Positions 1-64,000 of a stretch of 64,000 nucleotides of DNA are shown piece after piece. The translations under genes and the position numbers were made by a program. The stretch covers positions 186,001-250,000 of the forward strand of contig NZ_PDNU01000003.1 of NCBI RefSeq assembly GCF_002631185.1. The letters run 5' to 3'. This DNA comes from Teichococcus rhizosphaerae. Its GTDB lineage: Bacteria > Pseudomonadota > Alphaproteobacteria > Acetobacterales > Acetobacteraceae. Position 1 is the first letter of the stretch. Each line of letters starts with the position of its first letter. The notes under the pieces are model-generated. The model made no database searches. It was not told the DNA's origin and saw only the letters and a list, made by a program, of their open reading frames with translations.

Positions 1-2156
1 TCCGCTCCTACATGCTGGTGCAGCCGGGCGACGCCTTCGATCCCGACCGGCTGGACCGCAGCCTGCGCACCCTCTTCGCCACCGGCCTGTTCCGCGACGT
101 GCAGATCGGCCGCCAGGGAGACCGGGTGGTGGTGCGGGTGCAGGAGAACCCGATCGTCAACCAGGTGGCCTTCGAGGGGAACAGCAAGCTCTCGGACGAC
201 ACGCTGCGCCCCGAGGTGCAGCTCCGCCCGCGCGCCGTGTTCACCCCCGCCGCCGCCCAGGCCGACCGCCAGCGCCTGCTGGAGCTCTATGCCCGCCGCG
301 GCCGCTTCGCCGCGCGCATCGAGCCCAAGGTGATCGAGCGCGACCAGAACCGGGTGGACCTCGTCTTTGAGATCACGGAAGGCGACGCGGCGCTGATCAG
401 CCGCATCAACTTCGTGGGCAACGAGAACTTCTCGGACAGCCGGCTGAAGGAGATCGTCTCCTCCCGCGAGGCGGCGTGGTACCGCCCCTTCAGCTCGTCC
501 GACACCTATGAGCCGGAGCGGCTGAACTTCGACCGCGAGCTGCTGCGCCGCTACTACCAGCGCCAGGGCTACGCCGATGTGAACGTCACCGGCGCCACGG
601 CCGAGCTGGCGCCGGACCGCAGCGGCTTCTTCGTCACCTACACGATCAACGAGGGCCCGCGCTACCGGGTCGGCAAGGTCGAGATCACCTCCGGCCTGCG
701 CAATGTCGGGCCCGAGCGCCTGCAGCGCGTGATGGAGATCTCCTCCGGCGACTGGTATGACGGCGACGCCGTCGAGCGCATGGTGCAGACCCTGACCGAC
801 GAGGCCAACCTCGCCGGCGCGCCCTTTGTCGAGGTGGAGCCGCGCATCACGCGCGACCGCGAGGGGCGGAAGGTCGATCTGGTCTTCGAGGTGAAGGAAG
901 GCCAGCGCGTCTACGTCAACCGCATCGACATCACCGGCAACACCCGCACCCAGGACCGCGTCATCCGCCGCGAGTTCCGCATCGCCGAGGGGGATGCGTT
1001 CAACGCCGCGCAGGTGCGCCGCTCGCGCCAGCGCATCCGCGACCTGGGCTATTTCCAGGACGTGCAGGTGAACCCGGTACCGGGCGCCACGCCGGACCAG
1101 GTCAACCTGAACACCAATGTCGTCGAGCGCGCCACGGGCGAGATCTCGATCGGCGGCGGCTATTCCACCGATGCGGGCGCGCTGGCCGATCTCGGCCTGC
1201 GCGAGCGCAACATCCTGGGCACCGGCGTCGATGCGCGGGTGAACACCACCCTGGCGCAGCGCCGCAGCCAGGTGGACCTGTCGGTCACCGACCCGTCCTT
1301 CCTCGATCGCAACCTGGCCGTGGGCATCGACCTGTTCTACGTGGTGCGCGACCTGACCGACTATTCGGGCTATGAGGAGCGCCGCGCCGGCTTCAGCCTG
1401 CGCGCCGGCTACGAGTTCAACGAGCGGCTGCGCCAGTCCTGGTCCTACACCCTGTCGCGCCGAAACGTGTTCAACGTGCTGGACGATGCCAGCATCTACA
1501 TCGAGGAGCAGAGCGGCGTCACCGTCCTGTCGCAGATCGGCCAGACGCTGACCTACGACACGCGCGACTCCCGCCTCGACCCCCGCGAGGGCTATGTGCT
1601 GCGCCTCGGCACCGACCTCGCCGGCCTCGGCGGCGACGTGAACTATCTCCGCACGCGCGTCGACGGCACCTACTACATCCCCTTCGAGCGGCTGCTCGGC
1701 GATCCGGACTATGTGCTCGCCCTGTCCGCGAGCGTCGGCCACATGTTCAGCTATGGCGGCAAGGAGAAGGACGAGCGGATCATCGACCGCTTCTTCCTCG
1801 GCGGCGAGAACCTGCGCGGCTTCGCCGTCGCCGGCGCCGGCCCGCGCGACCGGGACACCACCGACTCGCTGGGCGGCCGCACCATCTGGACGCAGACCAC
1901 CGAGATGCGCTTCCCGCTCCCGGTGCCGTCCGAGCTCGGCCTGCTCGGCCGCGCCTTCATCGATGTCGGCTCGCTCACCGGCATCGATTCCGCACCCAAC
2001 ATCGTCGACGACTCCGCCCCCCGCGTGGGCGCGGGCGTCGGCATCTCGTGGCGCAGCCCGTTCGGTCTGATCAACATCGACCTGGCGCAGGCCGTGGTGA
2101 AGAAGTCCTACGACGAGACGCAGGTCTTCCGCTTCGGCTTCGGCACGCGCTTCTGA
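1..2156 (+). CDS. bamA: BamA, outer-membrane protein assembly factor (5' end outside window)
   Basis: Central Omp85 component of the BAM complex, which inserts beta-barrel proteins into the outer membrane. The reading frame is already open at base 3, and the first visible residues are inside POTRA1 (...MLVQPGDAFDPDRL), so the true start and signal peptide lie upstream; the ATG at 12 is internal. About 717 residues are visible: POTRA repeats over roughly the first 350, then a C-terminal barrel. The barrel carries the loop-6 motif LRGF (bases 1812-1823) and ends in Phe (GFGTRF), as expected for a BAM-inserted barrel. It is followed 26 bp later by skp/ompH and the lpx genes, the usual alphaproteobacterial order. 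Identity is secure. Confidence 0.96.
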   Translation, partial: RSYMLVQPGDAFDPDRLDRSLRTLFATGLFRDVQIGRQGDRVVVRVQENPIVNQVAFEGNSKLSDDTLRPEVQLRPRAVFTPAAAQADRQRLLELYARRGRFAARIEPKVIERDQNRVDLVFEITEGDAALISRINFVGNENFSDSRLKEIVSSREAAWYRPFSSSDTYEPERLNFDRELLRRYYQRQGYADVNVTGATAELAPDRSGFFVTYTINEGPRYRVGKVEITSGLRNVGPERLQRVMEISSGDWYDGDAVERMVQTLTDEANLAGAPFVEVEPRITRDREGRKVDLVFEVKEGQRVYVNRIDITGNTRTQDRVIRREFRIAEGDAFNAAQVRRSRQRIRDLGYFQDVQVNPVPGATPDQVNLNTNVVERATGEISIGGGYSTDAGALADLGLRERNILGTGVDARVNTTLAQRRSQVDLSVTDPSFLDRNLAVGIDLFYVVRDLTDYSGYEERRAGFSLRAGYEFNERLRQSWSYTLSRRNVFNVLDDASIYIEEQSGVTVLSQIGQTLTYDTRDSRLDPREGYVLRLGTDLAGLGGDVNYLRTRVDGTYYIPFERLLGDPDYVLALSASVGHMFSYGGKEKDERIIDRFFLGGENLRGFAVAGAGPRDRDTTDSLGGRTIWTQTTEMRFPLPVPSELGLLGRAFIDVGSLTGIDSAPNIVDDSAPRVGAGVGISWRSPFGLINIDLAQAVVKKSYDETQVFRFGFGTRF

Positions 2157-2182
2157 GCCTAATTCGACGGAGTTTCCCGAAC

Positions 2183-2935
2183 ATGGCGCGACGCGTCTCC
2201 GCAGCGCTTGCGATGGCCCTGATGTCCTCCACCCTGCTTTCGGGCGGGGCGGCGGTGGCCCAGCAGCAGGAATGGTTCGTCCCCCCCGGCCAGGCGCAGC
2301 AGCAGCAGCCAGCGCAGCGCCCGGCCCAGGCGCCGCAGCGCCCCGCGCAGCGCGCCGTGCAGCCGAACCCCGCGCCGCTGCCGCCCGGCGAGGCGCCGCC
2401 CACCGCGGTCATCGGCATCGTTGACGTGCCCGAGGTGCAGCGCAACTCCACCGCCTTCAACAAGGTGCGCGAGGAGATCGAGAAGCGGCGCCAGAAGCTG
2501 AACGACGACCTGCAGCGCGAGCAGACCCGCTGGCGCGAGGAGCAGCAGCAGCTGGTCAACCAGCGCGGCAGCCTCTCGCCCGAGGAGCTGCGCAACAAGG
2601 AGCGCGACCTGCAGGAGCGGGTGACGGACAGCCAGCGCATCTTCCGCGACCGCAGCCGCAACATCGAGCAGGCGGCGCAGCAGGCGCTGCAGGAGATCGA
2701 GCAGGCGCTGGCGGTGGTGATCCGCCAGGTCTCCGCCAGCCGCAAGGTGAACATGGTGCTGCCGCGCGCCGTGGTCATCTACAACGAGCCGCCCTTCGAC
2801 CTGACGGGCGAGGTTTCCGCCCAGCTCAACAAGGTGCTGCGCTCGGTCAACCTGGCGGCCGACGAGGCGGCGCCGGCGGCCACGCCCGCGGCCGCCCGCC
2901 CGGCCCAGGGCCAGCAGGCGCCGCGGCGGAACTGA
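2183..2935 (+). CDS. skp: OmpH/Skp-family periplasmic chaperone
   Basis: Periplasmic holdase that escorts unfolded outer-membrane proteins to BamA. The 250-residue product starts with a clear signal peptide with likely cleavage after AVA (residue 26). A Gln/Pro/Ala-rich linker of about 50 residues follows, and then the long charged coiled-coil arms typical of OmpH from about residue 75 ([20 protein letters not shown]... to about 225). The tail is Ala/Pro-rich. The product is longer than E. coli Skp because of the linker and tail. The ATG at 2183 is chosen because it begins the signal peptide; the frame is open further upstream, inside bamA. It sits between bamA and lpxD, 5 bp before the latter, so it is probably co-transcribed. 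Confidence 0.9.
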
Positions 2936-2940
2936 GCGGG

Positions 2941-4044
2941 ATGGCGGCGGACCCGCGCTTCCACGCGGGCACCGGACCGCACCGCCTGGACCGCATCGCC
3001 GCGGCGGCCGGGCTGCCGGAAGGCAGCCTCGCCGCCGATGGCGCGCGTCTTTTCGAGGATGTGGCGCCGCTGCACGAGGCAGGGCCGGCGCAGATCGCCT
3101 TCCTGGACGGGCGCCGCCACCTCGCCGCGCTGCGGGAAAGCCAGGCGGGGGCGGTGATCCTGCCGCCCGCCCTGGCTGGGGCCGTGCCGGAAGGCTGCGT
3201 GGCGCTGCCCGTGGCCTCGCCGCACCTCGCCTTCGCGCGGGTGGCGGCGCTGTTCCACCCGGCCCCCGCGCCGGCCGCCGGCATCCACCCCACCGCCAGC
3301 GTGGCGCCCGATGCGGTGCTGGGGGAGGGCAGCGAGGTCGGGCCCTTCGCCGTCATCGGCGCGGGTGCGGTGCTGGGGGCGCGCGCCTATGTCGGGCCGC
3401 ACGCCGTCATCGGCCCCGGCTGCGTCTTCGGCGACGACGCCCGCATCCACGCCCATGCCAGCGCCATCTGCTGCGTCGCCGGCCACCGCGTCACGCTGCA
3501 CCATGGCGCGCGGGTGGGGCAGGAGGGCTTCGGCTTCACCCCCACGCCGGAGGGCCGCTACCTCACCATCCCGCAGCTCGGCCGCGTGCTGCTGGGCGAC
3601 GAGGTGGAGATCGGCGCCAATGCCTGCGTCGATCGCGGCGCGCTGGGCGACACGGTGCTCGGCCCGGGCACGCGGCTCGACAACCAGGTGCAGATCGGCC
3701 ACAACGTGACCACCGGCCGTGGCTGCGTCATCGTCGCGCAGGTCGGCATCTCCGGCTCCACCCGGCTCGGCGATTATGTCACCATCGCCGGCCAGGCGGG
3801 GCTGACGGGGCACCTGAACATCGGCAGCAAGGCGCGGATCGGCGCGCAGGCCGGGGTGCAGAGCGACGTGCCGCCCGGCCAGGATGTGACCGGCTCTCCC
3901 GCCATGCCGGTGAAGGACGCCTTGCGGGCCGCGCTCTTCCTGCGGAAATTGGGTGCCCGGAAGGGCGCCGCCGGTCCTGCCGGCGCAGGGGACTTGGCAG
4001 AACAGAAGGGGCCGCCGGCAGGGCGGCCAGGACATACGGACTGA
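2941..4044 (+). CDS. lpxD: LpxD, UDP-3-O-(3-hydroxyacyl)glucosamine N-acyltransferase
   Basis: Third enzyme of lipid A synthesis; it transfers a 3-hydroxyacyl chain from ACP to the 2-amino group of UDP-3-O-acylglucosamine. The 367-residue product has the N-terminal uridine-binding domain (about residues 10-105), then left-handed beta-helix hexapeptide repeats (about 113-320), including [20 protein letters not shown]. The presumed catalytic His is about residue 254 in [11 protein letters not shown]. The C-terminal tail of about 30 residues is Gly/Ala/Pro-rich and looks like a lineage-specific extension. It is packed between skp and fabZ with 5-bp gaps on both sides, consistent with one operon. 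Confidence 0.95.
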
Positions 4045-4049
4045 TCGGC

Positions 4050-4541
4050 ATGGACCAGCAAGAACAGCCGGCCTCGGACGAGGCGGCGCAGAAGCAGAAC
4101 CTGGAGACCTGCGACATCGCGCGCATCATGCGCGCCATTCCGCACCGGTACCCTTTCTTGCTGATCGACCGCATGGTGGAGATGAAGCTCGGCGAGAGCG
4201 CCATCGGCATCAAGAACGTCACCATCAACGAGCCGTTCTTCCAGGGCCATTTCCCGAGCCATCCGGTGATGCCGGGCGTGCTGATCATCGAGGCGATGGC
4301 GCAGTCCGCGGCGGTGCTGGTGGTCGAGACGCTGGGCCCGAGCGCCCATGGCAAGATCGTCTACTTCATGAGCATCGAGAACGCCAAGTTCCGCCGCCCC
4401 GTCGTGCCGGGCGACCAGCTGCGGATTCACATCAACAAGGACCGTCAGCGCGGCAGTGTCTGGAAGTTCAACGCCGTGGCGCGCGTCGATGGCGCGGCCG
4501 TGGCGGAAGCCAGCTACGCCGCGATGATCATGGACCGCTGA
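4050..4541 (+). CDS. fabZ: FabZ, 3-hydroxyacyl-ACP dehydratase
   Basis: Dehydrates 3-hydroxyacyl-ACP to trans-2-enoyl-ACP in fatty acid elongation, and so competes with LpxA/LpxD for hydroxyacyl-ACP. The 163-residue hot-dog protein has the signature [10 protein letters not shown] (about 32-41), the catalytic His67 in FFQGHFP and the catalytic Glu81 in LIIEAMAQ. The N-terminal tail of about 20 polar residues is slightly longer than in E. coli. It lies between lpxD and lpxA with gaps of 5 and 4 bp, the classical lpxD-fabZ-lpxA arrangement that balances phospholipid and lipid A synthesis. Confidence 0.96.
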
Positions 4542-4545
4542 GCGG

Positions 4546-5427
4546 ATGCTCGAACGCGTGACGCAGACAGACAACACCGCCGACGGCCGCATCCACCCCA
4601 CCGCCGAGATCCACCCGACCGCCATCGTCGCGCCGGGCGCGCGCATCGGCGCCGGCTGCCGCATCGGGCCCTGGTGCACCGTGGGCGCGGACGCCGTGCT
4701 GGCCGAGGGCGTGGTGCTCGCCTCCCACGTCATCGTCGAGGGCCATGCCGAGATCGGCGAGAAGGTGCAGGTCAGCCCCTTCGCCACCATCGGCCTCGCG
4801 CCGCAGGACCTGAAGTACAAGGGCGAGCCGACCCGCGTCGTCATCGGCGCCCGCACCCTGATCCGCGAGCACGCCACGGTGCACCGGGGCAGCATCGGCG
4901 GCCACGGCATCACCAGCGTGGGCGCGGACTGCCTGCTGATGGTCAACGCCCATGTCGGGCATGACTGCACGCTCGACCACCACGTCATCCTGGCCAACAA
5001 CGTGATGCTGGGCGGCCATGTCGAGATCGCCGACACGGTGTTCGTCGGCGGCGGCGCCGCCATTCACCAGTTCGTCCGCATCGGGCGGCAGGTGGTGGTG
5101 GGCGGCATGAGCGGCGTCGAGGCCGACATCATCCCCTTCGGCGCCGTCATGGGCAACCGCGCGCGGCTGACCGGGCTGAACCTGATCGGGCTGAAGCGGC
5201 GTGGCTTCCCGCGCAGCCAGATCCACACGCTGCGCGCCGCCTATCGCAGCCTGTTCCGCACCGCCGGCGTGTTCCAGGACCGCGTGTCCGTCACCGAGGC
5301 GAGCTTCGGCGAAGACCCGGTGGTGCGCGAGATCCTGGCCTTCATCCGCGCCGACAGCCGCCGTGGCCTTTGCCGCGCCGGCCGCGAGCTGCTGGACGAG
5401 GAGGATGGCGCGGAGGCCGCGGCGTGA
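4546..5427 (+). CDS. lpxA: LpxA, UDP-N-acetylglucosamine acyltransferase
   Basis: First step of lipid A synthesis: transfer of a 3-hydroxyacyl chain to the 3-OH of UDP-GlcNAc. The 293-residue product has hexapeptide repeats from about residue 15 to 200, the catalytic His139 in NAHVGHDCTLDHH, and a C-terminal helical domain from about 205. The ATG at 4546 follows the fabZ stop by 4 bp. A GTG at 4558 is an alternative that would remove four residues and cannot be excluded. The product is about 30 residues longer than E. coli LpxA, mainly at the two termini. Confidence 0.95.
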   Translation: MLERVTQTDNTADGRIHPTAEIHPTAIVAPGARIGAGCRIGPWCTVGADAVLAEGVVLASHVIVEGHAEIGEKVQVSPFATIGLAPQDLKYKGEPTRVVIGARTLIREHATVHRGSIGGHGITSVGADCLLMVNAHVGHDCTLDHHVILANNVMLGGHVEIADTVFVGGGAAIHQFVRIGRQVVVGGMSGVEADIIPFGAVMGNRARLTGLNLIGLKRRGFPRSQIHTLRAAYRSLFRTAGVFQDRVSVTEASFGEDPVVREILAFIRADSRRGLCRAGRELLDEEDGAEAAA

Positions 5428-5448
5428 CGGCTGCCGGGCGCTGAGCCG

Positions 5449-6357
5449 ATGCCGAGGACGGGCGGGCTGCTGGACGGGATACGGATGCCGGAGGCGGGCC
5501 CGAGCGGCAAGGGGCCGCTGGGGATGATCGTGGGGGGCGGGCTGCTGCCGCAGCGCGCCGCCGCCGCCGCCGCCGCCGCCGGGCGGGTGCCGCATGTGGT
5601 GGTGCTGGAGGGCTTCGGCGACCCGCGCGACTACGCCGCCTATCCGCACATCGTCTGCCGCCTCGGGGCCGCCGGCCGCATGCTGGAATGGCTGCGCGCC
5701 GCCGGGGCGCGCGACCTGGTGCTGGCCGGCCGCGTTTCCCGCCCCAGCTTCTTCGCCCTGCGCCCGGATGCGGGCGCGGCGCGGCTGCTGCCGCGCATCG
5801 GCATGAAGGCCTTCGGCGGCGACGACTCGCTGCTCTCCGCCGTGGTGCGGGTCCTGCTCGAGGAGGGCTTCTACCCGATGGAGGCCTATGCCGTTCTGGA
5901 GGATCTCCTGGTGCGCGAGCCCGCAGCCCTGACCAGCCATCTCCCCGATGAGGATGCGCGGCGCGACATCCGCCGCGGCCTCGCCGTGCTGCGCGCGATG
6001 GGCGGGGCCGATGTGGGGCAGGGGGCGGTGGTGCAGCAGGGGCTGGTGCTGGCCGTGGAGGCGATCGAGGGCACCGATGCCATGCTGGCCCGCGCCGGCG
6101 CGCTGCGGCGCGAGGGGCCGGGCGGCGTGCTGGTCAAGATCCTGAAGCCGGGCCAGGACCGGCGGGTGGACCTGCCCACCATCGGGCCGGACACGGTGGC
6201 CAACGCCGCCGCGGCGGGGCTGCGCGGTATTGCCATCGAGGCGAACGGCACCATCATCGTCGATCGTGCGGCGACGGCCGCGGCGGCCGAGGCCGCGGGC
6301 CTGTTCCTGCTCGCCATCGACCCGTCCCACGAGGCCTGGTCCGAAACCATTTCCTGA
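5449..6357 (+). CDS. lpxI: LpxI, UDP-2,3-diacylglucosamine pyrophosphatase (DUF1009)
   Basis: Hydrolyses UDP-2,3-diacylglucosamine to lipid X and UMP. This is the alphaproteobacterial functional replacement for LpxH. The 302-residue protein has the N-terminal domain starting [13 protein letters not shown], and the C-terminal DUF1009 domain with the conserved [11 protein letters not shown] segment, whose Asp210 is the likely catalytic acid. In-frame ATGs at codons 13 and 26 are plausible alternative starts, because the first 20 residues are not well conserved in the family as I know it. A run of eight in-frame GCC codons (5557-5580) gives a polyalanine stretch. It is 21 bp after lpxA. lpxB, which often follows, is not here. 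Confidence 0.93.
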
Positions 6358-6370
6358 CAGGGAAACACCC

Positions 6371-6784
6371 ATGAGCAGCTTCCTGCACACCATGATCCGC
6401 GTCGGCGACCTGGAGCGGAGCGTGGATTTCTACACCCGCCTGCTCGGCATGAAGGAGCTGCGCCGCAACGACGTGCCGGACGGCAAGTACACGCTGGTCT
6501 TTGTGGGCTACGCGCCGGAAAGCAGCGGCGCGGGCGTGATCGAGCTGACCTACAACTACGGCGTCGAGAAGTACGAGCTGGGCAACGCCTTCGGCCACCT
6601 CGCCATCGGCGTGCCGGATGTCTACGCCACCTGCGAGAGGCTGCGCGCCGAGGGTGCCAGGATCACCCGCGAGCCGGGGCCGGTGAAGTTCGGCACCACC
6701 GTCATCGCCTTCGTCGAGGACCCGGACGGCTACAAGATCGAGCTGATCGAGCGCAAGTCGGCCGAAGCCGGCACGCGGGGCTGA
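6371..6784 (+). CDS. gloA: Lactoylglutathione lyase (glyoxalase I)
   Basis: Glyoxalase I converts the methylglyoxal-glutathione hemithioacetal to S-lactoylglutathione. The 137-residue VOC-fold protein carries the four metal ligands expected for the E. coli-type (Ni/Co) enzyme: His6 (FLHTMIRV), Glu58 (VIELTYNYG), His76 (FGHLAIGV) and Glu124 (YKIELIE). The start at 6371 gives the canonical N-terminus. It is the last gene of the bamA-lpx run, 13 bp after lpxI, and a strong hairpin follows. gshB, which makes the cofactor glutathione, lies about 15 kb away. Confidence 0.93.
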
Positions 6785-6796
6785 TGCGGTCGGCCC

Positions 6797-6823
6797 AGGC
6801 CCGGGGGCAGCGTCCCCGGGCCT
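6797..6823. terminator. Hairpin between convergent gloA and thioesterase genes
   Basis: Perfect 10-bp inverted repeat AGGCCCGGGG / CCCCGGGCCT around a 7-base loop, directly after the gloA stop. There is no T-run, but the symmetric position between two gene ends suggests a bidirectional or stabilising terminator. Confidence 0.55.
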
Positions 6824-6865
6824 TCGGGCCATTCCCGCCCGGGTGCCGCCGCCAGGCTGGGCGTG

Positions 6866-7324
6866 TCAGCCCGCCTCCGCTTCCGGCACGAGCAGGGCGG
6901 CCAGGGCGTCGCGCAGCGCCTGGGGCACGGGCACGGTCTGGCGCTGGGTCGCCGCGTCCACCTGCACATGCACGAAATGGCCCTCGGCGCAGGCCAGTTC
7001 CTCCCCGGCGCGGAACAGGCCGATCTCGTAGCGCACCGAGCTGCGCCCGATCCGGGCCACGCGGAGCCCGCCCGCCAGCACGTCCGGGAAGTAGGCCGGG
7101 CTGTGGAAGCGGCACATGGTCTCCACCACCACGGCCAGGCTGGAGCCGGGATCGGCCGGGGCGGGCTGCAGGCCGCGCCCCGCCAGGAACAGCGCCACCA
7201 GCGTGTCGAAGTAGAAGTAGTAGGCGGCGTTGTTGATGTGGCCGTAGCTGTCCTGGTCGCCCCAGCGGGTGGGGATGTCCTGGAAGTGCCGGTAATCGGC
7301 GCGGCGGGGAATGCTCTTGCTCAT
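6866..7324 (-). CDS. Acyl-CoA thioesterase, 4-hydroxybenzoyl-CoA thioesterase (hot-dog) family
   Basis: Predicted to hydrolyse an acyl-CoA thioester; the physiological substrate cannot be read from the sequence. The 152-residue product has the hot-dog signature TRWGDQDSYGHINNAAYYFYFDT near residues 19-41, with the D-x-x-G-H-x-N-N pattern of the YbgC/FadM group, followed by the usual strand pattern (VVVETMCRFHSPAYFPD...). The start at 7324 (MSKSIPRRADY) gives a normal length; the open frame upstream runs antisense to minC and is not used. It stands alone, convergent to gloA and divergent from minC. Confidence 0.85.
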   Translation of the reverse strand: MSKSIPRRADYRHFQDIPTRWGDQDSYGHINNAAYYFYFDTLVALFLAGRGLQPAPADPGSSLAVVVETMCRFHSPAYFPDVLAGGLRVARIGRSSVRYEIGLFRAGEELACAEGHFVHVQVDAATQRQTVPVPQALRDALAALLVPEAEAG

Positions 7325-7435
7325 GCGCGGTGCGCGGTCCTTTGCGGGCAGGCTGTGGCGCGGCGCCCACGCCGGGCGGCAAAAAACGACCGCGCCGGGC
7401 GGGGTTTGCGCGGCCTGGGCTTCGCCCTGGCGCGC

Positions 7436-7460
7436 GGGCCTTGTATAAAAGAAGAATTCC
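7436..7460. promoter_or_regulatory. AT-rich patch, likely promoter region for minC and/or the thioesterase gene
   Basis: The 235-bp divergent gap between the thioesterase and minC holds one conspicuously AT-rich patch (around TTGTATAAAAGAAGAATTC at 7441-7459) in otherwise GC-rich DNA. TATAAA is a plausible -10 element, but no convincing -35 was assigned. Apart from this patch I see no other feature in the gap. Confidence 0.3.
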
Positions 7461-7559
7461 TGGCGAACAGGGCGCTGGCTGATGGCATCATGCCGCGGCC
7501 GGTCCGCCCGGACTGCCGGATTTCCGCAACCCGACCAGCCAGGATCGTTTCCGCGCACG

Positions 7560-8312
7560 ATGTCAGCTCCCGCCGCCAATCCCCGCCTTGAGCCATTCCG
7601 GCTGCGCGGCGCGAACTTCAACCTCCTGGTGCTCCGGCTGCTCGATCCGCGGCCCGAGGTGATCGTGCCCGCCCTTGGCGACCAGTTCCGCCGCGCCCCT
7701 GGCTTCCTGCGCTTCGCGCCGCTGGTGATCGGGCTGGACGATTTGGCGGTGGCGCCGCACGAGGTCGATTTCCCGACCCTCGCGGCCGAGCTGCGCCGCA
7801 TCGAGATCATGCCCATCGGCACGGTGGGCGGCACGCCGGAGATGAAGGCCGCGGCGCAGGGCGCGGGCCTCCCCCCGCTGCGCGCGGCCGGTGCCCAGGA
7901 GGAGGTGGCGGTGCCGCCGCCCCAGCCCGCCCCGGCCAGCAGCGAGCCGCCGCCGGCGCCGCCCCTGCCGCCCGGCTCCATGCGCCCGACCATGATCGTC
8001 GACCACGCGGTGCGGGCCGGCCAGCGCATCTGGGCCCAGGGTGCCGACCTTATCATCAACGGCACCGTCAATCCGGGCGGCGAGGTGATTGCGGACGGCA
8101 ACCTGCACGTCTATGGCGCCCTGCGGGGGCGGGCCATCGCCGGCGGGGCCGACAACATGGAAGCGCGCGTTTTCGCGATGAATTTCGATCCGGAACTGGT
8201 TTCCATCGCCGGCTACTATGCCGTGCGGGAAGGGCTGACGGATGCGCCGATCGGCAAGCCGGCGCAGGTGCGGCTGATCGGCGAGAACATGCGGTTCGAC
8301 CGGCTGGGCTGA
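7560..8312 (+). CDS. minC: MinC, septum-site inhibitor
   Basis: Inhibits FtsZ polymerisation away from midcell in partnership with MinD. The 250-residue product has an N-terminal MinC_N-like domain (about residues 10-105, starting FRLRGANFNLLVLRL), a Pro/Ala-rich linker (about 105-145) and a C-terminal right-handed beta-helix domain with the conserved run RAGQRIWAQGADLIINGTV and GNLHVYGALRGRA. The ATG at 7560 starts the conserved N-domain; the frame is open further upstream without similarity. It is first in minCDE, 34 bp before minD. Confidence 0.93.
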   Translation: MSAPAANPRLEPFRLRGANFNLLVLRLLDPRPEVIVPALGDQFRRAPGFLRFAPLVIGLDDLAVAPHEVDFPTLAAELRRIEIMPIGTVGGTPEMKAAAQGAGLPPLRAAGAQEEVAVPPPQPAPASSEPPPAPPLPPGSMRPTMIVDHAVRAGQRIWAQGADLIINGTVNPGGEVIADGNLHVYGALRGRAIAGGADNMEARVFAMNFDPELVSIAGYYAVREGLTDAPIGKPAQVRLIGENMRFDRLG

Positions 8313-8346
8313 GCCCGCTCCCCACCCGGCAGAGAGGAGAGTTTCA

Positions 8347-9165
8347 ATGGCGCAAGTGATCGTGGTGACGTCGGGCAAGGGGGGGGTCGGCAAGACCACA
8401 AGCTCCGCCGCCTTCGCCACCGGTCTCGCCCAGAGCGGCAAGAAGACGGTGGTGATCGACTTCGATGTCGGCCTGCGCAACCTCGACCTGATCATGGGCG
8501 TCGAGCGCCGCGTGGTGTTCGACATCGTGAACGTCATCAGCGGCGAGGCGCGGCTGAACCAGGCGCTGATCCGCGACAAGCGCGTGGACACCCTCTCCAT
8601 CCTTCCCGCCAGCCAGACGCGGGACAAGGACGCCCTCACCAAGGAGGGCGTGGCCCAGATCATCGACGAGCTGAGCCAGGAATTCGACTACATCGTCTGC
8701 GACAGCCCCGCGGGCATCGAGAAGGGCGCGCTGCTGGCCCTCTACTTCGCCGACCAGGCGATCGTCGTCACCAACCCGGAAGTCTCCTCCGTCCGGGACA
8801 GTGACCGCATCCTGGGCGTGCTGCAGTCCAAGTCCCGCCGCGCCGAGGAAAAGAAGGACCCGGTGAAGGAGCACCTTCTCGTCACCCGCTACGCGCCGGA
8901 GCGGGTGGAGAAGGGCGAGATGCTCAAGCTCGAGGACATCCGCGAGATCCTGGCCATCCCGCTGCTGGGCGTGATCCCGGAAAGCGAGAGCGTGCTGAAG
9001 GCCTCCAACACCGGCAGCCCGGTGATCCTGGACGATGTGTCCAACGCCGGGCAGGCCTACAAGGACGCGGTGGCCCGCTTCCTGGGCGAGGACCGGCCGC
9101 ACCGCTTCATCGAGCCGGAGAAGAGGGGCTTCCTGTCGCGCCTGTTCGGGGGGAGGGCCGCATGA
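8347..9165 (+). CDS. minD: MinD, septum-site ATPase
   Basis: Membrane-cycling ParA/MinD ATPase that recruits MinC and is displaced by MinE. The 272-residue product has the deviant Walker A motif SGKGGVGKTT at residues 9-18 (signature Lys11), the switch region DSPAGIEKGAL around 119-129, and a C-terminal amphipathic membrane-targeting helix (KRGFLSRLFGG). A good purine-rich ribosome site (GAGAGGAGAG) precedes the ATG. The stop overlaps the minE start (ATGA), indicating translational coupling. Confidence 0.97.
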   Translation: MAQVIVVTSGKGGVGKTTSSAAFATGLAQSGKKTVVIDFDVGLRNLDLIMGVERRVVFDIVNVISGEARLNQALIRDKRVDTLSILPASQTRDKDALTKEGVAQIIDELSQEFDYIVCDSPAGIEKGALLALYFADQAIVVTNPEVSSVRDSDRILGVLQSKSRRAEEKKDPVKEHLLVTRYAPERVEKGEMLKLEDIREILAIPLLGVIPESESVLKASNTGSPVILDDVSNAGQAYKDAVARFLGEDRPHRFIEPEKRGFLSRLFGGRAA

Positions 9166-9509
9166 GCTGGCTCGACGTCTTTCGGGGCAAGAGCAAGCCG
9201 CCACCAAGCGCGGGTGCCGCCAAGGAGCGGTTGCAGATCGTGCTGGCGCATGAGCGCATCAGCCGCACGGGCGACGACTTCCTGCCCCGCCTCCAGAAGG
9301 AGCTGATCCAGGTGGTGGCGCGCTATGTCGCCATCGATCCGAAGGCGGTGAACATCTCCCTCGACCGCGGCGGCGACATGAGCACGCTGGCGATCGAGGT
9401 GGAGCTGCCGGCGCCGGAGAAGCCCAAGCCCGGCGCCGCCGCCGCCAAGCCGGACGAGCTGGGCAAGCCCGCCGACAGCAAGGCGGAGGCGGGCCAGAAG
9501 GCCTCCTGA
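9162..9509 (+). CDS. minE: MinE, topological specificity factor
   Basis: Stimulates the MinD ATPase and confines MinC/MinD to the poles. The 115-residue protein has the membrane-binding and anti-MinCD N-terminus (MSWLDVFRGKSKPPPSAGAA), the contact helix with KERLQIVLAHER (about 22-33), and the topological domain through IEVELP. A Lys/Ala/Pro-rich tail of about 30 residues extends past the E. coli length. It overlaps minD by 4 bp and is followed by a hairpin at 9546-9577. Confidence 0.95.
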   Translation: MSWLDVFRGKSKPPPSAGAAKERLQIVLAHERISRTGDDFLPRLQKELIQVVARYVAIDPKAVNISLDRGGDMSTLAIEVELPAPEKPKPGAAAAKPDELGKPADSKAEAGQKAS

Positions 9510-9545
9510 CCGGAGCCGCCCGGCCCCGCATCCCGCCAGCCTCTC

Positions 9546-9577
9546 GGCCCGGCCAGGCGACACCGCCTGACCGGGCC
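9546..9577. terminator. Hairpin between convergent minE and EamA transporter genes
   Basis: 14-bp inverted repeat with one mismatch (GGCCCGGCCAGGCG / CGCCTGACCGGGCC) and a 4-base loop ACAC, lying between two gene ends. It has no T-run. Likely a shared terminator or mRNA 3' stabiliser. Confidence 0.5.
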
Positions 9578-9638
9578 GGCCCTGGCCGAGGATGGCCTCG
9601 CGCCGCCCGGCCCTGCCCTCCGTCCAGCCTCGCGCCGC

Positions 9639-10508
9639 TCAGCCTTGCCTGCCGCGCCGCACCAGGTAGAGCGTGGCGCCCAGCATCACCACCGTGCCAG
9701 CCGCCAGCCCCCAGCCCGGCTGTTCCGCGTAGATGGCCCAGCCCAGCATGGCGCTGGCCGGGATCTGCGCGTACTCGATCGGCGCCAGCAGGCCCACCTC
9801 CGCCCGCCGCGCCGCGGCCGAGGCCGCGAGGTCGCTCATCAGCGCGAACAGCGTGCCGCCCACCAGCATGGCGATGGCGAAGAGCCCCGGCGTTTGCCAG
9901 ACAAAGGCCGAGACCGGCCCCCAGAACAGCACCGACAGCACTGAGTACCACGCCACAACCCGTGCCGGCGGCTCGGTGGCGGAGAGCGCCCTGAAGCTGA
10001 TCAGCACCAGCGCGCTGCACAGCCCCGCCGCCAGCGCGGCCGGCGTGCCGAGGGAGACGTCGCCCCCGGGCCGGGCGATGATCAGCACGCCCAGGAAGCC
10101 GATGGCGGCGGCCAGGGCGCGGTCCCGCCGCACCTTCTCGTGCAGCAGCAGCGCCGCCAGCGGCAGCACCCAGAGCGGACGCGCGCTCATCATCGCCACC
10201 GCATCGGCCAGCGGCAGCAGGGTGATGGCCAGCAATTGCAGCAGGAAGGTGGCGATGCCGGCGGCGCCGCGTGCCAGGTGCAGCCTGGGGCGGCGCGTCG
10301 CCAGCGCCGCGATGGGGCCGGCGCGCAGGATCCAGGGCGCGAGCAGCGCCAGGGTGATCAGCCCGCGCGCGAAGGGCACCAGCGGCACCGGCAGCCCCTC
10401 GCGCAGCGCGGCGCGGTAGCAGGCATTCACCCCCGCCCCGCACATCGCCGCGAACAGCATCAGCCCGATGCCCGCCACGGCGGCGGAGGGCGGGCGCAGC
10501 TTCAGCAT
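9639..10508 (-). CDS. DMT-superfamily (EamA) transporter
   Basis: Inner-membrane carrier of the drug/metabolite transporter superfamily; the substrate cannot be predicted. The 289-residue protein has about ten hydrophobic segments arranged as two EamA repeats (about residues 10-140 and 150-285). The first repeat carries the amphipathic VPLVPFARGLITLALLAPW segment, the second AEVGLLAPIEYAQIPASAMLG, both recognisable for the family. It is the last of three minus-strand genes (MarR, 79-residue protein, transporter) with gaps of 34 and 11 bp, so expression under the MarR regulator is plausible. Confidence 0.85.
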   Translation of the reverse strand: MLKLRPPSAAVAGIGLMLFAAMCGAGVNACYRAALREGLPVPLVPFARGLITLALLAPWILRAGPIAALATRRPRLHLARGAAGIATFLLQLLAITLLPLADAVAMMSARPLWVLPLAALLLHEKVRRDRALAAAIGFLGVLIIARPGGDVSLGTPAALAAGLCSALVLISFRALSATEPPARVVAWYSVLSVLFWGPVSAFVWQTPGLFAIAMLVGGTLFALMSDLAASAAARRAEVGLLAPIEYAQIPASAMLGWAIYAEQPGWGLAAGTVVMLGATLYLVRRGRQG

Positions 10509-10519
10509 GGAGGGCGGGT

Positions 10520-10759
10520 TCAGCGGCGGGGAGCGAGCTCGGCTTCCAGGGCCTTGATCTTGGCGACCAGCGACTCCCGCAGCGAGGCGGCGGCATGTGG
10601 CTTGAGCGCCGCCAGGGCTTCCTTCAGGTCGCGCAGCTGGCGCTTCTTCTCCTCGGGCGTGCGGGAGATGGGGCGGTTGCCGGAGATCTGGCCGTCGAAG
10701 GCACGCATGATCGTCATTTCCTTGGTGAGCGTGGAGTCCGCCTGTTGCTGCGCGGACAT
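10520..10759 (-). CDS. Small unknown protein, 79 residues
   Basis: No family recognised. The product is soluble and highly charged; residues 34-75 are predicted to be alpha-helical and possibly coiled-coil (EEKKRQLRDLKEALAAL and LVAKIKALEAEL). No signal peptide or membrane segment is seen. An in-frame ATG at codon 15 (MTIMRAFDGQ) is an alternative start, and neither start has a clear ribosome site. It lies 11 bp before the EamA transporter and 34 bp after the MarR gene, so it is probably part of the same transcript. Reality as a gene rests on the tight packing and on the frame filling the space. Confidence 0.6.
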   Translation of the reverse strand: MSAQQQADSTLTKEMTIMRAFDGQISGNRPISRTPEEKKRQLRDLKEALAALKPHAAASLRESLVAKIKALEAELAPRR

Positions 10760-10793
10760 CCGGAAGAAGGTGGAAGAAGGGGAGGGAAAAGCC

Positions 10794-11246
10794 TCAGAGA
10801 CCGTTCAGCTTGCGGAGCAGCCGCATCAGCATCTCCCGCTCCGACGCCTCGAGAGGCTGGCTCAGCCGGGTCTCGTGCTCCGCGATGCGGTCCTTGAGGG
10901 GGGGCAGCAATGCCGCTCCCCCGGGGCTCAGGCGCAGGGCCTGGGCGCGGCGGTCATGGGGCACCGCATGGCGCTCCACCAGCCCGCGCTCGGTCAGGCG
11001 CTGCATGGCGGGGCTCAGCGTGGACTTGTCCAGCGCCGCGGCCGTGGCGAGCTGCCCGAGGGTAACGCCGGGATTGGCCTCCACCAGGCAGAGCAGCGCG
11101 AACTCTCCCGAGGTGACGCCGAACTCGGCGGTGCTCTCGGTGAAGTCCAGCAGCATGCGGGTATGGGCACGGCGCAGCAGATGGCCCAGGAGCCCCGGCA
11201 GGGGCCCCAGGTCGATCGGCTCCGGCCTGAGTCGTTCCGTGTCCAT
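10794..11246 (-). CDS. MarR-family transcriptional regulator
   Basis: Winged-helix DNA-binding protein of 150 residues. The recognition region is about residues 40-105: FGVTSGEFALLCLVEANPGVTLGQLATAAALDKSTLSPAMQRLTERGLVERHAVPHDRRAQALRLSPGGA, with the family D-x-R-A/S wing pattern. Dimerisation helices are at both ends. It is the first gene of the MarR, small protein, EamA exporter run. By analogy with marR-exporter pairs it may repress this transporter in response to a small-molecule ligand; that is inference. Confidence 0.87.
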   Translation of the reverse strand: MDTERLRPEPIDLGPLPGLLGHLLRRAHTRMLLDFTESTAEFGVTSGEFALLCLVEANPGVTLGQLATAAALDKSTLSPAMQRLTERGLVERHAVPHDRRAQALRLSPGGAALLPPLKDRIAEHETRLSQPLEASEREMLMRLLRKLNGL

Positions 11247-11330
11247 GCCGGCACCATAGCGCAGCCGGCGGGCCTGCGGAACGGGCGCCGAGAGCCGGGC
11301 GGGGCCGCGCTGGCGGGGGCGCGCGGACCC

Positions 11331-14300
11331 TCAGTACTCGAACTCGTAGGACAGGCCGACCCGTTCGCCCGCCTCGCCGCCGGTGCTGCTCTCCAGCTTC
11401 AGCCTCGGCGTCAGCTCCACCTCCACGCCGACGCGCGGCCCGCCCTCGGCGCCCTGTTCGACGCCGACATAGACGCCCTGGCCGACATAGCCGCCCGCCT
11501 GCACGGAGGGGTTCTCCAGCCCGCCCTGCTGGTTGCCGACACCCAGCCGGTCCAGCCCCAGCCGGTCGGCGAGGCGGCCGAGGAAGCCGCGCCCGCCGCC
11601 CGGCGCCACGCCCGCCAGGTTGGCCACCCCGCCCGCGAGCTGCGCGATCTCCAGCGGCGAGAGCTTGTCCACCGGCCGGCCGAAGAGCAGCCGCGCCAGC
11701 ACCTCGTCCTGCGGCAGCTCGGGCTCGGAGGTGAAGCCGATCTCGGGCTCCGAAGGCTGGCCGAGGACGGTGATGTTGATCGTCACGCCCTGGGCCGAGG
11801 TGCTGGCCAGGAAGTCCAGGCTCGGCTGCAGGTCGCCATCGAAGGTGATGGCGCCACGGTTGAAGACGATGCGGCGGTCCAGCAGCTGGAAGGTGCCGCG
11901 GCGCATGGTGAAGGCGCCGGCCGGCTGCGGGTCCGCCGCCGTGCCGCCGACGCGCAGCGTGCCGCCCAGCTCGGCATCCAGCCCGCGCCCGCGCACCAGG
12001 ATGGATTGCGGCGCCTCCACCGTCACGTTCAGGCGGATGGGCGGGGCGGGAGGGCCGGGCGGGGGAGGGGCGGGCGCGTCGGCGCCGCGCTCGCGCACAT
12101 CGCCCAGCGTCGGCACGCCGCCGCCAGGCAGCGCCTGCGGGATGTTCACCGCCACGCGGCGCAGCCGCACCGTGCCGCCCAGCGCGGGGTCGGTCTGCAA
12201 CGGGCCGGTGAAGCGGAGATCGGCGTCCAGCAGCGCCGTCACCAGCTCGCTCTGCACCGGGGTCGCGTCGCGCGCGGTGATGGTGATGTCGATCGGGATA
12301 CCGGCGGCCAAGGGCTGGGCGCTGCCGCGCGCGGTGATGCTGCCCTCGCCGGCGCGTGCCACGAGGTTCTCCAGCACCACCTGGTCCCCATTGGCGCGCA
12401 CCCGGCCATTGATGCCGGTGAGCCGCAGGCCGAAGAGCGGGTTGCGCACCTCGCCGCCGGACAGGGTGGCGGTGCCGTTCAGCACCGGCGCATCCAGCGT
12501 GCCGGAGGCGCCGCCATCGAGCGCGATGCGGCCGGTGACGCGGTTGGCGCCGCCGCCCAGGCTCGGCGTCAGCAGCGGCTGGAGGTTCGCCTGCCCGCGA
12601 AGGCTGGCGGAAAGCGGCGCGTTCGTGCCCGGCCCCTGCGGCAGCTCGGCGCGGGCATCGAGCGTCACCACGCTGCCCATGCGCAGCGCCGCGCTGGCCT
12701 GCACCGCGCCGCTGCCCGCGCGCCGCGCCTCGACCCGCAGCGTGGCCGCCGGCCAGCCGCGCGACCAGGGCGCCTCCGCCCGCAGCCCGGTGCCGTTGAG
12801 GGTGGCGTTCACCTCCGGCGCCGAGGTCGGGCCGGTGACGCGCGCCTCGCCCACCACCGTGCCGGACAGGCGCGGCTCGGGCGCGAACATGTTGACCAGC
12901 GAGGCGGGCAGGGCGGCCAGCGCCACCCGGATATCCGCCGTCTCGGGCCCCCAGCGGCCGCTGACGGTGAGGTTGCCGGCGGGCCGCGCGGCCAGCCGCA
13001 GCCCGGGGATCTCCACCGCGCCGGAATTCGGCAGCAGGATGGCGCCGGGCGCCGCGAGGCGGATGCCCATCTCGCCCTGCGCCGCCTCCAGCGCGGCGAT
13101 GTCCACCCGCATGCCGAGCTCGTCGCGGCTGAAGCGGCCGCGGCCCTCGATATCGGCCTGGGGCAGCCCGGCGCGGAGGTTCCAGTCGAAGGCGGCGTCG
13201 GTGCCCTTCACCAGGGCGTTGGCGCTGTAGCGCTGGCCGCCCAGTTCCACATCGGGCGCCTCGATGCGGGCGTCGATGGACTGGCGGCCCTCAGGCGTCG
13301 GCGCCAGCTTGGCCTCCACCCGCAGCCGCCCGGCCACCGGCTGCCCGGCGAGCTGTGAAAGCGGCGCGAGGTTCTCGGCGGCGATGCTGGCCTGGCCGTC
13401 GAACAGGGTGGTGGCGGTGTTCAGCGTGCCGGCCACCTGGCCGCGGATGGGTCCGAAGGTGATGTTGCCCTCGGCCAGCCGCACCAGCTCGCCCTCCTGC
13501 GCCGCGCGCAGGGCGATGTCCACGGGCTGGCCCTCGGCGCGGGCCGTCAGGCGCAGCGTGCCCGCCCGGCCGCTGACGGAGGGAAGCGCCGCCTCAAGCT
13601 CCGGCGATTCCACCCGCCGCCCGGCGACGAACAGCCCGGGGCTCGCCGCCCGGAGCTGGATGGCCGGGTCGGCGGCCGGCCCGGTGACGCGCGCATCCAC
13701 GGCGAGGGGGCCGGCCAGCTCCGGGCGGACCGCCTTCAGCTCCGGCACGTCGAGCCGCGCGGTTAGGTCCAGCACGTCCCAGCCGCTGCCCTGCACATGC
13801 AGGCGGGCACCCTGGCCGCGCACCTCCAGGCTGTCGATGCGGAAGGCGGTGCCACGGTAATCGGCCTCCGGATCGGGGCCGAGCACGGCGCCCATCGGGT
13901 CGGGCCCGCGCAGGCCGCGCGGGCGGAGCTGCGCCTGGATGCGCTCGCCATCCTCGACGCGGGCAGTGAGGGTGATGCCATCCCAGCCGACGATCTCGGG
14001 CACCAGGGGCGCCAGCGCGGCGGAGTTGGCGATGCGCGCCTCGGCCTCCAGCAGCGCCAGGCTGCCGCGCGCGGTGATCTCGCCGGCCCTGGCCGAGAGG
14101 CGGAGATTCTCCAGTTCCGGCTGGCCGCCGGCGGGCAGCTTCGCGCCCAGCGAGAAATCCACGTTGCGCACCGGCTCGGGCGCGAGGTTCGCGGGCGCGT
14201 CGAGATGGCCATCGAGGGTGAGGGCGCCGCCGCCCGCCGCGTCCAGCGCCACGCGGCCCTGGGCGTTGAAGCCGGCGAGCTCGCCGAAGGCGGCGCTGGC

Positions 14301-15065
14301 GCGGAGATCGGCGCCGCTGGCGGGCCCGTCCAGCCGCAGCGACAGCTCGGCCGGGGCCTGGGGGATGCCGAGCGCGGTGGCCAGCACGCCGCCGGGAGGC
14401 TCCTGCGCGCGGAGGTCGGCCAGCAGCCGCGCCTGCGGGTCGAGGCCCAGCTCCAGGTCGAGCCGCCCTTCCGCCTCCAGCCGCTGCACGGCGAGCTTCG
14501 CCCGCAGCGCGGCGGCGACGAGGCTGGCCTCGCCGTTCAGCGAGAGCGCGAAGCCCGGGGCGGGGCCGTGCTCCTCCACCGTGGCGGCGACCAGCTCGCG
14601 CGGGATCTCGATGCGCTCCACCGCCAGCCGGTCCAGATGCACCGCCACGGGCAGGTCGGGCAGGGTGGGGATGGGGCCGCCCGGCTCCTGTTGCGGCTCC
14701 GGCTCAGGCGCGGGCTCACCGGCCTCAGGCAGGCGCAGCAGCGCGACGCGGCGGGCGGTCAGCGCCTCGATCCGCAGGTCGCGCGAGAGCAGGGCGCGCA
14801 GGTCGAGGTCGATCCGCGCATCCTCCACCTCCAGCCACGGCCCCTTGGCGTCGGCCATGGTGAGGCGGGCGAAGCCGGGCGCGCCAGGAATCGGGCCGTG
14901 CAGCCCCTCGATGACGAGGCCGGGCACGAAGCGCTGCGCCAGGTCGGCGATCATGCGCTGGCCGGGCGCGGTGTTGGCGCCCACCAGCACGCCGCCCACC
15001 AGCAGCACGGGCAGCAGAATCAGGATGGCGAGCAGGCCCAGGGCCCAGCGGAACACCCGGCGCAT
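11331..15065 (-). CDS. tamB: TamB, translocation and assembly module subunit (DUF490, AsmA-like)
   Basis: Large inner-membrane-anchored, periplasm-spanning protein that works with TamA in outer-membrane protein assembly and, in recent models, in phospholipid transport. The 1244-residue product has one N-terminal membrane helix (about residues 6-28, rich in Leu/Ile/Val), a very long repetitive beta-rich region typical of bridge-like AsmA proteins, and the C-terminal DUF490 domain (about 900-1244) ending in SYEFEY. Its ATG overlaps the tamA stop by one base (TGATG), the conserved tamA-tamB coupling. Confidence 0.93.
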   Translation of the reverse strand: MRRVFRWALGLLAILILLPVLLVGGVLVGANTAPGQRMIADLAQRFVPGLVIEGLHGPIPGAPGFARLTMADAKGPWLEVEDARIDLDLRALLSRDLRIEALTARRVALLRLPEAGEPAPEPEPQQEPGGPIPTLPDLPVAVHLDRLAVERIEIPRELVAATVEEHGPAPGFALSLNGEASLVAAALRAKLAVQRLEAEGRLDLELGLDPQARLLADLRAQEPPGGVLATALGIPQAPAELSLRLDGPASGADLRASAAFGELAGFNAQGRVALDAAGGGALTLDGHLDAPANLAPEPVRNVDFSLGAKLPAGGQPELENLRLSARAGEITARGSLALLEAEARIANSAALAPLVPEIVGWDGITLTARVEDGERIQAQLRPRGLRGPDPMGAVLGPDPEADYRGTAFRIDSLEVRGQGARLHVQGSGWDVLDLTARLDVPELKAVRPELAGPLAVDARVTGPAADPAIQLRAASPGLFVAGRRVESPELEAALPSVSGRAGTLRLTARAEGQPVDIALRAAQEGELVRLAEGNITFGPIRGQVAGTLNTATTLFDGQASIAAENLAPLSQLAGQPVAGRLRVEAKLAPTPEGRQSIDARIEAPDVELGGQRYSANALVKGTDAAFDWNLRAGLPQADIEGRGRFSRDELGMRVDIAALEAAQGEMGIRLAAPGAILLPNSGAVEIPGLRLAARPAGNLTVSGRWGPETADIRVALAALPASLVNMFAPEPRLSGTVVGEARVTGPTSAPEVNATLNGTGLRAEAPWSRGWPAATLRVEARRAGSGAVQASAALRMGSVVTLDARAELPQGPGTNAPLSASLRGQANLQPLLTPSLGGGANRVTGRIALDGGASGTLDAPVLNGTATLSGGEVRNPLFGLRLTGINGRVRANGDQVVLENLVARAGEGSITARGSAQPLAAGIPIDITITARDATPVQSELVTALLDADLRFTGPLQTDPALGGTVRLRRVAVNIPQALPGGGVPTLGDVRERGADAPAPPPPGPPAPPIRLNVTVEAPQSILVRGRGLDAELGGTLRVGGTAADPQPAGAFTMRRGTFQLLDRRIVFNRGAITFDGDLQPSLDFLASTSAQGVTINITVLGQPSEPEIGFTSEPELPQDEVLARLLFGRPVDKLSPLEIAQLAGGVANLAGVAPGGGRGFLGRLADRLGLDRLGVGNQQGGLENPSVQAGGYVGQGVYVGVEQGAEGGPRVGVEVELTPRLKLESSTGGEAGERVGLSYEFEY

Positions 15066-16990
15066 CAGAACGCCTGCCCGATGCCGACATAAAGGCCGAA
15101 GGCGGAATCCCCGCTTTCCTTGTTGAGCGGGATGGCGACATCAGCGCGCAGCGGCCCGATGGCGGTGAGGTAGCGCACGCCGAGGCCGGCGCCGACCTTG
15201 AGGTTGCCGAAATCGGGCGTCGGGTCGCGCGTCACGGAGCCGGCATCGACAAAGGCCGCCATGCCGAGCGGGCCGTTGATGCGCTGGCGCAGCTCGATGC
15301 TGCCTTCCACCAGGGAAAGCCCGCCCGCCGGCTCGCCGCTGGCCGTGCGCGGCCCGACCGACTGGTAGGAATAGCCGCGCACCGAGCCGCCGCCGCCGGC
15401 ATAGAAGCGCTTGTCCGGCGGCACGCCGCCGAAGGAGGCGCCGACGATGCTGCCCACCACGCCGCGCAGCGCGATGATGCTGCCCTTGTCGCCGCTGACG
15501 TCGAGATAGGTGCTGGCCTGCCCGCGCAGCCGGGTGAAGGCGTTGCTCTCGCCGAGCGAGTAGATCGGGTTGACCAGCAGCGCGGCGCGGATGCCGCGGC
15601 TCGGGTTCAGCGGGCTGTCCGTGTCGTTCCAGCGGAGCTGCCCCAGCACGCCGATGAGCTGGTAGTTGGTGGTCACGTTGTCCTGGGTGACGCGGCTGAA
15701 CTCGATCTGGGGCCCGAAGCCATAGGTCAGGCGCGGCGAGAACTCGCGCTCCAGCAGCGCGCCCAGGGTGAAGGCGTCACGGTCATAGGCGTCGGGGCGC
15801 TCGCGCAGGGCGGCGATGTCGAAGGTCAGGGTCTGGTTGCGGCCGGCGAACCAGGGGGTGCGCAGGCTGGCGCCGATCTTGCCGCCCGTGTCGCTGGTGT
15901 CGCCCGTGGTGCCGAGGCGGTTGACCTCCGCCTCCAGCCGCAGCCGCTCGGCGCCGCCGAACAGGTTGCGGTGCTCCCAGTAGGTGGTGAAGGTGGGGCC
16001 GTAGCGCGTCTCATAGGCGGCGCCGAAGCCGATGGCGTGCAGCGGCCGCTCCGCCACGGTGAAGGTGACCGGCAGGTTTCCGGCCTCGTCCAGCCGCTCG
16101 CCCGCGCGGGCGCGCACGGTGCTGAACACGCCGAGGCTGAGCAGGTCCTTGCGCGTCTCGTCGATCGTCTTCTGGCTGAAGCCCTGGCCCTGCATCGGCG
16201 CCACGATGCGCCCCAACAGGGCGCTGTCGGTGCGTTCCTCGCCGCTGACGCCGGGCCGGGCGAATTGCGGGCGCGGGCCGGGGGCGATGGTGAAGGTCAC
16301 CTCCATGCGCCGCGTGTCGTGGTTCACCGTCACGCGGCGGCGCACGGCGGCGAAGGGGTAGCCGGCATCGCGCAGCGTGTCGCGCAGCCGTCCCTCGGCG
16401 TCGAGGACCGGCTGGGCACGCGCGGGGTCGCCCTCCGTCAGCCCCGTCTCGCCCGCATCGGCGATGGAGGCGCCGGCGGGTTCCGCCTGCAGCCGCACGG
16501 GGGCCAGGCGGTATTGCGGGCCCTGCTCCACGGTGACGGCCACCGGCACCGGCTCGGCGCCCTCCGGGCGGGCCAGCAGCCGCTCGGCGAGGCCGGGCGT
16601 ATCGGGCGTCTGGCCGTCGATGGTGACGCGGGCGCTGCCGCCGTAATAGCCCTCGGAGCGCAGCGCGTCGCGCATGTTGTCCGATTCCGCCAATGCGCGG
16701 CCGATCAGCCCATAGGCATCGACAGGCGCGGTTTCGCGCAGCCGCTCCAGGCTGGAGGCGTTGCGGATGGCGGTGTCCAGCGCCTCGTCGCCGGTTTCCG
16801 GCAGGGTGACGGCATAGGTCAGGTTGTTCTCGGCCTCGGCCGCCGCGGCGGGATCGGCGGCGGGCCCGGCTTCCTCCGCGCGGCTGTCCGGCGCGGGCTG
16901 CGCGGCGGCGCGCAGCATGGCCGTGAGGGGAAGGGCACCCGCGACGGCGGCGGACAGGGCGAAAAGGGCAAGTCGGGATTTGAGGCGCAT
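15065..16990 (-). CDS. tamA: TamA, Omp85-family outer-membrane assembly factor
   Basis: Outer-membrane partner of TamB. The 641-residue product begins with a signal peptide (MRLKSRLALFALSAAVAGA..., cleavage near residues 30-32). POTRA domains follow over about 55-310, then a 16-strand Omp85 barrel that includes the lid-loop motif VRGYSYQSVGP and a terminal Phe (YVGIGQAF). The first gene of tamAB. Its start codon is only 25 bp from the divergent M20 gene, so its promoter must lie within that gene or overlap its start. Confidence 0.93.
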   Translation of the reverse strand: MRLKSRLALFALSAAVAGALPLTAMLRAAAQPAPDSRAEEAGPAADPAAAAEAENNLTYAVTLPETGDEALDTAIRNASSLERLRETAPVDAYGLIGRALAESDNMRDALRSEGYYGGSARVTIDGQTPDTPGLAERLLARPEGAEPVPVAVTVEQGPQYRLAPVRLQAEPAGASIADAGETGLTEGDPARAQPVLDAEGRLRDTLRDAGYPFAAVRRRVTVNHDTRRMEVTFTIAPGPRPQFARPGVSGEERTDSALLGRIVAPMQGQGFSQKTIDETRKDLLSLGVFSTVRARAGERLDEAGNLPVTFTVAERPLHAIGFGAAYETRYGPTFTTYWEHRNLFGGAERLRLEAEVNRLGTTGDTSDTGGKIGASLRTPWFAGRNQTLTFDIAALRERPDAYDRDAFTLGALLEREFSPRLTYGFGPQIEFSRVTQDNVTTNYQLIGVLGQLRWNDTDSPLNPSRGIRAALLVNPIYSLGESNAFTRLRGQASTYLDVSGDKGSIIALRGVVGSIVGASFGGVPPDKRFYAGGGGSVRGYSYQSVGPRTASGEPAGGLSLVEGSIELRQRINGPLGMAAFVDAGSVTRDPTPDFGNLKVGAGLGVRYLTAIGPLRADVAIPLNKESGDSAFGLYVGIGQAF

Positions 16991-17015
16991 CGTCTTAGGG
17001 AGTATGCCCTAGCAC

Positions 17016-18173
17016 ATGGACCCGACCCTTGCCGAAACACTCACGCGTTGGCGCAGGCATCTCCACGCCAATCCCAGCCTCACCCTTTATGAAGGGCCGA
17101 CCGCGGCGTTCGTGGTGGAGAAGCTGAAGGAGCTGGGTGTGACCGACATCGCCACCGATGTTGGGGGCCATGGCGTCGTGGCAACCCTGCACCGGCCCGG
17201 CAGCAACCGCAGCGTCGGCCTGCGCGCCGACATGGACGCGCTGCCGATCGAGGAAGCGGCGCAGGACCTGGCCTGGCGCAGCACCAATCCGGGCGTGATG
17301 CATGCCTGCGGGCATGACGGCCACACCACCGCCCTGCTCGGCGCGGCGGCGCTGCTGCTGCAGGACGAGAGCTGGTCCGGCACGGTGCGGCTGGTGTTCC
17401 AGCCGGCCGAGGAGGGCGGCGGCGGCGCCGCCTCCATGGTGAAGGACGGGCTGTTCCAGCGCTTCCCGATGGACCGCATCTTCGGCTGGCACAACTGGCC
17501 GGGCCTGGCGGCCGGCACCATCGCCGTGCATGACAGCGCCGTGATGGCGGCCGGGCGCCGCTTCGAGATCGTGATCGAGGGTCATGCCGGCCATGCCGCG
17601 CTGCCCCACCTGACGCGCGACCCGATGGTGGCGGCCGGCCACGCCATCGTCGCCTGCCAGTCCATCGTGGCGCGCAACATCGACCCGATGGAGACGGGCG
17701 TGGTCAGCCTGACCATGATCCGGGGCGGCGAGGCGGAGAACCAGATCGCGGCCCGCGTGACCATCAAGGGCAGCATGCGCTTCATCAAGCCCGAAATCGG
17801 CCGCGAGATCGAGGACGGGCTGCGGCGCGTGGCCGAGGGCGTCTCCGCCACCTTCGGCGTGCAGGCCACCAGCCGCGTCTGGGGCGGTGTGCCCGTCACC
17901 GCCAACCACCCCGAGGCGCGCGAGCTGGCGGCTGGCGCTGCGGCGGCGGTGACCAGCCTGCGCCGCGACCTCGGGCCGGCCATGACGGGGGAGGACTTCT
18001 CGCACTTCCTGCATCAGGTGCCTGGCGCCTTTGTCTGGATCGGCAACGGTCCGGCCGAGGGTGGGTGCGAGCTGCACAACCCGCATTACGACTTCAACGA
18101 CGCCGTGCTGCCCGTGGCCAGCGGCTTCCTGGCGGAAGCTGCCCGGCGGTCGCTCGCGCAGGAGCCCGGCTGA
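17016..18173 (+). CDS. M20D-family amidohydrolase (hippurate hydrolase/IAA-amino acid hydrolase-like)
   Basis: Cytoplasmic metallopeptidase predicted to cleave N-acyl amino acids; the substrate is uncertain. The 385-residue product opens with the family start LTRWRRHLHANPSL, and has MHACGHDGHTT (Cys98, His100, His103 as metal ligands) and the catalytic/ligand pair Glu132-Glu133 in FQPAEEGGGGA. A lid/dimerisation domain spans about residues 175-290, and a late metal-binding segment includes TGEDFSHFLHQVPG. The start at 17016 places the conserved segment correctly, but there is no obvious ribosome site, only 25 bp from the divergent tamA start. Confidence 0.88.
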   Translation: MDPTLAETLTRWRRHLHANPSLTLYEGPTAAFVVEKLKELGVTDIATDVGGHGVVATLHRPGSNRSVGLRADMDALPIEEAAQDLAWRSTNPGVMHACGHDGHTTALLGAAALLLQDESWSGTVRLVFQPAEEGGGGAASMVKDGLFQRFPMDRIFGWHNWPGLAAGTIAVHDSAVMAAGRRFEIVIEGHAGHAALPHLTRDPMVAAGHAIVACQSIVARNIDPMETGVVSLTMIRGGEAENQIAARVTIKGSMRFIKPEIGREIEDGLRRVAEGVSATFGVQATSRVWGGVPVTANHPEARELAAGAAAAVTSLRRDLGPAMTGEDFSHFLHQVPGAFVWIGNGPAEGGCELHNPHYDFNDAVLPVASGFLAEAARRSLAQEPG

Positions 18174-18280
18174 AGGGCCGCATGTCCGGTGAAACCCCGG
18201 GGCCATGTCCAGGGTTGCGCCGCGCGGCGGGCCCGGCCCCGGTCCCCGCCGCATCCGCCCCTCCCGCCGAGGAAGACCGC

Positions 18281-19108
18281 ATGATCCCGCTGGCCCGATC
18301 GTCCCGCATCGCCATCCCCAAGCTGGGGCTGGGCACCTGGAAGCTGGCCGGGCCGGAAGGCCAGGCGGCGGTGGAAAGCGCGCTGGCGCTTGGCTACCGG
18401 CATCTCGACACCGCCGACCGCTACGCCAACGAGGCGGAGGTGGGCGCGGGCCTCGCCGCCTCCGGCGTGGCGCGGGGCGAGGTCTTCCTCACCAGCAAGG
18501 TGTGGCACGACAAGCTGGCGCCCGATGCGCTGCGCCGCTCGCTGGAAGGCTCGCTCGCCAAGCTGGGCACGGATTACCTCGACCTGTTCCTGATCCACTG
18601 GCCGGCCCCGGACATGGATCTCGCGGCGGCGGTGGCGGAGCTTGAAAGGGCGAAGTCCGAGGGGCTGGTCCGGCGCTGGGGCGTCTCCAACTTCCCGCTC
18701 GGCCTGATGCGGCGGCTGGAGGAGATGGGCGCCGAGCCCGCCTGCCTGCAGGTGGAATACCATGTGCTGCTCTCGCAGCGGGCGCTGCTCGACTGGTGCC
18801 GGCCGCGCGGCATCGCGCTCGCCGCCTATTCGCCGCTGGGGCAGGGGGCGCTGGCCAGCCAGCAGGTGCTGGCGGAGATCGGCCGCAGGCATGGCGCCAG
18901 CGGGCTGCAGGTGGCGCTGGCCTGGCTGCTGCGGCAGGAGATGGTGGTGGCCATCCCCAAGGCCAGCCGGCGCGAGACGCAGCAGGCCAATCTCGACGCC
19001 GTTCCCCTGGCGGAGAAGCTGACGGCGGAGGACGTCGCCGCGATCGACGCGCTGCCGAAGGACTGGCGCCGCGTGAACCCGGACTTCGCCCCCGACTGGA
19101 ACAGCTAG
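18281..19108 (+). CDS. Aldo/keto reductase
   Basis: NADPH-dependent reductase of the AKR superfamily, probably of the 2,5-diketo-gluconate reductase/DkgB-like group; the substrate is unknown. The 275-residue TIM-barrel has the catalytic tetrad Asp43 and Tyr48 (YRHLDTADRYANE), Lys73 (FLTSKVW) and His106 (LFLIHWP), plus a C-terminal cofactor segment VVAIPKASRRETQQANLDA. The ATG at 18281 follows GGAAGA and gives the canonical start; the open frame upstream lacks similarity. The 107-bp gap after the M20 gene argues for separate or loosely coupled expression. Confidence 0.9.
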   Translation: MIPLARSSRIAIPKLGLGTWKLAGPEGQAAVESALALGYRHLDTADRYANEAEVGAGLAASGVARGEVFLTSKVWHDKLAPDALRRSLEGSLAKLGTDYLDLFLIHWPAPDMDLAAAVAELERAKSEGLVRRWGVSNFPLGLMRRLEEMGAEPACLQVEYHVLLSQRALLDWCRPRGIALAAYSPLGQGALASQQVLAEIGRRHGASGLQVALAWLLRQEMVVAIPKASRRETQQANLDAVPLAEKLTAEDVAAIDALPKDWRRVNPDFAPDWNS

Positions 19109-19210
19109 AGCAGATCCCGATCAGATGAAAGCATCTGATCGGGTGAAGATGCTCGCAAGAACAGAAGGCTGGAGCAGTGGACGTGAGCCAGGGCGAACGG
19201 AAACTGCCTT
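19109..19210. repeat. Intergenic palindromic element between convergent genes
   Basis: A perfect 12-bp inverted repeat CCCGATCAGATG / CATCTGATCGGG with loop AAAG (19116-19143), framed by GAGCA...TGCTC. A second, looser inverted repeat has outer arms GCAGT / ACTGC (19174-19207). Base composition is visibly less GC-rich than the flanks. The layout resembles dispersed palindromic repeats found at gene ends in alphaproteobacteria; it may also serve as a bidirectional terminator. No second copy was recognised in this window. Confidence 0.5.
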
Positions 19211-19233
19211 AGAGGCGGGAAGGGACGCCCGCC

Positions 19234-19944
19234 TCAGCCGGCGGGCTTCTCCTCGCCCAGCAGCGCGGACCAGAGCGGCTCCTTGAGCTTGCCCAGGAAG
19301 GCGGCGTGGGCAGCGATCTCCGCCTCGCTCGGCACGATCGGGCGCGGGGTGCGCGCCACCGGCGCGGCGTCGAGCTGGATGCTGGAGGCGCTGGAGGCAA
19401 CCGGGCGCGCCGCCAGCGCCAGCCCCGGCTGCTTGCCGCCCATCAGCTCCAGATAGACCTGCGCCAGCAGCTGCACGTCGAGCAGCGCGTTGTGCGAGGT
19501 GCGCATGGAGTTGTCGATGCCGTAGCGGCGGCAGAGCGCGTCCAGGCTGTTGGGCAGGCCGGGAAAGCGCTTCTTGGCCAGCACCAGCGTGTCCACCATC
19601 CGCGCGCGGTCGAGCGGGCGGTGGCCGGCCTTCTTCAGCTCGGCGTCGAGGAAGCCGAAGTCGAAGGGCGCGTTGTGCGCGACGATCGGGTCGTCGCCCA
19701 GGAACTCCAGCATTGCCGGCGCGATCTCGGCGAATTTCGGCTTGTCGCGCAGCATGTCCCAGGTGAAGCCGTGCACCTTGGTGGCCTCTTCCGGCACCTC
19801 CCGCTCCGGGTCGATGAGCTGGTGGTAGAAGCGGCCGGTGGGAACCAGGTTGACCAGCTCCACCGCCGCCACCTCCAGCACGCGGTCGCCCGTGGCGGGG
19901 TCGAAGCCGGTGGTCTCGGTGTCCAGCACCAGGGCGCGGCTCAT
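19234..19944 (-). CDS. dnaQ: DnaQ, DNA polymerase III epsilon subunit (3'-5' proofreading exonuclease)
   Basis: Proofreading subunit of the replicative polymerase. The 236-residue DEDDh exonuclease has the acidic and His residues Asp8 and Glu10 ([10 protein letters not shown]), Asp95 ([10 protein letters not shown]), His151 and Asp156 (SHNALLDVQ). A C-terminal tail from about residue 185 is the region that binds the alpha subunit in other bacteria. It overlaps the coaE stop by 4 bp (ATGA), giving an aroE-coaE-dnaQ operon, a common alphaproteobacterial order. Confidence 0.95.
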
Positions 19945-20525
19945 CGGTATTGCTCCAGAAGTCGGCGGATGGCGCGGCGCGCATGGCCGCGCGACAGGCC
20001 GGTGCGGATGACATGGTCGGCGCGCCGGCGCTTCTCGGCATCCGGCGTCTGGCGGGCGAGGATGGCGTCCAGCCGCTCCGGCGTCATGCCGCCGCGGGCC
20101 AGCACGCGGGCGCGCTGCACGGGGGCGGGGGCGGAGACCACCACCACCGCGTCGCAGCGCGCCTCGCCACGGGTCTCGAACAGCAGCGGGATGTCCAGCA
20201 CCACCAGCCGCCGCCCGGCGCGGCGGGCGCGGGCCAGGAAGCGCCGCTCCTCGCCCCGCACCAGCGGGTGGACGATGCCCTCCAGCCGGCGCAGCGCCGC
20301 GCGGTCGGCCAGCACCACGCGGCGCAGCGCCTCGCGGTCCACCGCGCCGTCCCGCACCGTGCCGGGAAAGGCCTCGCCGATCGGCCGCACCGCACGGCCT
20401 CCACGTCCCTGGAGGCGGTGCACGGCGGCGTCCGCGTCGAACACCGGCACGCCGAGGCGGCGGAAGGTGGCGGCGGCGGTGGACTTGCCCATGCCGATGC
20501 CGCCCGTCAGCCCGAGGATCTTCAT
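19941..20525 (-). CDS. coaE: CoaE, dephospho-CoA kinase
   Basis: Last step of coenzyme A synthesis: ATP-dependent phosphorylation of dephospho-CoA. The 194-residue product has the P-loop [12 protein letters not shown] at residues 5-16, the substrate-binding VFDADAAVH around 28-36, and the LID/arginine segment [17 protein letters not shown]. It overlaps aroE upstream and dnaQ downstream by 4 bp each, so translation of the three genes is coupled. Confidence 0.95.
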
Positions 20526-21367
20526 GCGGCGCGGCGCGGGATGTCGGCGGCCACGAAATCGCGCAGCGCCTGGTCCACCACCGGCTCCACCCCGAACCAG
20601 GCGGCGAAGCCGGGCCGCGCCTGGTGCAGCAGCATCCCCAGCCCATCGACGCCGCGCAGGCCACGGGCGCGGGCGGCCGCCAGCAGCGGCGTCTCCAGCG
20701 GCACATAGACGGCGTCCGCCACCACGGCATGGCCAGGGAGCGGCGCGAGGTCGATCTCGAGCGGCGGCTGGCCGGCCATGCCGAGGCTGGTGGCGTTCAC
20801 CAGCAGCGCCGCATCGTCCAGCGGCGGCGCCTCGGCCACCGTCATGGGGCCGCCCAGCGCCCCGGCCAGGGCCTCGGCGCGGGCCCGGTTGCGGTTGACC
20901 AGGGTGAGGCGGGGGCAGCCGGCATCGAGCAGCGCGGCGGCGATGGCCCGCGCCGCGCCGCCCGCGCCCAGCAGCACGACCGGGCCGTCCTCCGCCCGCC
21001 ACCCCGGCGCCTGCTCCCGCACGCTTTCCAGGAAGCCGTAGCCATCGGTGTTGGAGCCCTCGATGCGGCCCCCGCGGAACACCAGCGTGTTCACCGCGCC
21101 GGCGCGCCGGGCGGTGTCCGCCACCGAATCGCACAACGCGAAGGCCGCCTCCTTGTGCGGGATGGTGACGTTGGCCCCCTGGAAGCCCAGCGAGACCAGG
21201 GCGCGCACGGCGTCGGCGAACGCCTGGGGGCGCACCTGCAGCGGGATGTAGGCGCCGTCGATGCCGTGCCGGTGCAGCCAGTGGCCATGCAGCCGGGGGG
21301 AGCGGGAATGCGAGGCCGGCCAGCCCAGCACCCCGGCCAGTCTGGCCTTGCCGGAGAGGATCGTCAT
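20522..21367 (-). CDS. aroE: AroE, shikimate dehydrogenase
   Basis: NADPH-dependent reduction of 3-dehydroshikimate to shikimate in aromatic amino acid synthesis. The 281-residue product has the shikimate-binding SHSRSP (19-24), the catalytic Lys72 in NVTIPHK, Asp108 in SNTDGYGF, the Rossmann loop [10 protein letters not shown] (about 131-140) and the NADP-binding [11 protein letters not shown]. It is the first gene of aroE-coaE-dnaQ and is divergent from gshB with about 130 bp between starts. Confidence 0.94.
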
Positions 21368-21496
21368 GCCGCCATGAATCGGGCGTGGCGGAAGCGCGGT
21401 CAATGGCCGATGTCGGCCCGCGCAGCCTCCCCCTGGCATTCCGCGCCCGGCGGTGCCACCACTTGGCGCGACGAAACGGCACACACGGAGCATTCC

Positions 21497-22441
21497 ATGG
21501 CGCGTGGCTTGAAGGTCGCGGTCCAGATGGACCCGATCCAGGGGATCAACATCGACGGCGACAGCACCTTCGTGCTGATGCTGGAGGCGCAGGCGCGGGG
21601 CCACCAGCTCTGGCACTACCACGTGAAGGACCTGACGCTGGCCTCGGGCAAGGTGCTGGCGCGGATGCAGCCCGTCGAGGTGCGGCGCGAGAAGGGCAAC
21701 CACTACACGCTGGGCGAGGCGGCGGAGCACGACCTCTCCACCATGGACGTGGTGCTGATGCGGCAGGACCCGCCCTTCGACATGGCCTACATCACGGCCA
21801 CCCACATCCTGGAGATGATCCATCCCCGGACGCTGGTGGTGAACGACCCAGCGCATGTCCGCAACGCGCCCGAGAAGCTGTTCGTGATGCAGTTCCCGGA
21901 TCTGATGCCGGACACCATCATCACCCACGACCCGCTGGAGGTGCGGAAGTTCCGCCTGAAGCATGGCGACATCATCGTCAAGCCGCTGTTCGGCAATGGC
22001 GGCGCCGGCGTGTTCCACCTGCGCCCCGAGGACGGCAACCTCAACTCCCTGCTGGAGCTCTACGCGGAACGCTCGCGCGAGCCGCTGATGATCCAGCAAT
22101 ACGTCCCCGCCGTGCGGCAGGGGGACAAGCGCATCATCCTGGTGGATGGTGTGCCGATGGGCGCCATCAACCGCGTGCCGGCGGAAGGCGAGAGCCGCTC
22201 CAACATGCATGTCGGCGGCCGCCCCGAGGCGGTGAAGCTGACCGAGCGGGACAAGGAGATCTGCGCCCGCATCGGCCCGGCGCTAAAGGAGCGCGGCCTG
22301 ATCTTCGTGGGCATCGACGTGATCGGCGACTATCTCACCGAGATCAACGTGACCTCGCCCACCGGCCTGCAGGAGCTCGCCCGCTTCGACGGCGTGCATC
22401 TGGAGAAGGCCATCTGGGACGCCATCGAGGCCCGGCGCTGA
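21497..22441 (+). CDS. gshB: GshB, glutathione synthetase
   Basis: ATP-grasp ligase joining gamma-glutamylcysteine and glycine. The 314-residue product matches the bacterial GshB length, with the N-terminal domain [18 protein letters not shown], the ATP-grasp core ([14 protein letters not shown], about 155-168) and the metal-binding [14 protein letters not shown] near residue 281. The ATG at 21497 begins the conserved domain; the longer upstream frame runs antisense to aroE. It is monocistronic here, and its product serves gloA among others. Confidence 0.95.
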
Positions 22442-22451
22442 CGCGGGCGGA

Positions 22452-22488
22452 AGAAGGGCCAGGGGGAATGCCTTCCCCCTGGCCTTCT
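22452..22488. terminator. Hairpin between convergent gshB and YeiH-type genes
   Basis: Long inverted repeat AGAAGGGCCAGGGGGAA / TTCCCCCTGGCCTTCT, with one bulged G and loop TGCC, immediately after gshB. Likely a bidirectional terminator. Confidence 0.6.
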
Positions 22489-22493
22489 CCGGC

Positions 22494-23534
22494 CTAGACC
22501 AGCCGGATCAGCAGCAGGCTGACCAGCCCCAGCGCCAGCAGCGACAGCATGACGGTGGCGGTGACGCGCCCGCCTGCCCGGGCCACCGTCCGCACATCGA
22601 CGCCAAGCCCCAGCGCCGCCATGGCGAGCAGGGTCAGCGCACCGGTGACGGCCGAGATCGGCGCCAGCAGCGCCTCCGGGATCAGCCCGAGCGCCCGCAG
22701 CGCCATCAGCCCCAGGAAGCCCAGGATGAACCAGGGCACCAGCTTGGCGAGCCCCGGCTTGCTTCCCCCCCGCTGCCCGGCCAGCACGGAAAGCCCCAGC
22801 ACCACCGGCCCCAGCATCAGCACGCGCACCAGCTTCACCAGCGTGCCGAGCTGCACGGCAAGCTGGCCCACTGGCGCCGTCGCGGCCAGCACCTGCGGCA
22901 CGGCATAGACGGTGAGCCCCGCCAGCACGCCATATTGCAGTTCGCTCAGCCCCAGCACCGGCACCAGCAGCGGCAGTGTCAGCACCACGCCCACGCCCAG
23001 CACCGCGGTGAAGGCGATGGCGCTCGCCACGTCCTTCGCCTGGGCGCCAATTACCGGCGCCACGGCGGCGATGGCCGAGTTGCCGCAGATGGAGTTGCCG
23101 CAGGCCACCAGCATGGCCATCCGCTTCGGCAGGCCCAGCATCCGCCCCAGGCCGTAGCTGAACAGGATGGCCAGGGCCACCACGGCGGCGATGCCCAGGA
23201 TCAGCGCCGGCCCCGCCGCCAGCATGGCGGTGACGCTGAGCGAGGCGCCGAGCAGCATCACCGCCACCTCCAGCAGGGTCTTGGCGCTGAGCGCGATGCC
23301 GGGGGCGAAGCGCGCCGGCACCGGCCAAAGGCTGCGCAGCGCGGTGCCGAGCAGAATGGCCAGCACCAGCGGGTCCAGCCAGGCGCGGCCGAGGAAAGCG
23401 GCCTGGGCCTGGGCGAGCAGCACCGCCACACCCGAGACGGCGGCGCAGAGCAGCAGGCCCGGCGCCATCCGCCGGAGCCAGGAGAAGGTCGGACGCGCCA
23501 CGGGCGCGGTGGCGGCGGAGGAGGCGGGCGGCAT
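22494..23534 (-). CDS. YeiH/UPF0324-family membrane protein (putative sulfate exporter family)
   Basis: Polytopic inner-membrane protein of 346 residues with about ten hydrophobic segments. It carries the family-specific VACGNSICGNSAIAAVAPVI around residues 150-170 and TVYAVPQVLAATAPV around 215-230. The family is annotated as putative sulfate exporters, but transport has not been well demonstrated. The ATG at 23534 is preferred; the frame continues to a TTG at 23588 with no similarity. It is divergent from a LysR regulator, the same pairing as E. coli yeiH-yeiE, which supports both calls. Confidence 0.85.
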   Translation of the reverse strand: MPPASSAATAPVARPTFSWLRRMAPGLLLCAAVSGVAVLLAQAQAAFLGRAWLDPLVLAILLGTALRSLWPVPARFAPGIALSAKTLLEVAVMLLGASLSVTAMLAAGPALILGIAAVVALAILFSYGLGRMLGLPKRMAMLVACGNSICGNSAIAAVAPVIGAQAKDVASAIAFTAVLGVGVVLTLPLLVPVLGLSELQYGVLAGLTVYAVPQVLAATAPVGQLAVQLGTLVKLVRVLMLGPVVLGLSVLAGQRGGSKPGLAKLVPWFILGFLGLMALRALGLIPEALLAPISAVTGALTLLAMAALGLGVDVRTVARAGGRVTATVMLSLLALGLVSLLLIRLV

Positions 23535-23612
23535 GACAGAACCGTTGCGTTTGGGTGACGCCGATCCTGCCGGCCATGCCTTGTTCAATCCAACGGGTTG
23601 TTCTTGTCATTC

Positions 23613-23631
23613 CGTTCGATAAAACCGAACG
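23613..23631. promoter_or_regulatory. Candidate LysR-type operator in the divergent YeiH/LysR promoter
   Basis: Inverted repeat CGTTCG-N7-CGAACG with an AT-rich centre (ATAAAAC), 20 bp upstream of the LysR start and about 80 bp from the YeiH start. Dyads of this size in a divergent LysR promoter usually bind the regulator; here this is inferred from position and symmetry only. Confidence 0.5.
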
Positions 23632-23651
23632 ATTGGAGGCAAAGGCCGCGC

Positions 23652-24533
23652 ATGACACTGGACCAGCTCCGCGTCTTCCTGGCGGTGGCGGAGCGCGAGC
23701 ATGTCACCCGCGCGGCGGAGGCGCTGCACCTGACGCAATCGGCGGTCAGCGCCGCCATCCGCGCCCTGGAGGGGCGGCATGGCATCGCCCTGTTCCACCG
23801 CATCGGGCGGCGCATCGAGCTGACGGCGGAAGGGCGCATCTTCCGCGCCGAGGCGGCCGCCGTGTTGGCCCGCGCCGAGGCGGCGGAGCTGGTGCTTTCC
23901 GAGCTTGGCGGCGCGCTGCGGGGCACGCTGCGGGTGCAGGCGAGCCAGACCGTGGCAAGCTACTGGCTGCCGCCGCTGCTGGTGCGCTTCCACGCCGCCT
24001 GCCCGGGCGTGGCGGTGGAGGTGGGGGCGGGCAACACCACCAGCGTGGTGGAGGCGGTGCTGCGCGGCGAGGCGGAGCTGGGCTTCGTCGAGGGGGAGGT
24101 GACGGAGCCGGCGCTTTCCCAGACCGTGCTGGCGCGCGACCAGCTCGTGGTCGTGGTGGGGCCGCGCCACCCCTGGGCGCGCCGCGGGCCGCTCACCCTG
24201 GCCGAGTTGCCGGAAAGCCCCTGGGTGATGCGCGAGGCCGGCTCCGGCACCCGCGCCGCCTTCGAGGACCTGCTGCGCGCCTCGGGCCTTTCCCCCGGAG
24301 CGCTGTCCGTGACGCTGGAGCTGCCTTCCAACGAGGCGGTGCTGGCGGCCGTGGAAGCCGATGGCGGCGCCACCGTGGTGTCAGAGCGGGCGGCGGGGCC
24401 GCACCTGGCCGCCGGGTTGCTGGTGCAGGCGCCGATCGCGCTGCCACCGCGCAGCTTCAAGGCGCTGCGGCACCGGGAGCGCTATTCCAGCCGCGCCTCG
24501 CGCGCGCTGCTGGAGCTGGCGGGCGGCGGGTGA
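23652..24533 (+). CDS. LysR-family transcriptional regulator (YeiE/CysB-like pairing)
   Basis: DNA-binding regulator of 293 residues. The N-terminal winged helix (residues 1-60) contains LAVAEREHVTRAAEALHLTQSAVSAAIRALEGRHG; the co-inducer domain is about 88-290 (GTLRVQASQTVASYWLPPLL...). The ATG at 23652 gives the classic LysR beginning MTLDQLRVFLAVAE; a TTG further upstream is less likely. It is divergent from the YeiH-type gene with a 19-bp dyad between them, so it probably controls that gene and itself. The inducer is unknown. Confidence 0.9.
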   Translation: MTLDQLRVFLAVAEREHVTRAAEALHLTQSAVSAAIRALEGRHGIALFHRIGRRIELTAEGRIFRAEAAAVLARAEAAELVLSELGGALRGTLRVQASQTVASYWLPPLLVRFHAACPGVAVEVGAGNTTSVVEAVLRGEAELGFVEGEVTEPALSQTVLARDQLVVVVGPRHPWARRGPLTLAELPESPWVMREAGSGTRAAFEDLLRASGLSPGALSVTLELPSNEAVLAAVEADGGATVVSERAAGPHLAAGLLVQAPIALPPRSFKALRHRERYSSRASRALLELAGGG

Positions 24534-24548
24534 GGGTCCGCTGGCCGG

Positions 24549-24578
24549 TCAGAAGAGGCGCTTTCAGAAGAGGCGCTT
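24549..24578. repeat. 15-bp perfect tandem duplication at the ftsB-like 3' end
   Basis: The unit TCAGAAGAGGCGCTT occurs twice with no spacer. The second copy (24564-24578) encodes the last four residues and stop; the first lies just past the stop codon. Confidence 0.9.
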
Positions 24579-24887
24579 GTTGGGACCGTAGGGCATCACC
24601 AGCTCGTTCTTGCCCACCATGTTGAGCAGGGCGCGGGCGCGCTCGTCGAGCTGGTCGCGGTCGATGCGGTCGCCGCGCAGGCCGGCCACGCGACGCTCCA
24701 TGGCCTCGCGCTCCGTCTCGGCCTGGGCGAGGGTGATGCGCGCGGCCTCGATCTCGGCGGCCTTCGCTTCCCGCGCCAGGGAACCCACGCGGGGGCCATG
24801 CACCGCGTACCAGGCGAAATGCCAGATCAGCCCCGCGAAGATCAGCGGCAGCCACAGAACCTGGATCGTCCGCTTGATGGCCCGCAT
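24564..24887 (-). CDS. FtsB/DivIC-type septum formation initiator
   Basis: Bitopic division protein of 107 residues. A short cytoplasmic N-terminus and one membrane helix (about residues 8-28, VLWLPLIFAGLIWHFAWYAV) lead into a periplasmic coiled coil (about 40-80, LAREAKAAEIEAARITLAQAE) and the conserved ARALLNMVGKNELVMP tail. It is the FtsB-like partner of FtsL/FtsQ. The ATG at 24887 is chosen because the helix then lies near the N-terminus. As in many alphaproteobacteria it sits next to eno. A perfect 15-bp tandem duplication spans its stop codon. Confidence 0.85.
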   Translation of the reverse strand: MRAIKRTIQVLWLPLIFAGLIWHFAWYAVHGPRVGSLAREAKAAEIEAARITLAQAETEREAMERRVAGLRGDRIDRDQLDERARALLNMVGKNELVMPYGPNKRLF

Positions 24888-25013
24888 GGGAATCACTCCG
24901 CTCTCCGCACCGCAGCACGGATTAACGGCATGCAAAAGGCGTTGTGCAAGAGGAGGATAGCGGCCGCTCCTGGTTTCGGGCGGCAGCGTGGCGCCAGGGC
25001 CACGAAATCGAGA

Positions 25014-25041
25014 GGGCCGGGGGTGGCAACACCCCCGGCCC
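25014..25041 (-). terminator. Hairpin downstream of eno
   Basis: Perfect 12-bp inverted repeat GGGCCGGGGGTG / CACCCCCGGCCC with a 4-base loop, about 45 bp past the eno stop. Very stable, but no T-run follows on the minus strand. Confidence 0.6.
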
Positions 25042-25086
25042 CAGGCCCTGCCAGTGCCCCGGCCCCAGTCCCGGTCAGTGCCCCGG

Positions 25087-28720
<3,634 letters not shown>

Positions 28721-28806
28721 GGCGGTGCGCTCTTAGCCGCGTTCCGCGAACGGCGCCAGCGGCAAGGTGGCCGGCGCGCGCCCTTTCGGCGCGGAATCAT
28801 GGAAGC

Positions 28807-30009
28807 CTAGTCCAGCAGCGTGGCGGGATCGGGGATGTCGAGACGGAAGGCGGGGCCGTTCCAGCGCGGCTCGCCGCCCAGCTTCTGGCTCAACGCCAGG
28901 ATCAGGCGCATCCCCAGCCCGTCGCTTTCCGCCGGGTCGAAGCCCGGCGGCAGGCCCACCCCCTCATCCTCCACCTCCAGCCGCAGGCCGCCCGTGGCGG
29001 GGTCGCGCAGGCACCGGACGCGGACGGCGCCGGCGCCGTGCTTGGCGGCGTTGCTCACCACCTCGGTGACGACGAGGCCGATGGTGATGGCGTGGTCGGC
29101 CAAGCATTCGGGCGCATCGGCCAGCACCTGGAGGGCGCGGCCGGAGTCGCCGAGCCCGGTGGAGCGGTCGAGGTCGCCGCACAGGCCGCGGAGGTAGCTG
29201 CCCAGTTCCACCGTGCCGATGCGATCCGCCCGGTAGAGCCTGTCATGCACCAGAGCAATGGTGGAAACGCGCTGCGTCGCCTCCTCCAGCGCCTCCCGCG
29301 TGCCGTCGGGGGAAAGGCGGGCCTGCAGCGAGAGCAGGGATCGCGTGACCGTCAGGCTGTTCCGCACCCGGTGGTCCACCTCCCGCAGCAGCAGCTCCTT
29401 CTCGCGCAGCAGCCCGTCGCGCGTGGCCCGCGCCTCCTCCGCCTCGCGGGCATGGTCGGCGGAAAGGGCGGCGAGCCGCGCCAGCTCGCGCTCCCGCCGC
29501 TCGCGGTCCACCGCCAGGGCCAGCGTGTGGGCCAGGGCTTCCAGGAAGGTCGCGTCAGGCGCGGTGAAGGCGCCACCCTCCTGGCTGTCCACCTCCAGGA
29601 CGCCGAACGGCCCGGCCGCGCCGCGGATCACCACGCTCACGGCGCTGCGGAGGGCGTGCGCGGCCATCAGGGGCGGCGCGCGGAACCGGCGCTCGCCCGC
29701 CAGGTCGTTGGAGATGACGGGCTCGCCGCTGGCGAAGGCAAGCCCCGCCGGGCTTTCCGGCCCGCCGCCGATGCGCGCGGCGCCGACGCTGCCCTCGCGC
29801 CAGCCAATGCCGGCGCGCAGCAGGAAGGCGCCCTCCTGCGGCTGGTATTCCAGCACCTTGCCGAAGGGGGCCCCCGTTCCGCTGGCCGCCAGCCGCGCCG
29901 CCATCTCCAGCAGCGCCTGCAACGTCCCGCCCCGCAGGGCGGCGAGGCCGAGCTCCGCGATCAGCGCCTGCTGGCGCAGGCGTATGGTCAATTCCTGAGT
30001 CGAATCCAT
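28807..30009 (-). CDS. GAF-domain sensor histidine kinase, HisKA_2/HWE type
   Basis: Predicted cytoplasmic signalling kinase of 400 residues with no membrane segment. It has an N-terminal GAF domain (about 25-170), a coiled coil with repeated Arg/Glu (about 168-208), a HisKA_2 phosphoacceptor domain with His213 in LREVDHRVRNSL, and a HATPase domain (about 290-395) with N-box VVTEVVSNAAKHG and G-box EDEGVGLPPGF. The ATG at 30009 has an AGGTGA upstream and is preferred over 30030. No response regulator is adjacent, so it is an orphan whose ligand and partner are unknown; HWE/HisKA_2 kinases often feed the general stress response in this class. Confidence 0.85.
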   Translation of the reverse strand: MDSTQELTIRLRQQALIAELGLAALRGGTLQALLEMAARLAASGTGAPFGKVLEYQPQEGAFLLRAGIGWREGSVGAARIGGGPESPAGLAFASGEPVISNDLAGERRFRAPPLMAAHALRSAVSVVIRGAAGPFGVLEVDSQEGGAFTAPDATFLEALAHTLALAVDRERRERELARLAALSADHAREAEEARATRDGLLREKELLLREVDHRVRNSLTVTRSLLSLQARLSPDGTREALEEATQRVSTIALVHDRLYRADRIGTVELGSYLRGLCGDLDRSTGLGDSGRALQVLADAPECLADHAITIGLVVTEVVSNAAKHGAGAVRVRCLRDPATGGLRLEVEDEGVGLPPGFDPAESDGLGMRLILALSQKLGGEPRWNGPAFRLDIPDPATLLD

Positions 30010-30166
30010 GAAGTCACCTGCCCGGGCCATGGGGCGCGCGGCGGCGTGCCCGCACGCCGCGCCAGTCCGGCGGCTGCGTCATAAAGGCCGGAAGCGCGGC
30101 GGTGAATTCCCGATGCCGCGAGGGCGGCACCCCGTCCGCCCGGCGCGCCGCGCGGGGGAGGCGCCG

Positions 30167-30679
30167 TCAAGCGGGCGGCGCGGCCGCATCCGCCCGGGCC
30201 TGCCGCCCCACCATCTCGAGGGCCATGGCCACGCTGGCCGCGCGCACCGCGTCCCGGTCGCCCGGAAAGACGCAGCGCCGGTGGAGGGTGCCGCCGCCGC
30301 GCCGGCTCGCCGCCAGATGCACCAGCCCCACCGGCTTGCCGGGCGTGGCCCCGCCCGGGCCTGCGATTCCGGTGAGCGAAACGGCGAGGTCGGCGCCCGA
30401 ATCGCGCAGCGCGCCCTCCGCCATGGCGCGCGCCACCGGCTCGGAAACGGCGCCATGCGCCGCCAGCATCTCCTGCGGCACGCCCAGCATCCGCGCCTTG
30501 GCGCCGTTGGAATAGGTGACGTAGCCCGCGAGCAGCGTGGCGGATGAGCCCGGCACGGCCGTCAGCACGGCGGAAACCAGCCCGCCGGTGCAGCTCTCGG
30601 CGGTGGCGAGCGTCAGGCCACGGGCCTGGAGTTCCTCCAGCAGCAGGGCGGCCCGGGCGCGGATGGCGTCGTCGAGCAT
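30167..30679 (-). CDS. pncC: CinA C-terminal domain protein (nicotinamide-nucleotide amidohydrolase, PncC)
   Basis: Predicted to deamidate nicotinamide mononucleotide to nicotinate mononucleotide in NAD recycling. The 170-residue stand-alone CinA domain has the family start TLATAESCTGGLVSAVLT, YVTYSNGAKARMLGVP and AVSLTGIAGPGGATPGKPVGLV. The N-terminal MoCF-like domain of full CinA is absent, as in E. coli YgaD. It starts 2 bp after pgpA. Confidence 0.9.
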   Translation of the reverse strand: MLDDAIRARAALLLEELQARGLTLATAESCTGGLVSAVLTAVPGSSATLLAGYVTYSNGAKARMLGVPQEMLAAHGAVSEPVARAMAEGALRDSGADLAVSLTGIAGPGGATPGKPVGLVHLAASRRGGGTLHRRCVFPGDRDAVRAASVAMALEMVGRQARADAAAPPA

Positions 30680-30681
30680 GG

Positions 30682-31221
30682 TCAGAACCCCATCTCCGGC
30701 AGGCCGAGGGCGGGGGCCCAGAACGGGCTCGCCGCGCGCAGCGCCAGGATCAGCGCGGCGGCCATGGCGCCGGCGATGAGGTCGTCCAGCATCACGCCCG
30801 TGCTGCCCTTCTGGCGGTCCGCCCAGCCCACCGGGCCGGGCTTGGTGATGTCGAACAGGCGGAACAGCAGGAAGGCCAGGATCAGCCCCGGCGCGCCGGC
30901 CGCCGCCGGCAGAGCGGCGAGGGCGAGGCACTGGCCGGCGCCCTCATCCACCACCACCCAGCCGGGATCGGCCTTGGCGGCGGGCAGCCGCTCCAGCGCC
31001 CACCAGCCGAGCAGCGAGAGCAGGGCGGCGAGGGCGAGGCAGCCCTCCGGCCCCAGCAGCGCCGCCGGCAGCACCAGGGCGGAGCCCCAGCTTCCCGGCG
31101 CCGGGCGCAGATGGCCGATGCCGCCCATGCTGGCCACCAGCCGCGGCAGCAGCGCGCCTCCGGCCAGGGCGGGGAGGGGGGCGGGGGCGGGGGCGGGCAG
31201 GGGCGTGGCGGATTCGGGCAT
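30682..31221 (-). CDS. pgpA: PgpA, phosphatidylglycerophosphatase A
   Basis: Dephosphorylates phosphatidylglycerol phosphate in the inner membrane. The 179-residue product has an Ala/Pro-rich N-terminus of about 25 residues, GSWGSALVLPAALL, the acidic motif VVVDEGAGQCLAL, the signature FRLFDITKPGPVGWADRQ and a C-terminal VMLDDLIAG helix. The start at 31221 overlaps the transglycosylase stop by one base (TGATG). It is the middle gene of transglycosylase-pgpA-pncC. Confidence 0.93.
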   Translation of the reverse strand: MPESATPLPAPAPAPLPALAGGALLPRLVASMGGIGHLRPAPGSWGSALVLPAALLGPEGCLALAALLSLLGWWALERLPAAKADPGWVVVDEGAGQCLALAALPAAAGAPGLILAFLLFRLFDITKPGPVGWADRQKGSTGVMLDDLIAGAMAAALILALRAASPFWAPALGLPEMGF

Positions 31222-33269
31222 CAGCGCGCCACCCCCACCGGCAACCAGGGCTTCAGCGGATGGTCGAGCGCGCCCTCGCCGGCCAGGGCGCGGTAGATGA
31301 CGGCGTTCTCCACCACGCGCTGGGCGTAGTTGCGGGTCTCGGAGAAGGGGATCTGCTCGATCCAGTCGATCATGTCGGCGCCGCCGGCCTGTCCGGGCAG
31401 GCGCGGGTCGCCATAGGTGAGGAGCCATTCATCCACCCGGCGCGGCCCGGCATTGTAGGCCGCCGCCGCCATGGCGAGGTTACCGAAGCGGGCGAGCTGG
31501 TCGGCCAGGTATTGCGCGCCGAGCTGCATGTTGTGCTCGGGCTGGGTGGTCAGCCAGCTCGCCTGGTGCGCCACGCCGAGCTGCCGCGCCACGCCGCTGG
31601 CGGTGGCGGGCAGCAGCTGCATCAGCCCGCGCGCATTGGCCGGGGATACGGCGGCTGGGTCGAAATTGCTTTCCTGCCGCGTCACGGCATAGACGAAGGC
31701 GGGCTCCACCGCGGCCCCGGAAGGCAGGGCGTAGGGCGCGGGCCAGCCCTCGGGCAGCAGCATCACCCCGTCCGCGCCGGCGCGGCGCGCCACCCACACC
31801 GCGTGGTCCGGGCGGCCGATGCTGTTGGCCAGCCGCGCCGTCAGCACCCGCTCGGCGGCGTCCGGCGCCGTTTCCTCCAGCCGCAGCAGGAAGGCGCGGG
31901 TGCGGTCGGTGTCGCCGAGATCGGCGAGCGTCAGCACCGCCTGGGCCAGCTCCTTGCCGAGAAACGCCTCGGCGGCGCCGGGGGCGGGCTGCGGCGCGCG
32001 GGTGGCGGCGATGCGCGCGGCGAGCTGCGGCGCGCTCTCGCCCAGCGCCAGGGCGCCGAGCTGCCCGTAGAAGGCGGCGGGCAGGCCGGCGGCGGCGGCG
32101 TAGTGGCCGCGCGCCGCCTCGGCCTGGCCCTGCGCCGCGGCCGCGCGGCCCCGCCAGTAATGCGCCCGCGCATTGGTGATGACGCTTTCGCTGCCCCGCC
32201 CCAGCACGGCGAAGTGGCGCGCGGCGCGCGCCGGGTCCTCCAGCCGCCGGAGCGCGATGAAGCCGGCCAGGAACTCCGCATCGTGCAGCCCCTCGCCCTC
32301 GCTCTGGCCATGCGCGGCGGCGACGCGGTAGGCGGCCGGCACGTCGCCCAGCCGCAGCAGCTTGCGCGCGAGCACCTGCCGCTCTGTCCAGATGGTGCGG
32401 GCCGCCAGGGGGGACAGGTCGTTCTGCAAGGGCTCGGCGCGCTGCCACACGGCGGCGGCCTCGCGGTCGCGCTCCTGGCGGCGCAGGTAGCGGGCCAGCT
32501 CCAGCGAAAGGCCGAGATCCCCGGCGGCGTGGGCGGCGGCGCCGGCCTCGGCGCCCGGCTGCTCCGCGGCCATGGCCAGGCGCAGCTCGGCGGAAAGGCG
32601 GGTCTCGGGTGGCAACAGGGGCAGCATGCGCGCGGCGGCGGCACCCTGTCGGGTCCAGCCCAGGCGCTCATAGCGGGCCTGGTGGTCGGCCGGCGTCAGC
32701 ACGGTGCCGAAGGCGGCCAGGAAGCCGGGCTCGGCCCCCGGGTCGGCCGGGGCGTCGCGCCAGCCTTCCCGCAGGGCGCGCTGGGCGGCCGCGGCGTCGC
32801 CCCGGCGCTGCAGGGCCTCGGCATATTGCCGCACCGCCACCAGCCCGCGCGGCGGGACATGGGCGAAGAGGCGCAGGACCAGCGCGTCGTCGGCCAGCAC
32901 GGGCAGGCTTTCCTCGCCGCGCAACGTCAGGCTCTGCCGGAGGGGCCAGGCCGGGTTGGCGGCGGTGAAGTCGGCGATCTCCTGCGCCGTGGCCAGCCCG
33001 CGCACCTGCAGCCGCAGCCAGGCGAAGATCTTCGCCGCCAGCGGGTCCGCGCCCTGGCTGGCGATGCTCTCGGCCTCGCTCCAGCGGCCGGCCTGGGCGG
33101 CCACCATGGCGGCGCGGCCGGTGGCGCGGGCGCCTTCCGGGGCCCAGGGCTGCGCCCGGGCCGGCGCCCCGAGGCCGCAAGCGAGAAGGGCCACGGCCAG
33201 CAACGGGGCGGCGGGCAGGCGGTGGCGCGGGACGGTGCGGAGGGCGGGGCGGCGCGGCGCGGGGAACAT
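31221..33269 (-). CDS. Soluble lytic murein transglycosylase (Slt70-like)
   Basis: Periplasmic enzyme that cleaves peptidoglycan with formation of 1,6-anhydro ends. The 682-residue product starts with a signal peptide (cleavage near APARAQ, about residue 39). A long helical U-shaped domain of tetratricopeptide-like repeats follows (about 60-500). The C-terminal SLT domain has catalytic Glu533 in TRQESNFDP, then ARGLMQLLPATA and AAAYNAGPRRVDEWL. The ATG at 33269 starts the signal peptide. It overlaps pgpA by one base and is divergent from dapA. Confidence 0.92.
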   Translation of the reverse strand: MFPAPRRPALRTVPRHRLPAAPLLAVALLACGLGAPARAQPWAPEGARATGRAAMVAAQAGRWSEAESIASQGADPLAAKIFAWLRLQVRGLATAQEIADFTAANPAWPLRQSLTLRGEESLPVLADDALVLRLFAHVPPRGLVAVRQYAEALQRRGDAAAAQRALREGWRDAPADPGAEPGFLAAFGTVLTPADHQARYERLGWTRQGAAAARMLPLLPPETRLSAELRLAMAAEQPGAEAGAAAHAAGDLGLSLELARYLRRQERDREAAAVWQRAEPLQNDLSPLAARTIWTERQVLARKLLRLGDVPAAYRVAAAHGQSEGEGLHDAEFLAGFIALRRLEDPARAARHFAVLGRGSESVITNARAHYWRGRAAAAQGQAEAARGHYAAAAGLPAAFYGQLGALALGESAPQLAARIAATRAPQPAPGAAEAFLGKELAQAVLTLADLGDTDRTRAFLLRLEETAPDAAERVLTARLANSIGRPDHAVWVARRAGADGVMLLPEGWPAPYALPSGAAVEPAFVYAVTRQESNFDPAAVSPANARGLMQLLPATASGVARQLGVAHQASWLTTQPEHNMQLGAQYLADQLARFGNLAMAAAAYNAGPRRVDEWLLTYGDPRLPGQAGGADMIDWIEQIPFSETRNYAQRVVENAVIYRALAGEGALDHPLKPWLPVGVAR

Positions 33270-33456
33270 GGCGGCGCAGCCTAGCCGATCGGCCCCGCCT
33301 TGTCCCGCCTGGCCGAAGGGCAACCATGCGCGCGCGCCGCTTGTGTGGCGCCCTCGCCGCGCCTAGCTTCCGGCCTCTGCCTCGATGGCGGGCGGCATGA
33401 CCTGCCGCTTCCCGCCGCGCTCGCCTCGCCACCCCGGGAAGGAAAGTTTTCGTCCG

Positions 33457-34335
33457 ATGTTCAAGGGATCCCTCGTCGCGCTGATCACGCCGATGACCGA
33501 GGCCGGCGCCGTGGACGAGAAAGCCTTCCAGGAATTCGTGGACTGGCAGGTGGTCGAGGGCACCGCCGGCCTGATCCCCGTCGGCACCACCGGCGAGAGC
33601 CCGACCCTGTCGCATGACGAGCACCGCCGCGTGGTGGAGCTCTGCGTCGAGGCGGCGGGCGGGCGGGTGCCGGTGATCGCCGGCGCCGGCAGCAACAGCA
33701 CGGCCGAGGCCATCGCGCTGACCCGCCACGCCAAGGAGGCGGGGGCGGACGCGGCGCTGGTGGTGACGCCCTACTACAACAAGCCGACGCAGGAGGGGCT
33801 GTACCTGCACTTCACCGCCATCGCCGATGCGGTTGACCTGCCGATCATCATCTACAACATCCCGCCCCGCAGCGTGATCGACATGTCGGTCGAAACCATG
33901 GCGCGGCTGGCGAAGCACCCCAACATCGTGGGCGTGAAGGACGCGACGGCGAACCTGACCCGCCCGCTGCACACGCGCCTGGCCTGCGGCACCGATTTCT
34001 GCCAGCTCTCGGGCGAGGACCACACGGCGCTCGCCTTCCGCGCCGCCGGCGGCGTGGGCTGCATCAGCGTGACGGCCAATGTGGCGCCGCGGCTCTGCGC
34101 CGAGATGCACGCCGCCTGGGAGGCGGGGCGGATCGGGGAGGCGATGGCCATCCAGGACCGGCTGACCCCCCTGCACGACGCGATGTTCTGCGAGACCTCG
34201 CCCGGCCCGGTGAAGTATGCCGCCAGCCTGCTGGCCAAGTCCTCGGCCTTCTGCCGCCTGCCCATGGCGCCCGTGGCCGAGGGCACCCGCGCCCGCGTGA
34301 AGGCCGCCATGGTGAGCGCCGGGCTGCTGAACTGA
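33457..34335 (+). CDS. dapA: DapA, 4-hydroxy-tetrahydrodipicolinate synthase
   Basis: Condenses pyruvate with aspartate semialdehyde, the first committed step to lysine and diaminopimelate. The 292-residue TIM-barrel has Schiff-base Lys161 ([10 protein letters not shown]), Tyr133 ([10 protein letters not shown]), and the Thr44-Thr45 pair in [11 protein letters not shown], matching E. coli numbering. The ATG at 33457 gives the canonical [12 protein letters not shown]. smpB follows 109 bp later on the same strand, a frequent dapA-smpB pairing in alphaproteobacteria. Confidence 0.96.
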
Positions 34336-34444
34336 CGGCCCGGCCGGACCGGAGCCGCCGCCGCGCTGAAACCGGGGCGGGAAGGACGCCGTTCCTCCCC
34401 ACCCCAGCATCCCCGCCACGGGCGGGGGCGAGACTGAGAGAACA

Positions 34445-34930
34445 ATGGCCGAGCCCCGCAAGAAATCGCTGATCTCCCACGGCACCGCCGCGCAGAACCG
34501 CAAGGCGCGCTTCGACTACAAGATCGGCGACACCTACGAGGCCGGGCTGGTGCTGCTGGGGCCGGAGGTGAAGTCGCTGCGCGCCGGCCGCGCCGCCATC
34601 GCCGAGGCCTGGGCGGGCGAGCGGGATGGCGAGCTGTGGCTGTTCAACAGCTACATCCCCGAATGGCAGGCGGGCAGCTTCGTCTCGCATTTCGAGCCGC
34701 GCCGGCCGCGCAAGCTGCTGCTGAAGAAGAAGCAGGTGGAGAGCCTGCTGGGCGCCGTGGCGCGCGAGGGTGTCACGCTGGTGCCGCTCGAGATCCTGTT
34801 CAACGACCGCGGCATCGCCAAGGTCGTCCTCGGCCTGGGCGAGGGCAAGAACAAGGCCGACAAGCGCCACGCCATCGCCGCCCGCGACTGGCAGCGCGAC
34901 AAGGCGCGGCTGATGCGCGAGAAGGGCTGA
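34445..34930 (+). CDS. smpB: SmpB, SsrA-binding protein
   Basis: Binds the tRNA-like domain of tmRNA and delivers it to stalled ribosomes. The 161-residue product has an oligonucleotide-binding beta-barrel: NRKARFDYKIGDTYEAGLVLLGPEVKSLRAGRA and LHIPEW-like SYIPEWQAGSF. It ends in the basic C-terminal tail (GKNKADKRHAIAARDWQRDKARLMR) that enters the ribosomal mRNA channel. Its RNA partner ssrA and the tag adaptor sspB are about 6 kb downstream on the other strand. Confidence 0.97.
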   Translation: MAEPRKKSLISHGTAAQNRKARFDYKIGDTYEAGLVLLGPEVKSLRAGRAAIAEAWAGERDGELWLFNSYIPEWQAGSFVSHFEPRRPRKLLLKKKQVESLLGAVAREGVTLVPLEILFNDRGIAKVVLGLGEGKNKADKRHAIAARDWQRDKARLMREKG

Positions 34931-34941
34931 GGAACCCCGCC

Positions 34942-35169
34942 TCAGCCAGCCTGGCGGCGGCCGAGCAGCGCCGCCACCCGCAAGGCGCTGGCCAGCGGTA
35001 GCTCTGGGTCCTCCCGCGCCGCGTCGAGCCGCTGCACCAGCGCCGAGAGGGCGAGCCCCTCGGCCGCCGCCATCGTCTCCAGCGCATTCCAGAAGGCGGG
35101 CTCCAGCGCCACGCTGGTGCGGTGGCCGGCCAGGGTGAAGGACCGCTTCTGGAGATAGGCGCCGGTCAT
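34942..35169 (-). CDS. Ribbon-helix-helix (RHH_4-type) protein
   Basis: Small 75-residue protein of the RHH_4-like alphaproteobacterial family: LQKRSFTLAGHRTSVALEPAFWNALETMAAAEGLALSALVQRLDAA forms a beta-strand followed by two helices. A DNA-binding role is suggested by the fold, but targets are unknown. Its start codon is the last of three ATGs generated by a 14-bp tandem repeat that begins at the fumC stop, so translation may reinitiate from fumC. Convergent with smpB. Confidence 0.82.
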   Translation of the reverse strand: MTGAYLQKRSFTLAGHRTSVALEPAFWNALETMAAAEGLALSALVQRLDAAREDPELPLASALRVAALLGRRQAG

Positions 35170-35208
35170 CGGAGGCCGGTCATCGGAGGCCGGTCATCGG
35201 AGGCCGGT
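35167..35208. repeat. 14-bp repeat, three perfect tandem copies, bridging fumC stop and the RHH start
   Basis: The unit CATCGGAGGCCGGT occurs three times without spacer. On the minus strand each copy carries ATGACCGGC, so each provides an ATG overlapping a TGA. The first copy on that strand abuts the fumC stop, and the last is the RHH start codon. Confidence 0.92.
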
Positions 35209-36632
35209 CACCCGGCACCGGCCAGGGTGGCGCCGGGGCTGACCATCTGCTCGGGCTTCACCCATTCGTCGAAATCCGCAGGGCTGACATAGCCGAGCCG
35301 GTCGGCGGCATCCCGCAGCGTCAGGTTCTCGGCCAGCGCCTTCTTGCCGATCTGGACGGCCTTGTCATAGCCGATGCGCGGGTTCAGCACCGTCACCAGC
35401 ATCAGCGACTTGGCCAGGTTCTCGGCGATGCGGTCGCGGTTCGGCTCCAGCTTGTCCACCATGTTATGCGCGAAGCTCTCGGCGGCATCGGCCAGCAGCG
35501 CCACGGATTGCAGCGTGGCGTTGATGATGACGGGCTTGAAGACGTTCAGCTCCAGGTGCCCCTGCGCGCCCGCCACGGTGATGGCGGTGTGGTTGCCCAT
35601 CACCTGCGCCGCCACCATGGTCAGCGCCTCGGACTGCGTCGGGTTGGTCTTGCCCGGCATGATGGAGGAGGACAGCCCGTCCGCCGGGATCAGCAGCTCG
35701 GAAAAGCCGGAGCGCGGGCCGCTGCCGAGCAGGCGGATGTCGTTGCCGATCTTGGTGAGTGACACGGCCAGGGTGTTCAGCGCCCCGGAAAGCTCCACAA
35801 AGGAATCCTCCGCCCCCATGCCCTCGAACTTGTTCGGGTTGGGCTGGAAGTCGAGCCCCGTCAGCGCGCGCACCCGCTCGCAGAAGGCGGTGTCGAAATC
35901 CCTGTGGCGGTTGAGGCCGGTGCCGACGGCGGTGCCGCCCTGCGGCAGCAGGCGCAGCCGGGGCAGGGTGGCGCGCAGCCGGTCCTGGCCATGCGCCACC
36001 TGCGCGGCCCAGGCGGCGAATTCCTGGCCCAGCGTCACCGGCACCGCGTCCATCAGGTGGGTGCGCCCCACCTTCACGATGCCGCCCCATTCCTCCGCCC
36101 GCTTCTCCAGCGCGGCGCGCAGCACCTCCAGCGCCGGGATCAGCCGGTGCTCCACCGCCTCGGTGGCGGCGATGTGCATCATGGTGGGGAAGCTGTCGTT
36201 GGAGGACTGGCCACGGTTGACGTGATCGTTCGGATGCACGGGCTTCCGGCTGCCGAGCGGCTGGCCCAGCATCTCGTTGGCGCGGTTCGAGATGACCTCG
36301 TTGGCGTTCATGTTGGTCTGGGTGCCGGAGCCGGTCTGCCAGACGGGAAGCGGGAAGTCGGCGTCCCGCTCGCCGGCGGCGATCTCGGCGGCGGCGGCGA
36401 TGACCGGGTCGGCGATCTCGGGCGGCAGCTCGCCCAGGGCCTTGTTGGCCTCGGCGGCGGCCTGCTTCTGCAGTCCCACGGCGCGGATCAGGATGCGCGG
36501 GAAGCGCTCCGTGCCGATCCGGAACAGGCGGCGGGCCCGCTCCGTCTGCGGGCCCCAGTAGCGGCCTGCCTCGATCTCGATGGTGCCGAGGCTGTCCGTC
36601 TCGGTGCGGGTTTCGGTCGGTGTCCCGGACAT
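35208..36632 (-). CDS. fumC: Fumarate hydratase, class II
   Basis: Oxygen-stable, iron-independent fumarase interconverting fumarate and malate. The 474-residue product has the N-terminal IEIEAGRYWGPQTERARRLF, the substrate segment GSGTQTNMNANEV, the active-site loop QSSNDSFPTMMHIA, VGRTHLMDAVPVTLGQE and the superfamily signature SSSIMPGKTNP. The ATG at 36632 gives a normal length; the upstream open frame overlaps the next gene in antisense of composition and is not used. A class I fumarase lies 1.6 kb upstream of this gene. Confidence 0.95.
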   Translation of the reverse strand: MSGTPTETRTETDSLGTIEIEAGRYWGPQTERARRLFRIGTERFPRILIRAVGLQKQAAAEANKALGELPPEIADPVIAAAAEIAAGERDADFPLPVWQTGSGTQTNMNANEVISNRANEMLGQPLGSRKPVHPNDHVNRGQSSNDSFPTMMHIAATEAVEHRLIPALEVLRAALEKRAEEWGGIVKVGRTHLMDAVPVTLGQEFAAWAAQVAHGQDRLRATLPRLRLLPQGGTAVGTGLNRHRDFDTAFCERVRALTGLDFQPNPNKFEGMGAEDSFVELSGALNTLAVSLTKIGNDIRLLGSGPRSGFSELLIPADGLSSSIMPGKTNPTQSEALTMVAAQVMGNHTAITVAGAQGHLELNVFKPVIINATLQSVALLADAAESFAHNMVDKLEPNRDRIAENLAKSLMLVTVLNPRIGYDKAVQIGKKALAENLTLRDAADRLGYVSPADFDEWVKPEQMVSPGATLAGAG

Positions 36633-36729
36633 GGCGCCCCCTTTCCTGCTGTGCGGCTCAGGTGGGGAGCGACGGAGGGGCCGGGTAGGTTGCCGCGCCA
36701 CCGAATCCGGCCCGCCCGGCAAGCATGGC

Positions 36730-37101
36730 TCACCAGCCGTGGTGGCGGCGCGGCGGCGGGGCGTAATAGGCCACCGGCGGCGGCTCGTAATAGACCACGG
36801 GCGGAGGCGGGGGCGGCGGGACGTAGTAGGCCACCGGGGGCGGGGCATAATAGGCCACGGGCGGCGGGGGCACCGGATAGGCGGGCGGCGGCGCGTAATA
36901 GGCGGGGGGCGGCGGCGCCTGGGCGGCCAGGGCGCCGCCCACCAGCGCGCCCACGGCCAGGCCGCCGATGATGCCGGCCGCCACCGCGCCGCCATGGCCG
37001 CCGCGGTGGCGGTGCCAGTCCCCCGCATGGGCGCCGGGGCTGGCGAGGCCGGTGGCCGCCAGAACAGCGCCGGCCATGAACAAGGAGCGGAACGGGGTCA
37101 T
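36730..37101 (-). CDS. Exported glycine-zipper protein with Pro/Tyr-rich repeats
   Basis: Unknown function. The 123-residue product starts with a signal peptide (MTPFRSLFMAGAVLAATGLASPGAHA, cleavage near residue 26). A His/Arg/Gly segment (DWHRHRGGHGG) comes next, then a glycine-zipper hydrophobic stretch (VAAGIIGGLAVGALVGGALAA). The second half consists of imperfect repeats of PPPxAYYAP/PPPVVYYEP. It ends PPRRHHGW. Similar low-complexity envelope proteins are common in Acetobacteraceae and rhizobia. Start chosen at the ATG (37101) that begins the signal peptide. Possible surface, periplasmic or adhesin-like role; no evidence for a specific one. Confidence 0.75.
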   Translation of the reverse strand: MTPFRSLFMAGAVLAATGLASPGAHAGDWHRHRGGHGGAVAAGIIGGLAVGALVGGALAAQAPPPPAYYAPPPAYPVPPPPVAYYAPPPVAYYVPPPPPPPVVYYEPPPVAYYAPPPRRHHGW

Positions 37102-37225
37102 TCGGGTCGCCCTCCTGGGCATTGCGTGCCCAGTGTAGCGCGGATTCGCGCCGGAATGTGGCGGCCCGGAGGTGCTATGGTGGCGCGCCGGGCATGCGCC
37201 CGGCGCGGCCTCGCGGGGCTGGCGC

Positions 37226-37630
37226 TCAGGCGCGGGCGCCGTAGGTGGCCAGCTCGATCAGGTTGCCGTCCGGGTCGCGGCAATAGACGGAGGTGATGGA
37301 GCCGAGGGCGCCGGCCTTGGCCACCGGGCCCAGCTCCACCGTCACGCCGCATTCGTGCAGGTGCGCCACCACGTCCTGCGCCGTCACGGCGACGACGAAG
37401 CAGAGATCCTGGCCGCCGGGGGCGGCGGCGGGGCCGGTGAACCATTCCTCCTGCGTCGCCGTTTCGGGCCGCAGGTTGATCTTCTGACCGCCGAACTTCA
37501 GCGCCGTGCGCCGCCGCTCGCCGAAGGCCTCGCGGTCCATGCCCAGCACGCGCTGGTACCAGGAGGCCGTGATCTCCACATCCCGGCAGGTGATCACCAG
37601 GTGATCCAGCCGGTCCACCGCGAAACGCAT
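37226..37630 (-). CDS. VOC-family (glyoxalase/bleomycin-resistance fold) protein
   Basis: 134-residue single VOC domain with putative metal ligands: His10 in RLDHLVITCRDV, a central Glu/Gln region, and Glu near the C-terminus in RDPDGNLIELATYG. It resembles the dioxygenase-like YaeR/virulence-associated subgroup. Substrate unknown. It begins 2 bp after the RidA gene, so the two are almost certainly co-transcribed. Confidence 0.85.
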   Translation of the reverse strand: MRFAVDRLDHLVITCRDVEITASWYQRVLGMDREAFGERRRTALKFGGQKINLRPETATQEEWFTGPAAAPGGQDLCFVVAVTAQDVVAHLHECGVTVELGPVAKAGALGSITSVYCRDPDGNLIELATYGARA

Positions 37631-37632
37631 GC

Positions 37633-38052
37633 TCAGCTTCCTCCCTCGCCGCGTACGGGCTCATGCGGCGCCGGCCGCAGCCGGGCCGTCACCTCGATCT
37701 CGATGCGCATGGCATCCGTCTGCAGCCCCGCATGCAGCATGGTGGAGGCCGGGCGGGCGGTCCCCAGCCACTTCCGGGTGACGGGCCAGCAGAGCGGCCA
37801 GTCCTCCCGCCGCGGCACAATGAAGGTGACGCGCACCACGTCGTCCATGGTGGCGCCCGCCTGCTCCAGCGCGGCGGCGATGTTGCGGAAGGTCTGCTCG
37901 CACTGCTCCACCACGCCCTCGGCGATGGTCATGGTGGAATAGTCGTAGCCGGTGGTGCCGGAGACATAGATGGTGTCCCCCGCCACCACGGCGCGCGAAT
38001 AGCCGATCTCGTCCTCGAACCGGCTGCCCGAGGAGATCAGGCGACGTTCCAT
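37633..38052 (-). CDS. RidA/YjgF-family protein
   Basis: 139-residue chorismate-mutase-like fold protein of the Rid superfamily: VVAGDTIYVSGTTGYDY, QCEQTFRNIAAALEQAGATMDDVVRVTFIV and RPASTMLHAGLQTDAMRIEIEVTA. RidA proper uses a conserved Arg before the final strand (about R-x-E-V/I); here the corresponding segment reads MRIEIEVTA, so imine deaminase activity is plausible but not certain. First of a two-gene unit with the VOC protein. Confidence 0.85.
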   Translation of the reverse strand: MERRLISSGSRFEDEIGYSRAVVAGDTIYVSGTTGYDYSTMTIAEGVVEQCEQTFRNIAAALEQAGATMDDVVRVTFIVPRREDWPLCWPVTRKWLGTARPASTMLHAGLQTDAMRIEIEVTARLRPAPHEPVRGEGGS

Positions 38053-38136
38053 GCGGTGCTCCTCAGCCCGCGGCGGCGGGCAGGCTTGCGCCCGGCGGTG
38101 TCGCTCCGCCCGGGCCGGAAAACGCGCCAGCCCGCC

Positions 38137-38165
38137 GGCGGGGCGTGGGCTGCCGGCGCCCCGCC
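38137..38165 (-). terminator. Hairpin downstream of the class I fumarase
   Basis: Perfect 9-bp inverted repeat GGCGGGGCG / CGCCCCGCC with an 11-base loop. On the minus strand a TTTT occurs about 12 bases later. Probable terminator between fumA and the RidA gene. Confidence 0.5.
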
Positions 38166-38197
38166 GCCAAGGAGGCGGAGCGCCGGCATGGCCGTTC

Positions 38198-39910
38198 TTA
38201 CTCCAGCCCGTCGTAGAAGTCGTTGCCCTTGTCGTCCACCACGATGAAGGCGGGGAAGTCCTCCACCTCGATGCGCCACACGGCCTCCATGCCGAGCTCC
38301 GGATATTCCAGCACCTCGACCTTGCGGATGCAGTCCTGGGCCAGCCGGGCCGCCGGGCCGCCGACCGAGCCGAGATAGAAGCCGCCATGTTGCTTGCAGG
38401 CATTGGTCACCGCCTTGGAGCGGTTGCCCTTGGCCAGCATCACCAGGCTGCCGCCGGCGGCCTGGAAGGCGGCGACGTAGCTGTCCATGCGCCCGGCCGT
38501 GGTGGGGCCGAAGGAGCCGGTGGGCATGCCCTCCGGCGTCTTGGCGGGCCCGGCGTAATAGACCGGGTGGTCCTTCAGGTATTGCGGCAGGCCCTCGCCG
38601 CGGTCCAGCCGCTCCTGCAGCTTGGCGTGTGCGATGTCGCGCGCCACCACGATGGTGCCGGTGAGCGAGACGCGGGTCTTGACCGGGTGCCTCGACAGCT
38701 CGGCGCGGATCTCGTCCATCGGGCGGTTGAGGTCGAGCTTCACCACCTCGCCGCCCAGGATCTCGTCGGTCGTCTCGGGCAGGAAGCGGGCGGGGTCGTG
38801 CTCCAGCGCCTCCAGGAACACGCCCTCGGGCGTGATCTTGGCCTTGATCTGCCGGTCGGCCGAGCAGGACACGCCGATGCCGATGGGCAGGCTGGCGCCG
38901 TGGCGCGGCAGGCGGATGACGCGGACGTCGTGGCAGAAATACTTGCCGCCGAACTGCGCGCCGATGCCCAGGTTCTGCGTCAGCTTGTGGACCTCCTGCT
39001 CCAGCTCGCGGTCGCGCAGGCCATGGCCGGACTTGTCGCCGGTCGAGGGCAGCTCGTCGAGGTAGCGGGTGGAGGCCAGCTTCACCGTCTTCAGCGTCGT
39101 CTCGGCGGAGGTGCCGCCGATGACGATGGCCAGGTGGTAGGGCGGGCAGGCGGAGGTGCCCAGCGTCTTGATCTTCTCCTCCAGGAAGGCGAGCAGCTTC
39201 GGCTTGTTCAGCACGGCGCGCGTCTGCTGGTAGAGGAAGGTCTTGTTGGCCGAGCCGCCGCCCTTGAGGACGAACATCATGTGGAACTCGTCCGCATGGT
39301 GCTCGCCGGGGGAGGCGTAGATGTCGAACTGGACGGGGAGGTTGTTGCCGGTGTTCACCTCCTCGAACATCGAGAGCGGCGCCATCTGGGAATAGCGCAG
39401 GTTCGTCTCGGTATAGGTGCGGTGGACGCCGTAGGAGAGCGCCTCCTCCTCATTGCCCTCGACCCAGACGCGCTGGCCCTTCTTGCCGAAGACGATGGCG
39501 GTGCCGGTGTCCTGGCACATGGGCAGCACGCCGCCGGCCGAGATGGAGGCGTTCTTCAGCAGGTCGAGCGCCACGAAGCGGTCATTGGCGCTCGCCTCGG
39601 GGTCCTTCAGGATGTTGGAGAGCTGCTGCAGGTGGCCGGGACGCAGGAAGTGGCTGACCTCCCGGCACGCCGTGAAGGCGAGCTGCTCCAGCGCCTGGGG
39701 CGAGACCTTGAGGACCTTCCTGCCCTCGACCTCGATGACCTTCACCCCCTCGATCGGCAGCTTCCGGTAGGGCGTCCGGTCCTCGCCCAGCGGCAGCATC
39801 GGCGAGTACAGGAAGCCCTTGCTGCGCTGGGAAACCGGCATGCCCGCATCGGTCTCGTTCAGCGGGGTGTCGGCCAGGGGGGCGGCGGGGGGGATGTTGT
39901 CAGGGGTCAT
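38198..39910 (-). CDS. fumA: Fumarate hydratase, class I (iron-sulfur, FumA/FumB type)
   Basis: Oxygen-sensitive [4Fe-4S] fumarase. The 570-residue single-chain enzyme fuses the alpha part (about 60-340) and beta part (about 360-570). Cluster-ligand cysteines are expected in [17 protein letters not shown], in [14 protein letters not shown] and in the [18 protein letters not shown] segment. The C-terminal part contains [17 protein letters not shown] and [19 protein letters not shown]. The ATG at 39910 gives the expected length. sspB is 170 bp upstream on the same strand. With fumC the cell has both fumarase classes. Confidence 0.94.
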
Positions 39911-40080
39911 CGGACGCTCCGGCAGCTCGGCAAGGGCGGATACGGCAGGGGCAGGGCGCCGCCGGGCGGGCGGCGTCGCGCCGGAAGACAGGTAGGTAGC
40001 GCAGCGCGCCCCACAAACCAATGCGGCAAACCGATGCGCCAGCCCGGCGTGGTCCGCGGCCCGCCGGGGGGCGGTGCCGC

Positions 40081-40614
40081 TCAGTCCCGCGCGGGGCGGC
40101 GGCGGAAGGCGTCGAGGCTCACCACCTGGGCGGGCCCCTCGGGCTCCGCCGGAGCCGCCGGGCCCTCCTCGGATTGTTCCGCCATGGGAGCGGGGGCGGC
40201 GTCCGCCGCGGCCGGGCGGGGCGCTTCCGTGCCCTCGGCCGAGGGGAAGCGCAGCCCCACCCGCACATGCGGGTCCCAGAAGGCGGTGATGGCGGAGATC
40301 GGGATCACCAGCGTGGCGGGAACGCCGCCGAAGGAAAGGCCGGCGGTGACGAAGCCTTGCTCCCGGTTGACCTTCAGGTCCCAGAACTGGTGCTGGAGGA
40401 CGATGGTCATCTCCTCCGGGTAGCGGGCCTTGAGGTGGCCGGGGATGGAAACCCCGGGCCGGTCGGTGCGGAAGGTCAGGTAGAAATGGTGCTCGCCGGG
40501 CAGGCCGTGCTCGCCCGCATGCTCCAGGGCCCGCAGCGCGACCTCGCGCATCGCGTCCTCGGTCCAGCGATCGTAAGGCAGCAGGCTTTCCGCCTGCCTG
40601 GTCTCATCCGTCAT
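40081..40614 (-). CDS. sspB: SspB, ClpXP adaptor for ssrA-tagged proteins (alpha type)
   Basis: Tethers ssrA-tagged proteins to ClpX. The 177-residue product has the SspB core (about 8-115) with [86 protein letters not shown] disordered Ala/Pro/Glu linker follows, and then a short C-terminal motif [14 protein letters not shown] that is the likely ClpX-binding tail. It lies directly downstream of ssrA on the same strand, a telling neighbour because alpha-type SspB recognises the tmRNA tag. Confidence 0.93.
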
Positions 40615-40710
40615 GCAGCATACCCCGGCAGACGCCCAGAAAACGCATGACCCATACCGGATGCTCCCAGGGTGCGGGAAGTGGCCCGGGTCAGGAAAGG
40701 AACGGGAGAG

Positions 40711-41006
40711 GCCAATCAGTGGGGGGATTCTGTTGCCCGGTTCCCCCCGGACCGCGCTTACCTATTGTTAGGCAGCGAGCGCCACAGCCTCGCGGCTGTT
40801 ATCGTTGGCACTTGTGATATAGCCCGATAACGGCGGTACAATGCCGGGCAAAAGACATGGCTTTACCACGCGCGTCGAGCCTGTTTCGTCCCCAGAAGCC
40901 CGCCAGACGATCCCTGGCGGCGATGCTGGTGGAGACGCCGGGCACTGCCCCCGGGTCCGCAACGCTTATTCCACATGCCGTTTATCGCCATAGTCCCCGA
41001 GGGGAC
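40711..41006 (-). ncRNA. ssrA: tmRNA, circularly permuted two-piece form
   Basis: The gene reads, 5' to 3' on the minus strand, acceptor piece, excised spacer, coding piece. The acceptor piece (about 41006 to 40927) ends in an encoded CCA after CGTCTCCA; the coding piece starts at 40893 with GGGGACGAAAC. These ends form a 7-bp acceptor stem, GGGGACG with CGTCTCC, including the G3-U70 wobble that identifies alanine-accepting RNAs. A T-arm-like stem CCGGG/CCCGG lies at 40938-40954. The spacer is 40894-40926 (33 nt). The coding piece carries the tag frame and closes with a GGGGGG/CCCCCC helix (40743-40748 with 40721-40726). Outer boundaries are estimates to within about 10 nt. Confidence 0.93.
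40768..40809 (-). other. ssrA: tmRNA proteolysis-tag reading frame
   Basis: Thirteen codons from GCC (40809-40807) encode ANDNSREAVALAA, followed by TAA and, after one codon, a second in-frame TAG. Added after the tmRNA-borne alanine, the finished tag would be A-ANDNSREAVALAA. The AANDN start matches tags recognised by alpha-type SspB and the LAA end matches the ClpX degron. This is not a free-standing protein gene. Confidence 0.93.
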
Positions 41007-41012
41007 GGGGCA

Positions 41013-41018
41013 GATATA
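41013..41018 (-). promoter_or_regulatory. Candidate -10 element of ssrA
   Basis: TATATC on the minus strand, about 7 nt upstream of the GTCCCCTCGGGGAC dyad (40993-41006) at the presumed 5' end of the tmRNA precursor. No confident -35 was identified. Confidence 0.4.
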
Positions 41019-41029
41019 GTCCGGCCTGC

Positions 41030-41064
41030 GGCGGAAATCGAGGGGGTGGCCCCCGAAATCCGCC
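41030..41064 (-). terminator. Hairpin downstream of gldA
   Basis: Stem GGCGGA / TCCGCC enclosing GGGGG / CCCCC with a TGG loop and an internal A-rich bulge. It is placed 20 bp past the gldA stop and before the ssrA promoter, so it would separate the two transcripts. Confidence 0.5.
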
Positions 41065-41083
41065 CCGCCCGCGCGCCAGGCGC

Positions 41084-42166
41084 TCAGGCCATGCCACGGC
41101 CGATCGCGTCCCCCGCCCGCAGCGCCGCCAGCACCGCGCCGGGCGAGACGGGGTAGGGGGCGTTGTGGATGGTCTCGCCGGGCGCGCAGGCGGCCTCGGC
41201 GGCCTGCATCAATGCCGCGTCATCCGCATCGCCGAGGCCGATCCCGGCCAGGGTGGTAGGCAGGCCGATGCGGGCGCAGAAGCCGAACACCTCGTCGATC
41301 AGCGCCGGCGGGCGGCCGCCCAGGATGGCGAGCGCCTGGGTGCCGATCGCCACCTTCTCCCCGTGCCAGTAGGCATGGGTGCCGTGCAGCTTCGTCAGCC
41401 CGTTGTGGATGGCATGCGCCGCCGAAAGGCCGCCGCTCTCGAAGCCGAGGCCGGACAGCAGGGTGTTGGCCTCGATGATCCGCTCAAGCGCCGGGGTCAC
41501 CACCTGCTGCTCACAGGCGCGCAAGGCCTGCTCGCCATATTCCAGCAGCGTGTCGTAGCAGAGGCGCGCCAGGGCATGGGCGGTGGCACTGCCGGGGCGG
41601 CCCGTCATGTTGCCAGCGCCCTTCACCCGGCAATCCTCCGCCTCGAACCAGGTGGAGAGCGCATCCCCCATGCCCGCCACCAGGAAGCGGGCCGGGGCAC
41701 GCGCGATCAGCGCGCTGTCCACCAGTACCACCTGCGGGTTGTGCGGCAGGAAGAGATAGCGGTGGAAGGCGCCCTCCGGCGTGTAGATGACGGACAGGGC
41801 GCTGCATGGCGCGTCGGTGGAGGCGAGGCTCGGCACCACGATCACCGGCAGGTTGAGGCCGTGCGCCACGGCCTTGGCCGTGTCCAGCGCCTTACCGCCG
41901 CCGACGCCGATGACGAGGTCGTTCCCCGCCGCGCGCGCCGCCGCCTCCAGCCGGGCGATCTCGGGCTCCGAGCACTCGCCGCCAAAGGCCTCCCGCGCGA
42001 AGGGGGCGCCATCCTGGCCGGCCAGCGAATTGCCGAGCAGCGGCGCCACCGCCTTGTCCACCACGGCAAGCGGCCGGCGGCCAAGGCGCGCCGCCTCCTC
42101 GCCGAGCAGTTCCAGCGCGCCGGCGCCCTGCACGTAGCGGCCGGGGAAGATGCTGGTGCTGACCAT
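41084..42166 (-). CDS. gldA: Glycerol dehydrogenase (iron-containing alcohol dehydrogenase family)
   Basis: NAD-dependent oxidation of glycerol to dihydroxyacetone. The 360-residue product has the nucleotide-binding GVGGGKALDTAKAVAH (about 87-102), VPSLASTDAPCSALSVIY, and metal ligands Asp168 (AGMGDALSTWFEAE), His251 (GLSAAHAIHNGL) and His268 (AYWHGEKVAIG), equivalent to those of characterised bacterial GldA. The start at 42166 is fixed by a strong ribosome site AGGAGG (42175-42180) eight bases upstream. A 16-bp AT-rich palindrome lies about 85 bp upstream. No dihydroxyacetone kinase is adjacent. Confidence 0.92.
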   Translation of the reverse strand: MVSTSIFPGRYVQGAGALELLGEEAARLGRRPLAVVDKAVAPLLGNSLAGQDGAPFAREAFGGECSEPEIARLEAAARAAGNDLVIGVGGGKALDTAKAVAHGLNLPVIVVPSLASTDAPCSALSVIYTPEGAFHRYLFLPHNPQVVLVDSALIARAPARFLVAGMGDALSTWFEAEDCRVKGAGNMTGRPGSATAHALARLCYDTLLEYGEQALRACEQQVVTPALERIIEANTLLSGLGFESGGLSAAHAIHNGLTKLHGTHAYWHGEKVAIGTQALAILGGRPPALIDEVFGFCARIGLPTTLAGIGLGDADDAALMQAAEAACAPGETIHNAPYPVSPGAVLAALRAGDAIGRGMA

Positions 42167-42473
42167 GACAGGAGCCTCCTTTCCGATTCGGCGCGGAGCA
42201 TGGCCCGACGGCAGCGGCGGGCGGATTGATCGACCGCAAAAAGATGAAGGAATTTTCATGAAAATTGCGTGATGCCCTGGCGCGCCAGGGCCTTGCTCCG
42301 CCCCCTGCCGCCCCGCCGAGATGGGTGCTGGTTCAGCGGCGCCCTTTTGGCTAGATGCTGGCCCTTCCGGTGCCCGGGGCCACGCTCGCCGTGCCCGGCG
42401 CCTTTTCCGAGACTTCCGGCTCCGCCGTGGCCCTCAGGGCCGGGGCGGCGCCGCACGCCCAGGGTTTGATCGC
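42167..42473. other. Divergent intergenic region between gldA and thyX
   Basis: About 307 bp without a supported gene. It contains the gldA ribosome site, an unusually AT-rich patch around 42231-42270 with a perfect palindrome, and beyond it GC-rich sequence up to the thyX start in which I see no further element. An open frame running into thyX from 42321 lacks similarity and is not called. Confidence 0.7.
42251..42266. promoter_or_regulatory. 16-bp AT-rich palindrome, candidate operator upstream of gldA
   Basis: AATTTTCATGAAAATT is perfectly self-complementary and stands out in DNA of very high GC. Its place about 85 bp upstream of the gldA start suggests a repressor or activator site. The cognate regulator is not encoded next to it. 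Confidence 0.5.
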
Positions 42474-43412
42474 ATGGAACTCACCGCCGCGCAGCAACAG
42501 GAACTCTCGGAAGCGCGGGCGGCGCGGGCGGAAACGCGGCGTCCCACCGTGCCGGCGCTGGAGGCCATGCTGTTCGAGCCGCTGCCGGTGCTGGACCACG
42601 GCTTCGTCCGCGTCGTGGACTACATGGGCGACGACGCGGCGGTGGTGCAGGCGGCCCGCGTCTCCTATGGCCGCGGCACTCGCGCGGCGAACGAGGACCG
42701 GGGCCTGATCCGCTACCTGATGCGGCACTGGCACAGCACGCCCTTCGAGATGTGCGAGATCAAGTTCCATGTGAAGCTGCCGATCTTCGTGGCCCGGCAG
42801 TGGATCCGCCACCGCACGGCGAACGTGAACGAGTATTCGGCCCGCTATTCCATCATGGACCGGGAGTTCTACCTGCCGGCGCCGGAGCAGCTCGCGGCGC
42901 AGTCCGCCAGCAACCGGCAGGGGCGGGGCGCGGTGCTGCAGGGCGCCGAGGCGGCGGAGGTGCTGGAGCTGCTGCGCCAGGACGCCATGCGCAACTACGA
43001 CCACTACCAGGCCATGCTGAACCTGGACGAGGCGGGCAACACGCTGGACCCCGCCCGCCAGGGCCTGGCCCGCGAGCTGGCGCGCATGAACCTGACGCTG
43101 AACGCCTATACCCAGTGGTACTGGAAGACCGACCTCCAGAACCTGCTGCACTTCCTGCGCCTGCGCGCCGACCCGCATGCCCAGTACGAGATCCGCGTCT
43201 ATGCCGAGGCGATGCTCGGCGTGCTCGACGCCTGGGTGCCGGCGGTGGCGGAAGCCTTCCGCGACTACCGCCTCGGCGCCGTCACCCTGTCCGCGCAGAT
43301 GCTGGGCGTGGTGAAGCGGCTGCTGGCGGGCGAGGCGGTGGCGCAGGAAACCAGCGGCCTTTCCAAGCGCGAATGGCGCGAACTGATGGAGCAGCTTGGC
43401 CGCGCCGGCTGA
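42474..43412 (+). CDS. thyX: ThyX, flavin-dependent thymidylate synthase
   Basis: Makes dTMP from dUMP using FAD and methylenetetrahydrofolate, without dihydrofolate production. The 312-residue product has the defining RHR-x7-S motif at residues 112-122 ([11 protein letters not shown]), [19 protein letters not shown] upstream and a C-terminal dUMP-binding region ([25 protein letters not shown]). The ATG at 42474 follows a modest ribosome site and is preferred over the longer frame. It is followed 27 bp later by a small membrane protein. Confidence 0.95.
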
Positions 43413-43439
43413 GGGGGGGGCCGCCTGGGAGGGGCCGCC

Positions 43440-43778
43440 ATGGCCGCAGCACCCCGCACCACCGAGCACGCGCCGCGCCGCAATGGCGGGCGCGGAAAGG
43501 CCGCGCAACAGCCCCGCGGAGCGTGGCGGCGGCTGAAGGGCCTGATCGCGGGCTTCGCCTGGCGCCGCTGGCTGGCGGTGTGGGTCTGCGTGGCGGTGCT
43601 GCTGGTGGGCATCCCGCTCGCCCATGCCATGGTGGGCGACCTCGGCGCGCTGCTGCTGCTGGCCGGCGTGGGCGGCTTCGCGCTCGGCCGCTCCACAGCG
43701 CCCCAGCGCGGCGTGATGCGGACCGGAAAGGCCAGGAGCGCCGCCCCGCCCCGCCAGGGCGCGAAGAGCGGGCGCTGA
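43440..43778 (+). CDS. Small unknown membrane protein
   Basis: 112 residues with no recognised family. A strongly basic N-terminus (about 1-42, Arg/Lys/Pro-rich) leads into two hydrophobic segments (about 43-63, WLAVWVCVAVLLVGIPLAHAM, and 66-82, GDLGALLLLAGVGGFAL) joined by a very short turn, so a hairpin in the inner membrane is likely. A basic tail follows. It starts 27 bp after thyX on the same strand and is convergent with mrp. Tight spacing supports co-expression with thyX. Confidence 0.65.
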   Translation: MAAAPRTTEHAPRRNGGRGKAAQQPRGAWRRLKGLIAGFAWRRWLAVWVCVAVLLVGIPLAHAMVGDLGALLLLAGVGGFALGRSTAPQRGVMRTGKARSAAPPRQGAKSGR

Positions 43779-43815
43779 GGCTGCCCGCGCTCCCGCCCTT
43801 CGCTCCACCCCTCCT

Positions 43816-44988
43816 TCAGTCCACCAGGATGCGCGGGCCCTTGCCGCCCTCGCCCAGCTTCCGCCGCAGCCGCTGCGCGATGGCGCGGTAGCGGCCCGCC
43901 TCCTCGCTTTCCGGGCGCGCCATGACGATGGGCGTGCCGGCATCGGCCAGCTCGCGGATCTCGAGCTTCAGCGGCAGCTCGCCCAGGAACTCCACGCCCA
44001 TCCGCTCCGCCTCGGCGCGCGCGCCGCCATGGCCGAAGATGTTGGCCGTGTGGCCGCAATTCGGGCAGCAGTAGTAGGACATGTTCTCGATCAGCCCGAG
44101 GACCGGGACCTTCACCTTCTCGAACATCCGGACCCCGCGCCGGGCGTCGATCAGCGCCACGTCCTGCGGGGTGGAGACGATGACGGCGCCCGCCAGCGGC
44201 ACGCGCTGGCTCATGGTGAGCTGCGCGTCGCCGGTGCCGGGGGGCATGTCCACCACCAGCACGTCGAGCGCGCCCCATTCCACCTGGCCCAGCATCTGCT
44301 CGAGCGCGCCCATCACCATGGGCCCGCGCCAGATCATCGGCGTCTCCTCCTCGACCAGGAAGCCGATCGACATCGCCTTCAGTCCCCAGCGGGAAAGCGG
44401 GATGATGCGGCCGCCCGTGGCGCGCGGCTTTTCCCGCGTGCCCAGCATCTGGGGCAGGGAGGGGCCGTAGATGTCGGCGTCCAGCAGGCCGACGCGCTGC
44501 CCCTCGGCGGCCAGCGCCACGGCCAGGTTCACCGCCGTGGTGGACTTGCCGACGCCGCCCTTGCCCGAGGCCACGGCGATGATCGCCCCCACATCCGGCA
44601 GCAGCATCGGGCCCTGGCCGGGGGCGGGGCGGGTGGCGCGCGCGGCACCGGGGGCCGGGGCGGGACCGTGGGCATGGGCATGGCCGTGACCGGGGGCATG
44701 GGCGTGCCCCTGCGCCGCTGGGCCGGGGGCGGGGATGTCCCGGTGCGCCGTCAGGACGCAGGTCGCGGACAGCACGCCGGGCACGGCGGCGGCGGCCCGC
44801 TCGGCCGCGGCGCGCAGCGGCTCCAGCGCGCGGGCGCGCTCGCGTGGCACGGCGAGGGCGAACTGCACCATACCGTCGCGCGCCGAGAGCCCCTGCAACA
44901 TGCCGGAGGAAACGACGTCCTGGCCGCTTTCCGGGTCCCGCAGCGTGGCGAGGGCGGCGCGAACGGCCTCCGACAGTGACTCCGACAT
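43816..44988 (-). CDS. mrp: Mrp/ApbC/NBP35-family iron-sulfur carrier ATPase
   Basis: P-loop ATPase thought to carry and deliver iron-sulfur clusters. The 390-residue product has an N-terminal MIP18/DUF59 domain (about 5-85), a linker with an unusual His/Gly/Ala-rich run HAHAPGHGHAHAHG (about 95-108), the P-loop SGKGGVGKST (141-150), VVDMPPGTGDAQLT and the cluster-binding CPNCG within ENMSYYCCPNCGH. It is divergent from hflK. The histidine-rich linker could bind metal; that is inference. Confidence 0.93.
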   Translation of the reverse strand: MSESLSEAVRAALATLRDPESGQDVVSSGMLQGLSARDGMVQFALAVPRERARALEPLRAAAERAAAAVPGVLSATCVLTAHRDIPAPGPAAQGHAHAPGHGHAHAHGPAPAPGAARATRPAPGQGPMLLPDVGAIIAVASGKGGVGKSTTAVNLAVALAAEGQRVGLLDADIYGPSLPQMLGTREKPRATGGRIIPLSRWGLKAMSIGFLVEEETPMIWRGPMVMGALEQMLGQVEWGALDVLVVDMPPGTGDAQLTMSQRVPLAGAVIVSTPQDVALIDARRGVRMFEKVKVPVLGLIENMSYYCCPNCGHTANIFGHGGARAEAERMGVEFLGELPLKLEIRELADAGTPIVMARPESEEAGRYRAIAQRLRRKLGEGGKGPRILVD

Positions 44989-44991
44989 CGC

Positions 44992-45019
44992 TTGAAAACC
45001 CCTTCATACCGGACAATAT
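44992..45019 (+). promoter_or_regulatory. Candidate hflK promoter
   Basis: TTGAAA (44992-44997) and CAATAT (45014-45019) separated by 16 bp, beginning 3 bp from the mrp start codon in the divergent gap. Also CTTGAA, which could fit a heat-shock -35 box. A dyad GACAGGGC / GCCCTGTC lies at 45070-45098 in the presumed 5' leader. Confidence 0.35.
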
Positions 45020-45166
45020 CGGCCCCGCCCTCGCTGTGGCGTGATGCGGATGCATTGCGCCCCGGCCCGGACAGGGCGACATATGGTCCGGCCCTGTCGC
45101 GCATGCACCGCCTGTGCGCAAGCGTCTGTGGCCGGGAGCACAAGTAGACGGGAGAGCAGCCAGCCT

Positions 45167-46381
45167 ATGCCCTGGAACAGTAGTGGCGGATCCGGCCAAG
45201 GAGGCAGCCCATGGGGCAATCCACGCCCCGGTGGACCTTGGGGACAACCGCCTCAGGGCGGCGGCGGCGGGCGCGGTCCCGGCGGCGGCCCTGATCTCGA
45301 CGAGGCGATCCGCCAGGCCCAGGAGGCGATCCGCCGCTTCCTGCCCGGTGGCGGCGGCGCCGGCCGCTGGATCGGCCTCGGCGCCGTCGTGCTGCTCGGC
45401 CTCTGGGCGGCCAGCGGCATCTACCGCGTGCAGCCGGACGAGCAGGGCGTGGTGATGCGCTTCGGCGCCTTCGACCGCACCACCATGCCGGGCCTGAACT
45501 ACCGCCTGCCCTGGCCGGTGGAGAGCGTCACCACCCCGCGCGTGACGCGCATCAACCGCATCGATGTCGGCTTCCGCGCCTCCGGCGACACGCCGCTGAC
45601 CCGGCCCGTCCCCGCCCGGGACGTGATCGAGGAAAGCCTGATGCTGACGGGCGACGAGAACATCATCGACATCGACTTCGCGGTGTTCTGGCGCATCCGC
45701 GACGCTGGCGAGTACCTGTTCAACACCCGCAACCCCGAGCAGACGGTGAAGCTGGCCGCCGAGAGCGTGATGCGCGAGGTGGTGGGCCGCACCCCCATCC
45801 AGCCGGCGCTGACGGAAGCGCGCGCGCAGATCGAGCAGGCGGTGCGCACCGGCACCCAGTTCATCCTGGACCAGTACGGCTCGGGCATCGAGCTGACCCA
45901 GATCCAGCTGCTGAAGGTGGAGCCGCCGGCCGAGGTGATCGACACCTTCCGCGACGTGCAGCGCGCCAACGCCGACCGCGAGCGCATGCGCAACGAGGCC
46001 GAGGCCTACCGCAACGACATCATCCCCCGCGCCCGTGGCGAGGGGCAGCGGATGATCCAGGAGGCCGAGGGCTACAAGGAGAGCCAGGTCGCCCGCGCCC
46101 GCGGCGAGGCTTCCCGCTTCACCTCCATCCTGTCGGCCTACCAAGTGGCGCAGGACGTGACGATCCGCCGCCTCTACCTCGAGACCATGGAGGAGATCCT
46201 GCGCCGCAACCCGAAGCTGCTGGTGGATGACCGCCTGCAGGGCGTGGTGCCGTATCTGCCGCTGGACGGCTCCACCCGCCAGCCGGCGCCGCCGCGCTCC
46301 GACGCCGCGCCGCCGGCGCCGCCCGCCGTGCTCGACGCGCCCTCGCGCCCCGCCGCCGCCGCGCAGGGAGGTGCCCGATGA
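45167..46381 (+). CDS. hflK: HflK, membrane protease modulator (SPFH family)
   Basis: Forms the HflKC complex that encloses and modulates the FtsH protease. The 404-residue product has a Gly/Pro/Asn-rich cytoplasmic N-terminus (about 1-60), one membrane helix (about 67-86), the SPFH/Band 7 domain (about 86-270), a helical region rich in Glu/Arg/Ala and a Pro/Ala-rich tail (about 365-404). The ATG at 45167 is preceded by GGGAGAG and gives the typical MPWNSSGGSG start. It overlaps hflC by 4 bp. Confidence 0.95.
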   Translation: MPWNSSGGSGQGGSPWGNPRPGGPWGQPPQGGGGGRGPGGGPDLDEAIRQAQEAIRRFLPGGGGAGRWIGLGAVVLLGLWAASGIYRVQPDEQGVVMRFGAFDRTTMPGLNYRLPWPVESVTTPRVTRINRIDVGFRASGDTPLTRPVPARDVIEESLMLTGDENIIDIDFAVFWRIRDAGEYLFNTRNPEQTVKLAAESVMREVVGRTPIQPALTEARAQIEQAVRTGTQFILDQYGSGIELTQIQLLKVEPPAEVIDTFRDVQRANADRERMRNEAEAYRNDIIPRARGEGQRMIQEAEGYKESQVARARGEASRFTSILSAYQVAQDVTIRRLYLETMEEILRRNPKLLVDDRLQGVVPYLPLDGSTRQPAPPRSDAAPPAPPAVLDAPSRPAAAAQGGAR

Positions 46382-47307
46382 ACCGCATGCTGCTGCTGGG
46401 CGGCGTGGTCCTGGTGGGCCTCGCCACCGCCGCCTCCTCGCTGTTCACGGTGCACCAGACCGAGCAGGTGCTGGTGACGCAGTTCGGCGAGCCGATCCGG
46501 GTGATCAACGAGCCCGGCCTGCACGCCAAGATCCCGTTCATCCAGACAGTCATCAGCTTCGACCGCCGGCTGCTGGACTATGACGCGCCGGGCGAGGAGG
46601 TGATCCTGAGCGACCAGCGCCGGCTGATCGTGGACAGCTTCACCCGCTTCCGCATCACCGATCCGCTGCTGTTCTTCCAGACCGTGGGCGCGCAGGAGGC
46701 GGGCATCCGCGCCCGGCTGTCCTCGGTGGTGGTCTCGGCGCTGCGCCGGGTGCTGGGTGGCGAGCCGCTGCTGGCGGTACTGTCCTCGGATCGCGCCCGG
46801 ATCATGACGGAGATCAATCGTCAGGTGAACGAGGAGGCCCGCCGCTTCGGCGTGGCGGTGGAGGATGTCCGCATCCGCCGCGCCGACCTGCCGGAGGAGA
46901 ACACCCAGGCCATCCTGCGGCGCATGCAGTCCGAGCGCGAGCGCGTGGCGCGCGAGGCGCGCGCCGAGGGCGCCGAGGTGGCGGCCCGTGTCCGCGCGGG
47001 CGCCGACCGCGAGCGCACCGTGATCCTGGCCGAAAGCCAGGCGCAGGCCGACACGCTGCGCGGCCAGGGCGAGCAGGAGGCGATCCGCATCTTCGCCGAC
47101 GCCTATCAGCGCGACCCGGAGTTCTTCGGCTTCTACCGCTCCATGCAGGCCTATCAGGAGGCGTTCTCCGAGGGCGAGACGCGGCTGGTGCTGACGCCGG
47201 ACTCCGAGTTCTTCCGCTACTTCCGGCAGAGCCGCCCGGGCCTTCCCTTGCCTGGCGTGCGGCCCACGCCGGGCGCGGAAGCGGCGCCGGCGGCGCCGGC
47301 CAACTGA
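46378..47307 (+). CDS. hflC: HflC, membrane protease modulator (SPFH family)
   Basis: Partner of HflK. The 309-residue product has an N-terminal membrane anchor (about 3-22), SPFH domain (VHQTEQVLVTQFGEPIRVINEPGLHAKIPFIQ..., about 22-200), the helix with MQSERERVAREARAEGAE, and a C-terminal segment FRYFRQSRPG. Its ATG overlaps the hflK stop (ATGA), consistent with balanced synthesis of the two subunits. Confidence 0.95.
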   Translation: MNRMLLLGGVVLVGLATAASSLFTVHQTEQVLVTQFGEPIRVINEPGLHAKIPFIQTVISFDRRLLDYDAPGEEVILSDQRRLIVDSFTRFRITDPLLFFQTVGAQEAGIRARLSSVVVSALRRVLGGEPLLAVLSSDRARIMTEINRQVNEEARRFGVAVEDVRIRRADLPEENTQAILRRMQSERERVAREARAEGAEVAARVRAGADRERTVILAESQAQADTLRGQGEQEAIRIFADAYQRDPEFFGFYRSMQAYQEAFSEGETRLVLTPDSEFFRYFRQSRPGLPLPGVRPTPGAEAAPAAPAN

Positions 47308-47320
47308 GCCGGGCCGGCGC

Positions 47321-47515
47321 ATGACGGCCATGGAGGTGCTGGCCGGCCTCGCCGTGGTGCTGGCGCTGGAGGGACTGCTCTACGCGGCCTTCCCCGGCGC
47401 CATGCGCCGCGCCCTGGCGACGCTCGCGCTGCAGCCGCCGGAGCGGCTGCGCATGGCCGGGCTCGGCGTCGCGGTGGTGGCGGTGATGGCCGCCACCCTG
47501 CTGGTGCGCGCCTGA
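47321..47515 (+). CDS. DUF2065-family small membrane protein
   Basis: 64 residues with two predicted membrane helices (about 5-24 and 43-62) separated by a basic loop containing RRALATLALQPPERLRMAG, the DUF2065 pattern. Function unknown. The hflK-hflC-DUF2065-degP order is widely kept in alphaproteobacteria, suggesting a link to membrane-protein quality control. It starts 13 bp after hflC. Confidence 0.85.
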   Translation: MTAMEVLAGLAVVLALEGLLYAAFPGAMRRALATLALQPPERLRMAGLGVAVVAVMAATLLVRA

Positions 47516-47693
47516 GGGCGGGGCACGCCGTCAGGCTTCGTTGCAACCCGGGCGGGGGCGAAGCTCTTTGTAACAGCTTTTCCGCCCCTGCCGGGCCGGC
47601 CTGCCCTTCCGGTGCCGCCCGGCCCGCCCCATTCTCTCCCCATGCCGGACCGATCCGCGTCCGGGTTCAGCTTGTTTCAAGCGAGGTTTGCCG

Positions 47694-49235
47694 ATGCGTC
47701 TCGCCACCCTGATCCTGAGTGCCGCGGTCGTCGCCGTGCCGCTTGCCCAGCCATTGCGTGCCGTGGCCCAGCCGGCGACCGTCGCGCCCAACACGCCGGC
47801 GGCACCGGGTCCTGTCGCCACCACGCCGGAAAGCTTCGCGCCGCTGGCGCGCAAGCTGCTGCCGTCCGTGGTCAACATCCAGACCAGCCAGACGCTGCAG
47901 GCGCGCGGCAACCGCCCCGATGCGCCCGAGATGCCGCAGGCCCCGCCGGGCAGTCCCTTCGAGGAGCTGTTCCGCGAGTTCTTCGAGCGTAACCGGCCGC
48001 CGGGCGCGCGCCCCGGCCAGCCGCCGCGCCGCCAGCAGAGCCAGGGCTCCGGCTTCATCGTCGATGCGTCCGGCATCATCGTGACGAACAACCACGTCAT
48101 CGATGGCGCCGACGAGATCAACGTGGTGCTGCACGACAACACCACGCTGAGGGCCGAGCTGGTCGGCACCGACAGCCGCACCGACCTCGCCGTGCTGCGG
48201 GTCAAGACCGACAAGCCGCTGCCGGTGGTGCCCTTCGGCGACTCCGACACCGCCGAGGTGGGCGACTGGGTGCTGGCCATCGGCAACCCGCTGGGCTTCG
48301 GCGGCAGCGTCACCTCAGGAATCGTCTCGGCGCGCGGCCGCAACATCAATGCCGGGCCCTATGACGACTTCATCCAGACGGACGCGGCCATCAACCGCGG
48401 CAATTCCGGCGGCCCGCTGTTCAACGTCAAGGGCGAGGTGATCGGCATCAACACCGCCATCGTCTCCCCCTCGGGCGGCTCCATCGGCATCGGCTTCGCC
48501 ATTCCCGCCAACCTGGCCAAAAACGTCGTGGCGCAGCTCCGCGACGGCGGGCGGGTGCGGCGCGGCTGGCTGGGCGTGAACATCCAGCAGGTGACGGACG
48601 AGATCGCCGAGAGCCTCGCCCTGCCGGGCGGCGCCCGCGGCGCGCTGGTCGCCCGCGCCCAGGAGGACGGCCCGGCCGCCAAGGGCGGCGTGCAGAACGG
48701 CGACGTCATCCTGAAGTTCAACAACCAGGATGTGCGCGAGATGCGGCAGCTGCCGCGCATCGTGGCCGAGACCAGCGTGGGCACCGAGGCGCCGGTGGTG
48801 GTGTGGCGCAACGGCCGGGAGGAGACGCTGCGCGTCACCGTGGCGGAGCTGCCGGCCGAGCAGCAGGCCGCGGCCGGCGCCGCGCCGCAGCAGGCGCGCC
48901 CCGGCGCGGCGGTGGAGCTTTCGGGCCTCGGCCTGAAGGTGGCGCCGCTCTCGCCCGAGACGCGCGAGCGCTTCAGCCTGCGCGAGGATGCGCGCGGCGT
49001 GGTGATCACCGAGGTCTCGCCCGGCAGCAGCGCCGCCGAGCGTGGCCTGACCGCGGGCGACATGATCCTGGAGGTGCAGCAGAACCGCGTCTCCACCCCG
49101 CAGGAAGTGCAGGAGCAGCTCGCCCGCCTGCGCAAGCAGAACCGCCCGAGCGCGCTGATGCTGATCGAGAACGGCCAGGGCCAGCGCTTCGTGCCGCTGC
49201 GCCTCCAGCCCGAGCGCAGCGGGAACCCCGGCTGA
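47694..49235 (+). CDS. degP: DegP/HtrA-family periplasmic serine endopeptidase
   Basis: Periplasmic protease and chaperone for misfolded envelope proteins. The 513-residue product has a signal peptide (cleavage near AVAQ, residue 26), a trypsin-like domain with His134 (TNNHVID), Asp164 (SRTDLAVL) and Ser238 (RGNSGGP), and two PDZ domains (about 285-370 and 400-495). The Arg/Pro/Gln-rich LA-loop region lies about 85-115. The ATG at 47694 starts the signal peptide. The 178-bp gap after the DUF2065 gene probably holds its own promoter, but I could not assign one. Confidence 0.94.
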   Translation: MRLATLILSAAVVAVPLAQPLRAVAQPATVAPNTPAAPGPVATTPESFAPLARKLLPSVVNIQTSQTLQARGNRPDAPEMPQAPPGSPFEELFREFFERNRPPGARPGQPPRRQQSQGSGFIVDASGIIVTNNHVIDGADEINVVLHDNTTLRAELVGTDSRTDLAVLRVKTDKPLPVVPFGDSDTAEVGDWVLAIGNPLGFGGSVTSGIVSARGRNINAGPYDDFIQTDAAINRGNSGGPLFNVKGEVIGINTAIVSPSGGSIGIGFAIPANLAKNVVAQLRDGGRVRRGWLGVNIQQVTDEIAESLALPGGARGALVARAQEDGPAAKGGVQNGDVILKFNNQDVREMRQLPRIVAETSVGTEAPVVVWRNGREETLRVTVAELPAEQQAAAGAAPQQARPGAAVELSGLGLKVAPLSPETRERFSLREDARGVVITEVSPGSSAAERGLTAGDMILEVQQNRVSTPQEVQEQLARLRKQNRPSALMLIENGQGQRFVPLRLQPERSGNPG

Positions 49236-49263
49236 CGCCCTCTCCGGGCCGGCGTGAAAGACG

Positions 49264-49299
49264 GGCCGGGGGAATTCCTTCCCCCGGCCTTTCTTTTAT
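49264..49299 (+). terminator. Rho-independent terminator of degP
   Basis: Perfect 11-bp stem GGCCGGGGGAA / TTCCCCCGGCC, loop TTCC, followed by TTTCTTTTATT. The best canonical terminator in the window; it also lies just past the end of the convergent serB. Confidence 0.85.
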
Positions 49300-49309
49300 T
49301 CTCGCATCC

Positions 49310-50200
49310 TCAGGAGACGATTTCCCCCGCGCGATAGCCTTGCGCGAAAAGGAGGGCGCGAAGATCCGCATGGTCCACCCGAACCCGCGCCGCCGCCGCG
49401 ACCACCGGCTTGGCGCGGAACGCCACGCCGAGCCCGGCGGCGTCCAGCATGGCCAGGTCGTTGGCGCCATCCCCCACCGCGATGCTGGCCGAGAGCGGCA
49501 GCCCGAGCTCGGCGCAGAGGCGCTTGAGGGTGGCGAGCTTGGCGTCGCGGTCGAAGATCGGCTCGGCCACGGTGCCGGTGAGGCTGGCGCCGTCATCCTC
49601 CAGGATGTTGGCGTGGTGGCTGGTGAAGCCGGCCTTTTCCGCCACCCGCCCGGTGAACCAGGTGAAGCCGCCGGAGGCGAGGGCGCAATGCGCGCCATGC
49701 GCCCGCATCGTGCCGACCAGCTCGGCCGCGCCCGGCATCAGGTGGGTCTGCTCCCAGGTGGCCTCCAGCGCCGAAAGGGAAAGGCCCTTCAGCATCGCCA
49801 CCCGTTCGCGCAGCGCGGCGGAGAAGTCGATCTCGCCATTCATGGAGCGGCGGGTGATCTCGGCCACGCGCTCCTTCAGCCCGGCATAGGCGGCCAGCTC
49901 GTCCAGCGTCTCGCTGGTGACGATGGTGCTGTCCATGTCGGCGATCAGCAGGCGCTTGCGCCGGCCTTCCGCCGGCTGGGCGACGCAGTCCACCGGCAAG
50001 CCCTCCAGCGCGGCGCGGGCGGCGGCGTCCGCCTGCTCGGGGGCGAGGCGGGCGAAGGGGATGTCGAGCGCCTCCTCCTCCGCGAGCCATTCGGGGGAGG
50101 CCGCATCGGCGCCGAGGGCGATGAGGGCGGCGCGGACTCGCGCGGCGAGGGGCGCCTGCAGTTGGCCTGCGGGCGCGATCAGGGTGAGCACATGCTGCAT
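49310..50200 (-). CDS. serB: SerB, phosphoserine phosphatase
   Basis: Final step of serine synthesis. The 296-residue HAD-family product has an N-terminal ACT-like region (about 1-80), the catalytic Asp88-x-Asp90 motif in IADMDSTIVTSE, the Ser/Thr motif ALASGGFTWF, the Lys segment and the metal-binding VGDGANDLAML. An upstream in-frame ATG at 50242 would overlap the divergent miaA start; 50200 (MQHVLTLIAP) is preferred on homology. The start codons of serB and miaA are only 26 bp apart. Confidence 0.93.
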   Translation of the reverse strand: MQHVLTLIAPAGQLQAPLAARVRAALIALGADAASPEWLAEEEALDIPFARLAPEQADAAARAALEGLPVDCVAQPAEGRRKRLLIADMDSTIVTSETLDELAAYAGLKERVAEITRRSMNGEIDFSAALRERVAMLKGLSLSALEATWEQTHLMPGAAELVGTMRAHGAHCALASGGFTWFTGRVAEKAGFTSHHANILEDDGASLTGTVAEPIFDRDAKLATLKRLCAELGLPLSASIAVGDGANDLAMLDAAGLGVAFRAKPVVAAAARVRVDHADLRALLFAQGYRAGEIVS

Positions 50201-50226
50201 GGGGGGCGGACCATGCCCGCTGGCCG

Positions 50227-51225
50227 ATGAGGGATCAACCATCTGTGCGTGAAGCTTTCGCCCTGCTGGTGGCAGGCCCCACCGCCAGCGGCAAGTCCGC
50301 CCTCGCGCTGGGCCTGGCGGAACGGCTGGGCGGGGTGGTGATCAACACCGACAGCATGCAGGTCTATGCCGGGCTCGCGGTGCTGACGGCGCAGCCCCCG
50401 CCCGGGGAGCAGGCGCAGGTGCCGCACCGCCTCTATGGCGAGCGCGATCCGGCCGAGGCGGCGAGTGTCGCCTGGTGGCGGGGCAGGGCGCTGGAGGAGA
50501 TGCAGGCGGCCCGTGCCGCGGGGCGCCTGCCCATCCTGTGCGGCGGCACGGGCCTGTATTTCCGGGCGCTGGTGGAGGGGCTGGTGGAGATCCCGCCCAT
50601 TCCGGAGGAAGCGCGGGCCGAGGCGCGTGGCCTGCTGGCGGCGGAGGGGCCGGCGGCGCTGCATGCCCGGCTGCTGGCGGCCGACCCCGGCACCGCCGCG
50701 CGGCTGCGTCCCACCGACAGCCAGCGCCTGGCGCGCGCCTGGGAGGTGTGGCGCGGCACCGGGCGGGGCCTCGCGGACTGGCTGGCCCGAAGCGGAAGCG
50801 AGAGCGGCACCGGTCCCGCCCGCCTGCCGGACGGCACGCCCTGGCGCTTCGCCGCCCTGCGCATCGACCCGCCGCGCGAGGCTTTGCGCCACGCCATCGG
50901 CCTGCGCTGGGAGGCGATGCTGAAGGCGGGGGCGGTGGAGGAGGTGCGCGCCCTGCTGGCGCGCCGGCTGGACCCCGCCCTGCCGGCGATGCGCGCGCAT
51001 GGCGTGCCGGAGGTCTCCGCCATGCTGGCCGGCCGGTGGGACCTGGCGGAGGCGGGGCGGCGCGCCTGCCTGGCCATCGGGCAGTACACCAAGCGGCAGG
51101 CCACCTGGTTCCGCCACCAGGCCCTGGCCGCCCCCAGCGAGACGCATACGATCCATGCGCGTGTAACAGGGATGGAGCAATTTTCGGAAAGTGAACTGAG
51201 GGAAATTTTCGCGTTTGTTTGTTAG
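50227..51225 (+). CDS. miaA: MiaA, tRNA dimethylallyltransferase
   Basis: Adds the dimethylallyl group to A37 of tRNAs reading codons beginning with U. The 332-residue product has the P-loop GPTASGKSAL (about 17-26), NTDSMQVYAGLAVLTAQP, CGGTGLYFRALVEGL and the tRNA-binding QYTKRQATWFRHQ. Divergent from serB and about 100 bp upstream of ilvB on the same strand. A link between MiaA-modified tRNA and attenuation of biosynthetic operons is known in other bacteria, and leuA here has an attenuator-like leader. Confidence 0.94.
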   Translation: MRDQPSVREAFALLVAGPTASGKSALALGLAERLGGVVINTDSMQVYAGLAVLTAQPPPGEQAQVPHRLYGERDPAEAASVAWWRGRALEEMQAARAAGRLPILCGGTGLYFRALVEGLVEIPPIPEEARAEARGLLAAEGPAALHARLLAADPGTAARLRPTDSQRLARAWEVWRGTGRGLADWLARSGSESGTGPARLPDGTPWRFAALRIDPPREALRHAIGLRWEAMLKAGAVEEVRALLARRLDPALPAMRAHGVPEVSAMLAGRWDLAEAGRRACLAIGQYTKRQATWFRHQALAAPSETHTIHARVTGMEQFSESELREIFAFVC

Positions 51226-51325
51226 CGCGTTGACGCGGGCCATCCGGGCGCGTAGATCGGGGGCCCCGGCGGGAACCGCTTCCGCACGCCGCCGGGTCCG
51301 CAACCACAGGAAAGCCAGAAGCAGC

Positions 51326-53122
<1,797 letters not shown>

Positions 53123-53180
53123 GCGCCGCGCCTTTCCGCTCTCGCCTTCCTCATCCCGACCGACCCTTCCAGGACAGACG

Positions 53181-53705
53181 ATGCCTGACCCATCCGACAT
53201 GACGCACCGCGCCGCGACCATCGCGGTGCTGGTGGAGAACGAGGCCGGCGTGCTCGCCCGCGTCATCGGCCTGTTCTCCGGCCGCGGCTACAACATCGAC
53301 AGCCTGACCGTGGCGCCGGTGGATGCCGAGGGGCGCCTCTCGCGCATCACCGTCGTCACCTCCGGCACCGAGATGGTGATCGAGCAGATCAAGGCGCAGC
53401 TCGACCGGCTGGTGCCCGTCCACAAGGTGGCGGACCTGACGCTGGAGGGGCCGCACCTGACGCGGGAGCTGGCGCTGATCAAGGTGGTGGGCAGCGGCTC
53501 CGCCCGGCAGGAGGCGCTGCGCCTGGCGGACGCCTTCCGTGCCCGCGTGGTGGACGCCACCACCGAGAGCTTCGTGTTCGAGATGACGGGCAGCGGCGAG
53601 AAGCTGGACGCCTTCATCAACCTGATGCGGCCGATCGGGCTCGCCGAGGTCAGCCGCACCGGCGCGGTGGCGATCGCGCGCGGCACGGCCAGCCTGACCG
53701 TCTGA
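53181..53705 (+). CDS. ilvH: IlvH/IlvN, acetolactate synthase regulatory subunit
   Basis: Regulatory partner of IlvB that binds valine. The 174-residue product has an N-terminal ACT domain (ATIAVLVENEAGVLARVIGLFSGRGYNIDSLTV, about 11-43, through 85) and the C-terminal ALS_ss_C domain (about 95-170). The ATG at 53181 has AGGACAG upstream. Middle gene of ilvB-ilvH-ilvC. Confidence 0.95.
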   Translation: MPDPSDMTHRAATIAVLVENEAGVLARVIGLFSGRGYNIDSLTVAPVDAEGRLSRITVVTSGTEMVIEQIKAQLDRLVPVHKVADLTLEGPHLTRELALIKVVGSGSARQEALRLADAFRARVVDATTESFVFEMTGSGEKLDAFINLMRPIGLAEVSRTGAVAIARGTASLTV

Positions 53706-53779
53706 GCACGGCCGGGGGGCGGGCCGCCCCCCGGGCGAGGATGCGCGGCGGGGCGGGGGTCCTGCCGTGGAATGTGTGA

Positions 53780-54820
<1,041 letters not shown>

Positions 54821-54826
54821 ACCGCG

Positions 54827-54849
54827 AAGGGGCGCTCCGGCGCCCCTTT
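54827..54849 (+). terminator. Terminator of ilvBHC
   Basis: Perfect 9-bp stem AAGGGGCGC / GCGCCCCTT with loop TCCG and a short TTT end, 7 bp after the ilvC stop. Confidence 0.7.
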
Positions 54850-54970
54850 CCATGTCGCCGGCCAGGCCTGCGCCCTCGGGCTGCCTGTTCCGCCGCCGCA
54901 ACCGCGGCAGGCCAGATTCGTTCCAGCCTCGCCCGGTGCGATGGCGCCGGCGGGTCAAGGAATGGACGGC

Positions 54971-56164
54971 ATGCGGCTTTTCAACTGCGAGGTCTGCGGA
55001 CAGCTTCTCTACTTCGAGAACACCCGCTGCGAATCCTGCGGCGCGACGCTCGGCTACGTGCCTGGCGTGAACCGCCTTTCCGCGCTGGACCCGGCCGAGC
55101 CGGGAGGCGGCGTGGCGCAGGACGCCACGGGCGCGGCGGCCACGCAGCAGGCGGCGGGCCAGGCCGCCGAAGGGCCGGCGCCCAACGCGCAGGGCACCAC
55201 GCCCTCCCAGGCCGCGGGGCAGCTCTGGCGGCCGCGCGCCGACCGGGAGCGCAGCTACCGCTTCTGTGCCAATGCCGCGCATGACGCCTGCAACTGGCTG
55301 GTGCCGGAGGAGGCCGCCGAGGAGTTCTGTCTCGCCTGCCGCCACAACCGCACCATTCCCGACCTGTCCAATCCCGAGCATGCCGCGCAGTGGCGCAAGA
55401 TCGAGAGCGCCAAGCGGCGCGCCATGTACAGCTTCCTCCGCCTCCGCCTGCCGCTGAGGAACCGGCTGGAGGATCCCGAGGAGGGCCTGGCCTTCGACTT
55501 CCTGGCCGACCCGCCGGAGGAGCACGGGCCGCGCGTGATGACCGGGCACGACAACGGCCTGATCACCCTGGCGCTGGTCGAGGCGGACGATGCGGAGCGC
55601 GTCAAGCGCCGCGAATCCATGGGCGAGCCCTACCGCACCCTGCTTGGCCATTTCCGCCACGAATCCGGCCACTACTTCTGGGACCGGCTGGTGCGCGACG
55701 GCGGCCGGCTGGAGGAATGCCGCGCCATCTTCGGCGATGACAGCCAGGACTACGGCGCCGCGCTCCAGCGCCACTACAACGAGGGGCCGCCCGCCAACTG
55801 GCAGGAGAACTTCGTCAGCACCTACGCCACCGCCCACCCTTGGGAGGACTTCGCCGAGACCTGGGCACACTACCTGCACATCATCGACACGCTGGAGATG
55901 GCCCGCGCCTTCGGCATCGGCATCGACCCGCGCGCCGACCGCACGGGAGAGATGAGCGCCGAGGTGGATTTCGACCCCTACAGGGCCACCGAGATCCAGC
56001 CGGTGATGGATGCCTGGGTGCCGCTGACCGCCGCGGTGAACAGCCTCAACCGCTGCATGGGCGCGCCGGACCTCTATCCCTTCGTGCTGTCGCCCGCGGT
56101 GGTGGAGAAGCTCGCCTTCATCCAGTCCCTGGTGCGTGGGACATTGCCGGCCGGCAAGGCCTGA
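54971..56164 (+). CDS. Putative zinc-binding metallopeptidase (DUF/Peptidase_Mx-like)
   Basis: Predicted cytoplasmic gluzincin-like peptidase of 397 residues; biological role unknown. It has an N-terminal zinc ribbon Cys6-x2-Cys9 and Cys20-x2-Cys23 (FNCEVCG...RCESCG), a low-complexity Ala/Gln/Gly linker (about 45-92) and a second Cys cluster (YRFCANAAHDACNW and EEFCLACRHN). The catalytic motif HESGH (230-234) lies in GHFRHESGHYFWDRL, with a downstream acidic helix WEDFAETWAHYLHI. The ATG at 54971 has AAGGA nine bases upstream; 54962 is a second choice. Monocistronic between terminators and the puuE-like gene. Confidence 0.85.
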   Translation: MRLFNCEVCGQLLYFENTRCESCGATLGYVPGVNRLSALDPAEPGGGVAQDATGAAATQQAAGQAAEGPAPNAQGTTPSQAAGQLWRPRADRERSYRFCANAAHDACNWLVPEEAAEEFCLACRHNRTIPDLSNPEHAAQWRKIESAKRRAMYSFLRLRLPLRNRLEDPEEGLAFDFLADPPEEHGPRVMTGHDNGLITLALVEADDAERVKRRESMGEPYRTLLGHFRHESGHYFWDRLVRDGGRLEECRAIFGDDSQDYGAALQRHYNEGPPANWQENFVSTYATAHPWEDFAETWAHYLHIIDTLEMARAFGIGIDPRADRTGEMSAEVDFDPYRATEIQPVMDAWVPLTAAVNSLNRCMGAPDLYPFVLSPAVVEKLAFIQSLVRGTLPAGKA

Positions 56165-56263
56165 AAGCGCCGGGCCCGCGCCGCCGGGCGGCCATGAAGG
56201 GCAGGGCGATGGCCGCTCCACCCGGTTGACGCCCCGCTCGCTGCGCCGCCAAGCTTCGTCCCC

Positions 56264-57190
56264 ATGACGATCCTGGCGCCCGAGAGCGGCTATCCGCGCG
56301 ACTTCCTGGGCTACGGCCCGAACCCGCCCGACCCGCAATGGCCGGGGGGCGCGAGGCTCGCCCTGTCCTTCGTGCTGAACTACGAGGAAGGCGGTGAGAA
56401 CAGCGTGCTGAACGGCGATGCCGGCAGCGAGATCTACCTGAACGAGACGCCGGGCGGCAGCCCGGTGCTCGGCCAGCGCGACATCGGCAAGGAAAGCCAG
56501 TTCGACTACGGCGCCCGCGCCGGCGTCTGGCGCGTGCTGCGGATGTTCGCCGAGCGCGGGCTGAGGCTCACCGTCTATGGCGTGGGGCGCGCGCTGGAGC
56601 TGAACCCCGGCATCGGCCGCGCCTTCGCCGAGGCGGGGCACGAGGTGGCCAGCCATGGCTGGCGCTGGATCAACTACCAGGACGTGGACGAGGCCACCGA
56701 GCGCCGGCACATCGCGCAATGCGTCGAGACCATCACCCGCACGGTGGGGAAGCCGCCCGTGGGCTGGTACACGGGGCGCATCAGTGAGCGGACGCGCCGC
56801 CTCGTCGCCGAACATGGCGGCTTCCTCTATGACAGCGACGCCTATGACGACGACCTGCCCTACTATGTGACCGTGGCCGGCAGGCCGCTGCTCGTCATCC
56901 CCTACACGCTCGACAACAACGACATGAAGTTCGCGGTGCCGCCCGGCTTCACCGCGAATGACGGCTTCACCCAGCACCTGACGGACGCCTTCGACTTCCT
57001 GCGCGCGGAAGGGGCGGTGGCGCCCAAGATGATGAGCGTCGGGCTGCATTGCCGGCTGGTGGGCCGCCCCGGCCGCGCCGCCGCGCTGGCCCGCTTCCTG
57101 GACCATGTGGTGGCGCAGCGGGATGTCTGGGTGGCGACGCGCGAGGAGATCGCCCGCCACTGGCTGAAGGTGCATCCGCCGGCCGGCTAG
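56264..57190 (+). CDS. puuE: Allantoinase PuuE-like polysaccharide-deacetylase-family protein
   Basis: Member of the NodB/carbohydrate esterase 4 superfamily, closest in pattern to the metal-independent allantoinases (PuuE): YPRDFLGYGPNPPDPQWPGGARLALSFVLNYEEGGE, GARAGVWRVLRMFAERGL, GHEVASHGWRWINYQ, GWYTGRISERTRRL and IPYTLDNNDMKF. The product of 308 residues matches the family length. It would open allantoin to allantoate in purine breakdown. No other urate-pathway gene is in the window, so the substrate remains an inference from family resemblance. Confidence 0.87.
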   Translation: MTILAPESGYPRDFLGYGPNPPDPQWPGGARLALSFVLNYEEGGENSVLNGDAGSEIYLNETPGGSPVLGQRDIGKESQFDYGARAGVWRVLRMFAERGLRLTVYGVGRALELNPGIGRAFAEAGHEVASHGWRWINYQDVDEATERRHIAQCVETITRTVGKPPVGWYTGRISERTRRLVAEHGGFLYDSDAYDDDLPYYVTVAGRPLLVIPYTLDNNDMKFAVPPGFTANDGFTQHLTDAFDFLRAEGAVAPKMMSVGLHCRLVGRPGRAAALARFLDHVVAQRDVWVATREEIARHWLKVHPPAG

Positions 57191-57263
57191 CGCGCCCGGC
57201 CCCGGCGCGCCGCGGAAAGAAAAGGGCTTGCGGCGTGCGGGGGTGCTGCCTATCGTTGCCGGC

Positions 57264-57371
57264 ATGAACGCCACCGCGCGCATCTCCGGCCTCGCCAGCG
57301 GCTCCGCCGCACTGGCCGCGCGCGCCCTTTCCGGCCTCCTTCTCCTTCGACTTAGCCGCCCCTGGGCGTGA
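57264..57371 (+). CDS. leuL: leuA leader peptide, 35 residues
   Basis: Short frame ATG...TGA that I read directly from the sequence upstream of leuA. It ends with a leucine cluster, residues 22-30 ALSGLLLLRL in context, with five Leu codons in the six positions 25-30. It is followed by alternative hairpins. Such peptides sense leucyl-tRNA shortage by ribosome stalling. There is no clear ribosome site, but the codon cluster and position make a leader role more likely than chance. Confidence 0.7.
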   Translation: MNATARISGLASGSAALAARALSGLLLLRLSRPWA

Positions 57372-57413
57372 CGCCCGGCTGACTGGCCGGCTTCGCTCAG
57401 GGGAACCCCTGGG
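57359..57413 (+). promoter_or_regulatory. Attenuator-like alternative hairpins upstream of leuA
   Basis: CCCCTGGG occurs at 57359-57366, overlapping the end of the leader frame, and again at 57406-57413. The single CAGGGG at 57398-57403 can pair with either, giving mutually exclusive structures. A local GGGCG-TGA-CGCCC dyad covers the leader stop. No T-run follows the later hairpin. Confidence 0.55.
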
Positions 57414-57467
57414 TGCCTCGCGCGCCCATGCCGGCCCGGCCCAAGTCAGAACGAAGGAACGCCTCCA

Positions 57468-59051
<1,584 letters not shown>

Positions 59052-59065
59052 GCCGGGCACGAGCA

Positions 59066-59120
59066 CGGAGCGGCACCGCCGCTCCGCAGGGGCCAGGGGG
59101 TTCATGCTCCCTGGCCTTTT
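59066..59120 (+). terminator. Tandem hairpins ending leuA
   Basis: First, a perfect 9-bp stem CGGAGCGGC / GCCGCTCCG with loop ACC (59066-59086). Second, GGCCAGGG / CCCTGGCC with a 10-base loop (59091-59116) followed by TTTT. Together a convincing terminator. Confidence 0.75.
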
Positions 59121-59284
59121 CCGCGCATCGTGCCGTGGCGCGGCAGCCATTCCCGGGCGATGCTCCGGCGCCGGACATGGCAACGCCGTGGCTCCCAGCC
59201 GGGGGAGCCACGGCGTGTCCGGCGGTGCCGGCAGCCCGCCTCAGCGCCGGATGGCCGGCGCCAAGCCGCTCGGGGCCAGGTGGC

Positions 59285-59524
59285 TCAGCGCCAGACGGGG
59301 CGGCCGAGATCCACCTGGTTGGAGTTGGTCAGGGCACCGCCGGCCGCGCCGGCCGCGCCGCCGATCAGGGCGCCGGTGCCGGCATTGCCCGTGAGCGAGC
59401 CCACCGCCGCGCCGGCACCCGCGCCCAGCAGGCCACCCGAGGCGGCGCGGTCGCCGGTGGAGTAGCCGCAGGCGCCGAGGCCGATGCTCGCCAGAGCCAG
59501 CAGGGCCAGAGAGGACTTGCGCAT
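59285..59524 (-). CDS. Small glycine-zipper lipoprotein
   Basis: 79-residue outer-membrane or periplasmic lipoprotein of unknown role. The signal sequence MRKSSLALLALASIGLGAC ends in a lipobox with Cys19. A glycine-zipper domain follows (about 30-62, [34 protein letters not shown] in pieces), similar to YMGG/osmotically induced lipoproteins. The start at 59524 has AAGGAG at good spacing; 59530 is too close to it. Divergent from mreB. Confidence 0.8.
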   Translation of the reverse strand: MRKSSLALLALASIGLGACGYSTGDRAASGGLLGAGAGAAVGSLTGNAGTGALIGGAAGAAGGALTNSNQVDLGRPVWR

Positions 59525-59638
59525 CAACATGCTCCTTGCAGAATTTGGAGGGTCATGCGGATGAAACGGGGCAGGGGGCGAAAGGTTGCCCGATCGTCAT
59601 CTGCAATGCCGCTTGAGCGGGGCCGCGGAGGGCGGTAA

Positions 59639-60791
<1,153 letters not shown>

Positions 60792-60827
60792 GAACAGCGC
60801 CGCCCTTCCGGGGCGGGTGGAGGCCGT

Positions 60828-61691
60828 GTGATCCGTCTCAGCATTCCGCTGCGTCAGGCCCTGTCGCGCCTGTCCATGCCCATCCTGGTGGCCGCCGCCT
60901 TCGGCGCCATGCTGCTGGGCAAGGCCGAGACGGGGCTGGTGGAGCGTGCCCGCATGACGCTGGCCGACACGCTGGCGCCGATCTATGGCGTGATCGCGGA
61001 GCCGGTGGGCGCGGTGCGGAACGCGGTGGAGGAGCTTCGCTTCCTGGCCGCCATGCGGGAGGAGAATGCCCGGCTGCGGGCCGAGAACGAGCGGCTGCAC
61101 CGCTGGCAGGCCGCCGCCCTGGCGCTCGAGACGGAGAACGCCCTGCTGCGCCGCCAGCTCCGCTACGTGCCGGAGGGGGCGGCGAGCTTCCAGACGGCCC
61201 GCGTGGTGGCCGATGCCGGCGGCACCTATGCGCGCGCCGTGCTGCTTTCCACCCAGCCCGGCCAGGCGCCGCGCAAGGGGCAGGTGGCGCTGGACGAGCG
61301 GGGCCTCGCGGGGCGCGTCAGCGAGGTGGGCAGCCGTTCCGCCCGCGTGCTGCTGGTGACCGACATGAACAGCCGCATCCCCGTGGTGCTGGAGGGCAGC
61401 CGCTCCCGCGCCATGATGGTGGGCACCAATGGCGACCGGCCCCGCCTGCAGCACTGGCCGGAAGGCGCGCCGCCGCAGGAGGGCGAGCGGGTGGTGACCA
61501 GCGCCGAGGCCGATGCCTTTCCCGCCGGCCTGCCGGTCGGCGTGGTGCGCTGGACGGAGGGCGGCGCGGCCGAGGTGGAGCTGTTCGCCCGGCTGGACCG
61601 GCTGGACCTGCTGCGCATCTTCGAGTTCGGCCTTTCCGGCATCCTGCCGCCGGAGGCGGTGGCCCGCCCCGAGCCCCGCGCGCGGCGCTGA
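60828..61691 (+). CDS. mreC: MreC, rod-shape scaffold protein
   Basis: Periplasmic scaffold linking MreB to PBP2 and RodA. The 287-residue product has a short cytoplasmic start, one membrane helix (about 14-32), a coiled coil (about 60-105, FLAAMREENARLRAENERLHRWQAAALALETENALLRRQL) and the beta-rich MreC core (about 115-275) with LVTDMNSRIPVVLEGSR. The start is a GTG at 60828 with GGTGGAGG upstream. It follows mreB by 58 bp and precedes mreD by 18. Confidence 0.93.
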   Translation: MIRLSIPLRQALSRLSMPILVAAAFGAMLLGKAETGLVERARMTLADTLAPIYGVIAEPVGAVRNAVEELRFLAAMREENARLRAENERLHRWQAAALALETENALLRRQLRYVPEGAASFQTARVVADAGGTYARAVLLSTQPGQAPRKGQVALDERGLAGRVSEVGSRSARVLLVTDMNSRIPVVLEGSRSRAMMVGTNGDRPRLQHWPEGAPPQEGERVVTSAEADAFPAGLPVGVVRWTEGGAAEVELFARLDRLDLLRIFEFGLSGILPPEAVARPEPRARR

Positions 61692-61709
61692 GCGGGGCCC
61701 GCGCGCCGC

Positions 61710-62243
61710 ATGAAGGGGCGGCCGCAGCCACCCATGGGCCTGTTGCGCCGGCTGGACGCGGTGGCGCGCGCCGCCTTCCCGGCGGTGGGCACGGCGCTGC
61801 TGATGGTGCTGACCTCGGCACCCGTCGGCCTGCCCTCGGCGCTGCCGGCGGTGGCGCTGGCTTGCGTCTTCTTCTGGTCGGTGTTCCGGCCTGGCGCCAT
61901 GGGGCCGCCGGCCTGCTTCCTGCTCGGCCTGCTGCAAGACCTTCTGGGCTTCGCGCCGCTCGGCGTCGGGATCCTGACGCTGCTGCTGGCGCATGGCGTG
62001 GCGCTGCGCATCCGCCGCTTCCTGGTGCGGCAGTCCTTCTGGGTGGTATGGCTGGCCTATGCGGGGGTGGCGGCGGCGGCGGCGGCGCTGGGCTTCGTGC
62101 TGCAGGCTGTGCTCTCCTGGCGGCTGCCGGCCCTGGCGCCCGCGCTGGTGCAGTTCGCCCTCAGCGCCGGCTTCTACCCCGCCATCGCGGCGCTGCTGAC
62201 CGGCCTGCACAAGGCGATGCGCCGGGCGGAGGATCGGGCCTGA
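61710..62243 (+). CDS. mreD: MreD, rod-shape membrane protein
   Basis: Integral membrane subunit of the elongasome. The 177-residue product has about five hydrophobic segments and little else; the SVFRPGAMGPPACFLLGLLQDLLGFAPLGVGILTLLL region (about 55-92) is the recognisable MreD core. Called mainly on hydropathy and its place between mreC and mrdA. The next gene begins 1 bp after its stop. Confidence 0.9.
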   Translation: MKGRPQPPMGLLRRLDAVARAAFPAVGTALLMVLTSAPVGLPSALPAVALACVFFWSVFRPGAMGPPACFLLGLLQDLLGFAPLGVGILTLLLAHGVALRIRRFLVRQSFWVVWLAYAGVAAAAAALGFVLQAVLSWRLPALAPALVQFALSAGFYPAIAALLTGLHKAMRRAEDRA

Positions 62244-62244
62244 G

Positions 62245-64000
62245 ATGAGCAAGCGGGACGAGGAACGGCGCCGCGGCGTGTTCACCCGGCGCGCGCTGCT
62301 GCTGGGGGCGGGGCAGCTCGGGCTGTTCGGCTTCCTGGGCTACCGCCTCCAGAAGCTGGCGCTGGAGGAGGGGGACCGCTACGCCACGCTGGCCGAGGAG
62401 AACCGCGTCTCCACCCGCCTGATCGCCCCCCCGCGCGGCCGCATCCTGGACCGGGCGGGACGGGTGGTGGCGGCCAACGACCTGAACTGGCGCGTGCTGC
62501 TGACCGCCGAGCAGGCGGAGGATGTCGGCGCCACGCTGGAAACCTTCGGCCGCCTCGTGCCGCTCACCGAGGCCGAGCGCGCGCGCATCGAGCGCGACAT
62601 CCGCCGCCGCCGCCGCTTCGTGCCGGTGGTGGTGCGGGAGTTCCTGTCCTGGGAGGAGATGGCGCGCATCGAGGTCAACGCGCCGGACCTGCCGGGGATC
62701 AGCGTCGATGTCGGCACCACCCGCCACTACCCCTATGCCGAGCACCTGGCGCATGTGGTGGGCTATGTGGCGCCCCCCGCCGACACGGAGGACGACGACG
62801 ACCCGCTGCTGCTGCTGCCGGGCATCCGCCTCGGCCGCAGCGGCATCGAGCGGCACCACGACCGGGTGCTGCGCGGCCGCGCCGGCACGGTGCAGATGGA
62901 GGTCAACGCCGTGGGCCGCGTCATTCGCGAGTTGGACCGGCGCGAGGGGGTGCGCGGGCAGGACCTGCAGGTCTCGGTCGATGCCGCGCTGCAGAAGGCG
63001 GTGCGCGGCCGGATCGGGGAGGGCACCAGCGTCGTCGTGCTCGATGCCCGCAATGGCGAGGTGCTGGCCATGGCCAGCCAGCCCTCCTTCGACCCCAACC
63101 TGTTCAGCTCCGGCATCTCGGCCGCGCAATGGCGGGAATGGACGCGCAGCCGCGCCACGCCGCTGATCAACAAGACCACCAACGGGCTCTACGCCCCGGG
63201 CTCCACCTTCAAGATGGTGGTGGGCCTGGCCGCGCTGGAGGCCCGGGTGGTGACGCCGGCCGAGCGCATCGTCTGCCCCGGCCACTACGACCTCGGCGAC
63301 AGCCGCTTCCACTGCTGGCAGCGGCGCGGCCATGGCGGCATGGATCTCCGCGCGGCGCTGAAGCATTCCTGCGACGTCTATTTCTACGAGGCGGCGCGCC
63401 GCATGGGCATCGACCGCATCGCCGCCATGGCCAAGCGCCTCGGCCTCGGTGTCGATCTGGAGCTGGAGCTGCCGGGCACCCGGCCGGGCTTCGTCCCCAC
63501 GCGCGAATGGCGCACCCGCCAGGGCAAGGCCTGGAACCTGGGAGACACGGTGGTGCATGGCATCGGCCAGGGCTTCTACCAGCTCACGCCGCTCTCGCTC
63601 GCCACCATGACGGCGCGGCTCGCCACGGGGCGGGCGGTGCAGCCGCACCTGACCCGCGCCATTGGCGGCCAGCCCGTGCGCGGGGTGAGGGCGGAGGACT
63701 GGCCGGGCCTCGGCCTGCCGGAGCGCGACCTGCGGCTGGTGCGGGAGGCGATGTGGGCGGTGGTGAACGAGGAGGGCGGCACCGCGCGCGTGGCGCGGCT
63801 GCCCGCCGCCCTGGGGGCCATGGCGGGCAAGACCGGCACCACCCAGGTGCGCCGCGTCTCGCGCGAGCAGCGCGAGCGCGGCTTCCGAGTGGAGACGCTG
63901 CCGCGCGAATGGCGGCCCCATGCCCTGTTTGTGGCCTTCGCGCCCTATGAGAACCCGCAATACGCCCTCTCGGTGGTGGTGGAGCACGGCACCAGCGGCT
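62245..64000 (+). CDS. mrdA: PBP2/MrdA, peptidoglycan DD-transpeptidase (3' end outside window)
   Basis: Elongation-specific class B penicillin-binding protein. About 585 residues are visible: a short basic N-terminus, one membrane helix (about 17-37), pedestal/dimerisation domain (about 55-230, starting APPRGRILDRAGRVVA) and the transpeptidase domain with Ser320-x-x-Lys323 (APGSTFKM), Ser375-Cys-Asp (KHSCDVYFYE) and Lys529-Thr-Gly-Thr. The ATG at 62245 follows the mreD stop by 1 bp. All catalytic motifs are inside the window; only the C-terminus is cut. rodA is expected next. Confidence 0.95.
   Translation, partial: MSKRDEERRRGVFTRRALLLGAGQLGLFGFLGYRLQKLALEEGDRYATLAEENRVSTRLIAPPRGRILDRAGRVVAANDLNWRVLLTAEQAEDVGATLETFGRLVPLTEAERARIERDIRRRRRFVPVVVREFLSWEEMARIEVNAPDLPGISVDVGTTRHYPYAEHLAHVVGYVAPPADTEDDDDPLLLLPGIRLGRSGIERHHDRVLRGRAGTVQMEVNAVGRVIRELDRREGVRGQDLQVSVDAALQKAVRGRIGEGTSVVVLDARNGEVLAMASQPSFDPNLFSSGISAAQWREWTRSRATPLINKTTNGLYAPGSTFKMVVGLAALEARVVTPAERIVCPGHYDLGDSRFHCWQRRGHGGMDLRAALKHSCDVYFYEAARRMGIDRIAAMAKRLGLGVDLELELPGTRPGFVPTREWRTRQGKAWNLGDTVVHGIGQGFYQLTPLSLATMTARLATGRAVQPHLTRAIGGQPVRGVRAEDWPGLGLPERDLRLVREAMWAVVNEEGGTARVARLPAALGAMAGKTGTTQVRRVSREQRERGFRVETLPREWRPHALFVAFAPYENPQYALSVVVEHGTSG

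Follow-up and report, generated by a model that had tools for sequence, protein, structure and literature searches.

A circularly permuted tmRNA gene, alphaproteobacterial in type, from a Roseomonas-like bacterium of the Acetobacteraceae

We analysed a 64,000-nt stretch of DNA (hereafter, the window) and found that its minus strand carries what is almost certainly a functional ssrA gene, present in one copy and circularly permuted as in other Alphaproteobacteria, from a Roseomonas-like bacterium of the Acetobacteraceae. A preliminary description, made from the letters alone, had placed such a tmRNA gene at 40711–41006. The identification as a permuted tmRNA gene was supported by ARAGORN, by two covariance models and by counts of conserved pairs among relatives. 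The features of the gene and of its presumed protein partners are collected in Table 1.

Table 1. Features of the permuted ssrA gene and of its presumed protein partners in the window.
Feature	Position	Strand	Basis
-10-like element TATATC of the presumed ssrA promoter	41013..41018	-	direct sequence; promoter role presumed
Acceptor piece, ~80 nt: T arm, 3' acceptor strand, encoded CCA; 5' end estimated	40927..41006	-	RF01849 and RF04321 alignments
Spacer, 33 nt, presumably removed at maturation	40894..40926	-	direct sequence; removal presumed from other species
Coding piece, ~180 nt: 5' acceptor strand, tag frame, 3' pseudoknot; 3' end estimated, model stops at 40718	40711..40893	-	RF01849/RF04321 alignments, pair counts
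Tag reading frame, 13 codons GCC...GCC, ANDNSREAVALAA	40771..40809	-	ARAGORN, direct sequence
TAA CAA TAG: stop, one codon, second in-frame stop	40762..40770	-	direct sequence
3' pseudoknot as drawn by us: CGGT/ACCG and GGGGGG/CCCCCC stems	40721..40754	-	helices 7 and 8 of the pair count
smpB, 161 aa, protein partner of tmRNA	34445..34930	+	Pfam PF01668, E 1.9e-48
sspB, 177 aa, presumed ClpXP adaptor reading the tag	40081..40614	-	Pfam PF04386, E 6.8e-43

The covariance-model check proposed with the preliminary description gave minus-strand matches to two models. With cmscan, RF01849 (alpha_tmRNA) matched positions 40718–41045 at 239.6 bits (E 2.8e-68, model 1–355 of 355), and RF04321 (tmRNA_permuted) matched positions 40768–40989 at 140.2 bits (model 1–213 of 213). 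The gathering scores are 50 bits for RF01849, 47 for RF04321 and 47 for the standard tmRNA model RF00023. ARAGORN, run on the whole window, reported one gene, a permuted tmRNA with the tag ANDNSREAVALAA. The strength of these matches is far beyond chance. The outer ends vary by source: 41006 and 40711 are estimates of the preliminary description, ARAGORN gave 40677–41021, and the RF01849 match reaches 41045 because this model takes in upstream sequence.

Direct reading of the minus strand confirmed the permuted order of acceptor piece, 33-nt spacer and coding piece that had been described. The 3' acceptor strand CGTCTCC is followed by a discriminator A and by the encoded CCA (40929–40927), and the 5' acceptor strand GGGGACG begins at 40893; together the strands form seven of seven pairs, including the G3–U70 pair of alanine. 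The 13 tag codons are likewise followed, as claimed, by TAA (40770–40768) and an in-frame TAG (40764–40762), and ARAGORN called the same tag. The permuted tmRNA had thus been recognised correctly from raw sequence, inner boundaries included. The tag frame is of the alpha_tmRNA type, in that ANDNSREAVALAA has a small hydrophobic end (ALAA type) before the stop, for which recognition by ClpXP is predicted. The spacer contains a 7-bp inverted repeat read by eye (CCGCCAG/CTGGCGG, 40920–40914 with 40906–40900). An ORF of 99 aa runs antisense across the tmRNA gene (40857–41156, plus strand); it is probably a chance frame in G+C-rich DNA.

The TATATC element is the presumed ssrA promoter element, with transcription presumably starting near 41006; an exact CTATAT was present at the corresponding columns in 27 of 34 loci of a MAFFT alignment. 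A simple sigma-70 scan reported no promoter on the ssrA strand, TATATC included, its sole promoter-like match being on the opposite strand. No terminator for ssrA was found by the promoter/terminator scan.

We assessed the conservation of the structure in that alignment, which comprised 34 loci from the same genus and family (33 distinct rows). The 44 pairs counted were those of the RF01849 alignment minus its 5' hairpin, one stem from RF04321 and the 3' pseudoknot drawn by us; the hairpin was left out because MAFFT gaps fragmented it, and PK1 was covered only by its CGGC/GCCG stem. Standard pairs made up 97.7% of cells. Both-side changes were seen in 17 of the 44 pairs, compared to a shuffle mean of 7.4, and none of 500 shuffles reached as high. 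Control structures slid along the alignment were 44–57% paired, with two to five both-side-changed pairs, although such controls were disfavoured because the structure came from model alignments to the window sequence and from the drawn pseudoknot. The acceptor stem was paired in 100% of cells over 33 rows: five of its seven pairs were invariant, one was U-A in 18 rows and C-G in 15, and the U-G pair corresponding to the alanine G3–U70 was kept in all 33 distinct rows. In the 3' pseudoknot, 99.2% (helix 7) and 98.5% (helix 8) of cells were paired, with both-side changes in two pairs and in none, respectively. The second helix was the weakest (88.7% paired), with one of its pairs open in 12 of 33 rows. 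All 56 loci of the genomes searched, the window's own included, have a perfect 7-bp acceptor stem whose two strands flank a spacer; the search pattern fixed GGG and TCC at the end of the stem, and those pairs are therefore not independent findings. An extra acceptor pairing given for one genome (G023) by the spacer script was set aside as false.

Spacer length ranged from 3 to 87 nt in the 55 of 56 loci with an encoded CCA. The shortest spacers, of 3 nt compared to 33 nt in the window, were TAG in L039 (genome G008), TAG in L013 (G018) and TAT in L056 (G050), so that almost nothing is left there for excision. The remaining locus (L031 of G028; tmRNA at 5358–5645, minus strand) has an acceptor piece lacking an encoded CCA: CGCCTCC is followed by ATATAGG, i.e., the stem is followed by A and six nucleotides without CCA. 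An assembly fault is possible in this case, given a genome completeness of 86% and a distance of 280 nt between the match and a contig end.

By analogy with characterised alphaproteobacteria, we infer that the mature RNA consists of two separate molecules. Retention of the spacer, giving one continuous permuted mature RNA, would be compatible with the sequence and with the spacers of only 3 nt in relatives, but we regard it as very improbable. From established tRNA knowledge, a CCA end joined to the spacer would be unchargeable. Moreover, the tmRNA of S. meliloti was mapped as two pieces of 214 and 82 nt, according to an extract of PMC2873474, compared to the ~180 and ~80 nt predicted here. 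Cleavage of permuted tmRNA transcripts is described in an extract of PMC11915505, and an excerpt of a review (PMC3985003) presents processing of the precursor as a possibility, with RNase P and tRNase Z as the probable enzymes.

The two-piece RNA would come from the only gene of its kind in the assembly (4.65 Mb in 113 contigs; listed completeness 100%, contamination 0.7%), in which RF01849 matched the window's gene and nothing else. The standard one-piece model RF00023 gave seven matches of 74–91 nt in this assembly, none above the cut-off, and ARAGORN called all seven as tRNA genes (four Ala, one Ile, one Ser and one Gly). Weak RF00023 matches arose in all 14 control genomes too, with nine above the cut-off. 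A second or one-piece tmRNA in the assembly was looked for and rejected, with nothing else above cut-off by either model. That this ssrA is a decayed or silent copy and the working tmRNA lies elsewhere in the genome is less probable still, and next to negligible: a gap in a 113-contig assembly is possible in principle and is all that favours it, against which stand the sole RF01849 match in an assembly listed as complete, the identity of the weak RF00023 matches as tRNA genes, and a tag frame and seven acceptor pairs that are all intact.

We searched 58 genomes (own, same genus, same family and same class) with RF01849 and found a tmRNA gene above the cut-off in 55, own included. The three genomes without a match (G015, G056 and G057) have completeness values of 71, 71 and 91, respectively. 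Among the 14 control genomes, Caulobacter alone gave an RF01849 match. The 55 genomes provided 56 loci, since G002 carries two matches (L034 and L035), located on two contigs and equal in score and tag. This genome is 5% contaminated, and the pair is a duplicate or a mixed assembly.

ARAGORN yielded a tag for 54 of the 56 loci, the exceptions being L008 and L053. The tag ANDNSREAVALAA occurred in 11 of the 56: nine of the 16 matching genomes of the same genus (own included) and two others of the family. The remaining seven same-genus genomes had ANDNGRETMALAA (four) or ANDNGRETVALAA (three). Four loci from same-class genomes (L011, L015, L045 and L056) received long or odd ARAGORN tags, e.g., ANSNKAPVANFNRAYAAVAA and AKDSINDNTPALVAANGNYLAARAA. 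A degenerate tag pattern retrieved 36 stretches from named genomes, with titles naming Roseomonas, Neoroseomonas, Falsiroseomonas, Pseudoroseomonas, Plastoroseomonas, Roseococcus, Rhodovarius, Crenalkalicoccus, Sabulicella and Acetobacteraceae bacterium; we take these genera to be relatives of Roseomonas. ARAGORN called a tmRNA with ANDNSREAVALAA in 35 of the 36, which overlap with the 56 loci, as several contigs of equal length show, and are not an independent count. In the stretch without a call (L071), the pattern match lies at most 62 bases from the contig end, and the gene is therefore cut off there. The tag ANDNSREAVALAA is thus a feature of the Roseomonas-like group. The suggestion that it was worth recording as notable was not borne out by these counts, and we rejected the idea of an unusual tag, as it recurs across Roseomonas-like genomes. 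No occurrence of the tag string turned up among the paper texts searched.

The gene type is already known: it has long been described from the Alphaproteobacteria, and the present case is ordinary and of low novelty. An excerpt of PMC4131195 gives a 2014 count of 247 two-piece tmRNAs among 1631 unique sequences, and an extract of a 2025 database paper (PMC11915505) gives 11,946 unique permuted sequences. The remark in the preliminary description that such genes are easily missed by protein-centred annotation holds only in a weaker form, given this catalogue and the fact that standard tools (ARAGORN, Rfam) detect ssrA at once. The biological gain is small, for a known type of gene with a tag that is widespread among its relatives.

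Both presumed protein partners are encoded in the window, and each gave a single match in the own assembly. SmpB scored 164.1 bits with PF01668 (cut-off 27). The sspB gene lies on the same strand as ssrA, 103 nt downstream of the end of the RF01849 match. An HMM search seeded with the window's SspB found an sspB relative at 43 of the 56 loci (window included), downstream of ssrA and on the same strand in all 43. The matched part of sspB started less than 200 nt past the end of the RF01849 match in 38 of these and at 721–1500 nt in five. No sspB relative was found at 13 loci, for nine of which no more than 1500 nt of downstream sequence was available; the loci of G022, G028, G041 and G045 had none despite at least 4.9 kb downstream. 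It is possible, although we consider it rather unlikely, that selection across the Alphaproteobacteria keeps ssrA and sspB adjacent and in one direction, perhaps under one promoter, with tag and adaptor made and evolving together; this is a conjecture. The frequent ssrA–sspB neighbourhood is the only point here possibly worth a further look, and we do not claim it as new.

Our observations cover the sequence, its conserved pairing and the occurrence of ssrA, smpB and sspB; with transcription, processing, charging, tagging and degradation extrapolated from the family, the RNA would work as follows. On the minus strand, transcription would start near 41006. The 33-nt spacer would then be excised by RNase P and 3' processing, leaving an acceptor RNA that ends in CCA (40927) and a coding RNA that begins with GGGGACG (40893). 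The acceptor stem, along with further helices, would keep the two RNAs joined, and the pair would take alanine and enter stalled ribosomes together with SmpB. The unfinished protein would there receive the sequence (A)ANDNSREAVALAA and then be destroyed by SspB and ClpXP. For function in Caulobacter, the review PMC3985003 cites Keiler 2000.

One-piece tmRNA (RF00023) and permuted tmRNA have the same function. The window gene differs from the standard RF00023 form in its permuted order, and its assembly has no RF00023 match above the cut-off. It resembles RF01849, the model for the two-piece tmRNA of Caulobacter, S. meliloti and their kin, in its permuted order, acceptor stem and full-length model match, and its tag starts with ANDN, as do most tags among the 56 loci. 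It departs from RF01849 in having fewer nucleotides beyond the tag stop than the model consensus and in a tag sequence of its own, common to Roseomonas-like relatives. The whole of RF04321 (213 positions) is also matched, but with a lower score than the alpha model (140.2 compared to 239.6 bits); according to an extract of PMC11915505, RF04321 covers alpha, beta and cyanobacterial forms in general, with pairs limited to the tRNA-like domain.
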